A stretch of 48,202 nt of DNA from a virus, in IMG/VR virus record IMGVR_UViG_3300030099_005335, positions 1 through 48,202 of that record; one strand, given 5' to 3'. The notes beneath the pieces are model-generated. The model saw nothing but the letters and a program-made list of their open reading frames with translations, was not told the DNA's origin and made no database searches. Both the position numbers and the translations under genes were made by a program. Below, piece after piece: positions 1 through 48,202 of this stretch; positions within the stretch are counted from its first letter, which is position 1, and each line of letters opens with the position of its first letter.

Positions 1-12
1 GGTACGCAGAAG
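1..12. other. Left genome end, candidate cos overhang
   Basis: The 12-mer GGTACGCAGAAG opens the window and also closes it at 48191-48202. Twelve bases is the length of the lambda cos overhang, and the 12-mer is followed by CGCG, as I recall the lambda overhang is. A read library in which 5' overhangs were filled in would give exactly this terminal repeat. The nearby terminase is of the lambda GpA type. An assembler overlap is the alternative, although 12 is short for a k-mer overlap. Confidence 0.65.
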
Positions 13-308
13 CGCGTTCTCCACAGACTCAGCAAGTTATCTAAGACCGTTTAACGGGTACAACGGTGAATCCAACAATTGATTAACTCCCCCGATGTGC
101 TAGTATGTTGTGTGAGGTAATCATTTTAGTAGGTTAATTTTATGATTAAGTATATGATTTTATTATTTTTTACTGTGGCGGCACACCCCCACCCCCGAAC
201 TTTTTTGATATTGGTTTGGTTAGTGATCATCTATAAAAATAAAAAAAATATAAAAAATTGGCTGTTACACTGGTGAGCGCCTGTAACGCAAGGCAATACA
301 GCGATATT
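13..308. other. Non-coding cos-to-terminase leader
   Basis: No convincing gene lies here. The stretch holds an operator-like site (54-67, with a further half-site at 46-51), a candidate rightward promoter (79-106), a C-rich run (184-196) and a very A-rich run (234-257). By analogy with lambda, the binding site for the small terminase subunit (cosB) is expected in this region, but I could not identify repeated terminase-binding motifs. Confidence 0.6.
79..106 (+). promoter_or_regulatory. Candidate rightward (packaging/head) promoter
   Basis: A TTGATT -35 box (79-84), a 16-bp spacer and a TAGTAT -10 box (101-106) preceded by TGC (extended -10) resemble a sigma-70 promoter. The operator-like site ACGGGT-AC-AACGGT (54-67) ends just upstream of the -35 box, where an activator could sit, rather than inside the promoter as at the early genes. 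Assigned by eye only. Confidence 0.4.
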
Positions 309-488
309 ATGCGCTGTGAATCATGCAACTTAACGTGGGACGTAAACGACCCTGAACCGCCTAAGTGTTTAACGGGTAGGGAAAAATTTTTAAGACTTAG
401 AGATAAACTACATGAGCAGACCAACGAGTCAGGCAGCAGTTGCACTACGTGCAGCGGAACGGTCAGTAGAAAAAGCCAAGACGTATAA
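309..488 (+). CDS. Small zinc-ribbon protein
   Basis: This is a 59-residue protein whose N-terminus has two Cys pairs (CESC at residues 3-6 and a later Cys after a DPEPPKC stretch), so it may bind zinc. Short phage proteins of the form CxxCxxxWDxxDPxPPxC are common near terminase or replication genes and have no known function. The frame is open further upstream, with non-ATG starts at 258 (TTG) and 273 (GTG). I chose the ATG at 309 because it places the Cys motif at the N-terminus, but its ribosome binding site is poor. The 3' end overlaps the small terminase gene by about 77 bases, which is unusually long, so one of the two starts may be wrong. Confidence 0.5.
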   Translation: MRCESCNLTWDVNDPEPPKCLTGREKFLRLRDKLHEQTNESGSSCTTCSGTVSRKSQDV

Positions 489-1008
489 GTCACCGTATAA
501 CAATACGCCGGGCAAACTAATGACGTTAAAAGAAATATTAGAGTTAACGGGTTTATCCCAAGGCTTTATAAGTAAGTTACGTAAAGAGGGTATGCCTGTT
601 TTAGAGCTACCGGGCAGACGTGACTTGCGCTACAACTCAAGTATGGTTCTGAACTATATTCACGAACGAGAAATTAAAAAGGTACAGGCCAATTTAACCG
701 AAGCCATACCAGAAGTTAACCACGCCCAAGAAATGGCCGAAGCCCAACGACGCAAAGCAGTGGCCGAAGCTGTTCTAAGTGAAATTAAAGTAGCAAAGGA
801 ACAAGGCTTGGTTGCTAATATTGACGACCTAATGGGTAACTTTTCAGAAGCCATAACAAACGTACGTGGGGCGTTAATGTCATTCAGAGCAAGATTGCCC
901 GGTATGCTGGCGCATTCTAGTGAAGAAGAGATAGCAGAAATTTTAGACCGTGAAGTTAAAGACACATTAAATAGCTTAGTGGAATATAACCATGAATACC
1001 GAGATTAA
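412..1008 (+). CDS. Terminase small subunit (Nu1-like)
   Basis: A 198-residue DNA-packaging protein that should recognise the cos site and load the large subunit. Residues about 37-80 form a helix-turn-helix (MTLKEILELTG, then LSQGFISKLRKEGMP and an LPGRRDLRY wing), like the winged helix of lambda gpNu1 (181 aa). The middle (about 90-130) is a charged helix rich in Ala, Glu and Lys, suitable for oligomer contacts. The C-terminal part (RARLPGMLA) resembles the Nu1-family domain that contacts the large subunit. It lies two genes before a GpA-type large terminase, which supports the call. The last 17 bases overlap the next gene. Confidence 0.8.
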   Translation: MSRPTSQAAVALRAAERSVEKAKTYKSPYNNTPGKLMTLKEILELTGLSQGFISKLRKEGMPVLELPGRRDLRYNSSMVLNYIHEREIKKVQANLTEAIPEVNHAQEMAEAQRRKAVAEAVLSEIKVAKEQGLVANIDDLMGNFSEAITNVRGALMSFRARLPGMLAHSSEEEIAEILDREVKDTLNSLVEYNHEYRD

Positions 1009-1504
1009 AAAAGGTTATCGCTATTCTAACGTTGCACGTGGAATGGTTAGCGAATTGAAGTTTAACAAAGTAGCGGATATTGCGGGTGTAACTGGCGAGT
1101 TTGTTCGCAAGTGTATTCACCGTTATTACGTTCGTGGATTTAACGAAAAAGATATTTGTGCAATTTTTCTTGATGGTGAGTCGGGCAACCTGAACCGGGA
1201 TATTTACCGATTTAGATATGTTGCGTCAGATTTTGAAGAATTAAAAGACGAACCGGGTATCATAAATAAACTTGAACAAGGTAAAGTCAGCCAGCGAAAA
1301 TTAGAAATACTTATTTCACGTACGAACATACGTAGCCCTAAAGTAATACAGATGCTTTATGATCATTACGTAGTTGGTGAGTCAATCAATGATATTCGTA
1401 TAAGAGGTAAGTTCGTTAAGTCAAACATGAACCGAGATTTTAAGCGCGTACAGCAATCGGCTGATGTATTCGAAGAATTATACATTCTAGAATTTAATCA
1501 GTAA
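992..1504 (+). CDS. Tandem PapB/FocB-like regulator
   Basis: A 170-residue protein between the two terminase genes. The C-terminal half (about residues 100-165: RTNIRSPKVIQMLYDHYVVG, then NMNRDFKRVQ and a closing FEELY) closely follows the pattern of PapB-type adhesin-biosynthesis regulators (a helix ending in ALRDYLVLG, then a recognition helix and a RLQRL-type helix). The N-terminal half (about 28-85: VTGEFVRKCIHRYYVRG, then NLNRDIYRFRYV and FEEL) shows the same pattern, so the protein looks like an internal duplication of one DNA-binding domain. PapB proteins bind AT-rich DNA as oligomers. A role in packaging or in late gene control is possible; neither is shown. Start ATG overlaps the small terminase gene by 17 bases. 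Confidence 0.6.
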   Translation: MNTEIKKGYRYSNVARGMVSELKFNKVADIAGVTGEFVRKCIHRYYVRGFNEKDICAIFLDGESGNLNRDIYRFRYVASDFEELKDEPGIINKLEQGKVSQRKLEILISRTNIRSPKVIQMLYDHYVVGESINDIRIRGKFVKSNMNRDFKRVQQSADVFEELYILEFNQ

Positions 1505-1520
1505 TGGTACAGGTGAAATA

Positions 1521-3512
1521 ATGTTAATAGAAGATTTTGACGTACTCGCCACCAGCGACGAAGCCAAACTAGAAATAGAATCGGGCATAACCGATATATT
1601 TAATACGATGTTTAAGCCACCACCAGAACTAAACTTGGTTGAGTGGGCAGACACATATCGTAAATTACCTGATAACTCCGCTGAACCCGGCCAATGGAAA
1701 ACCAGCCGCGTACCACCAGCAAAACAACCCATGTTGAGTATCAGTGACCCTAACGTGCAAGAAGTCACAGTAATGTCATGCATCCAGTTAATGAAAACAG
1801 AACTCATGCTTAACACTGCTTTGTACTTCATTCACCAAGAACCTAGCCCAATGATGTATGTAGCGCCTAAGTCGGATATAGCGCAAGCATGGTCAAAGGA
1901 ACGCCTAGTAAAATCAGTAAACGCCACACCTGTTGTACGTAAAGTGTTTAGTGACAACCGACGAGGTGAGGGTAACACCATATTACAGAAACAGTTTCCC
2001 GGTGGACAAATATCGATTGTATCAGCGCGTAACCCTGACGATTTAGCAATGCGGGCATGTAGAATCATGCTTTTTGATGAATGTGATAAATACCCCGCTA
2101 ACGTTGGTGCTGGTGAGGGTGGTAGCGGTGGTGAGGGTGACCCTATTGCTGTTGCATGGGGTCGTTCGACTACATACGGGCGTAGGGCTAAAAAAATTAC
2201 CGCATGTTCACCAACGGTGCAGGGTCGCTCACGTATCGAGCAAGAATTTTTAGCTGGTAACCAGTGTCACTATCACATGCCCTGCCCTAACTGTGGTCAC
2301 AGTAAGCAGATACTATGGGAAGATATAGTAATACCTGTAGATAAGGCAAGTGGTGAATACTTGGTTGATGAAGCCCATATATTTTGCACTGAGTGTAAAC
2401 ACCAATGGACAGAAGCCGAGAGACACAGAGCTATTAAAGCTGGTGTATGGGTTGCTAAACGCCCACACGTTAAACGTCACCATAGCTACCACGTTAGTTC
2501 AATAGCCAGCCCGTTTACGCCTATCGTAACGTTAGCAACCGAGTTTGTTAATGCAATCGGTAACCCACAGCTATTAAAAGCTTTTTATAATACGCGTATG
2601 GCTCGAACATGGCGTGAAGACGGCGAACAGCCAGATTGGGAAGTTTTATACAGTCGCCGCGAATCTTATACCATTGGCAATATACCAGAGGGCGGATTGA
2701 TGCTTACCATGGGTATTGATGTGCAAAAAGATGGCATCTATTATGAGGTTGTAGCCTATGGCCGCCGTAAAGTATCTTGGTCAGTTGATAAAGGCTATAT
2801 GGTTGGTGATATTGAAGAAGACGAGTTCAGAGAAGAAATCAAAAAGTTATGGGATACTGCGTATACTAATCACGTTGGTATTGAAATACAGTGCGAAAAA
2901 ATCTGTATTGACTCAGGTTATAAAACCGCAGCCGTTTACAGCCTTGTACGTGAGTACGGCCAGAATGAACGAGTACATGCCGTTAAAGGTGATCAAGAGT
3001 CTAGGCTTAAAACTTTTCTTGGTACACCTGTTGCTGTTGACGTTAACTATAACGGTCAGCGCATAGCAAGGGGTCTAATGCTATGGCACGTGGGTAGTTC
3101 AGTGATTAAAGACCAGTTCTATTCTTGGTTAGGATTAAAGACACCAACGGAAGAAAAGTTAAAAGCTGGTGGCCGCTGGCCTAGTGGCTATTGTCACTTC
3201 CCTGAATACGACGAGGAATATTTTAAACAGATAACCGCTGAACAAAAAGAACGCCGAGAAAATAAAAAAGGTTTTGAGGTTGAGGAATGGGTTAAAACCC
3301 GTAAAGACAACCACTTACTAGATTGCCGAGTTTATGCACGTGCTGGCGCTGCCATGCTGCAAATAGACCGCATGACGGATTTACATTGGGATGAACGCGA
3401 GCAGTTATATTGTGTTAAAGTTGACGCACCTAATGTAAACAGCGATACTAACGCTAATACTACAAATTCAGGCGGAAGACAACGCCGCAAGTCAAGTTAT
3501 TGGGATAAATAA
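1521..3512 (+). CDS. Terminase large subunit (GpA family)
   Basis: The 663-residue packaging motor that should translocate DNA into proheads and cut it at cos. It matches the lambda gpA family in length (lambda 641 aa) and in pattern: an N-terminal LNLVEWADTYRKLP segment, an ATPase region with LMKTELMLNT after TVMSCIQ, a Walker B-like IMLFDECDKYP (about residue 187), a Cys pair region MPCPNCGHSKQILWED followed by HIFCTECKHQW (zinc-like), and a nuclease region with GIDVQKDGIYYEV. A TGA-free spacing and AGGTGA ribosome binding site precede the ATG. GpA-type terminases generally make cohesive ends, which agrees with the 12-base terminal repeat. Confidence 0.95.
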   Translation: MLIEDFDVLATSDEAKLEIESGITDIFNTMFKPPPELNLVEWADTYRKLPDNSAEPGQWKTSRVPPAKQPMLSISDPNVQEVTVMSCIQLMKTELMLNTALYFIHQEPSPMMYVAPKSDIAQAWSKERLVKSVNATPVVRKVFSDNRRGEGNTILQKQFPGGQISIVSARNPDDLAMRACRIMLFDECDKYPANVGAGEGGSGGEGDPIAVAWGRSTTYGRRAKKITACSPTVQGRSRIEQEFLAGNQCHYHMPCPNCGHSKQILWEDIVIPVDKASGEYLVDEAHIFCTECKHQWTEAERHRAIKAGVWVAKRPHVKRHHSYHVSSIASPFTPIVTLATEFVNAIGNPQLLKAFYNTRMARTWREDGEQPDWEVLYSRRESYTIGNIPEGGLMLTMGIDVQKDGIYYEVVAYGRRKVSWSVDKGYMVGDIEEDEFREEIKKLWDTAYTNHVGIEIQCEKICIDSGYKTAAVYSLVREYGQNERVHAVKGDQESRLKTFLGTPVAVDVNYNGQRIARGLMLWHVGSSVIKDQFYSWLGLKTPTEEKLKAGGRWPSGYCHFPEYDEEYFKQITAEQKERRENKKGFEVEEWVKTRKDNHLLDCRVYARAGAAMLQIDRMTDLHWDEREQLYCVKVDAPNVNSDTNANTTNSGGRQRRKSSYWDK

Positions 3513-3515
3513 TAT

Positions 3516-3731
3516 ATGGCCTTTTCACCAGAAGAAATACAGGACGCAAAGCGGTTTTTACTACAAAACGTGCTGCGCGTTCGTGAGGGGAACACATGGG
3601 TTGAGTATGGTAGTGCGGCAGAATTACGCCGCTCTATCGCTGACGCCGAGCGAGATATGGCTAACAGCACTAAACCTCAAGGTACACGCTTTGCACACGT
3701 AAGTTCGGGGTACTATAACGATGGCTACTAA
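3516..3731 (+). CDS. gpW-like head-tail joining protein
   Basis: A 71-residue protein in the position of lambda gpW (68 aa), directly between terminase and portal. It shows the family pattern: helical N-terminus (MAFSPEEIQDAKRFLLQNVL), a small hairpin with VEYGSAAELRRSIADAE, and a C-terminal tail ending in a Tyr-rich SSGYY segment, like the GFYV end of gpW. gpW seals the portal vertex after packaging so that the tail can attach. Its 3' end overlaps the portal gene by 11 bases. Confidence 0.8.
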   Translation: MAFSPEEIQDAKRFLLQNVLRVREGNTWVEYGSAAELRRSIADAERDMANSTKPQGTRFAHVSSGYYNDGY

Positions 3732-5220
3732 TTTACTAGATAGAGTTGTGGGGTACTTCAACCCCGAAGCTGGCCTAAAGCGTGAGCAAGCTAGAATTGC
3801 TACAGAGCAAGTGCGTGAATACAACGCCGCTAGCCGTGGTCGCAGACGTGGTAATTTACGCAATCGTAACAGCAGTGCAGCTAATGAAGTAAGTAAGGCC
3901 GCCGACCGTTTAGCTGGTATCAGTCAAGAGCTTGTGCGTAATAATCCATTAGCTCAACGCATTAAAATGATTATGGCTAGTAACGTTGCGGGTGATGGTA
4001 TTCGCGTGGATATTAATGGGAGTAATCAACGAGTTAACGCAGACTTTACAAATTACTTTGAGGGATGGGCTAATTCAACAGCATGTGACTTTGACGGCCA
4101 TTATAATCTGTTTGGCCTACAATGGCTTATGATTGCTACTATTGTTGAGTCGGGCGGCGTGTTGGTTCGCTTCCATATCAATAACGCACAACGTTACCCA
4201 CTTAGCTTACAGTTAATTGAACAGACGTATCTTGATACCACAATGGACACGCAGAAGACTAGTGGCGGTGGACAGATACTTGATGGCATTGAATACAATT
4301 CAACAGGACAGATTATACGCTATCATATACGTATTGATAATAACGGTACAAACACAGATGGTGTTTTAACACGTCGTAATTATGTACGCGGTAGTGAAAT
4401 GGTACACATCTTCCGTAAAGAGCGTCCGGGTCAACACTTAGGTGTATCTTGGTTAGCACAGATAGCAAACCACCTAGACCGTTACGATACATTGCAAGAT
4501 GCTAAAGTAACACAGCAGCAGATAGCAGCGTGTTTAGCTGTATTAGTAACAGAGGGCAATAGTAACCTTGGCACTAAAACTGATAGCCCGTTAATTGATA
4601 GGGTTGAACCGGGGATGATAGAATATGTACCAGAGGGTACAACTGTTAACACCGTTACACCTCCACGCGCCGATGATGCCAGTAGTTTTATCACAGAACT
4701 TAAAAATGATATTGCTGTAGGTGCAGGCTTAAACTACCAGCAGCTAACGGGTGATTACAGCCGTTTTAACTTTGCGTCAGGTCGAATGGGTAAGATTGAA
4801 TTTAACTTACTGCTTGATATGGCTCAGAAATTCATGCTTTTGCCAGCTTTAAATGTAATAATGGATAGGCTATTCTCTATATATCAATTGCAAGCTGGTA
4901 CTAATGCTAGAATAGAAGCTGAATGGGTATTCCCGCCACGCGCAGCAGTTGACCCGGGTGAAGAAGTTGAAACGGTTAAGAACAAGGTTCGTAGTGCGCT
5001 AATGACGCCACAAACTGCGGCTAAAATGTTTGGCACTAAGCTTGAGAGCGTTGTAACAGGTTGGGAAGACGCACTAGAATTAATGGGTGACCTTTCGTTT
5101 GACATACGACCTGACCAATTTAGTTCGGCAGGCAATCAACTAAATGCAGATGATGCAGCTAGTAGTAATGCTGGTGGAACAAATGCAAAAGATAATAATA
5201 ATAATAACGACGATAACTAA
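3721..5220 (+). CDS. Portal protein (lambda gpB family)
   Basis: A 499-residue portal protein, which should form the dodecameric ring through which DNA enters the head. It follows the lambda-family portal pattern: an Arg-rich N-terminus (ASRGRRRGNLRNRNSS), then RNNPLAQRIKMIMASNVAGD, a central WLAQIANHLDRYDTLQDAKV and a LNYQQLTGDYSRFNFASGRM segment (about residues 340-358), which is a signature of this family. The last 20 residues are Asn/Asp-rich low complexity. Unlike lambda, no gpC-like protease follows; the protease is fused to the capsid gene further on, and lysis genes come between. Confidence 0.92.
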   Translation: MATNLLDRVVGYFNPEAGLKREQARIATEQVREYNAASRGRRRGNLRNRNSSAANEVSKAADRLAGISQELVRNNPLAQRIKMIMASNVAGDGIRVDINGSNQRVNADFTNYFEGWANSTACDFDGHYNLFGLQWLMIATIVESGGVLVRFHINNAQRYPLSLQLIEQTYLDTTMDTQKTSGGGQILDGIEYNSTGQIIRYHIRIDNNGTNTDGVLTRRNYVRGSEMVHIFRKERPGQHLGVSWLAQIANHLDRYDTLQDAKVTQQQIAACLAVLVTEGNSNLGTKTDSPLIDRVEPGMIEYVPEGTTVNTVTPPRADDASSFITELKNDIAVGAGLNYQQLTGDYSRFNFASGRMGKIEFNLLLDMAQKFMLLPALNVIMDRLFSIYQLQAGTNARIEAEWVFPPRAAVDPGEEVETVKNKVRSALMTPQTAAKMFGTKLESVVTGWEDALELMGDLSFDIRPDQFSSAGNQLNADDAASSNAGGTNAKDNNNNNDDN

Positions 5221-5263
5221 CCGCTAACGTTAGTTGTCTAAAGCAACTAGCGTAGGCCATATT

Positions 5264-5662
5264 ATGAGTGACAATAAAATGACACCAGCACAGGAAAAAG
5301 CATTGTTTGATGATATGAAAGAACTTAAAGAAAGGTCTAATCAAACAAGCACTACCATCGCTTTGATGGAGCAGCAAATGACCTACTTGGTTAATTCTTT
5401 TAAAGAAATTGGTAAGCTGGTTACTAAGTCTGAACTTGACGAGTTTAAGGAAGATACTAGCGATAAAGTAGAGAAATTGCGTTTGCGCCTTAAGGTCTTA
5501 GAAGAAGACAAAATAAAGCGTGAAACAATTGAACTGTTAACTACTAATCGTCAAAAATGGTGGTCTGATAATTGGCATAAAGTGTTTATGGTAGTTGTCG
5601 TTTGTGTACCGTCATTCGTGGCGATTTATAACTTAATTAATGTTCCAGTAAAAGGGGGTTAG
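5264..5662 (+). CDS. Coiled-coil protein with C-terminal membrane anchor
   Basis: A 132-residue protein from the ATG at 5264, which has a TAGG ribosome binding site; an in-frame TTG at 5234 would add ten residues. Residues about 10-95 are strongly charged and heptad-like (coiled coil), followed by a Trp-rich KWWSDNWHK segment and one membrane helix (VFMVVVVCVPSFVAIYNLI). The layout resembles XhlA-type haemolysin/holin-associated proteins. Being directly before the spanin genes, with one base between, it is probably part of the lysis module, but this is by context. Confidence 0.6.
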   Translation: MSDNKMTPAQEKALFDDMKELKERSNQTSTTIALMEQQMTYLVNSFKEIGKLVTKSELDEFKEDTSDKVEKLRLRLKVLEEDKIKRETIELLTTNRQKWWSDNWHKVFMVVVVCVPSFVAIYNLINVPVKGG

Positions 5663-5663
5663 A

Positions 5664-6110
5664 ATGAACTTAAGAATGTTGGGTATCGTTGCGGCCATTG
5701 CTGGTGTTCTAGCCGCGTTCGTATTTCTCTATGAGCTTGGCTATGATGCTGGTGAAAATAATCAAAAAGCCATGATGCAAAAGGCTGTTGATGCAAACCG
5801 CGAACAGTACGACGAGAAGTTAAAAGCTCGACTTAAAAAAATGCAGACTGACTATAAGGCTAGTTTAAGGCTGTATCGGGATTACGAAGCAAAAAGGGCG
5901 AGTGATGCTATTGCTCGCGCCAAACTTGAATTAGAAGCAGAGGGCAAATCTAATGAAATTACAAATCGTATACAGCAAGTCGTGCAAACTAGCGATTGTT
6001 CTAGCGTCAACGCTGATACTTACCGGGTGTATTGGGACACAAGACGAATTGTACTTGACCCCCGAAGTACCAGAAATCCCGAAGATAACAACACCGACCC
6101 CAGCAATTGA
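5664..6110 (+). CDS. i-spanin (Rz-like)
   Basis: A 148-residue inner-membrane spanin subunit. It has one N-terminal membrane helix (residues about 6-25, LGIVAAIAGVLAAFVFLYEL) and then a long periplasmic helix rich in Lys, Glu, Arg and Ala (about 30-110), as Rz has. Spanins fuse the inner and outer membranes at the last step of lysis of gram-negative hosts. The o-spanin gene starts inside this gene in the +1 frame and runs past its end, the classic overlapping Rz/Rz1 arrangement. A strong AAGGGGG ribosome binding site precedes the ATG. Confidence 0.8.
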   Translation: MNLRMLGIVAAIAGVLAAFVFLYELGYDAGENNQKAMMQKAVDANREQYDEKLKARLKKMQTDYKASLRLYRDYEAKRASDAIARAKLELEAEGKSNEITNRIQQVVQTSDCSSVNADTYRVYWDTRRIVLDPRSTRNPEDNNTDPSN

Positions 6111-6285
6111 ACCAGCTTTACTAGTCCCTTGTTACCTTGACTTAATGCCTGTTGTATCTGATACTAAAGACCTACGCGATATGCTACGCGCTGACGTAAA
6201 AACATTCAACCGTCAGCAGCGGTGCTATATCCGTCAACTAAACTTAATAGAAGCGGTGAAAGCACGTGAGCAAAGGCAAAACTAA
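5953..6285 (+). CDS. o-spanin lipoprotein (Rz1-like)
   Basis: A 110-residue lipoprotein read in the +1 frame from within the i-spanin gene. Its signal peptide (KLAIVLASTLILTGC) ends in the lipobox LTGC, so Cys26 should be lipidated and the protein should sit in the outer membrane. A Pro-rich stretch (VPEIPKITTPTPAIEP) follows, as in Rz1 proteins. It is longer than lambda Rz1 (60 aa precursor), and its second half (about 60-105) is a charged helix with Cys residues. Partner of the preceding i-spanin. Confidence 0.85.
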   Translation: MKLQIVYSKSCKLAIVLASTLILTGCIGTQDELYLTPEVPEIPKITTPTPAIEPALLVPCYLDLMPVVSDTKDLRDMLRADVKTFNRQQRCYIRQLNLIEAVKAREQRQN

Positions 6286-6289
6286 TATT

Positions 6290-6526
6290 ATGTTTGGTTT
6301 TATTACCGAACAGCCAATATATAAAACGTTACAAGATTTATGCGTTGTTCAAGTAGCATCGCTTTTTTATTGTGTGTATATCTGTGAACGCATTCTAACG
6401 CGTTTAGACGGGTTTAGTGGCGATGAATTGGGGTTAGGATTAGCGACAGTTTATTTAGGGTTTCTAGGTACTGTTGTGGGCGCATTTATAAGGGCTGCAA
6501 TGGATATTACAGCCCGGTATAAATGA
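6290..6526 (+). CDS. Small two-helix membrane protein, holin candidate
   Basis: A 78-residue protein with two membrane segments (about VVQVASLFYCVYICERIL and LGLATVYLGFLGTVVGAFI), separated by a short acidic loop. Size and topology fit a class II holin, which would let the endolysin reach the cell wall. I chose the ATG at 6290; an in-frame GTG at 6266 would give 86 residues. It lies directly after the spanins and runs tail to tail with the minus-strand cassette. A GGGCTG/CAGCCC hairpin (6492-6515) lies in its last codons. No holin family was recognised. Confidence 0.5.
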   Translation: MFGFITEQPIYKTLQDLCVVQVASLFYCVYICERILTRLDGFSGDELGLGLATVYLGFLGTVVGAFIRAAMDITARYK

Positions 6527-6808
6527 TTATTTAAAGTCTATTGGCGGGTTAAAGTGCTGCATTACTTCACGCAATGGTTCAACTTGCAAAATAACCCACG
6601 GTTTTAAACCGCCTTGTATGTGTTCGATAATTTCACTAGATGATGATAGCTCAACTATTCCACGCCCTGCATAATCAGATTTTAGCTGCTCTGTTTCTTT
6701 ATCAGCTAAAACCAGCACTCTGTGATTTTGAATAAGTGGTGCATCAGGGAACCGCTCTACTAATTCATCTACCCACTGCTCTTGTGGGATTATTGCGTAT
6801 TTACTCAT
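6527..6808 (-). CDS. Unknown protein, third gene of the minus cassette
   Basis: A 93-residue protein of unrecognised family. It has no membrane segment or signal peptide; the sequence is a mixed alpha/beta type (EQWVDELVERFP, then VLVLADKETEQLKSDYAG). The start at 6808 overlaps the stop of the upstream gene as ATGA and has a GGGAG ribosome binding site, so translation is probably coupled. Its stop is next to the stop of the convergent holin candidate, with no spacer. Confidence 0.7.
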   Translation of the reverse strand: MSKYAIIPQEQWVDELVERFPDAPLIQNHRVLVLADKETEQLKSDYAGRGIVELSSSSEIIEHIQGGLKPWVILQVEPLREVMQHFNPPIDFK

Positions 6809-7425
6809 GGTAATTGCTCCCACTCATCGCCTGTGTAGTTAATCATAGTAGCGTTAACGTTACCAACTGTTGCTAATTGCGTAGCGCCTTGGGATTTATT
6901 GGTTAGGGGGATTTGATTTGTTAGGACGCCACCCTTAAAAACCTCAAGGTCTTTTATTGAGCCACCAAAGAACTCAATAAAATTAAAACGCGAACCTAGA
7001 ACACTAAGGTTTGAGTTACTTTTTATTGCAATTTCTATTTCATGAAATTCACCATCGTATATTGGCGGCGTTGAACCACTTGCATATTGAAAACCATCAA
7101 TTTTAAGGCTGTTAATAATCGCATCCCTAAAAGAAATCGATCCATTATCATTTAGAATAAAAAACAACCTATTGAAGCTGCCGCTTGCGTCATCAATAAC
7201 ATATTGAAAGCTGCCGATCAATGCGCTGACGTTCACGCTTAACCTTACTATGTCACCCGATGTGAGCGGAATAGACTCGCTCAACTGCCAATGCTTAGTA
7301 GCTCCGTCCAATCTAGCTACAAACTGCTCTGGCGACGGTGTTACTGGGTCAATTAAAAACCCGTCTAACGGCTCTACAGGTGAGAAGTCCGCAAGGTAGG
7401 GTACAACAGGTTCAAAGTCGCTCAT
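6805..7425 (-). CDS. Lectin-like (LamG/concanavalin-type) structural protein candidate
   Basis: A 206-residue protein. Residues about 40-160 alternate strand-like segments in a way that resembles LamG/concanavalin-like jelly-roll domains (GDIVRLSVNVSALIGSFQYV, then DGEFHEIEIAIKSN and FIEFFGGSIKDLEVF). Such domains in phages usually occur in appendage or decoration proteins that bind glycans. The C-terminus (NKSQGATQLATVGNVNATM) also looks like tail or fibre tips. No enzyme motif is seen. The ATG overlaps the upstream stop as TAATG. The call rests on pattern only. Confidence 0.45.
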   Translation of the reverse strand: MSDFEPVVPYLADFSPVEPLDGFLIDPVTPSPEQFVARLDGATKHWQLSESIPLTSGDIVRLSVNVSALIGSFQYVIDDASGSFNRLFFILNDNGSISFRDAIINSLKIDGFQYASGSTPPIYDGEFHEIEIAIKSNSNLSVLGSRFNFIEFFGGSIKDLEVFKGGVLTNQIPLTNKSQGATQLATVGNVNATMINYTGDEWEQLP

Positions 7426-7802
7426 TAGTAGCCCCCATGGGAATTAACAGTTAATTTATAATATTGTGCTGCACCCATTGTTGTAATACCTGTGAAGTCT
7501 AGCCGTACTGTTTGAATACTACCCTGCACACTAGGGCGCGGATAAGTTGCACTACCTAACGTTAGTTCACCGTCCGCATTATCGCCAACTGATACGCGAC
7601 CGAACTGCACACCGTTGTCACTTACTTCAAACTGAACTATACCTCCCATGTCTACCATTGACACAGGGTTGGTTAACTCTTCGTCTGAGTAAAAAATTAA
7701 ACTCATGTAATGGCGCTCGTAAGACAACTTTATGTTATCTAATAAAGCAATTTGCGAATTGTCTGAAATTAGTCCTGTTTTTACATATGTATGGTGGTTC
7801 AT
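7425..7802 (-). CDS. Unknown beta-rich protein, first gene of the minus cassette
   Basis: A 125-residue beta-rich protein without cysteine clusters or membrane segments. The pattern (IVQFEVSDNGVQFGRVSVG, then PRPSVQGSIQTVRLDFTGI) resembles small virion surface or decoration proteins, which is only an impression. It has an AGAGGA ribosome binding site. The cassette of three coupled genes points against all neighbouring head genes and seems to have its own promoter, so it is likely an acquired unit. Confidence 0.6.
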   Translation of the reverse strand: MNHHTYVKTGLISDNSQIALLDNIKLSYERHYMSLIFYSDEELTNPVSMVDMGGIVQFEVSDNGVQFGRVSVGDNADGELTLGSATYPRPSVQGSIQTVRLDFTGITTMGAAQYYKLTVNSHGGY

Positions 7803-7819
7803 TGTTTAATCCTCTTTTA

Positions 7820-7849
7820 GTATTAGTTTCAAGTGTAATTAGTAATCAA
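7820..7849 (-). promoter_or_regulatory. Candidate promoter of the minus cassette
   Basis: On the minus strand a TTGATT -35 box (7849-7844), an 18-bp spacer and a TAATAC -10 box (7825-7820) lie about 20 bases before the first cassette gene. No operator-like repeat overlaps it, unlike the divergent capsid promoter. Confidence 0.35.
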
Positions 7850-7884
7850 AGTTTTTACAATAATAACTTTAGTTGCTACACTTC

Positions 7885-7915
7885 TTGTATTTACTGTGTA
7901 AACAGTTATTATAGT
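7885..7915 (+). promoter_or_regulatory. Capsid promoter with embedded operator
   Basis: A TATAGT -10 box (7910-7915) and a weak TTGTAT -35 box (7885-7890, 19-bp spacer) precede the protease-capsid gene. The inverted repeat ACTGTGTAAACAGT (7893-7906) occupies the spacer; it differs from the genome-wide operator motif at one position. The site would link expression of the head genes to the regulator of the early genes. Confidence 0.5.
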
Positions 7916-7940
7916 GAAAAATCACACAGGGTTATTGACA

Positions 7941-9968
7941 ATGAAAAAGAAAATCGTTTTGCCGTCAATGCATACTAGGGCAGTCATTGTTCCTGATAGT
8001 CTTCAAGAAGACACACGCAGCGTCGATGTTGTTTTTACGACTGGTGAGCGTGGCTTACGGGTTACAGATTTTGGCGAACAGTATTACGAAGAACTTGAGG
8101 TATCAGAACAAGCTATTCGAACTGACCGCCTTGATAACGGTCTAAGCGTTATTGGTGACCACCGTGTTTACGCTGGTATCGATAACGTGTTCGGCATCAC
8201 TGGTGAGTACACTATTGCTGGTGGCGAAATTCGCGGGCGTGTCGGTTTTGCTGACGACGAAGACAGCGACAAGAAATATAGAAAGGTGGTGAACGGCGTC
8301 CTACGTCATGTATCACTTGGTTATCAAATATTCCGCATGATGTATATGGGTGACGCAGAAGACGGCCTACCTATTTATCGTGCTGTTGATTGGATGCCAA
8401 CTGAGCTATCCTTTGTACCAGTACCATTTGAAACAACTAACGGGGTTCGTTCAGCAGAACAACCTTTACATAACTGTGAAATAGAAGACAAAGAGGAATC
8501 TACTATGTGGAACAAAAAACACCGTATGCTGAACGGCAACCCGGAAGAACACGGCGGCAATGCGCCAGCGGGTGACCCATCAGCAGGGACACAAGAGCCA
8601 GCCCCACAGCAACGAGCGCAAGCGCCAGCACCAGCAGCGCCACAAGCGCCAGCGGCTACACCAGCGCCGACGATTGACGTAAACGCTGTCCGTGGTGCAA
8701 TCACGCAATTTACAACCGCCGCAGAACAAGCGGGCGCTGATATTGCAACTGCAACACGTGCCTTTGCCGAGGGTAAAGATATTAACGATTTCCGTGCCGA
8801 GCTTTTAGCTGGCCTTGCAAGTCGTGCCAATACTAATGCGCCTAACGTACCAATGACAGGCCAACGAACTGACCAAGTTGACGCTAAACGTGAAGACTTA
8901 GCAAGTGCAATGTCTGCTCGTATTACGGGTGATTACAGCAAGCTAGGTGATACAGCACGTGGTTTTGCACAAATGCCAATGATGGAAACTATGCGTCATT
9001 ACATGGTTGCCAATGGTGAACGCAATGTACTTGGTGATTCAAGTTTAAACTTTGCTAAACGTGCGTTACACAGTACGTCAGATTTACCGCTGATTCTTGA
9101 AAACGTTATGAACAAAGAGTTGTTGGCAGCATACGCCGCTGAACTTAAAACGTTTGAAACAATCGCACGTCGTACAACTGTAAATGACTTCCGCGAGAAG
9201 AACACGTATAAACTTGGTGACGCGCCTAGCCTATTACCATTAGGTGAGCATGGTGAATACCAATACGGTACGTTCAGTGAAAGTAAAGAAAGTTATCGTA
9301 TCAGCACGTACGCTCGTAAACTTGGTTTTACTCGTCAAATGCTTATCAACGATGATTTATCAGCTTTACAACGCTTTCCACAGTTATTCGGTGGCGCGGC
9401 AGTACGTTTAGAAAACGATATTGTTTGGGGTCTAATCCTGAACTATGACTTCATTACTGGTAAAGCGGCTAACCACCGTCTAAGCGATAATCAACCGTTA
9501 TTCGCTAGCTCACATAACAACTTGTTAGAAGCTGGTTCAGCGCTTGACTTAGATACACTAAGTAACGTTCGTAAGCTTGGTCGTGACCAGAAAACACTTG
9601 ACGGCCATATCTTAAATGTTCAGTACAATACACTTGCTGTAGGTACAGACCTTGAGACACAAGCACAGCGCTTACTAGCTGGTCAATACACACCTGATAA
9701 CGTTAACGATGTTAATATCTTCCGCAACGCTATGAGTTTGATCATCGAGCCGCGTATCAGTCAGGTTACTGGCGGTGCTACTGCACAGTATTACTTTAGT
9801 CAGCAGCTACAGGCGATTGAATACGCTTACTTAGCTGGTAACGAGGGTCTTTACACTGAGACTGTAGAAAGCACTGACGTAGATGGTACGACCATCTTAG
9901 CTCGTCATGACTTTGGTGCAGGCTTCGAAGACTATCGCGGTGCAGCTAAGGCCACTGGCGCAGCTTAA
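7941..9968 (+). CDS. Prohead protease-major capsid protein fusion
   Basis: A 675-residue fusion. Residues about 1-180 look like an HK97-type (S78) prohead protease: His74 in IGDHRVYAG and Ser125 in LRHVSLGYQ match the usual catalytic His and Ser, followed by a DWMPTELSFVPVP segment. Residues about 190-260 are rich in Ala, Pro and Gln, a likely scaffold (delta) region. The rest (about 330-675) resembles HK97/Mu gpT-type major capsid proteins (FETIARRTTVNDFREKNTYK, DDLSALQRFPQLFGGAAVRL). Such fusions are known in other phages. I chose ATG 7941 (AGGG ribosome binding site, downstream of the -10 box); the upstream GTG 7914 lies inside that box. Confidence 0.88.
   Translation: MKKKIVLPSMHTRAVIVPDSLQEDTRSVDVVFTTGERGLRVTDFGEQYYEELEVSEQAIRTDRLDNGLSVIGDHRVYAGIDNVFGITGEYTIAGGEIRGRVGFADDEDSDKKYRKVVNGVLRHVSLGYQIFRMMYMGDAEDGLPIYRAVDWMPTELSFVPVPFETTNGVRSAEQPLHNCEIEDKEESTMWNKKHRMLNGNPEEHGGNAPAGDPSAGTQEPAPQQRAQAPAPAAPQAPAATPAPTIDVNAVRGAITQFTTAAEQAGADIATATRAFAEGKDINDFRAELLAGLASRANTNAPNVPMTGQRTDQVDAKREDLASAMSARITGDYSKLGDTARGFAQMPMMETMRHYMVANGERNVLGDSSLNFAKRALHSTSDLPLILENVMNKELLAAYAAELKTFETIARRTTVNDFREKNTYKLGDAPSLLPLGEHGEYQYGTFSESKESYRISTYARKLGFTRQMLINDDLSALQRFPQLFGGAAVRLENDIVWGLILNYDFITGKAANHRLSDNQPLFASSHNNLLEAGSALDLDTLSNVRKLGRDQKTLDGHILNVQYNTLAVGTDLETQAQRLLAGQYTPDNVNDVNIFRNAMSLIIEPRISQVTGGATAQYYFSQQLQAIEYAYLAGNEGLYTETVESTDVDGTTILARHDFGAGFEDYRGAAKATGAA
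8505..9968 (+). CDS. Internal in-frame start: scaffold-capsid product
   Basis: Within the fusion gene the ATG at 8505 (residue 189) is preceded by AAAGAGGAA at good spacing, a stronger ribosome binding site than that of the full gene. It falls exactly between the protease domain and the Ala/Pro-rich region. Translation from here would give a 487-residue scaffold-plus-capsid protein in large amounts and the protease fusion in small amounts, comparable to the nested C/Nu3 genes of lambda. The position and motif are visible; use of this start is inference. Confidence 0.6.
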   Translation: MWNKKHRMLNGNPEEHGGNAPAGDPSAGTQEPAPQQRAQAPAPAAPQAPAATPAPTIDVNAVRGAITQFTTAAEQAGADIATATRAFAEGKDINDFRAELLAGLASRANTNAPNVPMTGQRTDQVDAKREDLASAMSARITGDYSKLGDTARGFAQMPMMETMRHYMVANGERNVLGDSSLNFAKRALHSTSDLPLILENVMNKELLAAYAAELKTFETIARRTTVNDFREKNTYKLGDAPSLLPLGEHGEYQYGTFSESKESYRISTYARKLGFTRQMLINDDLSALQRFPQLFGGAAVRLENDIVWGLILNYDFITGKAANHRLSDNQPLFASSHNNLLEAGSALDLDTLSNVRKLGRDQKTLDGHILNVQYNTLAVGTDLETQAQRLLAGQYTPDNVNDVNIFRNAMSLIIEPRISQVTGGATAQYYFSQQLQAIEYAYLAGNEGLYTETVESTDVDGTTILARHDFGAGFEDYRGAAKATGAA

Positions 9969-9985
9969 TCATTAGTTAACTTTAT

Positions 9986-10001
9986 GGGGCTTAACCGCCC
10001 C
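9986..10001 (+). terminator. Hairpin between capsid and decoration genes
   Basis: GGGGC (9986-9990) pairs with GCCCC (9997-10001) around a 6-base loop, followed by the short T-rich GTTTCTT. With only a 5-bp stem and a weak T run it may act as a partial terminator or an mRNA 3' stabiliser that sets the capsid to decoration ratio. Confidence 0.4.
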
Positions 10002-10023
10002 GTTTCTTAATAGGAATATTATT

Positions 10024-10362
10024 ATGAAAAACGGTCATTCACGTGGTGATGTAATCACGTTTACAGCGCCTAGCGGTGGTGTAACTTCGGGCGTACCTAT
10101 TATCATTGGTGCGTTATTTGTAATCCCTGCTATTAGTGCGGCAGAGGGCGAAAGCTTTGAGGGTGCTATAACTCAAGCATGGAATTTACCTAAAGTGCCT
10201 GCTAACACTACTACGGTTGGCGCTGCCGCATACTGGAACGCTACCGCAGGGCAAGCAACTACCACGGCTACTGGTAACCGTCTAATTGGCGCGTTCATTG
10301 AAGCAAAAGCCAACGGCGATAGTACCGCAGCAGTTGTTCTAAATGGCATCGCTGTCGTTTAA
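10024..10362 (+). CDS. Capsid decoration/cement protein (DUF2190-like)
   Basis: A 112-residue protein right after the capsid gene. The pattern fits the DUF2190 family (VITFTAPSGGVTSGVPIIIG near the start, then GESFEGAITQAWNLPK and a long Ala/Thr-rich end with NRLIGAFIEAKANGDSTAAV), whose characterised members are found on capsids as decoration proteins. The 20-base overlap with the next gene suggests one late operon. Confidence 0.75.
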   Translation: MKNGHSRGDVITFTAPSGGVTSGVPIIIGALFVIPAISAAEGESFEGAITQAWNLPKVPANTTTVGAAAYWNATAGQATTTATGNRLIGAFIEAKANGDSTAAVVLNGIAVV

Positions 10363-10684
10363 GCAGTTAGCCCGTAGAGCCGCCCAAGTGGTCAATGATC
10401 GTTTGGGCGAACCTTGTACGTACTTCACCTACGGTGCTAATGAACCTCAAGAAAACGTACAAATCATAATAGCGCGTGAGGGTGAGTCTCGCGACCAAAT
10501 GGGGAACTTGGTTGTACCTGAAATCCAAGGTAGTGCGTTAAAATCAGAACTAACCCAACGGCCTAGCGACAGAGATTATCTGATTGATAGTGAGGGTCAA
10601 AGATACCGCGTGTCATACGTTCTACATGACAACCCTAGCAAGTGGTATTTTTATTTAATCGAAGTTTCTGACGACGATGGCTAG
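10343..10684 (+). CDS. Head-tail joining protein (FII-like)
   Basis: A 113-residue protein in the position of lambda gpFII, after the decoration protein and before a gpZ-like protein. The pattern (a helical N-terminus FKQLARRAAQVVNDRLGEPC, then several beta strands and a C-terminal DNPSKWYFYLIEV) fits phage head-tail attachment proteins. These form the connector below the portal to which the tail docks. The family call is moderate; position supports it. Overlaps both neighbours (20 and 8 bases). Confidence 0.6.
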   Translation: MASLSFKQLARRAAQVVNDRLGEPCTYFTYGANEPQENVQIIIAREGESRDQMGNLVVPEIQGSALKSELTQRPSDRDYLIDSEGQRYRVSYVLHDNPSKWYFYLIEVSDDDG

Positions 10685-11300
10685 ATTTACACCTGACCAA
10701 CTCAGCGCGTTAGCCAGCAACATAACCGCAAAGGATGCTGTAATTAATCGTGCGGCATCTTTAGCGATAAACCGAACGCTCACCTACACTCGTAATCAAT
10801 CAATCAATCTAATGCGTCTTGAGGTCAATTTACAAGACTCGTACATTAGGCGTAACCTACGTACACGTCAACGTGCCAGCCCTCAACGACTAGCAGGCAT
10901 TATTCGCGCTAATGCACGCTCAACGTTATTAACTCGATACCCGTTCACCACCAGCCGTACAGGTGTTAGGGTTGCTGTTAATTCACGTGAGGGATACCAG
11001 CAGATTGAGAACGCATTCATTGTAACTAACCTACGTGGTTCAGGTGCAAGAGGGATAGCGTTACGTAACACTAGCGCAGTAGAACATTTTAAACGTGCGT
11101 TAAGCCCGGCCACACCAGCCAAGCGACGCAAATTACAACGCATCATATCGGCAGCAAGAAGTAACCCGCGTGGCATTCAGGTGTTAAGCTCACGTAGTAT
11201 AAACCAAGTGTTTACAAGCACACGTGAAGACGTTGAGCCGCGTAGTATACGTTTCTTAAATGATGAATTTATACAGCAGATAACAAGGTTAAACAGATGA
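10677..11300 (+). CDS. Minor tail protein Z-like
   Basis: A 207-residue, very basic protein with the pattern of the prophage minor tail protein Z family: an N-terminal helix pair (DAVINRAASLAINRTLTYTR), then RRNLRTRQRASPQRLAGIIR and a strand pair around RTGVRVAVNSREGYQ. In lambda gpZ acts at the head-tail joint and is needed for DNA injection. The gene overlaps the previous and following genes by 8 and 4 bases. Confidence 0.7.
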   Translation: MARFTPDQLSALASNITAKDAVINRAASLAINRTLTYTRNQSINLMRLEVNLQDSYIRRNLRTRQRASPQRLAGIIRANARSTLLTRYPFTTSRTGVRVAVNSREGYQQIENAFIVTNLRGSGARGIALRNTSAVEHFKRALSPATPAKRRKLQRIISAARSNPRGIQVLSSRSINQVFTSTREDVEPRSIRFLNDEFIQQITRLNR

Positions 11301-11773
11301 ACAATCCACCAATTGTAATATTTGAAAACGAGTTCTTAGGCAAGGTACTAACGCCTTTACGTGGTATTAGTAAGGATAACGGCTATGAAAGTGACCTGAC
11401 AGTGCTTGAGGGTTGGTTAACTCATTATGCAGCAGATTTAGAAAAGGGTATTCGTGGCCGCAGCTTTCCTGCTATTGCAGCGCACAGCCGCCAAGAATCT
11501 GTAGTAATACAGCGCCCGGTGCATCGTGGTGACCCTGTTGCGGCAGAGAACATACGCCGCATTGTGCTTGAGGGTGGTGTTAGTGCAAGCGACCCCGAAG
11601 CAGTTAACGGTAACCTTGAAAGTTTGCTGCGAGATATTAAGCGTGCGCTATCCCCGTTCGCCAGAAGCTTGACTATTGTATCAGTAGACTTCATACTCCC
11701 AGAGGGTTCTAACCGATATGCGTTTTTGCAGATTGACGCAGAAATAAAATACAATGAAACGTGGGATAACTAA
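11297..11773 (+). CDS. Tail terminator (gpU-like) candidate
   Basis: A 158-residue protein without membrane segments. It has mixed helices and strands (ENEFLGKVLTPLRGI at the start, a central helix LESLLRDIKRALSPFARSL, and a final strand YAFLQIDAEIKYNETW). The place in the gene order, after a gpZ-like and before the tail tube genes, is where lambda has gpU, which stops tail tube growth. The call rests mostly on position. Overlaps the preceding gene as ATGA. Confidence 0.5.
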   Translation: MNNPPIVIFENEFLGKVLTPLRGISKDNGYESDLTVLEGWLTHYAADLEKGIRGRSFPAIAAHSRQESVVIQRPVHRGDPVAAENIRRIVLEGGVSASDPEAVNGNLESLLRDIKRALSPFARSLTIVSVDFILPEGSNRYAFLQIDAEIKYNETWDN

Positions 11774-11775
11774 GC

Positions 11776-12150
11776 ATGAACAAAGTACAATTTTTACCTG
11801 AACATTTTCAAGTGACAGTAGCAGAACATAAGTTACTGGCAGAAATAAACACCATTCGTGACAATGTTATAGTTCGTCTTATCGAACATGAGCCTGTTAG
11901 TGCTGGTGGTATTGTGTTGGCTCAAAAGGACGTTGAGAAAACAACAGTTGGCGTAGTGTTAAAAGCCAACAAAGTTAGCTATCATCGTAATGGTGACCCA
12001 TGCAACCCGTCTATCACACAGGGCGATGTTGTGCGCTTGCAACGCGGTAACGTAGGCACTACAATGCCAGAAGCACCAGAGGGTCAAAAATGGATATGTG
12101 TGCCAGAAGATTGTATTTACTATTCACGAACTATTAAGGTTGAAGACTAA
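11776..12150 (+). CDS. GroES-like co-chaperonin
   Basis: A 124-residue protein with an N-terminal extension (about 25 residues) followed by a cpn10-type domain: IRDNVIVRLIEHEP at residues 28-40, then SAGGIVL (42-48), identical to the mobile-loop motif by which bacterial GroES contacts GroEL, then TTVGVVLKAN (like TRGEVLAVG of GroES), QGDVVRL and a closing VPEDCIYY. A phage co-chaperonin (such as T4 gp31) adapts host GroEL for folding phage proteins. Its place in the tail operon, just before the tail tube gene, is unusual and suggests folding of a virion protein. Overlaps the next gene's start as TAATG. Confidence 0.75.
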   Translation: MNKVQFLPEHFQVTVAEHKLLAEINTIRDNVIVRLIEHEPVSAGGIVLAQKDVEKTTVGVVLKANKVSYHRNGDPCNPSITQGDVVRLQRGNVGTTMPEAPEGQKWICVPEDCIYYSRTIKVED

Positions 12151-12320
12151 TGGAAAAAAATAAAACAGAAGTAAAAGAAGTTGAGGTAACCATTACGGTT
12201 GATAACCTCAATCATGCGGGTAAACCCCGTGAAAAAGGTGATAAAATCAAAGTGACCGCAGGACAGGCCGCAGTGATGGAATCAATGGGTGTAATTCAAG
12301 CTATGGGAGTTAAAGCATAA
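12150..12320 (+). CDS. Small Mu-N/DUF7210-like protein
   Basis: A 56-residue protein. Its middle (LNHAGKPREKGDKIKVTAGQ) followed by an AAVMESMGVI end fits the pattern of short phage proteins of the FluMu N type, a strand hairpin (HAGKxxxPGDxIxVT) and a C-terminal helix. Such proteins are usually coded beside tail tube or head-completion genes; their role is unknown. The gene is linked on both sides by TAATG stop-start overlaps. Confidence 0.75.
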   Translation: MEKNKTEVKEVEVTITVDNLNHAGKPREKGDKIKVTAGQAAVMESMGVIQAMGVKA

Positions 12321-13081
12321 TGGCCGCTGTATCCAATCTAACTCGTAACCGTTCTTTTCGTGGCGGTGGTGGTATCTACTTGCGTAACCTGTCTGATTCA
12401 GGTACGGGCTTTTTTGCTCTAGGTAACGCCGATAACTTTGCATTCGCAATTAACGAAGAAACACAAAATCAACGTAACTTCCAAGTTCCGGGCGGTGGTA
12501 ACATTGCGTCTACCTCTACCATTACTGACGTTACAGCTTCGGTTAACTCAATATCTATCAACCCTCGTACTGCGGGTGTTGCGTTACGTGCGTTAATCCA
12601 AACAATTGACGGTGCTACAATTACTGGTGAAACACATACTGCTTATGCTGATATGTTTATTCCATTTTTGCAAACACCTGATTTTGATGAAACGTTAACT
12701 GTTACCGACCAAGGTGCAGCCACTACTTATGTAGCTGGTACGGACTACTTGGTTCGTAACAATGGTATCTTTATTGCGGCGGATGGCTCTATTGCTGATG
12801 CGTCAACAATTGTAGTTAACTATATGTCAAAAGCGACGTATGAAGTTGAAGCGCTTACCGAAGCCGCCGTAGAATATGAAGTATTTTTTGACGGCTTCAA
12901 TGAAGCGGATAACGGTAAATCTGTTACTGTTCGTTGTCACCGTGTTGCGTTTACTCCGACTACTGCACTAGCTCTAATTCAGGAAGATTTTGGCGCGTTG
13001 CCATTTGAGTTCCAAGTATTAGCGGACGACACTAAAACTGGTCAAGAGTCACAATACTTTACACTGAAAATGGAACAGTAA
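12320..13081 (+). CDS. Major tail tube protein
   Basis: A 253-residue beta-rich protein in the expected place of the tail tube, before the tape measure gene. The N-terminal part (AVSNLTRNRSFRGGGGIYLR) and the strands around TSTITDVTASVNSISI are of the phage tube type. The second half contains an added beta domain (about 120-170: FDETLTVTDQ, DYLVRNNGIFIAADG), similar to the Ig-like insertions of phage tail proteins. A strong terminator follows directly, as expected for a gene needed in high copy number. Confidence 0.75.
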   Translation: MAAVSNLTRNRSFRGGGGIYLRNLSDSGTGFFALGNADNFAFAINEETQNQRNFQVPGGGNIASTSTITDVTASVNSISINPRTAGVALRALIQTIDGATITGETHTAYADMFIPFLQTPDFDETLTVTDQGAATTYVAGTDYLVRNNGIFIAADGSIADASTIVVNYMSKATYEVEALTEAAVEYEVFFDGFNEADNGKSVTVRCHRVAFTPTTALALIQEDFGALPFEFQVLADDTKTGQESQYFTLKMEQ

Positions 13082-13100
13082 TTTTTACTTGTTTATGATT

Positions 13101-13130
13101 AAGGGTTACACTCGTTGTAGCCCTTTTTTT
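13101..13130 (+). terminator. Rho-independent terminator after the tail tube
   Basis: AAGGGTTACA (13101-13110) pairs with TGTAGCCCTT (13116-13125) with one G-U pair, loop CTCGT, followed by T residues to 13130. It would reduce transcription of the tape measure gene compared with the tail tube. Confidence 0.85.
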
Positions 13131-13149
13131 ATGCCTAAAGAGAAACAAC

Positions 13150-16100
13150 ATGGTTGATATAGTAGACCTCAGAATAGAAGCAGAGAACCTAGCCAGTGAA
13201 CGACTAGTGCAAGTCGCTAACGACGTTCAGGGCTTGGGTCGTACTGCTAACCGCGCTCAAGAACAGGTAGAGCAATTAGAAATAACACAACGTAGCCTTA
13301 ATAGTTTTATTGAAGCGCGTAAACGTGTGAACGATTTAGAAGAAGAAGTATCACAGGCAACGGTGCAGTATCAAACGTTACAGCGTGAATTACGTAACGC
13401 CACCAATGCCACCGATGAACAACGATTAGCCGTCAGTCGTCAAGGGACAACCCTACGTGGGTTACGTGCTGATTTAACCAGAACGAATACTGAATACCGT
13501 AACTTACGTGAGGGTTTACGGGCAGTTGGCGTTAACACGCAAGCATATCGCCAAGAGCAAGCACGATTAACCGCTGAAACAGCAGCGCAACGTGTTGAAG
13601 CTGATCGCCTTAGTGCAACGTATGACCAGCAAACAGACAGGTTACGCGCACAGCTAGCGACCCAACGAGCCGCACGTGAAGAAGCGCAACGCCAAGAGCA
13701 GGCACAACGTGAACTACGCCAAGAAACCGAACGAGCTTCGGCAGCTAACGCAGCATCATTAGCACAGCAGCGCAGGCAGACCGAAGAACAAGGTCGATTG
13801 ACTATTGCTACTGGCAGATATGAACAAGGTTTGCGTAGACTGAATGCTGCACAGGCTGCGGGTAACTTAACACGCGGTAACTACATTCGTGGTGAAGCAA
13901 GATTGCGCCAGCAGCTTAATCTAACCGGGTCACAGGTTGATACGACACGACGAGCCATTGAAGCGGACACACAAAGCAAAATAGCCAATAGTCGTAGCAC
14001 CGATGCCCTGACTAGCGTAACTCGTCGATTAGCACAGGCATATACCGTCCTGATTGCCGCACAGACCGCCGCTAGTAGCGTTGCTGGTAATGTGCAAGCC
14101 TATGGGTCACTTGAAGCCGCTATAACGAACGTAGAGCGTACGACAGGTATTGCACGTGAACAGGTTGTAGAACTTGCAAACGAGATACGCGAGCTAGGCG
14201 CAGAGGTCACACCTACCACGTCAGCCGAACTATTACGCTTTGCTGAAATTGCAGGCCAACTAGGTACTAACAGCACCGAAGATATTCTATTGTTGGTTAA
14301 TGCAGCCGAACAGTTAGGTGTTGCTACTAACATTGCTGGTGATGAAGCCGCTACACTACTCAGTCGTATATTACAATCGACAGGTGAGGGCATCCCAGCT
14401 ATCGGTAACCTAAGTTCGTCAGTCGTTGAATTAGGTAATAACTTTGCTGCACGTGAAGATGAAATAGTAAACTTTACACGTGAGATTGTAACAGCCACAC
14501 GTGATATTAATTTAAGTTCAGCCGCCGCCGCTGGCCTTGGTACTACACTTGCTGTTGCTGGTCAACGTGCCGAAGCTTCACGAACAGCTATCAGCCGATT
14601 GTCGCAGGCAATTCGTCGTGCTGGTACAGAGGGCGGGGAAAGTTTAGAACGCCTTGCACAGATAACCGGGCAGACTACAGACCAGCTACAAGAGAACCTA
14701 GGTGAACGGTCAGAACAAATCATATTAGATTTTGTACGTGGTTTAGCAAGAGTGCAAGAACAAGGCGGCGTAACGTTAGACGTGCTTCGTCAGTTTGGTA
14801 TTGACGGCCAAGAAGCAGCAGGCGTATTCAACGGCCTTACTGCACAGGTTGACACGTTAGCCAGAGCATTAGACCAATCAAGCACAGCATACCGTGACGG
14901 GCTAGCACAGGTGCGTGAAGCATCAAACGTGTACGCTAACCAAGAATCTGCAATAGGTCGGTTACAAAACCAGTTTACTAACTTGCGTGAAGAATTAGGC
15001 CGGGCGTTTTCTGATGAAACTAACGCCGCAGTAAACCTATTCAGTGACGCTCTTGATGGTTCTGAGGATTCATTAGTTAGCCTGTTTGAAATACTACCTG
15101 ATGTTATATCAGGACTTGGTGAACTAAGTCAGAGCTTAGGCGGGTTTATTGACTTGCTAGGTACGGACGGTGCTGGGGCTATTGAGGGCTTTGCTGAAAT
15201 AATTACCACGACGTTTAATTTACTCGATAACGGTATCAATGTGCTGGTACTTAGTTTTCAAGAGTTAATATCTGAAACGGTAACCGCAGCACAAACCCTT
15301 GCTGAATTGTTTGGTCAAGACTTCGACAGCACTTACCTTGATGGTTTGAACGAAGCGATAGAGCGTACCAGAGGGCGCATACTACAGAACAATGAAGATA
15401 TTGACCGTTCAGTAGCCCGACTTGCTGGAACGTCGTCACGTAGCTATGAAGACCTTATAGATACTGTGGAGCAATACGAGGGCGTAATAACTCGACTTAG
15501 CGAGAATGAGCAAGCGGCCATACGTTCCATTATTGACAAAACGGGATTTATTGAGGGTGAAGACCAGCAATACCGCGAACTAACCGAAGCAATCATAAGA
15601 GCTAACCGGGCGCAAGAAATTGAAATAGAGCTTACCAGCCGTGTTACCGAGGGTAAGGCCGCAGAAGCACAAGCAAGACGCAATCAAATTGCCGCTATTT
15701 CGGAATCTAATCAGGCGCTCAATGATGAAATTGCCATTAACAGTACCCTTAATGAGTCACGCGCACAGCTAGAAGAACGTATTCGTAACATAACCCAACT
15801 TGAACAGGACGGGATATTAACTAAAGAGCAGGCCGCTAACTTCACGTCATTACTTACTACGAATGTAAACTTGCTTAACGATGCACAAGCAGAACTTACA
15901 GAAAGTACCGAAGCGCAAGCACTTAGTGCGGCAGAATTGCTTGCACGTAACGCAGCATTAAACGCAGACTTTGCAGCAGGGGTAATCACCAGAGAACAGC
16001 TAACAACGGCTCAGGCAGCTTTACAGGCTCAATTTGAAGCTACTAACGTAGTTACTGACGACTTGGTTAGCACTACACAGGAATATAGTGACGCACAGTT

Positions 16101-17358
16101 ACGAACACAGAACAGCATTAACCGTACACTAGACACTATTACTGACTTACGTAGGCAGTTGGAAGCAGAGGGCAACAGTAAACAGGACATTATACGCATC
16201 AATGCACGACTTGCTGAATCCGAACGTGAGTTACAAAACTTACGTGAAGAAGAAGTAAGGCAAGCAGAGTTAGCCAACGCATCGTTTCAAGAGCTAACCC
16301 GGTTACGCAATCAAGCACAGCAGCAATTAGCACAGTTAAATGTAAGGTTTCAACAGGGCGCAATTACAGCGGGCGAATACGCTAGGCAACAGGAAGAATT
16401 AGCGGACGTAATTAGCGATATTACTGCTCTTATCGGACAGAACACCGAAGTTACCGAAGCTAACACCGTTGCTAGTCAAGAAAACGCGGCGGCTAAAATT
16501 GAGCAGGCTAATGCGTCAAGACAACTTACTAATTTAGCCAGCTTAGAGCTACAGGCACAGCAAGCACTAAATCAAGAGTTCGACTTAAGCGGGCAAACTG
16601 TAGAACAGTTATCCGAGCGCGTACGTGAACTATCATCAATGATTGTGCTTAATGATCGTGTGAGTTCAGTTTGGTTACGCAACTTAGCCGAATTATCTAA
16701 CCAAGGTTTCGAACGTGAACGTCAGATAATACAAGAAACTATTGCTATACGCCGCTGGACTGAGCAGCTACAAGAGGGCAATTTAACGCTTGAACAGATT
16801 GACCGCATTGCCAGCACTGCTAAATTTAATATTACTGAACTAGGTGATGAGCAACTAGCGCCGTTACGTAATGCAATTGCTGCGGCACGTCGTGAGTTCC
16901 AAGAGCTTAATGATACTATTAACGATGCACTGTCAGAAACACAGGATAGGTTAGACCGTATTCGTGGTGACGAAGCAGCCATAGTAAAACGTCAGTTTGA
17001 GCGTGAACGCGCAGAGTTGCAGGCATTACTTGACCAAGCGTTAACGAATGGCAATCAGGCGCTTGTACGTGATGTTCGTCAGGCACTATCTAATTTACAA
17101 CAGGCACAGAGACTAGAGTTTAAACAACAGTTTGGTTCAGGTGCGGCGGCTACAGGTAATAATAATCAGAATCAGGTTGATACCGGGGCTAATCAAAATA
17201 ATACTGGTGCTAACCGTTCCAACGGTGGTAACATCACTGTGACTATTAACACGCCAAATGGCACACAACGGGTACAAGTAGCAGACCAAGCCAGCGCAAA
17301 CGCACTATTGGCAACGTTTGAAGACTTTGGCACTGTGTCACAACAGGGGAATGTATAA
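13150..17358 (+). CDS. Tail tape measure protein
   Basis: The longest gene, 1402 residues, mostly helical and rich in Gln, Ala, Arg and Glu with long coiled coils (about 1-270 and 780-1330). Residues about 310-540 match the TP901-type tape measure domain (SLEAAITNVERTTGIAREQV, LLRFAEIAGQLGTNSTEDIL, then an AAAAGLGTTLAVAGQ segment). Tape measure length sets tail length; using the rule of roughly 1.5 angstrom per residue this suggests a tail near 200 nm. The C-terminus is Asn-rich (17150-17240). No frameshifted tail chaperone gene lies upstream. Confidence 0.93.
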   Translation: MVDIVDLRIEAENLASERLVQVANDVQGLGRTANRAQEQVEQLEITQRSLNSFIEARKRVNDLEEEVSQATVQYQTLQRELRNATNATDEQRLAVSRQGTTLRGLRADLTRTNTEYRNLREGLRAVGVNTQAYRQEQARLTAETAAQRVEADRLSATYDQQTDRLRAQLATQRAAREEAQRQEQAQRELRQETERASAANAASLAQQRRQTEEQGRLTIATGRYEQGLRRLNAAQAAGNLTRGNYIRGEARLRQQLNLTGSQVDTTRRAIEADTQSKIANSRSTDALTSVTRRLAQAYTVLIAAQTAASSVAGNVQAYGSLEAAITNVERTTGIAREQVVELANEIRELGAEVTPTTSAELLRFAEIAGQLGTNSTEDILLLVNAAEQLGVATNIAGDEAATLLSRILQSTGEGIPAIGNLSSSVVELGNNFAAREDEIVNFTREIVTATRDINLSSAAAAGLGTTLAVAGQRAEASRTAISRLSQAIRRAGTEGGESLERLAQITGQTTDQLQENLGERSEQIILDFVRGLARVQEQGGVTLDVLRQFGIDGQEAAGVFNGLTAQVDTLARALDQSSTAYRDGLAQVREASNVYANQESAIGRLQNQFTNLREELGRAFSDETNAAVNLFSDALDGSEDSLVSLFEILPDVISGLGELSQSLGGFIDLLGTDGAGAIEGFAEIITTTFNLLDNGINVLVLSFQELISETVTAAQTLAELFGQDFDSTYLDGLNEAIERTRGRILQNNEDIDRSVARLAGTSSRSYEDLIDTVEQYEGVITRLSENEQAAIRSIIDKTGFIEGEDQQYRELTEAIIRANRAQEIEIELTSRVTEGKAAEAQARRNQIAAISESNQALNDEIAINSTLNESRAQLEERIRNITQLEQDGILTKEQAANFTSLLTTNVNLLNDAQAELTESTEAQALSAAELLARNAALNADFAAGVITREQLTTAQAALQAQFEATNVVTDDLVSTTQEYSDAQLRTQNSINRTLDTITDLRRQLEAEGNSKQDIIRINARLAESERELQNLREEEVRQAELANASFQELTRLRNQAQQQLAQLNVRFQQGAITAGEYARQQEELADVISDITALIGQNTEVTEANTVASQENAAAKIEQANASRQLTNLASLELQAQQALNQEFDLSGQTVEQLSERVRELSSMIVLNDRVSSVWLRNLAELSNQGFERERQIIQETIAIRRWTEQLQEGNLTLEQIDRIASTAKFNITELGDEQLAPLRNAIAAARREFQELNDTINDALSETQDRLDRIRGDEAAIVKRQFERERAELQALLDQALTNGNQALVRDVRQALSNLQQAQRLEFKQQFGSGAAATGNNNQNQVDTGANQNNTGANRSNGGNITVTINTPNGTQRVQVADQASANALLATFEDFGTVSQQGNV

Positions 17359-17360
17359 CA

Positions 17361-17771
17361 ATGGCAACTCTATCTAACGATACAATAACGGTAGAGTTCC
17401 CCGACGCCTTGGAATGGGTAGACGAGTTCGACTTCTCGCCCGTTTCACAAGACGTACAACGCACAATTGGTGGCAGCTTCATAGTACAGGAAGCGGGTTT
17501 ACTGTTCGGTAGACCTATCACCTTGCAAGGCGGGGAACAAGTTTGGTTATTACGCAGCAAATGGCGACAATTAAGAACGTTTGCTGACGTAGTAGGGGCT
17601 AAATATGTACTAACATTAGCAGACGGTACAACATACAACGTGATATTTAGGCGCGACGGCAGAACATCACCAGCGACAGCAGAACCGCTATGGCGGCAGA
17701 ACGTACAGAGTGATACGAACTATGTCAAAAACATGGTTCTACAATTTTATACAGTAAGTGAGGATTCATAA
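17361..17771 (+). CDS. Tail protein after the tape measure
   Basis: A 136-residue beta-rich protein of uncertain family, two bases after the tape measure gene. In other siphophages this position holds the distal-tail adaptor (lambda gpM or a Dit-like protein), and the size fits gpM (109 aa). Visible strands: ITVEFPDALEWVDEF, GGSFIVQEAGLLFGRPITLQ and YNVIFRRDGR. Probably part of the tail tip complex, by position. Confidence 0.6.
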   Translation: MATLSNDTITVEFPDALEWVDEFDFSPVSQDVQRTIGGSFIVQEAGLLFGRPITLQGGEQVWLLRSKWRQLRTFADVVGAKYVLTLADGTTYNVIFRRDGRTSPATAEPLWRQNVQSDTNYVKNMVLQFYTVSEDS

Positions 17772-20700
17772 TGGCGATTACTAATACAGATATTGTGTTG
17801 TTTCAATCACAAGACAATACAGACAACGATAACGGCGGTGGTCGCAGAACCAACGTGGAAGTAGTAGACGGCGCAGTTAATAACTTGTTCCCTGATATAT
17901 CGCGTATCGATACCACGTCGGGTGACGTTGCATTACGTAAAGTGTTCCCTGTAGTTAACACCGATAACCGTGATGTTTATTTCGGCGCACACGCCATGTT
18001 GCGTAAAACGCCTACAGACCCTAACGTTAGTGCATTAATATTCTATACTGATTCGCCTAGCGACGTACGTAGTGAAGCACGTAACGATATTGAAGCGTAT
18101 TTAACACCGTCGTTTGAAACTCAGTTTTACCTTTTCGGCAATAATATACAAGGTAGCCGAGCGATTAGCGTGTTACAGCGATTAACTGAGCAGTTACCGA
18201 CAGTAGGTGACGTGTACCTAATACAAGAGGGTAACAATAGTCAGTATGTTCGTGTACGTGATATTGAACCTATTGAAGTAACCCTAAGTTTCCAGCGCGT
18301 TGATTATATTCGCCGCCGCGTAGTTCTCACCCTAGAGCAACCGCTAGCGTTTGACTTCACAGGTTCAAGCTTTAACCCGGATGGGCAGTTACCTGATACA
18401 GCTAACATGTTCACTACTCAAATATCTAATGCTGCACAGTATTACGGTACAAGAGTTTTAGAAGAGGATGCACCACAAGGCGCATTAACTATTCAGGTTG
18501 ATAGCATATTCGAACAGTTAGTGCCAGCGGCAACAGCACAGACACCACTTATTAACAACGCGGCGCTACAGCAGGGTCAATTACTTGTTGACACTGGCTC
18601 TACTATCTCCAAAGCGGTCAGCACTGCGAGTGTTTTTAACTTACCTACTCCCGTCTTTCCGGGGTCGTTATCATTTAGCTCATTTAGAGATGATGGTAAC
18701 GGGAACATTGTTAATTCGGGTGGTCAAATTTCAGGGAGTATAGATTATTTTACAGGAACAATATCTAACCTTACTGGTATATCGGGGTATCCTACATTTA
18801 ACTACGTAATCGCTACTGTGATCGATACTGAAATACAATTTACAGATGACATAGAAATAACACAGGAAAACCAAGGTGTTGTATTTATCCGTAATGTTTC
18901 GCCCGTACCTACTGGTCGTGATATTTACATAGACTACCGTAGCGGTGGAAGATGGTCGCGCCTTGTGGGTAATTCTGACGGCTCAATAGGTAGTGACGCA
19001 CGTATAGGTGCGGGTCTAGTTAGTGATAACGGTGACGGTACAGCTACCATATCTGTTACGTTAGGCGCTAACCCTGATATTGGTTCACGTATTATATTTA
19101 GTTGGGGGTCACGTGACTTTACTAATGATATTCTTGATGAAGCTAACGCAGATAATGAAGTTTACTTCGAGTTAGAGCTACAGAACGGATTAGTTAATCA
19201 AGCCGATTTAACAATAACTTATACTGACAGGTCTAACCGTAGCACAGTTGTTACATTTGACGCGAACGGTAATTACTCTAACACTAATGGTACAGCAACG
19301 TTAGACCGTACGGCTGGTAGGGTTGTATTCAATTTTTCTAGCTCTAGTTCCTTACCTGAGTCAGATATACAAATAGCGTATAGCTATGCTGGTGAGATAG
19401 CACCGGGTCAAGCGGGTGCTGTTGAATTGGTGACTAACCCATCGTTCACGATAAACAATGATGCGGGACAGCACACATTTAATCTAAACGAAACTGTTGT
19501 TCAGGATGGTTTTAGAGTTCAATTTCAAGGTAGTGCAGTAGACGCAAACGGATTTACTCAAGCAACTTCATTTATCACATTGTTAGGCGGTAGTGATGGT
19601 CAGTTACGTCGTGACGGCGCTGGTGCGTCATATGGCACAATTAGTGCAAATGGTTTAATACAAATACAGTTCCCTATAATCACATATAACCGGGCTGTTA
19701 CCACTTCGATAGGATTGGGTGGCAAGCTAACTGAATATGTACCAACTCAGAAACCTTTATTTCTTATTACGACTGTTACGCAGCTTGAGTATCAAACGGG
19801 TGCTGTACCTACAAACGTATATACTAATAACTTTGATCAAACTTTTAACCGTAATCAAGTTATGACATTTGTCATTCGTACTCTTCCGGGCATTATCGGC
19901 GCTGTAACATTTAACTTGAGTAATAGAACCCTTATAGGTCGCAATGGTAATGTGTTTGATCAAAGCGGCCAACAAATTGGTTCTATCGATAACCAAGCGG
20001 GGGTAATAGAACTGCCTGTTAGTGCTGCGGATTCAGATTTAACACCAATATTCACCAGTATATTTACCGATAACACAGGTGGCAACCAAGCGTTAAGAAC
20101 AGTATCGTTTAGAACGTCTGCCACTGACTTAACCACGTCGTCATTCATACTTCGCTATGAAACTACTAACGGGTCATTTTTGGCAACAAGTAACGCCGCT
20201 GGTGTAATTACTGGTACAGACATAGACAGCGCTAATAGTGAGGTTGACACTACAACAGGTTCAGTAGTTGTGGTATTTACAGCCGACGTTAACCCAACAT
20301 CATTGTTCTACGATGCTGTAGCAGAGACAACGTTACCGCTAGACCCTGAGTTGCTAGGCTTAGACCCTGTACGTTTGCCGCCTAATGGTCGTGTTCCAGT
20401 ATTCGACGAGGGTAGACACTTGGTTATATTCCAAGAAGAAACCACGGATATTACGGGTACACCGACAGCAGGGCAGACCGTAACATTAGGCCGTGACAGT
20501 CAGGCGTATATTGAAGTGATTGACGTTAACGGCCAGCGCCTTGATTATGCACAGTTTACAGCAGACCGTACGGCAGGAACAGTAACCTTTGCTGACCCGC
20601 TAAGCCTAGTTGACCGAGCAGGCGAACCATTGACTGCGCCTTATCAGATTGTTGACCGTGTAGAAGATATGGTATTAGCCACAAGCGTAGAAATTACAGG

Positions 20701-21223
20701 TCGTGTGGGTATCTCAGCGCCGTTAACTCGCGACTACCCCGCTAGCACTACGCGTGTTGCATCTGCGCTTGTGTGGGGTGATGTGGGGGCGCGTGTGTTT
20801 AACTTGTTTAGTCAGCAATCGTTTGATGTATGGTCAGACCAGCAAACAACAGGTAATATTTTGGCGCAGTTTGATAATGTTAACTTTCCTATTCAAATTA
20901 ATAACCAAGATAGTTTTAGTGGTCGATGGGCGTTAATATTTAATAGTAGTAACCTAGTGACCTTGCAGGAAGAATCACTAGGTGTTATTGCGACAGGTTT
21001 AGAGATTTCACAGGATATAGCACCAATTAATCCCGCTACAAATAGACCTTACTTTACTATCCCGTCAGGTGGGTGGGGTGTTGGTTGGATAACCAGTAAT
21101 GTGCTACGATTTAACACTGAATCAGGCGCAGAAAATATGTGGATTATTCGCACTGTTAAATCAGGCCAGTTAACCGAAGAAATTGACAGCATTGATGTAG
21201 AAATTAGAGGGGATGCAAACTAA
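17771..21223 (+). CDS. Large tail/baseplate structural protein
   Basis: A 1150-residue protein with almost no long helix; it appears to be built from many successive beta domains with repeated forms such as DGTATISVTL, NGLVNQADLTITYTD and DGQLRRDGAGASYG. No catalytic motif or collagen repeat is seen. Large beta-sandwich proteins at this place in the gene order usually belong to the distal tail, either as a hub or as a receptor-binding part. The gene overlaps both neighbours by one base, which marks a tightly coupled operon. The exact role cannot be told from sequence. Confidence 0.65.
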   Translation: MAITNTDIVLFQSQDNTDNDNGGGRRTNVEVVDGAVNNLFPDISRIDTTSGDVALRKVFPVVNTDNRDVYFGAHAMLRKTPTDPNVSALIFYTDSPSDVRSEARNDIEAYLTPSFETQFYLFGNNIQGSRAISVLQRLTEQLPTVGDVYLIQEGNNSQYVRVRDIEPIEVTLSFQRVDYIRRRVVLTLEQPLAFDFTGSSFNPDGQLPDTANMFTTQISNAAQYYGTRVLEEDAPQGALTIQVDSIFEQLVPAATAQTPLINNAALQQGQLLVDTGSTISKAVSTASVFNLPTPVFPGSLSFSSFRDDGNGNIVNSGGQISGSIDYFTGTISNLTGISGYPTFNYVIATVIDTEIQFTDDIEITQENQGVVFIRNVSPVPTGRDIYIDYRSGGRWSRLVGNSDGSIGSDARIGAGLVSDNGDGTATISVTLGANPDIGSRIIFSWGSRDFTNDILDEANADNEVYFELELQNGLVNQADLTITYTDRSNRSTVVTFDANGNYSNTNGTATLDRTAGRVVFNFSSSSSLPESDIQIAYSYAGEIAPGQAGAVELVTNPSFTINNDAGQHTFNLNETVVQDGFRVQFQGSAVDANGFTQATSFITLLGGSDGQLRRDGAGASYGTISANGLIQIQFPIITYNRAVTTSIGLGGKLTEYVPTQKPLFLITTVTQLEYQTGAVPTNVYTNNFDQTFNRNQVMTFVIRTLPGIIGAVTFNLSNRTLIGRNGNVFDQSGQQIGSIDNQAGVIELPVSAADSDLTPIFTSIFTDNTGGNQALRTVSFRTSATDLTTSSFILRYETTNGSFLATSNAAGVITGTDIDSANSEVDTTTGSVVVVFTADVNPTSLFYDAVAETTLPLDPELLGLDPVRLPPNGRVPVFDEGRHLVIFQEETTDITGTPTAGQTVTLGRDSQAYIEVIDVNGQRLDYAQFTADRTAGTVTFADPLSLVDRAGEPLTAPYQIVDRVEDMVLATSVEITGRVGISAPLTRDYPASTTRVASALVWGDVGARVFNLFSQQSFDVWSDQQTTGNILAQFDNVNFPIQINNQDSFSGRWALIFNSSNLVTLQEESLGVIATGLEISQDIAPINPATNRPYFTIPSGGWGVGWITSNVLRFNTESGAENMWIIRTVKSGQLTEEIDSIDVEIRGDAN

Positions 21224-22416
21224 TGGCTCAATATTATTTTAATTTGGGCGAGGAACTAGGGGCGGCGTATGCTGCCGCTGGTTTCCCGAGTCGAGGGTTT
21301 ATATCTACAGAATATTTATCTCTCGAAACAAGCGATAGTAGTACGCGTACGGCTGGTGTAGTTAGTCTTAGTAGTGACGGCATATCTATTAATCGTGGTA
21401 ATGAGGTTGACCCGTCTAATGGTCTTGATTCAGGGTTTATTAGGTCACCCAATATTACATTTACCGCTGAACCTACTGGGGATTTTGAGTTATATTGTGC
21501 AGTAAGAGTTTATACATTTAGTGCACAATCAAATTTTAATAATAGTGGTATTAATGTATTTTATAGATTAGCTAATGCCTTAGATAGCCAAAATGTGAAC
21601 TTATTAGCTAATTGTATAAACATCGCACTTGGTGGTAATAGTAATGGCCTAGCTAATAATTTTTACTACGATACCAATGGTATTAGGCAAAACGCTACAA
21701 ATTCAGGGAACGACACTGTCGGCGCATTAGGTCTGCTAGCAAACATAAACAGTATTGTACGTACTAGATATAGAGTTGTAGGTAACCGTATTCGCCGTAA
21801 ACAATGGTTAAATGATACCACAGAACCCGCTGAATGGGATGTTGATTTCACGCTTGATAGTCTACCAAGCACGATAAATGAAACAGGGTTTATAGCGCTA
21901 AACATACCTATTAGCACTTTGTCTGTAACAATATTAAATATGGCAATAGGTACAGAGGGCGACGACGCACCAACAACACCCGTTGTTAACCCACCTACTG
22001 CTAATACTCGTATTGTATCAGGTACAGTAACCCTAGACGGTCAACCTTATGAATCCGATATTACCGTAACCAGTGTGGGTGACAACCCTGTAGTTTTAGC
22101 TAATGGTCGCAGTAATCCAGACGGAACATACAACATCAATGTTGGTTCGTATAATGGTGCAGTAACAGTTCACACCTTACAGGACTATGGTCAAGCTTGG
22201 TCACCGTCATTGGTACTAGAGATAAATGATGTAATTCACCCCACAGTACCCAACGGCTATGTTTTTAGGGTAGTATCGACAGGTAGCACAGGTTTAGATG
22301 AACCCGCTTGGCCTGCAACACCGAGTGTCCAAGTTACTGACGGTGGGGTAACATATATGTCAGAAATACTTTTAAAGCCTGAGATACAAGGTTATATTCA
22401 AACAACGCAAATATAA
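21223..22416 (+). CDS. Tail protein with carboxypeptidase-regulatory-like domain
   Basis: A 397-residue protein. Residues about 1-250 resemble a jelly-roll or lectin-like domain (NITFTAEPTGDFELYCAVRV, later RYRVVGNRIRRKQW). Residues about 262-315 (SGTVTLDGQPYESDITV, then NPDGTYNINV) follow the carboxypeptidase regulatory-like beta-sandwich pattern. The C-terminus (about 335-390) has an NGYVFRVVSTGSTG segment and EPAWP, as found in carbohydrate-binding tail tip modules. It may take part in host surface binding; this is inference. Confidence 0.6.
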   Translation: MAQYYFNLGEELGAAYAAAGFPSRGFISTEYLSLETSDSSTRTAGVVSLSSDGISINRGNEVDPSNGLDSGFIRSPNITFTAEPTGDFELYCAVRVYTFSAQSNFNNSGINVFYRLANALDSQNVNLLANCINIALGGNSNGLANNFYYDTNGIRQNATNSGNDTVGALGLLANINSIVRTRYRVVGNRIRRKQWLNDTTEPAEWDVDFTLDSLPSTINETGFIALNIPISTLSVTILNMAIGTEGDDAPTTPVVNPPTANTRIVSGTVTLDGQPYESDITVTSVGDNPVVLANGRSNPDGTYNINVGSYNGAVTVHTLQDYGQAWSPSLVLEINDVIHPTVPNGYVFRVVSTGSTGLDEPAWPATPSVQVTDGGVTYMSEILLKPEIQGYIQTTQI

Positions 22417-22428
22417 GGCAGATATAAA

Positions 22429-23376
22429 ATGGCAATACCAACAGTTTTACGTAATGCAGATTTCCCAACATTGGATTTCAGTAATCCGTCTACAATTCAA
22501 ACCGCGATGTTATCGGCAATGAGTCAGGCCATGGCAACATTTGGTTGGAATATAGAATTTGAAGATTCAGAACAAATAGTGTGTAGTAACGCTGGTAGCG
22601 GCTATATGTTTAAAATGAAAAAAGATACCGTAGGTCAAAGGTATGTTATTGTTGAGACAGCACAAAGCTGGTCTGATATAGATTCACCAGTAAACCCATT
22701 AGTTAACCAGCGGTTTGATTTAGCAGTATTAGGCAATCCTAACGCTGACATTTTATTTATAGGTGATACAAAACGATTCTACTTTATTAGTACATCAGAT
22801 GTTGACTCGCTCTCAGCAATAACAAGGGCGTTTTTCATGGGCGATATTGTTACGTTCAACACTACAGACCCGTACCCATTTGTATTTATTGGGCAGCAAG
22901 GTGATGCGGTAACTGGTGGGCTACCTAGTAGTATTAGTTCGAGGGGATTAATATTCACACCGTCTGATGTGTTATTGGGTAGTTCAATAACCACACTGGG
23001 TGCTTTTTTTGGACAGGCTGATGGTACATTAGGGTTGACTAACTTGGGACTAGTATCGCCCGGAAGCTCTAACAATATGTCGCTAAGTGCTGATACTAGT
23101 CAAATAAATCAGGAGCAACCTACTATATTAATACCAACTTACGCCCTTAATGCATCTGCGTCGGTGGTATTTTCAGGTACAGCAGGAGCTAACCGAATGC
23201 GAGGTATTGTGCCGGGAATCCATTCACTAATGTCACCCTCATTGATCATGTCAAACAGCCGCGTATTTAGTCAGGTTACAGTGTCTGGTGTAAATGTAAT
23301 AGTGATGCCCGGTAGACTACACAATAATTACTGTAGTTCGGGTATAGTTCTAAACGATTGGGATTTACTAATATGA
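22429..23376 (+). CDS. Tail structural protein, unknown fold
   Basis: A 315-residue protein. The first 130 residues look like a compact alpha/beta domain (TIQTAMLSAMSQAMATFGWN, then YVIVETAQSW and FYFISTSDVDSL), and the rest is Ser/Gly-rich and beta-like. Several marine siphophages have proteins of this general type near the tail tip, but I do not recognise the family. It ends in an ATGA overlap with the next gene, so the two are translationally coupled. Confidence 0.6.
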   Translation: MAIPTVLRNADFPTLDFSNPSTIQTAMLSAMSQAMATFGWNIEFEDSEQIVCSNAGSGYMFKMKKDTVGQRYVIVETAQSWSDIDSPVNPLVNQRFDLAVLGNPNADILFIGDTKRFYFISTSDVDSLSAITRAFFMGDIVTFNTTDPYPFVFIGQQGDAVTGGLPSSISSRGLIFTPSDVLLGSSITTLGAFFGQADGTLGLTNLGLVSPGSSNNMSLSADTSQINQEQPTILIPTYALNASASVVFSGTAGANRMRGIVPGIHSLMSPSLIMSNSRVFSQVTVSGVNVIVMPGRLHNNYCSSGIVLNDWDLLI

Positions 23377-23654
23377 TTAATCCGGGAATTTTTGAATTGT
23401 TACCTACTGGTGACCCTAACGCTGTGATAAGCGCTACTATATTTTATGAAAACCAGCTTTCTAGTCAGAGGTTTATGATACTAGATAGGCTTAGTGGCGG
23501 TGTGATAGCTAGTGGTAAGACTGACGAACAGGGTGTATTTACTCGATTTGTTGGTGATAAATATGTGATTGACGACGCGTTATTAGTCGTTGGTTTTGAC
23601 GACACAGGCACGTACAATGCACAGGTTGCAGACCACATTAACGGCGTATTATGA
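23373..23654 (+). CDS. Small beta-sandwich tail protein
   Basis: A 93-residue protein from the ATG at 23373, which overlaps the upstream stop as ATGA; an in-frame TTG at 23358 is less likely. It has an Ig-like or carboxypeptidase-regulatory-like pattern (LDRLSGGVIASGKTDEQG, then TRFVGDKYVIDDALLVVGFD). No function recognised; it probably belongs to the tail tip operon. Confidence 0.6.
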   Translation: MINPGIFELLPTGDPNAVISATIFYENQLSSQRFMILDRLSGGVIASGKTDEQGVFTRFVGDKYVIDDALLVVGFDDTGTYNAQVADHINGVL

Positions 23655-25840
23655 TTGAATTAAACCTACAAGGTTTATACGGTATAGCTAAAGGGAACAA
23701 CGTCAAGTTGTATATAGGGCGTGATAATATTTATCGCCCCTTTCCCGGCAATGACATTAAGTTAAATCTTGATGGGGTTTACTCGCCACCAGCGGGTAAC
23801 GAAGTAGTATTGCGTTTTGGCGGTGTGGAACTTCCAACAACAGGTTATATTCCTACTTCGGATTTAATGTTAATTAATCAGCCGTACATACCAACAGCAG
23901 ATTTAGAAATAGGCGTACCACCTCCACCACCACCTGTTAATATAACTCTAGTATCTTATGGCAACAAACTTGGTTGGGGAGTAGCTAGGCCAGTTGACAC
24001 CGGGACAAACTGCACCTACGGCAGAACCGACAAGGTTGATACCATAGTAGGTATCAGTTACGGACAATCAGCACCTTTAAATACGACAATACTTGTGCGT
24101 CAACAGGTGCAGTTTATTAGTATCGATAATGGGTATAAGTTACCCGCTTCGCCGTTTGCCAACCATGCTGACTCCCACTATAAGTTGACTAACCAGAGGT
24201 TGCTAGCACCTACAGACTTACATACTAAGCTAAGCCTTGAGCGTAGATTTATACAGGCTGACACAGGTTATAGTAATCAATGGGGTCAGGGGACACCAGC
24301 GGACGTAGATTATACGTTTAGGCATAACGCTGTGCGCCTTAATGGTGTGGAACGCGTACCTATTTTTGAGGGTGTAATTAGCGGTTACATACCTAGTGGT
24401 GACATTGAGTTAAAGGCTATACCGTACATACCTAGTGCTGACCTAGCAGTGCAGAATATTCAATCAGGTGATACTAAATTTATACCGTACGAAAAACCAA
24501 ATGGTGACGAAGTTATACTAAGCTTTAACGAGCAGTACGAAACACCGTTAGGTAATAATATACGTTTCATTTTTGGGGTAGAAGATACCAGCACAGCAGA
24601 CCGCGTTCTAGTAGGTTTTGAGCGCACACCGTTGCAGCCAACAGGTAGCCCGTTTAAAGCTGGCTTTGGTAAAGCAAGTGTGCAGATTGATAAGTCACAG
24701 ACGTTTGCATGGGGTTACGGGTTAAACAATTTTGTCATTGGTGGTGTTACAACAATACCGAGCAGACCTGACCCGGTTATTCCACCAGAGCCAGACCCAC
24801 CGATAGTGCATATTAATTACGAGGTATACAGAGTTGTGAACACAGTAAATATAACAGTAAGGCCAAGCGGCCAGTTCCTAGACTTCGACAACTTTAGCAT
24901 TACGCGTGATGTTGAATCGTTTGCTTGGACGTGTACGTTCGACCTGTTAACGTTAGAGTCCTACAACTTGGTTAGACCTGTAGGCAGAGCGTTACAAACA
25001 ATTGACATTAACATTAACGGTACGATATTTACCGTGTTTGTAGGTAAAGCCAATACAAGCGTTCGTTCTACCGCCAATGGCACTACACGTGTGTACCGCT
25101 GTACGGCGTGGAGCAACTTAAAGCGTTTAAGCTACCCATATGCCCGTCGTCGTTCTTTTAGCGACTCACAGGCTCGTACAGCGGCACAGATTGCAACGAA
25201 TGAATTGACAGGTACAGGTTTTACGGTAGATTGGCAAACGGTAGATTGGCAAGTGCCAGTAGGCGTACACACATACCAGAATAAAACCAGCTTGGGTGCT
25301 GTACTTGGTGTGGTGAATGCAATAGGTGGCGTGATAGTTCCTGATTTATCAGAGAATGCATTTACAGTGCGACCCTACTACCCGGTTAGCCCTTGGAATT
25401 GGGACGACCCGTTAACTCAGATAAACCGTGAAATGAACGAGTCACAGTTTTTCAGTATAGATAACGACACCATCCCACGTGACAACCCTAATGGTGTTTA
25501 TGTGTACGGGCAGGAACAGGGTGTAGGTGTGTTTGCTGTGCGCCTTGGTACACCGGGTAACGAGTTGCTACCTGACGTAGTAGACCGCTACATAACTGCC
25601 AATACAGCAGGGCAGGAACGTGGTCGCATAGAGGTGGCGCGTAACTCGTTTATTGAGTTGATACCAATGACAACTTATGTAGACGAAAACGGCATAATTA
25701 TGCCACAGGAACTGATAGAGTTTACGGCGTTAGATGATACAACGTGGCGCGGCATGGTTGTGCAGACCACCGTGAATTGTAGCCGAGTTGGTACAGCACT
25801 AACGCAACAGATAACAATAGCGAGGTTTTTCGATGGCTAA
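23651..25840 (+). CDS. Baseplate hub-like tail protein with internal repeats
   Basis: A 729-residue protein. The first 320 residues contain repeated short units: GNxVxLxxG modules (residues about 14, 33, 51, 288 and 303) and the repeat GYIPTSDL/YIPTADL (about 74, 87, 250, 264), divided by a Pro-rich stretch (PPPPPPV). Residues about 395-725 look like a gp27/gpJ-type hub domain (VNITVRPSGQFLDFDNFSIT, RVYRCTAWSNLKRLSYPYA, TSLGAVLGVVNAIGGVIVPD). This region should form the tail tip around the tape measure. The hub call is moderate. Confidence 0.6.
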   Translation: MIELNLQGLYGIAKGNNVKLYIGRDNIYRPFPGNDIKLNLDGVYSPPAGNEVVLRFGGVELPTTGYIPTSDLMLINQPYIPTADLEIGVPPPPPPVNITLVSYGNKLGWGVARPVDTGTNCTYGRTDKVDTIVGISYGQSAPLNTTILVRQQVQFISIDNGYKLPASPFANHADSHYKLTNQRLLAPTDLHTKLSLERRFIQADTGYSNQWGQGTPADVDYTFRHNAVRLNGVERVPIFEGVISGYIPSGDIELKAIPYIPSADLAVQNIQSGDTKFIPYEKPNGDEVILSFNEQYETPLGNNIRFIFGVEDTSTADRVLVGFERTPLQPTGSPFKAGFGKASVQIDKSQTFAWGYGLNNFVIGGVTTIPSRPDPVIPPEPDPPIVHINYEVYRVVNTVNITVRPSGQFLDFDNFSITRDVESFAWTCTFDLLTLESYNLVRPVGRALQTIDININGTIFTVFVGKANTSVRSTANGTTRVYRCTAWSNLKRLSYPYARRRSFSDSQARTAAQIATNELTGTGFTVDWQTVDWQVPVGVHTYQNKTSLGAVLGVVNAIGGVIVPDLSENAFTVRPYYPVSPWNWDDPLTQINREMNESQFFSIDNDTIPRDNPNGVYVYGQEQGVGVFAVRLGTPGNELLPDVVDRYITANTAGQERGRIEVARNSFIELIPMTTYVDENGIIMPQELIEFTALDDTTWRGMVVQTTVNCSRVGTALTQQITIARFFDG

Positions 25841-26060
25841 TGTATTTAACAGATTTCAACAGTTACTGCCGCAGGCGGTTACAACAGTGGTAACCATTAC
25901 AGCACTTAACGGTGACGGCACAAGTGATGCGACTACCCTCAACGGGGTAGACGTTATTGTCAATGGCGAGTCTGTGGCCGTGGGTCAAAAGGCGTACATT
26001 CAAAACGATAGCATTATCAGGCAAGCACCTGATTTACCAATTACAAGGTTGGATATATGA
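25833..26060 (+). CDS. Small tail-associated protein, unknown
   Basis: A 75-residue protein with a helical N-terminus (VFNRFQQLLPQAVTTVVTIT) and a beta-type rest (GVDVIVNGESVAVGQKAYIQ). No known family recognised. It overlaps the hub-like gene by 8 bases and the endolysin gene by 4 bases, so it belongs to the late operon. The strand-rich half recalls small tail tip or fibre-assembly proteins. Confidence 0.6.
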   Translation: MANVFNRFQQLLPQAVTTVVTITALNGDGTSDATTLNGVDVIVNGESVAVGQKAYIQNDSIIRQAPDLPITRLDI

Positions 26061-26527
26061 AATATTATTATGGGTTAAGAGATAAAAAGCACCTATCAGA
26101 TTGCGTTGAAAAGGCTGTGCGCGTGTTTGGTGGCGGTTATCGAGCCAATGCATTAGTTATGGAAACAAGCGCGGCAGAAACGCACTGTGGCACGTTCCCG
26201 GACAGACACGAAAAAACATTAGGTGTAGGGTTAACACAGTTTGACCAGATTGGCCTAGATGATTTGATCATGCGTGTGCGTAGCAAAGACCGTAAGAAAC
26301 TGTCACAGTATTATGACGTAGATTTAGATATGGTTAAGCTGGCAGACCTTGCGTATAACCCTGAGTTGGCCTGTGCGCTAACCAGACTTAAATATAAGCT
26401 TAGACCTGAACCAATTCCGCCAACGCTAGAGGGTCGCGCTAAGTATTGGAAGCGGTTCTATAACAGTGTTTATGGTGACGGTACGCCAGAGGAATATATC
26501 GAACGAGTAGAAGAATTTTTACCGTAG
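26057..26527 (+). CDS. Lysozyme-like endolysin or virion transglycosylase
   Basis: A 156-residue protein with the layout of a lysozyme/lytic-transglycosylase-type domain: a Glu in VMETSAAETHCG (residues about 34-45), then GVGLTQFDQIGLDDLI (a region with the G-x-Q-F pattern) and a C-terminal LEGRAKYWKRFYNS helix. Phage proteins with this pattern are common and are taken to be muramidases. No signal peptide or anchor is seen, so release would need the holin. It is far from the spanin genes, at the end of the tail operon, so a role in cell wall penetration at infection is also possible. Confidence 0.6.
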   Translation: MKYYYGLRDKKHLSDCVEKAVRVFGGGYRANALVMETSAAETHCGTFPDRHEKTLGVGLTQFDQIGLDDLIMRVRSKDRKKLSQYYDVDLDMVKLADLAYNPELACALTRLKYKLRPEPIPPTLEGRAKYWKRFYNSVYGDGTPEEYIERVEEFLP

Positions 26528-26532
26528 ATAAT

Positions 26533-26562
26533 AAAAAGCCCCGGTAAGCAGACAACCGGGGC
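26533..26562 (-). terminator. Terminator between convergent operons
   Basis: GCCCCGGT (26538-26545) pairs with ACCGGGGC (26555-26562) around a 9-base loop. On the minus strand it is followed by TTTTTATTAT, so it terminates the polymerase operon; on the plus strand the T run is missing, though the stem may still end the tail operon. Confidence 0.85.
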
Positions 26563-26589
26563 ATAAACGTAGGACTAGCATTATTATAA

Positions 26590-26823
26590 TTATTCAGGCA
26601 GATTATCGCTAATCTTCACTAGTTTATACGTGGCTTTTGCCTTTCTGTCAAACCCTCTTTCAATTATTTCTATTTGCTGCCCGTTTCTACAGCGTTCAAA
26701 TATGTCAGTCATGTTAGCCCTAAAGAACCGTAACCCGTCGACTTTATACACTGGTAAAGGTACAGGAATAGAACCCGGCGTAGTTGCTGGCGGTGGCGGT
26801 GGTGGCAATGGTAACTTTTCCAT
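26590..26823 (-). CDS. Pro-rich protein with a small antitoxin-like C-terminus
   Basis: A 77-residue protein. The N-terminus is a polyproline stretch (LPLPPPPPP, then more Pro to residue 25). The rest (RFFRANMTDIFERCRNGQQ, then IEIIERGFDRKAKA and a last strand) resembles the Phd/YefM antitoxin pattern of a helix pair followed by two strands, but no toxin gene is beside it. Similarity is by eye and weak. Its start is one base from the upstream stop. Confidence 0.5.
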   Translation of the reverse strand: MEKLPLPPPPPPATTPGSIPVPLPVYKVDGLRFFRANMTDIFERCRNGQQIEIIERGFDRKAKATYKLVKISDNLPE

Positions 26824-27425
26824 TATTCTGATTCCTCTTTGTTAAATTGCTCTATATCACTACGCCACTTGCCGTGGCATGGTGTGCGTGGTACGGGTAT
26901 AGGGTGGTGACCCATTTTAGCACAATGCTGTAGTAAATCTGTTTCGTCAAACACTGGTGCTTTTACAGGGCGCATTTTTTCCATAGCTGTGCGTAGTTGT
27001 TCGGCTGTAACTTCTGCGGCAGCACCAATATTAATAACTGCTTTACCAAAGTTACAGATTGCTTTTTCTGCCTGTTCCTTAAAATGGCTGTTGAACGCCT
27101 GCTCAAACTCACTATTTTTATGTAACGGTGTAGAAATTACTAACTGTTTCGTTTTTAGGTTAACGGGGTGCATATCTGTTTCATCTAAAAACGGTTCACC
27201 ACTACCAATACTTGCTAGTTCTTGATCGTCAAACTCTACAGTTTTCATAGTAGCCGTAGCAAGTAAGTTATTCTTGATTTTCTGCAATTCTTGTAAAACA
27301 GGGTCTTGGTGAAAGTCCTGCCAATTAAACGAAAAGTTTACCGATAGGTATTTGTGACGGTTTTCTATATTGCGGTCTAACTCGTCTAGCGCGGTTTGTG
27401 TTTCATCATCATATCTAATATTCAT
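26823..27425 (-). CDS. Unknown protein
   Basis: A 200-residue soluble protein of unrecognised family, mostly helical with a conserved-looking C-terminus (LLQHCAKMGHHPIPVPRTPC, then HGKWRSDIEQF) that contains two His and two Cys and could bind a metal. It is the first gene after an operator-controlled promoter (27459-27487), so it could be an early gene transcribed apart from the polymerase. Overlaps the next gene by one base. Confidence 0.6.
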   Translation of the reverse strand: MNIRYDDETQTALDELDRNIENRHKYLSVNFSFNWQDFHQDPVLQELQKIKNNLLATATMKTVEFDDQELASIGSGEPFLDETDMHPVNLKTKQLVISTPLHKNSEFEQAFNSHFKEQAEKAICNFGKAVINIGAAAEVTAEQLRTAMEKMRPVKAPVFDETDLLQHCAKMGHHPIPVPRTPCHGKWRSDIEQFNKEESE

Positions 27426-27449
27426 ATGTAATCTGCCTGTATCTATTTA

Positions 27450-27487
27450 ACTGTTACAACAGTAGCACCGTTACAACAGTGGGTCAA
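27450..27487 (-). promoter_or_regulatory. Early promoter with two operators
   Basis: On the minus strand TTGACC (27487-27482), a 17-bp spacer and TACTGT (27464-27459). Two operator motifs cover it: ACCGTTACAACAGT (27467-27480) in the spacer, ACTGTTACAACAGT (27450-27463) over the -10 box; centres 17 bp apart. The first also spans the stop codon of the polymerase gene. Confidence 0.65.
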
Positions 27488-29681
27488 CTAATTTATTAGC
27501 CTGCGTTATGTACCATTCAACGTTTAAATTATTCCAATCAAACTGTTCAATCTTGTTACACTGTGCAGCCATACAGCTAGACTCGATGCTAATGCGGCGG
27601 TCAGCGATTGGCGGGCGTTCGTCGTGCGGTACTGGAACATAGGTTTTAGCTGGTGGCTTGGCTGTCGGGCTAACTACTTTATAATCCCCTGATTTAACGT
27701 GTCTGTAGTGGCTACCCTCATTGTACTTCTGTATCTGCTTATCAGTAGGCTTCATTATTTTCATAAGCTTACCTCCGTTAATTGCTGCATAATACCGGGT
27801 TATACGCTGGCACACTTCGTCACCCGCTGGTGTATTGATCACAACCTGTGTATTTCTATCAACCTTGGTTTTTAAGGTGAACAAAAAGCGGTTATCATCA
27901 TTGTTAAGGTGTGAATATATAAAGTCTCTAACGTTACCGCCGCGAACTAATGCTTCTTCTGCGGCCATGGCTACTATGCGACAATCAAAGTTCTTTTCCC
28001 AAGCACCGTTTTTAGCATGAGCATATGCGTAAGCCCCGATGTTCTTTAATCCCCCGTCCGTCTTTTCAGCAATGTAGTTATTAACATCACGAATATACAT
28101 AGCTTTGTACGGTACGTCTTCTAACTCAAGGTTAGTTAATTGCTCCCACCAGCGGCATAAGTTCATAGTGTGCGGCGTGTATTCCTTGGGTGTAAGGTAT
28201 GTAACACCGTCCGTATTTATCTGAACCAAAGTTAAGCCCGGTACTTTAAATAATTCCTCTGCTAACATACAAAGCATAAGCTGGCCGTTAAGAGTTACAG
28301 TCATGGTGTAAACAGAATCAAATAGGAAACTATGACGGTTATTACTGTTACCATACGCGGCGTTCATTGCCAGTTTAAATGCCTTGTTTTCCATGGGGTG
28401 TGTTTTTTTAGGGTAAAGCTTACGTTCTTCAAATAAACCCTCTTTAATATCACAGAATGGTGTACCAAGGTGTGCGGGGTAAATCTTATTGCGTATACCG
28501 ATATTTGGGTAATAACTCGCTACGTCCACGTCTATTAAATCTAATAGCTCTGTTGCACGTACTATCTGTGACGTAACAGAGCCGTGAATACCACCTGTAC
28601 CAAAGTCAAACTGAAAACCGTTAACAACAACGTGTAAGTGTGTGGCTACGAAGTGACAGCCAGCTAATGACACATCAGGTTCAATCTGTGACAGTTTAAC
28701 GCCACGTGCAACGTTTACCCGCTTAACGTCAGGTAATAGCATTTCCTCACATGCACCGTGAACTATAACTTCATTAGGGTTCATGTACTGTGCTAAATCC
28801 CAAGGTACAGCTATATCGTTTAATGCTTCTTTGGTTTTGGTGATCACCATGCTTTTAAGGAAGTTAAGCACTTGTACGAACTCAGGCCGTTCAAAGCGTA
28901 CATAGTCGAAGATACATTCACTAAATACTATTTCTTCACGTATAGTTTTTTGGTCAACAGGTAGCCCGGCTTCACGTAATTTAATCTTGAATATGTCAGC
29001 CCCTATTTTGGCTTCACTAGCATTAGTAAAATCATGATTAAACTTAACGCCAAGCGACCTACGCAAGTCGATAGCTCCCATACATTTATGCAGGAATAGT
29101 AGTGTGGCTGCAACGTCATGGAAGTTATACGATGCTAGCCCGTCACGCTCAGGCTGCGTAACATATGTATTAGGTATAATGGGTAAATCCTGTATGTCTT
29201 CCATATCCATGTTGTTCTCTAACATTTTCAGGCTTACACCTTTATTGTCAAAGTGATTTATCTTGAATAGGTCAACTTGCTTTACATACTGGCGGCTAGG
29301 CCATATGACGTGTTTGTTACGGTCTTCATATGGAGTATCGAATATTGATTTAGACTTAGCGTAAATGTCAGCAGGAGTTACCCCGGCGGGTATCATGCGG
29401 AACGCGGTATCAGTTACAGGCCAATCGTACCCTTGGTTATTAAACCCTATCATTTCGCATTCATGGTGGTTCAGGTAATAAACAAACGCTTGAAAGTCTT
29501 GCATGTTGTTTAACCAAGGTGAGCATTCGAAGTAGTAGCACTGCAACGACTTAACGTGAACTACGGCGCACGTCCAGATATTAGGGTAGCACTCAATATC
29601 GTAGACGTACTCTTTGCCCGTAGCCCATTCGCGTAACTCTGCTATTTCCTTTTCAAATCGCTTAAGGAATTTAAGAATCAC
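27471..29681 (-). CDS. Family B DNA polymerase
   Basis: A 736-residue replicative polymerase with 3'-5' exonuclease. Exonuclease motifs: Exo I YDIECYPN (Asp28, Glu30), Exo II GFNNQGYDWP (Asp86) and Exo III YNFHDV (Asp189). Polymerase motifs: A IDVDVASYYPN (Asp384/Asp386), B KLAMNAAYGNSNN (Lys436-) and C INTDGV (Asp491). In motif C the first Asp of the usual DTD is Asn, as in other phage/plasmid enzymes of this branch. All catalytic residues expected otherwise are present. With the primase-helicase, the phage probably makes most of its own replication machinery. Its end overlaps an operator; its start overlaps the preceding gene by 11 bases. Confidence 0.93.
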   Translation of the reverse strand: MILKFLKRFEKEIAELREWATGKEYVYDIECYPNIWTCAVVHVKSLQCYYFECSPWLNNMQDFQAFVYYLNHHECEMIGFNNQGYDWPVTDTAFRMIPAGVTPADIYAKSKSIFDTPYEDRNKHVIWPSRQYVKQVDLFKINHFDNKGVSLKMLENNMDMEDIQDLPIIPNTYVTQPERDGLASYNFHDVAATLLFLHKCMGAIDLRRSLGVKFNHDFTNASEAKIGADIFKIKLREAGLPVDQKTIREEIVFSECIFDYVRFERPEFVQVLNFLKSMVITKTKEALNDIAVPWDLAQYMNPNEVIVHGACEEMLLPDVKRVNVARGVKLSQIEPDVSLAGCHFVATHLHVVVNGFQFDFGTGGIHGSVTSQIVRATELLDLIDVDVASYYPNIGIRNKIYPAHLGTPFCDIKEGLFEERKLYPKKTHPMENKAFKLAMNAAYGNSNNRHSFLFDSVYTMTVTLNGQLMLCMLAEELFKVPGLTLVQINTDGVTYLTPKEYTPHTMNLCRWWEQLTNLELEDVPYKAMYIRDVNNYIAEKTDGGLKNIGAYAYAHAKNGAWEKNFDCRIVAMAAEEALVRGGNVRDFIYSHLNNDDNRFLFTLKTKVDRNTQVVINTPAGDEVCQRITRYYAAINGGKLMKIMKPTDKQIQKYNEGSHYRHVKSGDYKVVSPTAKPPAKTYVPVPHDERPPIADRRISIESSCMAAQCNKIEQFDWNNLNVEWYITQANKLVDPLL

Positions 29682-29907
29682 TATTAATTACCTCTATAAT
29701 TCGTTTGAGTTTCTTCTCAAGCTTAGGATTAGATTCGACGATTAACGTTAATAATTCTTCGTCATAGTCCGCTAAAAACTGCTCTATTAACACGTCACCG
29801 TCATTCATGTTCGTGATCAATCTCATAAACTGGTGGTCACTGATATGTGTACGTGAAGCGTCTAACTCTAAGTCGCCTGCCTGCGTTTCGATTATTACGT
29901 TAGCCAT
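29671..29907 (-). CDS. Small acidic unknown protein
   Basis: A 78-residue, acidic, mainly helical protein between the helicase and polymerase genes, overlapping both (8 and 11 bases). Possible accessory factor of replication, by context only. No family recognised and no motif beyond a C-terminal charged helix (ESNPKLEKKLKRIIEVINS). Confidence 0.65.
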   Translation of the reverse strand: MANVIIETQAGDLELDASRTHISDHQFMRLITNMNDGDVLIEQFLADYDEELLTLIVESNPKLEKKLKRIIEVINSDS

Positions 29908-31570
29908 TATTCATCTTCTCTATAAGTTCGTTAGTTTCACGCTCAGATAACACTTGAGCCTTTAAAATATTAATGCCGAATTTCAATTCAAATTCACGCT
30001 GTGTTGCTGGAACGTCAAGACCTAACATACCTGCCCGGACTATACACCAACGCTGTATTTTATCTCGCAATACTGTCTGTGCGTTAAGACGTTTAGTGTG
30101 ATTGGCAACAGCCGAGTGACGAGCAACAGCCGGGGCATTAGCCATGTAGCGTTTTACTTCTTCGGGGCTGCGGTCAACCTTGGCGCGTTCGCTCATTAGT
30201 TGGTTAATGAAATCAATATTCATTTCAACCAAGTCACCCTTTTTAGCCTGAAACTTTTTAAGCGCGTCTAACTCTTCTTCCTTTGTTTCCTCGTGGTGAC
30301 AGTACGGACACTGGTGCTTGTTATGTGTTGATGGAACATAACGGGCAAAGCAATCAGGGCATACACGTGATACCACACGGTCTAACTCTTGCGCCTTATT
30401 GCGTTTCTTCTTAGGGCGGTCAAGTGACCAAGGCGGGTCTTCATGAGGGTAGTTTAACGCAAACTCATGCATAAAGTGTTCAACGTTACCAACGTGGTCT
30501 ATGAGTATACCGAACTCTTTACCGTCAATGATACGCAAGCCACGGCCAAACTGTTGCTTAAACAGAGAATAAGACTCAGTTTTACGCAGCATGATTACAC
30601 ATTCTACGCTTGGTACGTCAAAGCCTTCGCCAAACAAATCACAGTTAACCAGCACTTTAATTTCACCACGCCTAAACGCCGCTATTTTCTCGTTACGTTC
30701 TTTAGCTTTGGTTTTACTCGATAAGTTGACGGCAGTAATGCCCGCCTTTCTAAACTGTTCAGCAACGTGTGCGCCATGGTCAATGTTTACCGTAAATGCA
30801 ATGGCCTGTTTGCCTTTAGCCAGCTTGAGATAGTGGCTAACCGCGTCACCCGTAATTTCACTACGGTCTGTTGCTGCCGCTAATTGTTTCTGATTGTAGT
30901 CACCAGATGCGGTAACGTTAACCATGCTCATGTTGATGCGTGATGGTGGCGTATAAACCCGGTATGGGCTTAACATGCCCTGCTCGATTAGTTCGTGCAT
31001 AGTAGCACCAACAGTCATAGCGTCGAATACACCATCAGCACAGCGGCCAAGACCTTTCTTATCGGCACGAATAGGCGTAGCGGTAACACCAAGCCCTTTA
31101 GCATTAATAAGCGGGTCTATACATTTATGCCACTTGCTGTTATCTAACAGATGGTGCGTTTCATCCATGAACCATTTAGTTACCATGGGTGCTAATACTG
31201 ACAGGTCACGACGATAGAAAGTATCAACAGAACAGACTACAATACGCGCCCGGTCGTCTTTAAACGTCTTACCGTAATTCTCTACATGCTGGTCACATAT
31301 TTCACGGCGAGTCGTGTTACTGGTTATGAATGAGTGCGGTAGGTTCATTAGGCATAGTGCGTCACTAATCTGACCTAACAGCACGTCACGGTGAGCAAAT
31401 ATAACAACCAATCCGCCGCTAAGTAACTCACGCCTAGCCATTTCAGCCATAAGTATAGTTTTACCCGCACCAGTAGGCAGAACGCTAACCACGTTTTCAT
31501 AGCCTTGCGCCCATAACATTTCTATGTCAGACGCAGCGGCTAGCTGGTGGGGTCTTAATGTTATTGCCAT
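29900..31570 (-). CDS. SF2 (DEAD/DEAH) helicase
   Basis: A 556-residue helicase of superfamily 2. Visible motifs: Walker A PTGAGKT (residues 32-38), Walker B DETH (136-139), motif III TATP (163-166), motif V region CDLFGEGFDVPSV and motif VI QQFGRGLR. A zinc-finger candidate follows (CPDCFARY, then CPYC about 18 residues later). The C-terminal 130 residues are helical and unrecognised. Such helicases in phages act in replication, recombination or branch migration. It has a GGTG ribosome binding site and lies upstream of the polymerase in the same operon. The one backbone CCTTC pentamer found lies in it. Confidence 0.9.
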   Translation of the reverse strand: MAITLRPHQLAAASDIEMLWAQGYENVVSVLPTGAGKTILMAEMARRELLSGGLVVIFAHRDVLLGQISDALCLMNLPHSFITSNTTRREICDQHVENYGKTFKDDRARIVVCSVDTFYRRDLSVLAPMVTKWFMDETHHLLDNSKWHKCIDPLINAKGLGVTATPIRADKKGLGRCADGVFDAMTVGATMHELIEQGMLSPYRVYTPPSRINMSMVNVTASGDYNQKQLAAATDRSEITGDAVSHYLKLAKGKQAIAFTVNIDHGAHVAEQFRKAGITAVNLSSKTKAKERNEKIAAFRRGEIKVLVNCDLFGEGFDVPSVECVIMLRKTESYSLFKQQFGRGLRIIDGKEFGILIDHVGNVEHFMHEFALNYPHEDPPWSLDRPKKKRNKAQELDRVVSRVCPDCFARYVPSTHNKHQCPYCHHEETKEEELDALKKFQAKKGDLVEMNIDFINQLMSERAKVDRSPEEVKRYMANAPAVARHSAVANHTKRLNAQTVLRDKIQRWCIVRAGMLGLDVPATQREFELKFGINILKAQVLSERETNELIEKMNNG

Positions 31571-31636
31571 TAAATCACCACAGTTTAATTAATCGTTTAA
31601 TTACTAAATAAAGTAATACACACGTACCTATCGTTG
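31571..31636. other. AT-rich gap before the helicase
   Basis: Short non-coding stretch with TTTAATTAATCGTTTAATTA-type AT-rich sequence; no promoter could be chosen with confidence. Confidence 0.4.
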
Positions 31637-31807
31637 CTACACACGTAATACACATAGTCCCGCCTTAATTGCTTGATTGTAAGTACCTTGAATAGTGAAC
31701 TGGTAACCCGTTTTACGATGTACTTGTGGGTCTGCACTATACGCTTGATAAACAGGTTTACCGAACCCTGTAGGCCACGACTGTTTAATTCTTAGTGTCG
31801 GTTTCAT
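31637..31807 (-). CDS. Small basic unknown protein
   Basis: A 56-residue basic protein starting at 31807, where a GGAGTGAG ribosome binding site fits; an in-frame start four codons earlier is less likely. It overlaps the previous gene by 23 bases. The sequence has a strand-like core (YQFTIQGTYNQAIKAG) and no recognised domain. Confidence 0.55.
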   Translation of the reverse strand: MKPTLRIKQSWPTGFGKPVYQAYSADPQVHRKTGYQFTIQGTYNQAIKAGLCVLRV

Positions 31808-31982
31808 TATATTTCTCACTCCAATTTGAATTAATATAGCCGTTAACAGACGGCAACATCATTACTCTATATTCACATACATAACACCAGCAAGGTAGTT
31901 TACTACCACCACCAGCGCCACAGTCAGGACACGTTACGCCAGTACGCCTAGGTAGGTCAGGCACGCCATACTGAATATTCAT
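31785..31982 (-). CDS. Small zinc-ribbon-like protein
   Basis: A 65-residue protein with two Cys pairs, CPDC (residues 18-21) and, after a Gly-rich loop, CWCYVC (31-36), a likely zinc-binding knuckle. Function unknown. It overlaps both neighbours by a few bases, so it belongs to the minus-strand early operon. Confidence 0.6.
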   Translation of the reverse strand: MNIQYGVPDLPRRTGVTCPDCGAGGGSKLPCWCYVCEYRVMMLPSVNGYINSNWSEKYNETDTKN

Positions 31983-32350
31983 AATACTGGTTTCCCTGTA
32001 GTTGCTGAATATTCACAAACGTTGCTGTAACGACCTAACATGTATCTAAGTTCTTTAAGTGTTACATTCTTAAACCCATCATCGTAAGCCTGTGATGGTG
32101 CAATTGTTTTAGCCCAAGGTTCACCATACACAGATTGAACAGTGTTACGCCAATAAATATTTATTGATTTTTGTAACTCAGGGTTAGTATCTATCATTAC
32201 GTAGTCAAGGCGTAACCCCCTCATACCATGAGCTACTGGCATAACTCTAAAAAAACATGTAATAGGGTGAGCTTCGGCTGACTTTGCCTGCTCAGATACT
32301 AGTGGTGCATTGTCTCTATTAATTCTGAATAACCAGTCTAATAATTTCAT
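31979..32350 (-). CDS. Unknown early protein
   Basis: A 123-residue protein, first gene of this leftward operon. I chose ATG 32350, preceded by AGAGGT in the leader AAGCAGAGGTAT that it shares with two other leftward genes; the longer reading frame from 32410 begins inside the promoter. Sequence is mixed alpha/beta (KLLDWLFRINRDN, then RGLRLDYVMIDTNPELQ and LKELRYMLGRYS). No family recognised. Confidence 0.6.
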   Translation of the reverse strand: MKLLDWLFRINRDNAPLVSEQAKSAEAHPITCFFRVMPVAHGMRGLRLDYVMIDTNPELQKSINIYWRNTVQSVYGEPWAKTIAPSQAYDDGFKNVTLKELRYMLGRYSNVCEYSATTGKPVL

Positions 32351-32382
32351 TTTTGTATACCTCTGCTTAGTAAGTAGAACTA

Positions 32383-32410
32383 AATATACACTAACCGTTA
32401 CAATAGTCAA
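32383..32410 (-). promoter_or_regulatory. Leftward early promoter with operator in spacer
   Basis: Minus strand: TTGACT (32410-32405), 16-bp spacer, TATATT (32388-32383). The operator-like ACCGTTACAATAGT (32394-32407) occupies the spacer and part of the -35 box. Divergent from the acb2 promoter, so one bound protein could affect both. Confidence 0.65.
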
Positions 32411-32419
32411 AAATAAAAT

Positions 32420-32447
32420 TTGAAATTTATAATTTAGGTGTTATAGT
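32420..32447 (+). promoter_or_regulatory. Rightward promoter of the acb2 operon
   Basis: TTGAAA (32420-32425), 16-bp spacer, TATAGT (32442-32447). The nearest operator (32394-32407) ends 12 bases upstream of the -35 box. Genes 32490-38911 follow. Confidence 0.6.
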
Positions 32448-32489
32448 TAGCTCGTCATTTGGACAAAACAACTTATAGAGGTACTAGGT

Positions 32490-32714
32490 ATGGAAAACCA
32501 ACATCGTAAGATAACAGGTTACCGAGAACTAACTCAGCAAGACGTTAATGATATGAATGACATTAAAGCTGAGGGTGAAAGACTTAAAACAGTTATTGCG
32601 GCTATGAGAAGTCGTAAAGAAATTGATCAGCGCTGGGTTTCTATTGCGGAAACTCATTTACAACAAGGTATTATGGCTGCGGTTAGAGCTGTAGCACAAC
32701 CTAATTCATTTTAA
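32490..32714 (+). CDS. acb2: Acb2 anti-CBASS cyclic nucleotide sponge
   Basis: A 74-residue protein that matches the Acb2 pattern from end to end: N-terminus MENQHRKITGYRELTQ, then MNDIKAEGERL, a DQRWVSIAETHLQQG stretch and the ending AVRAVAQPNSF. Acb2 forms hexamers that bind and hide cyclic di- and trinucleotides and so block CBASS and related defences. Tyr11 and Lys26, which line the cyclic dinucleotide pocket in the Pseudomonas phage protein as I recall, are kept at the same positions. The protein is shorter than that of PaMx33 (94 aa), lacking an internal segment. As first gene of its operon it would be made early, when defence must be blocked. Confidence 0.9.
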   Translation: MENQHRKITGYRELTQQDVNDMNDIKAEGERLKTVIAAMRSRKEIDQRWVSIAETHLQQGIMAAVRAVAQPNSF

Positions 32715-32743
32715 CATTTAAACAACTTATAGAGAGACTAATT

Positions 32744-33649
32744 ATGTCACAAGGTATTTTTGAACAGCTACTTGCTGCACAGTTGAAAACAAACACTATT
32801 CTTGAAGAGATTTTACGCTCGCAGGGGAAGACTGTCGCGGCAACGCTAGAACAGACTGTAGATGCTGTAACGGAACAGGGTACTACTACAGTGACCGAAA
32901 ACAAGGCCGATGCTTCTGCGCCAGAACAAGAGACAGATTCTACAGTAGGCGTTGAATTAGATTCAGCAGGCGTACCATGGGATGAACGCATTCATAGCAG
33001 CAATAAGAAAAAGCTGGCTAAAGGTGGTACTTGGCAGAAGAAACGTGGTGTTGAAGATGCTTTACACGCTGAAATTACAGCACAGCTACTAAACGGCCGT
33101 AAGTTAGCCGCAGAGCAGAACCAAGCAATCGAAGCGGGGACGACTGTCCCACAGCCTGATAAAGCACCAGTGCTTACAGATACACCCGCGCCACCACCAC
33201 CACCGGGCGCAGCAGCAGCAGGAAAAACAGCACCACCACCACCACCGGGCGCAGCAGCAGCCGATGATCGTCAACTTGCAATCAGTGCAATCGATAAGCT
33301 ATGCACTCCATACGACCTTAACAGCACAAGCACTCTTCAAGCGGGTGTTTTAATCGACACGTTTAATTGTTACTGCACAGAATACTATGGTGTACCAACG
33401 TTTGCAGAAGTAGCGCCAGAGCATTACCCGCAAATCATTAGCCAGTGTGAGCAGTGGGCTTCTGAATTAGCAATTCTAAACAAGCATGTTAAGTCGTTAT
33501 TAGATGCTTATGCCGCCGATGTATCGCTAATCCATGACCACATTGTTAACGTGCTTGGTGCGGCTAATACGGGTCAAGTGGACTTCTCACAAATCATTGC
33601 TACTAAGCAACGTGTAGAGCAGTACGCAGCAACCGTTTTACAAGGCTAA
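32744..33649 (+). CDS. Replication-cluster protein with VPWDERIH motif
   Basis: A 301-residue protein. Residues about 72-105 (DSAGVPWDERIHSSNKK, then a GGTWQKKRGVEDAL segment) carry a motif found in many phage proteins coded beside DUF2815 and DUF2800 genes; their role is unknown, but DNA binding in recombination or replication is likely by context. A linker holds two copies of PPPPPGAAAA (33190-33260 in DNA, a near-exact tandem repeat), and the C-terminus is helical. The leader CAACTTATAGAG resembles that of acb2. Confidence 0.65.
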   Translation: MSQGIFEQLLAAQLKTNTILEEILRSQGKTVAATLEQTVDAVTEQGTTTVTENKADASAPEQETDSTVGVELDSAGVPWDERIHSSNKKKLAKGGTWQKKRGVEDALHAEITAQLLNGRKLAAEQNQAIEAGTTVPQPDKAPVLTDTPAPPPPPGAAAAGKTAPPPPPGAAAADDRQLAISAIDKLCTPYDLNSTSTLQAGVLIDTFNCYCTEYYGVPTFAEVAPEHYPQIISQCEQWASELAILNKHVKSLLDAYAADVSLIHDHIVNVLGAANTGQVDFSQIIATKQRVEQYAATVLQG

Positions 33650-33653
33650 GGCT

Positions 33654-34778
33654 ATGACGGTTCATAGTAAGTTTGGCGCGTCAATCATAGCTGTAGTGTT
33701 AGCCTGCCCCGGTAGTGTTAACGCCACGGCAACGATACCCAATGAAACTAACCAAGCTGCCGAAGAGGGTACAGCCGCACATGAGCTTGCCGAATGGTGC
33801 TTGAAGTTTGGTTTTGATTGTAAAGACGCTTTAGGCCGTACGTTTAACGGGTTCGTAGTAGACGAAGTTATGGCAGAGTTTGTCCAAACTTACGTGAACC
33901 ATATTCGTACAACTCGTATTAACTATCCCGGTAATTCATATGTTGAGGGTCGCGTAACAATGTCAAGCGTCGCTAAAGACGTGTTTGGTACGGCTGATCA
34001 TATTCACATACATACTGCGGGTAAAAAGCTTTTCATTGACGACTTGAAATATGGTTACTTAGTCGTTGATGAAGAAGAGAACGCACAAACTGCACACTAC
34101 GCGGTTAGTACGCTTGATACTCATAACCTTTGGTTTGCAATTGATGAAATTGTTTGTACTATCGTTCAGCCACGTGCAGACCATGTACGCGGTGACGTCC
34201 GAACAGTTACTTATACAATTGAAGAGTTACAAGCGTGGCGTGATAAGTTTGTTCAGGGTATTGCTAAGGCGCGTGACCCTAAAGCTAAACGTATAGCGGG
34301 TGAACATTGCACTTATTGTTTAGCACGTGGCGATTGTCGCGCTAGAATGATACGTACTATCCTTAAATGCTCAGTTGATGCACCTATCAATTCTGCAACC
34401 GATGAAGAAATAAGCGACTTTATCCGTGAAATACCGACCATGCTTAAGCACATTGAGCGCGTAGAACAACACGCGTTATTAATGGCACGTGGTGGCAAAC
34501 GTTATAAGGACTTTAAATTGGTTAAGTCTCGCGTTAAAGCTATCTGTACTGACGAAGACGCGTTAGTAAAGGAAGCATTGGCAAAAGGGGTCGCAAAAGA
34601 TAAACTGTATAACCCCGGTAAAATAAAGGGTAAGTCTGTACTTAAGCCAATATTAGGCCAAGAAGTAGTAGACAAGTATTATGAAACACCAGTAGCGGAA
34701 ACTAAATTAGTACCGTTATCAAATTCAGCAACAGCAGTTAGCAATGATGCTAGCGGCGTATTTACACAGGTAGATTAA
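33654..34778 (+). CDS. RecB-like nuclease with likely Fe-S cluster (DUF2800)
   Basis: A 374-residue PD-(D/E)XK nuclease of the DUF2800 type. Core residues: His43 in AAHELAEW, Asp115 in VFGTADH, Asp130 and Lys132 in IDDLKYG, and a helix with tyrosine and glutamine (AQTAHYAV). Four cysteines, Cys18 (LACPGSV) and Cys219, Cys222, Cys228 (EHCTYC, then GDC), have the spacing expected of the iron-sulphur cluster in AddB/Cas4-type nucleases. Such enzymes resect DNA ends for recombination. It lies directly before a DUF2815 single-strand-binding protein, its usual phage partner. Confidence 0.85.
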   Translation: MTVHSKFGASIIAVVLACPGSVNATATIPNETNQAAEEGTAAHELAEWCLKFGFDCKDALGRTFNGFVVDEVMAEFVQTYVNHIRTTRINYPGNSYVEGRVTMSSVAKDVFGTADHIHIHTAGKKLFIDDLKYGYLVVDEEENAQTAHYAVSTLDTHNLWFAIDEIVCTIVQPRADHVRGDVRTVTYTIEELQAWRDKFVQGIAKARDPKAKRIAGEHCTYCLARGDCRARMIRTILKCSVDAPINSATDEEISDFIREIPTMLKHIERVEQHALLMARGGKRYKDFKLVKSRVKAICTDEDALVKEALAKGVAKDKLYNPGKIKGKSVLKPILGQEVVDKYYETPVAETKLVPLSNSATAVSNDASGVFTQVD

Positions 34779-34780
34779 AC

Positions 34781-35719
34781 ATGGCTTCAAAAACTATTAC
34801 AACTCAATATTTTCGTGCATCTTTCCCGCATCTTGACCAACCACATGCTGCTAATACTGGTGATACACCAAAATTCAGCATTGGTATGATGTTCCCTAAA
34901 ACGGGCATCACTTCACCTACAGGTGCGGCTACGTCGTCTTGGCAAAATATCTTTGATGCACTAAACGAAGTGTGTCAAACAGAATGGCAGATGGACTTTG
35001 CAACAGCAACAGCACCGGGCATGGGTATTCAGTTCCCACCTAAGTTAGCCGATGGTGACCAGAAATTTACCAAAGACCAAGCGGGCAATCCTATTCCGGG
35101 TCAAATCCGCCCTGAAACAGCGGGCATGTATATTATGTCGGCTAAGAACGTTGACCCTGTTGGAACGGCTGCGCCTGACCGTCTTAACTGTGCGCCTACC
35201 GCTATCTATGCTGGCTCATGGTGTCGCGCACAATTAGAAGTAGCTGCATACACTGGCAAGCAAGGCCGCGTAGTAGCCCTCAAGCTATTAAACGTACAGT
35301 TGGCTTACGATGATACCCCATTAGGTAACAAAACGCCGCAGCAGACCGCAGAACAAGCATTTGCTGATTCACCAATTCCTGATACTAATATTGCACCGGG
35401 TAGCGTTGCAGCAGCACCAGCGCCGGGCGCAGCAACAGCACCAGCGGCACAACCAAAGTATGTTCATCTTGATACAACATGTACCGAAGAAGCTTACTTA
35501 GCAGCTAACTGGACACACGCAATGTTGGTTGAACATGGTAAGGGTAAGATGGAAACACCAGCACCAGCACCAGCACCAGCACCAGCACCTGCAACGGGTA
35601 ACGTTAAGATGAAAGCGGATTCACCGTACACTTACGAACAATTGATTGCTAGCAACTACAGTGAGCAGCAAATGATTGACAGTGGTTACGCTGAACCAAA
35701 CTTCCTTAATCCTGCATAA
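34781..35719 (+). CDS. ssDNA-binding protein (DUF2815)
   Basis: A 312-residue protein. Residues about 1-195 match DUF2815 (RASFPHLDQPH, then KFSIGMMFPKTG, NVDPVGTAAPDRL, and GSWCRAQLEVAAY), a phage OB-fold family taken to bind ssDNA next to the nuclease. The C-terminal 120 residues are an Ala/Pro-rich linker (AP repeats at 35550-35590) and two short motifs of the form YxxxxLxxxxWT...MLVEHG and TYEQLIASNYSEQQMIDSGY, perhaps protein-binding hooks as on SSB tails. The stop overlaps the next start. Confidence 0.82.
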   Translation: MASKTITTQYFRASFPHLDQPHAANTGDTPKFSIGMMFPKTGITSPTGAATSSWQNIFDALNEVCQTEWQMDFATATAPGMGIQFPPKLADGDQKFTKDQAGNPIPGQIRPETAGMYIMSAKNVDPVGTAAPDRLNCAPTAIYAGSWCRAQLEVAAYTGKQGRVVALKLLNVQLAYDDTPLGNKTPQQTAEQAFADSPIPDTNIAPGSVAAAPAPGAATAPAAQPKYVHLDTTCTEEAYLAANWTHAMLVEHGKGKMETPAPAPAPAPAPATGNVKMKADSPYTYEQLIASNYSEQQMIDSGYAEPNFLNPA

Positions 35720-36147
35720 TGGCTAAGGGAACGCCCGAACAAGTAGCCCAAGACGACGTGGAATTAACCGCGCCCGCCTTGGGCTGCACTCTGTTACGTA
35801 ATAATAGCGGTGCGTTACAGAATCAAGAGGGTGCATGGATACGCTTTGGTCTTGGTAACATTAGTAAGAAACACAATAAGCAATCTAAATCGTCTGACTT
35901 AATCGGCATTACCCCGGTAACTATTACGCCAGAAATGGTAGGTAAAACGGTCGGTGTTTTCACGGCAATAGAAGTTAAACCGCAGGGTTTTAAACCTAAA
36001 GCGGAATATAACCCTAATTCACGTGAATGGGCGCAGGAAAACTTTAATAGAATGGTACGTAATAAATTCGGTTTCAGCGGGTTCGCAACGTCAGGTGACG
36101 ACCTAAAAGCTATCATTCAACACTACATAGAGTGGTTAAAACAATGA
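35719..36147 (+). CDS. VRR-NUC domain nuclease
   Basis: A 142-residue PD-(D/E)XK nuclease of the VRR-NUC type. The catalytic pattern is visible: Asp in KSSDLIGI (about residue 60) and Glu-x-Lys in TAIEVKPQG (about 91-93), with an N-terminal Glu-containing helix. Such small phage enzymes cleave branched DNA, as Holliday junction resolvases do. It fits with the nuclease, SSB and helicase genes around it. It overlaps the next gene as ATGA. Confidence 0.75.
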   Translation: MAKGTPEQVAQDDVELTAPALGCTLLRNNSGALQNQEGAWIRFGLGNISKKHNKQSKSSDLIGITPVTITPEMVGKTVGVFTAIEVKPQGFKPKAEYNPNSREWAQENFNRMVRNKFGFSGFATSGDDLKAIIQHYIEWLKQ

Positions 36148-36380
36148 GTAGATTAGAAAAGATACGCAAGGCGGTATTCAACATCGACCGGGTGGCTATC
36201 ATCGTTGAACGCAAACAGCGACTTAGCAACTTGGTTGATGAATACGGCTTAGAAGAAGTGGCAGCAGCTACATGTTTAAACGTTTCAACAATCAAGCAAT
36301 ACTTATCATCTAAGTACAGCACAATAGGACTTGAGCCATTAACACAGGCTGAGAATATATTTAAAAAACTGACGCGGTGA
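36144..36380 (+). CDS. Small helix-turn-helix protein
   Basis: A 78-residue protein from the ATG at 36144 (ATGA overlap; a GTG at 36132 is less likely). Residues about 35-65 (DEYGLEEVAAATCLNVST and IKQYLSSKY) form a likely helix-turn-helix, a short DNA-binding motif. It could be a regulator of the early genes or a replication accessory factor; it is one of three candidates for the protein that binds the dispersed operators. Confidence 0.6.
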   Translation: MSRLEKIRKAVFNIDRVAIIVERKQRLSNLVDEYGLEEVAAATCLNVSTIKQYLSSKYSTIGLEPLTQAENIFKKLTR

Positions 36381-36384
36381 TAAC

Positions 36385-38739
36385 ATGGCTCAATTCAAGC
36401 AGGAACAAGCAGAACGCTTTATAGAATTGCTAACGGGTGACGTTAAAAGCGTTGTTACGTGGCAGCTATTCTATGACCCAAAGGACGGAACAAAGCGACC
36501 AGATTTAGCGGCTCACTTTCCCGGCTCACTTGCTCAAGCTGTGCCAACAATAGAACGTGCTGAAAACAACTTGCAGGGCGTTTACTTATGTATTAATGAA
36601 ACTGACGGCAAGGGTCGCTATGCCACAAACATAACTAAAATACGCACCCTATTTGCTGACTTTGACGGTCAAGCAGAACCAAGCTGGCCTATCCCTCCAC
36701 ACTTTGTAACCAAACGTGACGACACACACGGTCACGCTTACTGGCTGGTGGATGATGTAGAAGTAGAAGAATTTATGTATCTACAGTATCGAATTGCTGT
36801 AGCTATGAACACTGATAAACAAGTTATTGACCCGTCACGTGTTGCACGTTTGCCCGGTTCACTTCATTTAAAAGACCCACAAAACCCTGCGATGTATACC
36901 GTTGCAGTTGATAATAAATTGCAAGGTAACTATACAAAGCAGCACATACTTGACGCGTTCACCCTTAATGCTGAACAGTTGCAAGAATACACCCGCTGGC
37001 AAGATAGCCGCGAGTCGTTAGGTACTGGCGCTGGTTTCAATGACGACCCCGTTTACGTTACAAAGGTTGGTCACTTTCTTAAGAACTCAGCAGACCCCGC
37101 AGTAGAGGGCAGCGGTACAGGTACGCTAATTCGTGTTATATCGTATGCTTATGACCACGGCCTAACGTTAGAGACAGCACAAGCGCTTGCATGGGAGCTA
37201 TACAATCCCCGTTGTGTGCCACCATGGTCACCAGCAGAACAGCACCACTTTGATGCAGTTATAGAACGTGCTTACCAGTATGCTAAGAACGAACCCGGCT
37301 GTAGAACAGCACAGGCCGTGTTTGATATTGTACCTCCGCCGCCGCCAAAACCGACAGTGCGTGAAATCGTGCGTGTAGGTGACCGTATTGACGAACGTAG
37401 TTCAGCTATACTATCGCCGCAGTTAACAGCTAAATCGTCGCACTATGAGCTTGCACAGGCGTTTGACGGCACATTGTATGACGGTAGTAAATTAGTTCGC
37501 TGTGAAAAGATATTTTATGAGTTTAACGGGCGTTCTTGGGGTATAGTTAATGACGACGTTATTAAGGCCAAGATTCAGCGATTCTTTAGCCGTTTTAAAC
37601 CGAGTGATACGCTAGTTCGCGGTGTGTATAACTCACTATCAGACTTGGTTAATGTGCCGTTCGTAGAAAATGGTATTTGGTTAAGCGATGGTAAATCTAC
37701 GTCTAACGTTGTGTGCTTTAAAAACGGGCTAGTTGACCTTAGCAATGACAACAGGGTAGTAATAGAACATACTCCTGATTTTTTCTGCTTTAATGAACTT
37801 GAGTATGATTACTCCCCCGGTGCAACATGCCCTAAGTGGATTAGCTTTTTAAACGATGTATTCGAAGATGATTTAGAATTAATATTGCAATTACAGGAAT
37901 GGTTTGGCTACTGTATGACGAGTGATATAAGCATGCAAAAGTTCGCGTCATTAATAGGTAAACCTCGCGCTGGTAAAGGTGTTATTGCTTATATCTTAAC
38001 GTTACTTGTAGGTGAAAAGAATACAGCCGCACCAAGTCTTGCCAAGCTAACCAATGATTCGAGCTTACACAATATGAGTAAGGCTAGCGTTGCGTTCATT
38101 CCTGACGCGCACAGCGTACATGCTAGTAAGCGTGAAGAAGTGTTAAGCAACTTTAAATCAATTACAGGTGGTGATGCACTTGACTACCATGTTATCTACA
38201 AAGGAACGCAGACTAACGTATTCAAGACCCGCTTTGTTCTTAGTACGAATAACATGCCAGAGTTTGTAGATGCTTCCGGGGCGCTTGTGGCTCGTATGCT
38301 CGTGTTTCCATTCACTAAGTCGTTTGTTGGCCGTGAAGATTACGGGCTTAAAGACCGTTTGTATAGTGAAATAGCGGGCATAGCACAATGGGCTTTAGAT
38401 GGCCTGAAACGCTTGCACAAGAATAAACGCTTTACCGAAGCAAGAACAGGTATTATTGAAAAAGAAAGCATACAGCACGATATGAACCCGTTAAGTGGAT
38501 TTATAGAGAATGTATGTGTTATCAATGAGACTGATATGGTTATTGTAGACCGCTTGTATGAGTCGTATTTGGTATTTTGTAAGCAACATCATATCAACCT
38601 ACCACTAAGTCAGAACAAGCTTACACGTTTAATCAAGGCCAGCAACATGCCTATAAAGCATGACCGGGTAATGATTGAGAATCAACGACACTATGTATTC
38701 AAGGGCTTAACACTCTGCCCGTTTGAATCAGTTACTTAA
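36385..38739 (+). CDS. Primase-SF3 helicase (D5-like)
   Basis: A 784-residue two-domain protein. The N-terminal domain (about 1-190) is an archaeo-eukaryotic-type primase like that of RepB: LFADFDG (Asp92, Asp94), HAYWLVDD (His117) and DPSRVARLPGSLHLKDP (about 149-165). The C-terminal half is a D5-type superfamily 3 helicase: Walker A GKPRAGKG (about 525-532), Walker B VAFIPDAH and motif C FVLSTNNMPEF. The Walker A Ser/Thr after Lys is replaced by Gly. It should unwind and prime DNA at the phage origin for the family B polymerase. Confidence 0.9.
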   Translation: MAQFKQEQAERFIELLTGDVKSVVTWQLFYDPKDGTKRPDLAAHFPGSLAQAVPTIERAENNLQGVYLCINETDGKGRYATNITKIRTLFADFDGQAEPSWPIPPHFVTKRDDTHGHAYWLVDDVEVEEFMYLQYRIAVAMNTDKQVIDPSRVARLPGSLHLKDPQNPAMYTVAVDNKLQGNYTKQHILDAFTLNAEQLQEYTRWQDSRESLGTGAGFNDDPVYVTKVGHFLKNSADPAVEGSGTGTLIRVISYAYDHGLTLETAQALAWELYNPRCVPPWSPAEQHHFDAVIERAYQYAKNEPGCRTAQAVFDIVPPPPPKPTVREIVRVGDRIDERSSAILSPQLTAKSSHYELAQAFDGTLYDGSKLVRCEKIFYEFNGRSWGIVNDDVIKAKIQRFFSRFKPSDTLVRGVYNSLSDLVNVPFVENGIWLSDGKSTSNVVCFKNGLVDLSNDNRVVIEHTPDFFCFNELEYDYSPGATCPKWISFLNDVFEDDLELILQLQEWFGYCMTSDISMQKFASLIGKPRAGKGVIAYILTLLVGEKNTAAPSLAKLTNDSSLHNMSKASVAFIPDAHSVHASKREEVLSNFKSITGGDALDYHVIYKGTQTNVFKTRFVLSTNNMPEFVDASGALVARMLVFPFTKSFVGREDYGLKDRLYSEIAGIAQWALDGLKRLHKNKRFTEARTGIIEKESIQHDMNPLSGFIENVCVINETDMVIVDRLYESYLVFCKQHHINLPLSQNKLTRLIKASNMPIKHDRVMIENQRHYVFKGLTLCPFESVT

Positions 38740-38749
38740 TAGGTGAATT

Positions 38750-38911
38750 ATGTCATATAACCGAACATACGAAGCAGGCTGGAATGCGTATCATGCTAAG
38801 AAATCCAAGGAAGCTAACCCATACGGGGCGGTTAAGATAAAAGAACGGTGCTGGTGGTCGGCTGGCTGGCATGATGCAAAGAACGGATATACAAAAAAAG
38901 CCCCTCAATAG
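38750..38911 (+). CDS. Ribosome modulation factor/CrpP-like protein
   Basis: A 53-residue protein starting at 38750 (AGGTGA ribosome binding site) with the pattern of Rmf/CrpP-like proteins: YEAGWNAYHAKKSKEANPY, then WWSAGWHDAKNG. Rmf silences host ribosomes by making 100S dimers, and related short proteins are common in phages; what this one does is not known. Its stop codon falls in the loop of the terminator hairpin that follows. Confidence 0.65.
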   Translation: MSYNRTYEAGWNAYHAKKSKEANPYGAVKIKERCWWSAGWHDAKNGYTKKAPQ

Positions 38912-38916
38912 GGGCT
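38891..38916 (-). terminator. Bidirectional terminator at 38.9 kb
   Basis: GCCCC and GGGGC arms around the UAG stop codon of the preceding gene (38900-38915). On the minus strand the hairpin is followed by TTTTTTT, so it ends the leftward operon; plus-strand T content after the stem is weaker. Confidence 0.8.
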
Positions 38917-38922
38917 TACTTG

Positions 38923-39546
38923 TTAGTCAAGAATAACTGTGGCATAAAAGCAACCTTGTGCCGTTGTAGCTTCCGCATCATTAGGTTTTAGTTTAGTAAC
39001 TATATCCATATCGTCATTCAATATAACACGCATAGTACGGCTAGTGCGGTAATAAGTGTCATTTTTAGAAATCATTAAATGGGTTACCTTAAATGCTCCC
39101 GGTGTTGGCGCACATGGTGCGGCTGGCTGTGGTATTGTTGCTGACCTTGGGTCGGTGAACATAATCTTACCCTCTGTATTCACAATGGGGTCAACTGCAT
39201 ACCATGTACCATCTAATTTAACTTCATGCTTTTCTACAATATAATCTTTCATCTGCTTTGTTTCCTGTTTTGGTTCATAGTTAATGCACCAATCGTTCGC
39301 TTGGCGCATTTGTCTCATTACGTCATTATTTAAACATTTACCTATATGAGGGTTATAATACCCACAACTACCGCAGCTAGCGTCCTGCTCTACTTTAAAT
39401 AACGACGGGTATCTGTCTATAAGTTCAGCACTTGGCTTTTTAAACCCACCAAAGTTACAAAGGGTACATGGTTCAACACCAACACTTATACCGTTAATGT
39501 ATTTATTCCTAAAGCCTGTACCAAGGCAATGATTGCAACTACTCAT
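38923..39546 (-). CDS. Cys-rich protein with DnaJ-type zinc motifs
   Basis: A 207-residue protein from the ATG at 39546. Its N-terminus has CNHCLGTGF and CTLCNFGG, a CxxCxGxG-type pair as in the DnaJ zinc-binding region, and then a second cluster CGSCGYYN with GKC and a Trp-Cys (WCINYEPK). The second half is a Pro-linked beta-like domain. Zinc binding is likely; role unknown. Overlaps the upstream gene by 8 bases. Confidence 0.6.
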   Translation of the reverse strand: MSSCNHCLGTGFRNKYINGISVGVEPCTLCNFGGFKKPSAELIDRYPSLFKVEQDASCGSCGYYNPHIGKCLNNDVMRQMRQANDWCINYEPKQETKQMKDYIVEKHEVKLDGTWYAVDPIVNTEGKIMFTDPRSATIPQPAAPCAPTPGAFKVTHLMISKNDTYYRTSRTMRVILNDDMDIVTKLKPNDAEATTAQGCFYATVILD

Positions 39547-39796
39547 TTTCGTTCGCCCATTCCGCTTCGCCGTCACGTACCATGCGTTCATGTGACCAGT
39601 CTAACATTCTACGTTGACCATATGCCAAACTGCTATGGTAATACAGAATATCGAGTTCACCATCAGCGCGATAAAGAGTACCTTTACGCTTGTTATCTAA
39701 GTCAGCAGCTTTAATAACAAGACCCGCTAACTTAGGGTCAATTTCGGCCAACTTGCTAATTGGCGCTTTCATTAGAATATCTAATATGTCTTTCAT
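39539..39796 (-). CDS. Small unknown protein
   Basis: An 85-residue helical protein (MKDILDILMKAPISKLAEID at the start, a charged end RMVRDGEAEWANENE). The start region is an exact copy of the leader of the neighbouring gene 39799-39999 (AGGTTTAACCATGAAAG), which suggests that the pair or their leader was duplicated. No family recognised. Confidence 0.6.
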   Translation of the reverse strand: MKDILDILMKAPISKLAEIDPKLAGLVIKAADLDNKRKGTLYRADGELDILYYHSSLAYGQRRMLDWSHERMVRDGEAEWANENE

Positions 39797-39798
39797 GG

Positions 39799-39999
39799 TT
39801 AAACCTCCCCTTGCGATTCTATATATAAGTGCTTAGCTTCATTAGGGCAAAAGCTTGTGTCGTGCATTTCATTGTAATGAATTACAGCGGTTTCTAGCGC
39901 TTCATCCCATACTTCAAAATCTATACCGCAGCCATGTTTCTTTGTAAAATCAATGTCTGTCTGACGAAGCAGCGGCATTAATACATTATATTCTTTCAT
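39799..39999 (-). CDS. Small unknown protein
   Basis: A 66-residue protein from the ATG at 39999 (AGAGG ribosome binding site; the longer frame from 40017 overlaps ParB). Contains a Cys-Gly pair (KHGCGIDFEVWDEAL) and a short acidic helix. Function unknown; in operon with the ParB-like gene. Confidence 0.6.
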   Translation of the reverse strand: MKEYNVLMPLLRQTDIDFTKKHGCGIDFEVWDEALETAVIHYNEMHDTSFCPNEAKHLYIESQGEV

Positions 40000-40001
40000 G
40001 G

Positions 40002-40763
40002 TTAAACCTCTTTCCATTTGTTAAGTAGCGTGTAGAACTCGCTTGGTAAATCGCAATCGCTGAAACGTGCTTCGAACTCCACTAGTATATCCATCATGGC
40101 GTTATGGTCTGACTTCTTGAACCCGGCCAATGATGTACGGGTAACCTTTTCGCCAGTGGCTAACTGCTTCTTAATCTTCTCCTCACCAGCAAAACCATTA
40201 CGGTTTATTTCTTCTACTGCGGCTGCATAACCAAGTTGGCCTGACTTAACAGCTTCTACTATTTGTGGGCTGGCCGTCATTAACGTTAAGTGGTTAGTTA
40301 CGTCAGACTTACTACGCCCCACCAGCTTAGATATTTCAGTAGCACTAAGTCCACGACCTACTAAACGTTGATACGCTTGCGCTCGTTCTATGGGGGATAG
40401 GTTACGGCCTTGTGAACTGGTGATCATGAACGCTAATTCGTCTGACTCGTCACCAACGAAGTTCTTTACCTCAACAGCTTCTACTTTAGCTTTTACCGCC
40501 GCAGCAAAGCGATGGTGACCGTCGATAACTTTAAGACCCTGCGGTGTTGGTTTGACGACGATTGCGGGAACATATTTGCCTGCTTCATAGGCTTCTGCAA
40601 TACTATCTACATGTTCGGCGTCTAAGTCTCTAACGTTGAACCCGTCCTCAATGTAAATGCTTTTCTTAGCCATTTCAACAAAGTAAGTTTTCTGTACCTT
40701 GATGCCTAATTCGTCGCGTTCATCTTTGTTATTATACGCCTTACTAATGCTTGTACTGTTCAT
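40002..40763 (-). CDS. ParB-like DNA-binding protein
   Basis: A 253-residue protein. The N-terminal part has the ParB/Srx nuclease-like core with VIDGHHRFAAA (about residues 93-103; the GxHR box binds CTP in ParB proteins), and the centre has the ParB helix-turn-helix LSPIERAQAYQRL, then GLSATEISKLVGRSKSDVTN. No ParA gene is seen in the window. Solitary phage ParB-like proteins often act as transcription or DNA-replication regulators rather than in partition. Its own promoter holds the clearest copy of the operator, so it could also be a regulator of itself. Leader is AAGCAGAGGTAT. Confidence 0.82.
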   Translation of the reverse strand: MNSTSISKAYNNKDERDELGIKVQKTYFVEMAKKSIYIEDGFNVRDLDAEHVDSIAEAYEAGKYVPAIVVKPTPQGLKVIDGHHRFAAAVKAKVEAVEVKNFVGDESDELAFMITSSQGRNLSPIERAQAYQRLVGRGLSATEISKLVGRSKSDVTNHLTLMTASPQIVEAVKSGQLGYAAAVEEINRNGFAGEEKIKKQLATGEKVTRTSLAGFKKSDHNAMMDILVEFEARFSDCDLPSEFYTLLNKWKEV

Positions 40764-40788
40764 AATTTATACCTCTGCTTAAATGAAA

Positions 40789-40814
40789 AAACCCCACCGT
40801 TGTAACGGTAGGGC
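40789..40814 (-). terminator. Terminator whose stem is an operator copy
   Basis: The inverted repeat ACCGTTGTAACGGT (40796-40809), with CCC/GGG closing bases, makes the stem; on the minus strand TTTTTT follows. It would end transcription of the gene at 40843-41178 and at the same time gives a second operator next to the start of the ParB transcript. Confidence 0.7.
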
Positions 40815-40817
40815 TTA

Positions 40818-40846
40818 AATATAATTCACCGTTGTAACGGTGTCAA
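40818..40846 (-). promoter_or_regulatory. ParB promoter with perfect operator in spacer
   Basis: Minus strand: TTGACA (40846-40841), 17-bp spacer, TATATT (40823-40818), a near-consensus promoter. The perfect repeat CACCGTT-GT-AACGGTG (40827-40842) fills the spacer. Centre to centre it is 32 bp, about three helical turns, from the copy in the terminator. Confidence 0.8.
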
Positions 40847-41178
40847 CTAATAGATCTAAATATCTCACCCTCTGACATATAAATGTCGTAAGTTAGTGTT
40901 GCGGATATGTTATTACGCTTAGTTATGATAAGGTGTTTTAGTCCTAAACTATAATCTATAAGATGCCGACAAGTTTTTATTTTATGGGCAATTTCTTCAC
41001 CTGACTTACCGCCTATTTGGGCTTCACCGTCACGCATAGCTTTACCGATAACCATAAGTAACTCACCTGTAGTATCACCTGTTTGTACGCCGTTTAAATG
41101 GCTTAACTTACGATTCAACTTAACTTCACTTTTTAGCGTCTCAGCCGGGATTAGTTTACTAATTTTTAAATTAACCAT
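40843..41178 (-). CDS. Unknown protein
   Basis: A 111-residue protein without recognised domain: helical N-terminal part (LKSEVKLNRKLSHLNGVQ) and a conserved-looking GKAMRDGEAQIGGKSGEE. Overlaps the gene before it by 8 bases. Its stop overlaps the -35 box of the ParB promoter. Confidence 0.6.
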   Translation of the reverse strand: MVNLKISKLIPAETLKSEVKLNRKLSHLNGVQTGDTTGELLMVIGKAMRDGEAQIGGKSGEEIAHKIKTCRHLIDYSLGLKHLIITKRNNISATLTYDIYMSEGEIFRSIS

Positions 41179-41677
41179 TTTTAAGTTTCCCTATAAGTTG
41201 TTCTAAGCTATGTTCTAACTCTGCTTCAAATTTTACAGCGTCACCTTTGTATGTAACTTCAAACCCATGCTTTAAGTTATTTTCACCGTCATACGCAGTA
41301 ATACATATGCCATTACTGCCGTTATGGTAAACGCTAGCGCTTGACCCACCGTTATTATCAATAATGCGTGTAATCTCTACCACATCAACGATGGGACGGC
41401 CTAGCTTGTTCATCATATCAATGCGCTGGTAACGGGCGTAACGGTGCAACTGTTGCTCACACACGGCTTTAGCTTCACCACGATTAACCGTCACATGGTT
41501 ATATTCGAAGTAACTAAGGTCGCTTCTGTTAGCCGCTGCCCGGACTTCCTTATTATTGCGCGCTATATAAAGGTCACCCGATTTAGGCGTTGTTACATAC
41601 CAACCCTTTTGCGTTCTGCGTACAATATCGTAGACGCGCATTACGCCCATGCGAACTGCATATAGTTTCTTACTCAT
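41171..41677 (-). CDS. Unknown protein
   Basis: A 168-residue soluble protein, mixed alpha/beta, with KLYAVRMGVMRVYDIVRR at the start and no known motif. Overlaps both neighbours (8 and 4 bases), so it is part of the leftward operon of the dUTPase. Confidence 0.6.
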   Translation of the reverse strand: MSKKLYAVRMGVMRVYDIVRRTQKGWYVTTPKSGDLYIARNNKEVRAAANRSDLSYFEYNHVTVNRGEAKAVCEQQLHRYARYQRIDMMNKLGRPIVDVVEITRIIDNNGGSSASVYHNGSNGICITAYDGENNLKHGFEVTYKGDAVKFEAELEHSLEQLIGKLKNG

Positions 41678-42081
41678 GATTTTTTCAACTCTGCTATTAG
41701 TTCAATATCTTTACGGTTACGGCCTACTGCACCTAGATTACCGTCACTGTTAATTGACCATTCCCCGCACTCCCAATGATGTACGCCGTATTCGCCCTCC
41801 TTATAATATTCACCCTCGCAAAAAGCATCCCAATCGTCAGACGGTGCGTTGTCAATAATTTCCTGTTCTTCATTTACTTTGCGTTCAATAATGCACCAGC
41901 TTGTATCGCCTATAAGGTATCGCCCGTCAAGTAGTTCATTATCAGATGAATAAAACGTACCATTTCTTTCTAGCGCATATTCAATTGTGCCGACGATTGA
42001 ATTACCCCCATTCCAACCTCTTGATGTAGTTAATGCAACATTCGCCCATCGTGGTGCTAAACTCCAATCTAAACTATTCAT
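41674..42081 (-). CDS. Acidic unknown protein
   Basis: A 135-residue acidic protein, Trp- and Asp/Glu-rich (GDTSWCIIERKVNEEQEIID, then PSDDWDAFCEG and HHWECGEWS). Strongly acidic small proteins of early phage operons are sometimes DNA mimics or inhibitors of host enzymes; there is no direct evidence for that here. Overlaps both neighbours by 4 bases. Confidence 0.55.
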   Translation of the reverse strand: MNSLDWSLAPRWANVALTTSRGWNGGNSIVGTIEYALERNGTFYSSDNELLDGRYLIGDTSWCIIERKVNEEQEIIDNAPSDDWDAFCEGEYYKEGEYGVHHWECGEWSINSDGNLGAVGRNRKDIELIAELKKS

Positions 42082-42623
42082 TCGTCTGTACTCCCAATGC
42101 CGCCGTTACGTTCAACGTTAGCGTAAGGGAACATTTGGCGGAACTGAACGCATACTGCTTGACCTATATCAGTACCCTTTTTAATCTTGACTTGCTTAGT
42201 GCCAATGTTCACATATTGAAACCCAACGTTGCCCGGGAAGTCAGATTCAATAATACCAATAGAGTTGACCAGAATGATTGTACCTACCTTTTTATACGTG
42301 CTTGACCGTGGTGCTATGATAAACATTTCGTCAGGCTGCATATGGTCAGGAATAGTTAGGTTGGTTGTAATGCAGACCATTTCACCCGGTTTAATCGTAA
42401 CGTCTTCCAAGCACTGCACGTCAGCCCCGGCGCTATCACGTGTCTTATGATGTATCGGCGCAAAGGCCGGGTGAATTAAGCGGCTGTTGTCGTGCGAGAC
42501 TAACACTTTTCCAGAGTCAACCAATTCGGTTACCTCTTCCATACTATAATTCTTGTTATAACAAAGCTGGTTTGTTGACACCCCGGTAGTGCCGCTAAGT
42601 TTAATAAATTCTAAAAGTTTCAT
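42078..42623 (-). CDS. dut: dUTPase with N-terminal winged-helix extension
   Basis: A 181-residue trimeric-type dUTPase that should remove dUTP from the nucleotide pool. Motifs: 1 DSAGADV (63-69), 2 APRSS (104-108), 3 GIIESDFPGN (123-132), 4 GQAVCVQF (154-161), 5 RNGGIGSTD (172-180). In motif 3 the usual catalytic Asp is Glu126. The first 52 residues, MKLLEFIKLSGTTGVSTNQL and on to VTELVDSGKVLV, look like a winged helix-turn-helix, which ordinary dUTPases lack. Some phage dUTPases double as regulators, so it may bind DNA as well. Confidence 0.8.
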   Translation of the reverse strand: MKLLEFIKLSGTTGVSTNQLCYNKNYSMEEVTELVDSGKVLVSHDNSRLIHPAFAPIHHKTRDSAGADVQCLEDVTIKPGEMVCITTNLTIPDHMQPDEMFIIAPRSSTYKKVGTIILVNSIGIIESDFPGNVGFQYVNIGTKQVKIKKGTDIGQAVCVQFRQMFPYANVERNGGIGSTDE

Positions 42624-42648
42624 TATAAGTTTTCCTCTTGTTTAGTTA

Positions 42649-42661
42649 ACTGTTGAACAGT
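42649..42661. promoter_or_regulatory. Operator-like repeat before dUTPase
   Basis: ACTGTT-G-AACAGT, a perfect inverted repeat with a 1-bp instead of 2-bp spacer, lies 26 bases before the dUTPase start. I could not choose -35 and -10 boxes around it with confidence. Confidence 0.5.
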
Positions 42662-42668
42662 AGCATAC

Positions 42669-43292
42669 TTAGTGTATTTTGCCAATAGCTACAAACTCGT
42701 TATCTACTTCCACATATACTAGCGCACCCGACTGTATCGCCTTATATGCCTTTGCATGTGGTGACATAGGGCGTGACTGTACGATAATAACATTGTCAAT
42801 CATTGGTAGTGACTGTTTCACTGGTTGACTGGTATAACAGTAAGATACCCCCACCACGTTACACTGTTTAAGTAGTATATTATATTGCATCTTGTGATGC
42901 CCTGCGTTTTGCAATAGGCTACTTAGTCTTATGTGAATACCCACACCTATCAGGGATACTCCCCATAGACAATAACTACCCCCATCCACGTAAGATACTC
43001 CGCCTGCCATTGAATCTGTGGGTGAGTATGTGAATGTGTTAACACCCCTGCCCGTCGGGTAACTAAGAACATACACGTTAGCTAGGCTAAGTGCGTTAAT
43101 GTGTGAGTGTGTAAAGCTTGGGTATTTAAAGTGTGGCGCGTGTAGCTTAGCTATCTCCTTAACTAAATATCCTACTTTAAAATACTGATTGTTAGCATAC
43201 AGGGCTAATATGTAAGCCATTCGCGTGCGCTTATGTATTAGTGCATTTACTGGCGCTGCATCTAGGAATGGTTTTGGTTCATAAGTAATCAT
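42669..43292 (-). CDS. Unknown early protein next to the origin
   Basis: A 207-residue protein from the ATG at 43292 (AGAGGA ribosome binding site, leader AAAGCAGAGGAT). Its first third is helical (TRMAYILALYANNQYFKVGY, then LVKEIAKLHAPHFKY), perhaps a DNA-binding domain, and the rest is beta-like with many Ser and Val. It is the first gene leftward from the iteron region and is governed by two operator copies, so a replication initiator or a regulator are both possible. No family recognised. Confidence 0.6.
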   Translation of the reverse strand: MITYEPKPFLDAAPVNALIHKRTRMAYILALYANNQYFKVGYLVKEIAKLHAPHFKYPSFTHSHINALSLANVYVLSYPTGRGVNTFTYSPTDSMAGGVSYVDGGSYCLWGVSLIGVGIHIRLSSLLQNAGHHKMQYNILLKQCNVVGVSYCYTSQPVKQSLPMIDNVIIVQSRPMSPHAKAYKAIQSGALVYVEVDNEFVAIGKIH

Positions 43293-43337
43293 AGTAATCC
43301 TCTGCTTTATTGTGGGGCGCGTCGTGGTGACTCGCTT

Positions 43338-43375
43338 ACCGTTGTAACAGTACACTACACTGTTTAACCCGTCAA
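43338..43375 (-). promoter_or_regulatory. Leftward promoter beside the origin, two operators
   Basis: Minus strand: TTGACG (43375-43370), 17-bp spacer, TACTGT (43352-43347). ACCGTTGTAACAGT (43338-43351) covers the -10 box and ACGGGT-TA-AACAGT (43372-43359) lies over the -35 and spacer; centres 21 bp apart, two helical turns. Confidence 0.65.
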
Positions 43376-43381
43376 CAGTGT

Positions 43382-43820
43382 TACCCGTAAATTACCTGTA
43401 ATTGCCTGTAATTGATAAAAAATACGGGCAGCGGTAAGCTATTGATATACATAAGGAAAAACGTTACAGGATTGGTTTGCTGCCCGTATTTCTATTTTAG
43501 GTACAGAATTTAAAAATTGCTTATAAACCAAGGATTTAGGTTATCGATTGCCTGTTACTACCTGTATTTTCTTACTTTTATATAAAGAGTTTATAATAAT
43601 AATAAATATATAAAACTCAGAAATTCACAGAAATAAAAGTTATGGAAAAATGGAAAATTACGGGCAATTAGGGTCATAAGTCGTTATTTACTTGGTTTAT
43701 CAATAACTTATAACTGCCCGTATTTTTAGCGCGTTAGAGGGAAAATGACGTAAGCCTATGATTTAACTAAGGAAAAATACGGGCAGCAGAAAAAGGAAAA
43801 TACGGGTAGTTACGGGCAAT
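43382..43820. other. Iteron region, candidate replication origin
   Basis: A very AT-rich, gene-free stretch with at least eight copies of the iteron TACGGGCAG/TACGGGCAA or TACGGGTAR in both directions (43382, 43423, 43480, 43659, 43714, 43778, 43801, 43811) and about four degenerate copies with A for G (TACAGGYAR; 43392-43410 in tandem at 10-bp steps, and 43551-43567). The pattern is that of an initiator-bound origin beside an AT-rich melting region. Divergent operator-controlled promoters flank it. Activity is inference. Confidence 0.65.
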
Positions 43821-44064
43821 TTTCTAGAGGCGACGTAAATCGCCCTATTAAAGTGAGCTATTTGGGTTTTTTGACTGTTGCACTGGTACAACGGTTTGTT
43901 TCTACCAAAATGGCTACATCAATAAAATCAATGACTTACAAAAAACTTTATTTATAGTTTGTTGATTTATAAGGACTTTTTAAATTAGATGAGAATACCG
44001 TTTGACGGGTTAAACAGTAAAGGCTACTGTTCGAGCTGTACCCACTACCTATAGGTTAACGATT
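43821..44064. other. Control region downstream of the iterons
   Basis: Non-coding. Holds an operator-like pair at 43874-43895 after a TTGACT box, an AT-rich stretch (43925-43990) and the promoter at 44002-44030. No open frame of note. Confidence 0.5.
44002..44039 (+). promoter_or_regulatory. Rightward promoter beside the origin, two operators
   Basis: TTGACG (44002-44007), 17-bp spacer, TACTGT (44025-44030), the same form as the leftward promoter across the origin. ACGGGTTAAACAGT (44005-44018) is identical, 14 of 14, to the reverse complement of the site at 43359-43372. A degenerate copy (44026-44039) covers the -10 box. Confidence 0.65.
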
Positions 44065-44247
44065 ATGAGCAAGTTATTTGATTTACTATTTTGGTTAGCG
44101 TTCTTATATGGTGCGTTCTGCGTACTGGAGTTAGGGCAAGCTTTACGCTTTAAACAATATGATATGATAGGGGATGCATTAAGCGGCTTATTATTTACCG
44201 CTATATGTACCGTTTTACTGGTACTGTTTAAACGGTGCTGTAAATAA
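44065..44247 (+). CDS. Small membrane protein
   Basis: A 60-residue protein with two membrane helices (about LFDLLFWLAFLYGAFCVLEL and ALSGLLFTAICTVLLVLF) and a Cys-Lys end. Under operator control next to the origin, it is an early gene; early small membrane proteins of phages often exclude superinfecting phages, but there is no specific evidence. Its last codons hold operator copies (44209-44236). Confidence 0.65.
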   Translation: MSKLFDLLFWLAFLYGAFCVLELGQALRFKQYDMIGDALSGLLFTAICTVLLVLFKRCCK

Positions 44248-44250
44248 CTG

Positions 44251-44279
44251 TTGTAACTGTTAAACAGTGCTGATAAGAT
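44251..44279 (+). promoter_or_regulatory. Promoter of second membrane protein gene, operator in spacer
   Basis: TTGTAA (44251-44256), 17-bp spacer, TAAGAT (44274-44279). ACTGTT-A-AACAGT (44256-44268) lies in the spacer and ACTGTTGTAACTGT (44247-44260) over the -35 box; further copies lie at 44209-44222 and 44223-44236. Confidence 0.55.
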
Positions 44280-44312
44280 TGCGTCACTTACTTAAATAAA
44301 GAGATAAACATT

Positions 44313-44591
44313 ATGGACACATTATTTGCAGGCATATTAATAGTTACAATCGCTTTAGTAGTTTTATTTTTCTCGATTATTAGTTATGAAATAGTAAAAG
44401 GTGTTCTAGCTGATATAAAAGATACACTATGTGCGATAGCTACTGTGTGTGTAATGATTGTATTACCAAGTTTAATTGTTATTTGGTTAGGTGCTGGTCT
44501 GATTGCGTTCGGCCTGTTAAACGCCTTTACCCTTGCGTTACTAACTGTCGTATGGTTTGTATATGCTTGGGCAATTCAAGAATTATTTTAA
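44313..44591 (+). CDS. Membrane protein with three helices
   Basis: A 92-residue, highly hydrophobic protein with about three membrane helices (LFAGILIVTIALVVLFFSII, then VCVMIVLPSLIVIWLGAGLI and a final ALLTVVWFVYAWAI). Family not recognised. It has the leader ACTTACTTAAAT that is repeated before the cassette at 44622. Possible superinfection or membrane function; not shown. Confidence 0.65.
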   Translation: MDTLFAGILIVTIALVVLFFSIISYEIVKGVLADIKDTLCAIATVCVMIVLPSLIVIWLGAGLIAFGLLNAFTLALLTVVWFVYAWAIQELF

Positions 44592-44593
44592 AA

Positions 44594-44608
44594 CTTACTT
44601 ACTTAAAT
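44594..44608. repeat. Inverted repeat, left side of AT-rich cassette
   Basis: CTTACTTACTTAAAT here is matched as its exact reverse complement at 47809-47823, on the other side of the ten-gene AT-rich block. A shorter direct copy (CTTACTTAAAT) lies before the preceding gene at 44286-44296. Confidence 0.6.
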
Positions 44609-44621
44609 AGAGAATATTATT

Positions 44622-45146
44622 ATGAAATCAGTAATAAATACAATTGCACGTTTATTAAATTCTAACATTGCTAAAAACTATGATCATAGTGCAAGCATGT
44701 TTAACGCTAAAATTGAAACACATACAAAGCAAAGCCGTTATTTTTTAGAGTCTAGTATGTTTGAATCTAGCACTGGTGAATGTTTACCGCGTGATTATGC
44801 CTTAAAAGTTATAGGCGATTTGCATATATCAAAGGTTTTAGAATTTGGTAATGATAAACAAAACGCTTTTGATTTTTTTGAAAACGCTGAATTTTTGAAA
44901 AGTGGAGCGCTTATACTTGATAGGTCTTTAACAAATTATGATAGTTTTTTATCGTACTTAAAAATACGCTGGGTTAATGATAGGGCTTATGATAACGGTT
45001 TAACGGCATGTTATAGCAATAGTCTATTTAAACTTATTATAAGCTATTGTGAGGGTGACTTGTGCGTTATTCATTGTGCAACTGATACCATTTTTCATAA
45101 TGAGTTAAAAGCGCATACAGACTATTACAAACAAAGCGAGTGTTAA
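44622..45146 (+). CDS. Unknown cassette protein 1
   Basis: A 174-residue soluble protein of unrecognised family, helical start (MKSVINTIARLLNSNIAKNY), later beta-like with several Cys. First of a block of ten plus-strand genes (44622-47803) with lower GC and other codon use than the rest of the window, for example many TTT, AAA and AAT codons. No signal peptide or membrane helix. Confidence 0.6.
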   Translation: MKSVINTIARLLNSNIAKNYDHSASMFNAKIETHTKQSRYFLESSMFESSTGECLPRDYALKVIGDLHISKVLEFGNDKQNAFDFFENAEFLKSGALILDRSLTNYDSFLSYLKIRWVNDRAYDNGLTACYSNSLFKLIISYCEGDLCVIHCATDTIFHNELKAHTDYYKQSEC

Positions 45147-45148
45147 TT

Positions 45149-45427
45149 ATGGCAAAAATTAAATTTTTTAGAGCTGGCGATTGTTCAAATATGAGCAAAT
45201 TAGTTGATATTTTTTCGTTCAACGTTTACGCCGATCGCTTTTATGGCTCAATTGATAGCCTTTTTATTGCTCATAGAAACAGGTACACAACTATCATAGA
45301 GATTGAAAAAGATCTTTTTAATTCACTTTTTAAATATAACCGGAAAAAAGGCAGGTACGAAAATATTAATCATTTGCCTTTTGAGAATCAACTAGCGCAA
45401 TTTAAAATCACTGTATTGGAGCATTAA
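45149..45427 (+). CDS. Unknown cassette protein 2
   Basis: A 92-residue basic protein (start ATG 45149, two bases after the upstream stop). Alternates strand and helix (KIKFFRAGDCSNMSKLVDIF, then FNVYADRFYG and HRNRYTTIIEIEKDLFNSL). No family recognised. Confidence 0.6.
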   Translation: MAKIKFFRAGDCSNMSKLVDIFSFNVYADRFYGSIDSLFIAHRNRYTTIIEIEKDLFNSLFKYNRKKGRYENINHLPFENQLAQFKITVLEH

Positions 45428-45429
45428 CA

Positions 45430-45750
45430 ATGAAATCATTAAAAGATCAATTTATTGAAGCGATAAGTAAAACAAACGCGTTCGGGGAATATCTAATTAA
45501 TGCAAAAGATAATGATTATCTGTTAGTGCATTGTGTTTATAATGAATTGCATAACGGCATTGAGATTCGAGCGGATTTTTGTTTGCCGACTTATTTTAGC
45601 GGGGACGTTGTCGAGTTGGAACACGGCGGTTTTGTTGTTCCTTTTGATCCTGATTACTTCGATAATATTGATCATTATTTTGAGACGTGTAGCGGTGAAA
45701 TAATAGAGGGTTATTTAATACCAAATGATCTTTTTTGTGAGGATGTTTAA
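45430..45750 (+). CDS. Unknown cassette protein 3, acidic
   Basis: A 106-residue acidic protein, beta-rich (NDYLLVHCVYNELHNGIEIR, then GDVVELEHGGFVVPFDPDYF). GGAG ribosome binding site in the end of the upstream gene. No family recognised; the acidity would suit an inhibitor, which is speculation. Confidence 0.6.
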   Translation: MKSLKDQFIEAISKTNAFGEYLINAKDNDYLLVHCVYNELHNGIEIRADFCLPTYFSGDVVELEHGGFVVPFDPDYFDNIDHYFETCSGEIIEGYLIPNDLFCEDV

Positions 45751-45752
45751 TT

Positions 45753-46079
45753 ATGGCTACTTTAAAAAAACATACCTTTGGTGAAGTTATGACTATGGAG
45801 CATTCAAAAGATTATACCGGGTATTTAGTGCGCTTGAATTTCAGTTTAGGATTAGGTAATAATTTTAGTTACTCGCAGTTTATAGAGTCTATAATTTACG
45901 ACATGAAACCCGAAAATGCTCAAGAGCTGTTTATTGAGTGGTCGCGCGATATTGATTTAAATAGTGATTTAATAATTATAGATTCGTCTAATTGTGAGCT
46001 AAACACTTGCGCAAGTGATTTTAATGACCACACCCGCCACGGTTGGGTTAATCACTGTAATTTTTATTACGGGGTTTAA
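45753..46079 (+). CDS. Unknown cassette protein 4, acidic
   Basis: A 108-residue acidic protein with strand pair GYLVRLNFSLGLGNN and a helix with FIEWSRDIDLNSD; His and Cys residues near the end (CASDFNDHTRHGWVNHC). Function unknown. Two-base gap to both neighbours. Confidence 0.6.
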   Translation: MATLKKHTFGEVMTMEHSKDYTGYLVRLNFSLGLGNNFSYSQFIESIIYDMKPENAQELFIEWSRDIDLNSDLIIIDSSNCELNTCASDFNDHTRHGWVNHCNFYYGV

Positions 46080-46081
46080 TT

Positions 46082-46285
46082 ATGAAAAGCATTATTAATT
46101 TATATCTTGATTGGGTTAACAATTATCTAAGCTTAGAAGTATTTGCCGAACATAATCAAATCAGTATTAAGTTAGCTAGTTTAATTATCAAAGAGGGTAG
46201 AATCCTGCATGAAATTAATACGGCGGGTATAGATAGCTTAAATACGCCAGCTAAAACATATTTTATCAATAAAATGGAACACTAA
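46082..46285 (+). CDS. Unknown cassette protein 5, small
   Basis: A 67-residue, mostly helical protein (INLYLDWVNNYLSLEVFAEH, then NQISIKLASLIIKEG), perhaps a small helix-turn-helix: NQISIKLASLIIKEGRIL has the spacing. Unproven. Same operon. Confidence 0.55.
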   Translation: MKSIINLYLDWVNNYLSLEVFAEHNQISIKLASLIIKEGRILHEINTAGIDSLNTPAKTYFINKMEH

Positions 46286-46286
46286 C

Positions 46287-46550
46287 ATGAAAGCATTACT
46301 TTATAAAATTTTACCAGAGACAGAAACTTTACCCGCACGCGTTAAGATTACGGCGCATGGTTTAAAACCGCGTACGTTTTTTTTAAATTCTGATTTATGG
46401 AACGCTAATCCATGCGCGCCAGTATATGAGCAAGCGTTCAATATGTTTTTAAGTGATCATAAATTACATCATTGGGGTAAACCGCAATTTGGCCAATTAC
46501 CTAATGGTGATTTTGTAGCAACTTTTAAGGATAAAGTTAATGGATATTAA
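46287..46550 (+). CDS. Unknown cassette protein 6
   Basis: An 87-residue basic protein with beta start (ALLYKILPETETLPARVKIT) and a Trp-rich centre. No family recognised. It overlaps the next gene by 11 bases. Confidence 0.6.
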   Translation: MKALLYKILPETETLPARVKITAHGLKPRTFFLNSDLWNANPCAPVYEQAFNMFLSDHKLHHWGKPQFGQLPNGDFVATFKDKVNGY

Positions 46551-46806
46551 TAACATCGGGTTATATGGCGTGCGCTTTGATTTAGAGCAAACAGCAATTA
46601 TTAATAAATTTTTTGCGCGCCTTGTTTGTTGTGAATCAGTAACTATTCATAAATTAGGCAATGGTTTGATTGAAGTTTACACGTATCAAGAAAACAGAAA
46701 TAATTTGTCATATGATCAGTCGTTTAATTTTAAGAATAAAAACTTTTTCATAGGTTATTTGCACGCGATTAATGAAACGTCAACGGGTAACATTTACACC
46801 ATTTAA
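46540..46806 (+). CDS. Unknown cassette protein 7
   Basis: An 88-residue protein: helix (FDLEQTAIINKFFARLVCCE), then strands (TIHKLGNGLIEVYTYQE). The two-layer alpha/beta pattern is like that of many small phage proteins of unknown role. ATG lies within the previous gene. Confidence 0.6.
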   Translation: MDINNIGLYGVRFDLEQTAIINKFFARLVCCESVTIHKLGNGLIEVYTYQENRNNLSYDQSFNFKNKNFFIGYLHAINETSTGNIYTI

Positions 46807-46819
46807 GAAGGCTTTAACA

Positions 46820-47431
46820 ATGTATATAGTAAAAATTGAACAACTAAATGTAATGGCAGGAAAACCTGGTAACTATGCAGGTATTAATTCAGAAATAGCA
46901 AAACGCGTTAACGCTTGGCATAATCGCGTGCGTTTATCACAATGTACTAATATTTTAGATTGGTTCGTTAATGACGATGATGTAATAATAATTGAACATG
47001 CAAATAAGTTTTTAGTTGAACAAAGCGGCTTTTATTCAACTGTATATCGGGATATTAAAAATAAAAATTCCTTTTATGCTGAAATTCCTTTTATGGCACG
47101 TATTGATATAAATAAGGTTATTCAATCTATGGGTTACACATTGGTAAGCAGTAAAAACCTATCATCATTTTTAGATTCTTGTACTAACAATTTAATTGAT
47201 ACTAAGCCGGAATTAATAACACTTGATAGGTTCAATAATCAATTAGAAGTAATGCCGCCGGCTAGTTGGAAATGCGGCTTTAATTATGAGATGTTCAGAT
47301 TGATTGAATTGTATTCAGCTAACATTGCAATTTGGTATGCAAGAAATATTAAGACTGGTAAATGTTATACGTTTAAGCATGATGTAAGCGCTACTGATGA
47401 CGAATTACTAAAGGTATTAAACAATGGTTAG
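46820..47431 (+). CDS. Unknown cassette protein 8
   Basis: A 203-residue protein from the ATG at 46820, preceded by AGAAGG, the only GAAGG found in this block; the open frame from 46772 would overlap the gene before. Alpha/beta (MYIVKIEQLNVMAGKPGNYA, then YSANIAIWYARNIKTGKCYT). No family recognised. Confidence 0.6.
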   Translation: MYIVKIEQLNVMAGKPGNYAGINSEIAKRVNAWHNRVRLSQCTNILDWFVNDDDVIIIEHANKFLVEQSGFYSTVYRDIKNKNSFYAEIPFMARIDINKVIQSMGYTLVSSKNLSSFLDSCTNNLIDTKPELITLDRFNNQLEVMPPASWKCGFNYEMFRLIELYSANIAIWYARNIKTGKCYTFKHDVSATDDELLKVLNNG

Positions 47432-47690
47432 TTTAGAGAATGAGATAAAACCGGATAAGTTTGCTAAGTTTTCTCGGATTGTTTACGGTGTAAGTGTTAA
47501 TAACGCTAAGCCGCAATTATACATAATCTTAGATAGTGCGTTTAATAAAATGGAAAACATATATCAACAATTAACGCTTGTTAATGCAGTTACCCGGCAC
47601 TGTATGTGTGATTTAAAGAATAGAGTAAATCATGTAACTTCTAACATTGGTACGGTTTATGAGTTAACCGCAATAGCAATAGAGTATTAA
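47424..47690 (+). CDS. Unknown cassette protein 9
   Basis: An 88-residue protein with a strand-helix-helix pattern (FSRIVYGVSVNNAKPQLYII, then NIYQQLTLVNAVTRHCMCDL). No family recognised. AAAGG ribosome binding site inside the end of the upstream gene. Confidence 0.6.
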   Translation: MVSLENEIKPDKFAKFSRIVYGVSVNNAKPQLYIILDSAFNKMENIYQQLTLVNAVTRHCMCDLKNRVNHVTSNIGTVYELTAIAIEY

Positions 47691-47692
47691 TT

Positions 47693-47803
47693 ATGGATTA
47701 TTTCATTGGGGTTTTAGTTGTATATATTGTTAATCCAAAAGCAAGCTTAGTTTTATTAGTTGGCCTTTTGTTAGCTTGGTTATACGCTAAAATCGTAGAT
47801 TAA
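47693..47803 (+). CDS. Cassette protein 10, 36-residue membrane peptide
   Basis: A very short protein, MDYFIGVLVVYIV followed by a second hydrophobic stretch (ASLVLLVGLLLAWLYA), so nearly the whole chain could sit in the membrane as one or two helices. The spacing to the upstream stop (2 bases) matches the cassette pattern, which argues that it is real. Last gene before a strong terminator. Confidence 0.55.
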   Translation: MDYFIGVLVVYIVNPKASLVLLVGLLLAWLYAKIVD

Positions 47804-47808
47804 ATTAA

Positions 47809-47823
47809 ATTTAAGTAAGTAAG
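47809..47823. repeat. Inverted repeat, right side of AT-rich cassette
   Basis: ATTTAAGTAAGTAAG, exact reverse complement of 44594-44608. It overlaps the start of the terminator hairpin. Confidence 0.6.
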
Positions 47824-47854
47824 GCGCGCCGGGTAAAACTAGCGCGCCTTTTTT
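47821..47854 (+). terminator. Strong terminator after the AT-rich cassette
   Basis: AAGGCGCGC (47821-47829) pairs with GCGCGCCTT (47842-47850), loop about 12 bases, followed by TTTT. Very GC-rich stem in AT-rich surroundings. Confidence 0.9.
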
Positions 47855-47870
47855 GTGCCTGTAATAAATA

Positions 47871-47900
47871 TACGCCACCATACGCCACCATACGCCACCA
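47871..47900. repeat. Three 10-bp tandem repeats
   Basis: TACGCCACCA is present three times in a row. The 10-bp step keeps the copies on one face of the helix, so a protein may bind here; 10-bp slippage is the simpler view. Confidence 0.8.
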
Positions 47901-47920
47901 TACATAAAACACCATAACAC

Positions 47921-48060
47921 ATGCAGGCTATCAGCATAAGCACACATGCAGGCTATCAGCATAAGCACACATGCAGGCTATCAGCATAAGCACACATGCA
48001 GGATATCAGCATAAGCACACATGCAGGCTATCAGCATAAGCACACATGCAGGCTATCAGT
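47921..48060. repeat. 25-bp tandem repeat array left of cos
   Basis: The 25-bp unit that begins ATGCAGGCTATCAGCATAAG and ends CACAC occurs at 47921, 47946, 47971, 47996 (one change, GG-A-TATC), 48021 and, cut to 15 bases, at 48046. Each unit holds the inverted pair ATGC/GCAT. There are no spacers, so it is not a CRISPR. Placed about 140 bp left of the proposed cos cut, it could be a terminase, origin or recombination site. Confidence 0.85.
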
Positions 48061-48190
48061 TAACTACTGTTTAAGCGGTTAACAGGTCAACGGGTGCAAC
48101 AGTTAGCTTGCAGGCGGCGGATTCATTGGCCGCCGGGGCGTTAGGGGTCGCCCCTAGTAAGGTTCTTCTTAGAAATCAACGGCTTGCGGG
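48061..48190. promoter_or_regulatory. Operators and hairpins left of cos
   Basis: Non-coding. Two degenerate operator copies (48066-48079, 48090-48103) are followed by two GC-rich hairpins: CGGCGG/CCGCCG (48115-48120 with 48130-48135) and TAGGGG/CCCCTA (48142-48147 with 48151-48156). In lambda, the region left of the cut holds a site for ending packaging (cosQ). Confidence 0.5.
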
Positions 48191-48202
48191 GGTACGCAGA
48201 AG
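48191..48202. other. Right genome end, candidate cos overhang
   Basis: GGTACGCAGAAG, identical to bases 1-12, preceded by GCGGG. See the left end. Confidence 0.65.

Follow-up and report, generated by a model that had tools for sequence, protein, structure and literature searches.

Does the AT-rich run of short genes near the right end of a marine phage genome represent a mobile cassette acquired in one piece, and on what might its products act? The window (the whole stretch of DNA analysed, 48,202 nt) is siphovirus B8b, a marine Pseudoalteromonas phage, and the block in question spans positions 44594-47823. The 4.9-kb right end of B8b is absent from the published contigs that were found, and the block provides 4.9 kb that the published B8b genome is without.

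Location of the block at the predicted right cohesive end

The terminase of B8b belongs to the gpA family (PF05876, 1.1e-65; PF20454, 3.4e-74), and TerS, a Nu1-like protein, is encoded at position 412 at the left end (phrog_57, terminase small subunit, 8.3e-22). The last 12 nt of the window (GGTACGCAGAAG, 48191..48202) are identical to window positions 1-12 and form the right copy, or cohesive end, of a terminal redundancy. The homologous base is the start of at least eight related contigs (L111, L112, L114, L118-L121, L128 and L131), and one related contig begins at this base directly after an Illumina adaptor. A multimer ladder in PFGE is on record (PMC4294664). B8b thus shares with lambda-type cos packaging the gpA ATPase and nuclease domains, the left-end Nu1-like small subunit and the 12-nt redundancy, whereas its overhang sequence differs from that of lambda and is deduced from sequence alone. 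We conclude that B8b is, by prediction, a lambda-type cos phage. Based on the gpA terminase, the terminal redundancy and the homologous contig starts, the block therefore lies at the predicted right cohesive end. Whether the right end is the first to leave is disputed for lambda itself (PMC10287942); we infer that the B8b operon would be early and the first to enter.

The block is part of a longer operon

The block belongs to a rightward, nearly gap-free series of short AT-rich genes, all on the plus strand. The preliminary description had counted ten genes between the repeat arms, and ten open reading frames were confirmed there. Both the AT-rich region and the operon start to the left of the repeat, with genes at 44065 and 44313, and the operon reaches 530 bp further left than had been proposed. 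Its first gene, the open reading frame g0a (44065..44247), encodes a 60-aa two-helix membrane protein with weak similarity to small membrane proteins of the corresponding blocks of phages 1.049.O, 1/44 and 1.083.O; it is followed by g0 (44313..44591), encoding a 92-aa membrane protein. Within the repeat arms, g1 (44622..45146, 174 aa) has a homologue of about 40% identity in the same place in phages 1.049.O (E 4e-37), 1.050.O and 1.055.O. The product of g3 (45430..45750, 106 aa) is very acidic (net charge -16, pI 4.1) and has homologues only in the unrelated large phages Slickus01, V6Aob and RYC. The g5 protein (46082..46285, 67 aa) matches phrog_26669 (function unknown) and shares about 60% identity with small proteins from Vibrio phages 1.187.O and VnaP. 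Homologue searches found none for g2 (45149..45427, 92 aa), g4 (45753..46079, 108 aa), g6 (46287..46550, 87 aa) and g7 (46540..46806, 88 aa). The largest gene, g8 (46820..47431, 203 aa), encodes a C-terminal 'LPPxxW' domain discussed below, and g9 (47424..47690, 88 aa) has a homologue in Shewanella phage 1/44 (34% identity, 3e-11) that occupies the same place. The operon closes with g10 (47693..47803), a 36-aa membrane protein with counterparts, identified by eye, at the corresponding position of 1/44, 1.049.O, 1.055.O, 1.083.O, 2.096.O and the related contigs G001, L166 and G004.

In Pfam, NCBIfam and PADLOC (a defence rather than an anti-defence library), no entry was matched above its cut-off by a block protein, and no block protein matched a known anti-defence protein. 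The earlier statement that no protein matches a family holds to this extent; beyond it, g5 has its PHROG and g1, g3, g5, g8 and g9 have homologues. Two weak matches were taken as chance: g2 to SduA_C of Shedu (15 bits, with the cut-off at 27) and g8 to an anti-restriction-nuclease PHROG (E 0.2). Single-sequence structure models reached a mean pLDDT of 46 for g1 and 39 for g8. No relatives came up when viral contigs were scanned for g1 and g8 or genome contigs for g1, a ParB search brought in mostly unrelated phages and no additional block homologue, and Rfam and tRNA scans were empty.

Composition differs between the block and the rest of the genome

GATC occurs at chance level in the block and is avoided by the remaining genome. 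The counts given in the preliminary description, 9 sites in the block against about 23 before it, proved correct: with a second-order Markov expectation of 8.1 in the block and 85.4 before it, the observed/expected ratios are 1.11 and 0.27 (Fisher p = 2e-4). A scan across all 3,230-bp windows gave p = 0.017, and if genome-wide avoidance were in force within the block, at least nine sites would occur with a probability of 4.5e-4. As had also been claimed, the block is AT-richer (GC 0.317, i.e. 31.7%, against 0.431, 43.1%, in the rest; GC3 0.276 against 0.370). Codon usage is likewise unequal across the boundary, its correlation with the core genes being 0.72 for the block and 0.92 for the minus-strand early genes. 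The GATC excess is uneven, with six of the nine sites in g2 and g3 (two and four, respectively) against 1.5 expected (P 0.005) and none in g4, g5, g8 and g9. Only g2-g3 have a freshly foreign look.

The inverted repeat corresponds to the proposed leader and trailer of the transcript

The exact 15-bp inverted repeat reported previously is present: the right arm (ATTTAAGTAAGTAAG, 47809..47823, plus strand) is the exact reverse complement of the left arm (CTTACTTACTTAAAT, 44594..44608, plus strand). On its own the repeat is not significant, because about 28% of simulations of this 4.8-kb AT-rich region yield a 15-bp inverted repeat. Its arms coincide with the putative leader and trailer of the operon. 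To the left of the operon, sequence comparison revealed the element CYATTAAAGTG (CTATTAAAGTG, 43845..43855, plus strand), a suspected promoter or operator that precedes the operon in each of the seven genomes tested and sits in the same place in six relatives. A promoter-like TTGTAA-N17-TAAGAT with the palindrome ACTGTTAAACAGT in its spacer was found by eye at 44251..44279 (plus strand); this candidate agrees with 8 of 12 consensus positions, under the threshold of the promoter scanner. Transcription would start at about 44286, where a first copy of a leader element (ACTTACTTAAAT, 44286..44297, plus strand) precedes g0. The left arm is the second copy of this element, upstream of g1. The right arm is a trailer complementary to the leader, and its final 3 nt form part of the stem of an intrinsic terminator, AAGGCGCGC-N12-GCGCGCCTT-TTTT (47821..47854, plus strand). 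The stem (47821-47829 and 47842-47850, followed by T4) was recognized by eye; the scanner skipped it, as a loop of 12 nt is longer than the scanner permits. In agreement with the earlier description, the terminator adjoins tandem repeats (47870..48059), a 10-bp unit repeated 3.4 times and then a 25-bp unit repeated 5.7 times.

The complementarity of leader and trailer recurs in contig G001, the nearest relative, with flanking bases changed. Predicted duplex energies are -18.2 and -12.6 kcal/mol in the window and -17.4 and -18.4 kcal/mol in G001, values reached in at most 0.4% of shuffles. In contrast to B8b and G001, no such pairing was seen in 1/44, the Nahant phages (1.049.O and 1.083.O among them) or L166, where leaders were guessed as far as possible. 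A collection-wide search for the 15-mer returned 107 stretches, and the fetched loci encode no block protein at a convincing E-value. We conclude that the two arms of the inverted repeat are the mutually complementary 5' leader and 3' trailer of the predicted operon mRNA and no cassette boundary; their pairing could protect or regulate the transcript.

The locus is conserved in position while its genes turn over

Shewanella phage 1/44 and the Nahant phages 1.049.O, 1.050.O, 1.055.O, 1.083.O and 2.096.O carry a similar operon, flanked on one side by a divergent minus-strand operon and on the other by the terminase small subunit. They resemble B8b in the short unknown genes, orientation, AT-richness, final tiny membrane protein and terminator, and the position matches in 1/44, 1.049.O, 1.055.O, 1.083.O and 2.096.O. 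Contigs G001, L166 and G004 likewise have a rightward operon, although the G001 block is not AT-rich. In every relative checked, the last gene of the right-end operon encodes a tiny membrane protein and a terminator comes after it, and tandem arrays unrelated in sequence follow in the same place in 1/44, 1.083.O, 2.096.O and L166. Most genes, however, differ from those of B8b, with one or two in common per relative, and the same-place homologues of three genes come from a different relative each (g1 in 1.049.O, g8 in 1.083.O at 1e-13, g9 in 1/44). The whole block is thus not conserved among related phages: the locus keeps its position in every relative checked, and its genes turn over from phage to phage.

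This comparison bears on two accounts of the unusual composition. That the 3.2 kb represent one mobile cassette, recently acquired in one piece with the 15-bp repeats as its ends, is highly improbable. The exact repeat, the AT-richness, the divergent codon use and the chance-level GATC amid strong avoidance would fit such an event. Yet g1, g8, g9 and g10 have same-place homologues in different relatives, AT-rich operons occur in most of these too, and the GATC excess is limited to g2-g3. The left arm recurs before g0, the right arm runs into the terminator, and all relatives have counterparts of the last gene in the same place, so that the repeat does not bound a cassette as had been supposed. 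Identification as a transposon or MITE was also rejected: the operon extends beyond the left arm, no target duplication was found (the left arm is preceded by AAAA, the right arm followed by GCGC), no empty site was seen, as the relatives checked hold another operon in the same place, and no block protein matched a transposase, integrase or homing nuclease in Pfam, PHROG or NCBIfam. Mere relaxed selection on weakly conserved, mostly AT-rich genes, with no recent gain, is an unlikely explanation of the AT and GATC difference as well. In its favour, the blocks of 1.083.O and 2.096.O are likewise AT-rich with relaxed GATC (observed/expected 0.87 and 1.01, against 0.36 and 0.32 outside), but the block of 1/44 shuns GATC more strongly than its rest (0.09), and neither the clustering of sites in g2-g3 nor the restriction of g3 homologues to unrelated large phages would be expected. 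Of the proposed recently gained accessory block, the variable content and the newly gained look of g2-g3 are retained, and the one-piece, repeat-bounded cassette is not.

The g8 domain is shared with plasmid leading-region proteins

The C-terminal ~75 residues of g8 (about 125-199) form the 'LPPxxW' domain, common to proteins of 1.083.O, 2.096.O and plasmid leading regions. An HMM built from plasmid proteins only detected g8 at 7.8e-16 and the 1.083.O and 2.096.O proteins at about 1.7e-17 (best decoy, E 3.5), and hhalign gave a probability of 98.5% for g8 and the plasmid proteins. Plasmid and phage proteins share only this domain, at 25-37% identity. NCBI names several of the plasmid homologues DUF1419; PF07215 (DUF1419) matches neither g8 nor anything else in the window, and the g8 homologues match it weakly over profile positions 48-88 (12-21 bits, below the curated 23-bit cut-off). 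Judged from these profiles, g8 is a member of a plasmid leading-region 'LPPxxW' (DUF1419-like) protein family.

Anti-defence genes are enriched in plasmid leading regions (PMC11541004). Among 14 plasmids viewed, many of which have one backbone in common, 10 had, no more than 9 kb from the g8-domain gene, a gene annotated as ArdA, antirestriction, Ard or Psi, and 4 had no antirestriction or Psi gene nearby. In most, the g8-domain gene sits beside ArdA, antirestriction, PsiB or PsiA genes and a relaxase. The anti-defence islands in the leading regions of conjugative plasmids (PMC11541004) are one of the closest known counterparts of the B8b block. Both leading-region DNA and the B8b block would be expected to enter the cell early; the block is without a recognised anti-defence gene.

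Proposed role of the operon

We consider it probable that the block is an accessory operon at the right end of a lambda-type cos phage, early and acting on the host or its defences. On one side of it lies a divergent control region rich in repeats, on the other the cohesive end. Promoters at about 44.0-44.3 kb would drive its transcription soon after entry, as far as the terminator at 47.82 kb, and the proteins made would then act on the host or on host defences. The strongest individual case is g8: its domain is shared with plasmid genes beside anti-restriction genes, and the block is therefore a plausible counter-defence locus. A counter-defence role is plausible for g8; the remaining genes are candidates only. 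The view of the locus as a place for counter-defence or host-takeover genes finds partial support in the anti-restriction and anti-SOS genes beside which most plasmid relatives of g8 lie, and not in any match to known anti-defence proteins.

Small, variable, unannotated genes in probable early regions are typical of host-takeover proteins. The block genes fit this description and lack an anti-defence match, so that general takeover functions (inhibitors of host transcription, division or replication) instead of counter-defence are possible, if somewhat unlikely: the plasmid relatives of g8 lie among anti-restriction and anti-SOS genes, and killing its host would be less useful to a plasmid. 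More doubtful is a bolder pair of readings, in which the operon is either a cohesive-end counterpart of the leading region that swaps genes with plasmids, g8 being an anti-defence domain, or encodes an mRNA ring closed by leader and trailer. In the former case, tailed phages would carry a variable operon exchanging genes with plasmids; in the latter, the ring would guard a phage transcript against 5'-end-dependent decay in a new manner.

If the accessory-operon interpretation is right, the right cohesive end in this marine phage group is a fixed slot of rapidly exchanged genes and therefore supplies a list of screening candidates. The g8 domain connects phages with an unnamed plasmid gene that is a common neighbour of ArdA and PsiB, and its function is therefore testable in laboratory E. 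coli.

A fixed slot with gene-by-gene replacement

The ten-gene AT-rich block of Pseudoalteromonas siphovirus B8b (44594-47823; genes g1 to g10, all on the plus strand) had been read in the preliminary description as a recently gained cassette bounded by a 15-bp inverted repeat, possibly holding counter-defence or host-takeover genes. Relatives were gathered via terminase and primase: Shewanella phage 1/44, the Nahant phages 1.049.O, 1.050.O, 1.055.O, 1.083.O and 2.096.O, and the contigs G001, G004 and L166. In every relative genome read out, short unknown genes form an operon that runs rightward, with a divergent minus-strand operon on one side and the gene for the terminase small subunit on the other. 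The operon has 32-35% GC versus 39-42% elsewhere in the five named phages measured, G001 being the exception (44% versus 45%), and a CYATTAAAGTG element lies to its left in seven of seven genomes tested. Its closing gene, directly 5' of the terminator, always encodes a very small membrane protein, 30-56 residues long (g10 in B8b, 47693-47803), which in a by-eye comparison reads MxFIIxLIxxCLxPNxxxL... in most genomes. Tandem arrays of mutually unrelated sequence follow the operon in several genomes. For 1.083.O, the public record lists the tandem CAT repeats after the block (L162 4717-4870) as CRISPR spacers; they are actually a simple repeat array.

Among the relatives, g1 has a homologue only in 1.049.O, 1.050.O and 1.055.O (about 40%), the C-terminus of g8 (46820-47431, 203 aa) only in 1.083.O and 2.096.O, and g9 only in 1/44. 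Homologues of g3 (45430-45750) are carried by unrelated large phages and those of g5 by Vibrio phages 1.187.O and VnaP. The block is a fixed slot in which genes are swapped one by one, and variable early-gene slots are an already known kind of phage locus. The initial interpretation was half right: the block is accessory and plausibly serves counter-defence, but it is not a single, recently inserted unit delimited by the repeat.

GATC sites mark g2 and g3

Re-measurement confirmed the inverted repeat, all ten genes, the AT-richness and the numbers of GATC sites. Corrected for base and trinucleotide composition, GATC occurs at chance level in the block (9 observed, 8.1 expected), whereas it is strongly avoided outside (23 versus 85.4), where any avoidance of other 4-bp palindromes is far weaker. 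This avoidance, which is well known for phages of GATC-cutting hosts (PMC6286503), is common to all relatives (observed/expected 0.20-0.36). The excess within the block is local: of the nine sites, six fall in g2 (45149-45427) and g3, where 1.5 would be expected over 600 bp, and g4, g5, g8 and g9 have none; g2 and g3 are the block's best candidates for recent arrival.

The inverted repeat as probable leader-trailer complementarity

Because about 28% of simulated regions of the same size and composition yield a 15-bp inverted repeat, the repeat needs other support. Its left arm (44594-44608) repeats a leader element whose first copy lies at 44286, 5' of g0 (44313-44591) and shortly after a promoter-like TTGTAA-N17-TAAGAT identified by eye. 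The right arm (47809-47823) lies 3' of the last gene and shares three bases with the terminator stem. Judged by its terminase (72%), the closest relative is G001, which has two leaders GTGTACTTACTTAA, each downstream of a predicted TTGCAA-N17-TATTAT promoter, and a trailer TTAAGTAAGTAAGTACAT 5' of the terminator. Both genomes retain the capacity to pair despite different flanks (AAAT/ATTT in B8b, GTGTAC/GTACAT in G001), and the predicted duplex energies lie between -12.6 and -18.4 kcal/mol, a level matched by no more than 0.4% of shuffles; the same energy comparison revealed no comparable duplex for the leaders guessed in 1/44, 1.049.O, 1.083.O and L166. We interpret the repeat as complementarity between the leader and the trailer of the operon mRNA. 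Two lineages and a low-complexity (CTTA)n motif are the basis for inferring that the two would pair or act in the cell, and a simple alternative is that TAAGTAAGTAA merely provides a stop in all three frames. Leader-trailer complementarity is a point worth pursuing.

A g8 domain shared with plasmid leading regions

No block protein scored above cut-off against Pfam, NCBIfam or PADLOC, and the single-sequence structure predictions for g1 and g8 were of unusable quality. The strongest clue to function is g8, whose C-terminal ~75 residues show homology to plasmid proteins, as seen with tblastn against plasmids. An HMM built from the plasmid proteins only recovered g8 at 7.8e-16 (best of 3,120 shuffled decoys, 3.5), and hhalign gave a probability of 98.5%. 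Among 14 plasmid neighbourhoods of g8 relatives, picked from two hit lists and with several on one shared backbone, 10 have an annotated ArdA, antirestriction, ArdC, ArdR, PsiA or PsiB gene at most 9 kb away, often with a relaxase just downstream, and four have none. Anti-defence genes are enriched in plasmid leading regions, as are uncharacterised families with a suspected anti-defence role (PMC11541004); DUF1419, the name that NCBI gives several of the plasmid homologues, is not mentioned in the main text of that study, nor was it found in the other literature searched. The domain common to g8 and plasmid leading regions merits pursuit. The strongly acidic g3 (net -16 over 106 residues) would suit a DNA mimic, which is only a lead.

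Genome ends and neighbouring features

The terminase is of the gpA type, and its small subunit, at 412, is Nu1-like; a 12-nt terminal redundancy, GGTACGCAGAAG, is shared by 1-12 and 48191-48202. The B8b contig KM000061 begins at base 1, and at least eight related metagenomic contigs begin at the homologous base, one directly after an Illumina adaptor. Positions 1 and 48202 are therefore the physical and probably cohesive ends; across the group, the left end has the conserved motif GG..CGCAGA..CGCG........ACTCAG. The right physical end is thus no more than 4.2 kb from the operon. By analogy with lambda, this end would be packaged last and leave first, and the operon would enter early, which we regard as plausible and no more because the rule is contested even for lambda (PMC10287942).

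Between the divergent operons, 43380-43825 is packed with short repeats that are variants of AAATACGGGCAGT, TTACGGGCAATT and TTGCCTGTAATT and occur in either orientation; the region resembles an operator array or a replication origin array. Repeated palindromes ACTGTTRYAACWGT overlap promoter-like TTGCAA/TATAAC hexamers in all relatives (44247-44268 in B8b and the early regions of L109, L110, L162, L163 and L164) and are likely a phage-wide regulatory site. A candidate regulator acting on them is the PapB-like protein (PF03333) at 992-1504, which adjoins the terminase small subunit and has counterparts in all relatives. A ParB-like protein at 40002-40763 (phrog_1033, E 3e-52) may have a partition function or be a nuclease; no integrase was noticed in the phage.

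Relation to the published B8b genome

Positions 1-43298 are identical to B8b contigs KM000061, KM000062 and KJ944830 throughout the overlaps. The published genome was left unclosed as four contigs, 42.7 kb in all, and pulsed-field gels gave 46 kb plus a ladder of multimers (PMC4294664). The 43.3-48.2 kb region is in none of the three B8b contig records of the phage collection, which do not include the fourth contig (1,012 bp). In the deposited KJ944830 annotation, B8b_01 (228 aa, 42669-43355) is called the dUTPase, whereas the dUTPase domain (PF00692, E 1e-16) sits in the next gene, B8b_02 (181 aa, 42078-42623); the paper's own table, unlike the deposited annotation, lists the 181-aa gene as the dUTPase (PMC4294664).
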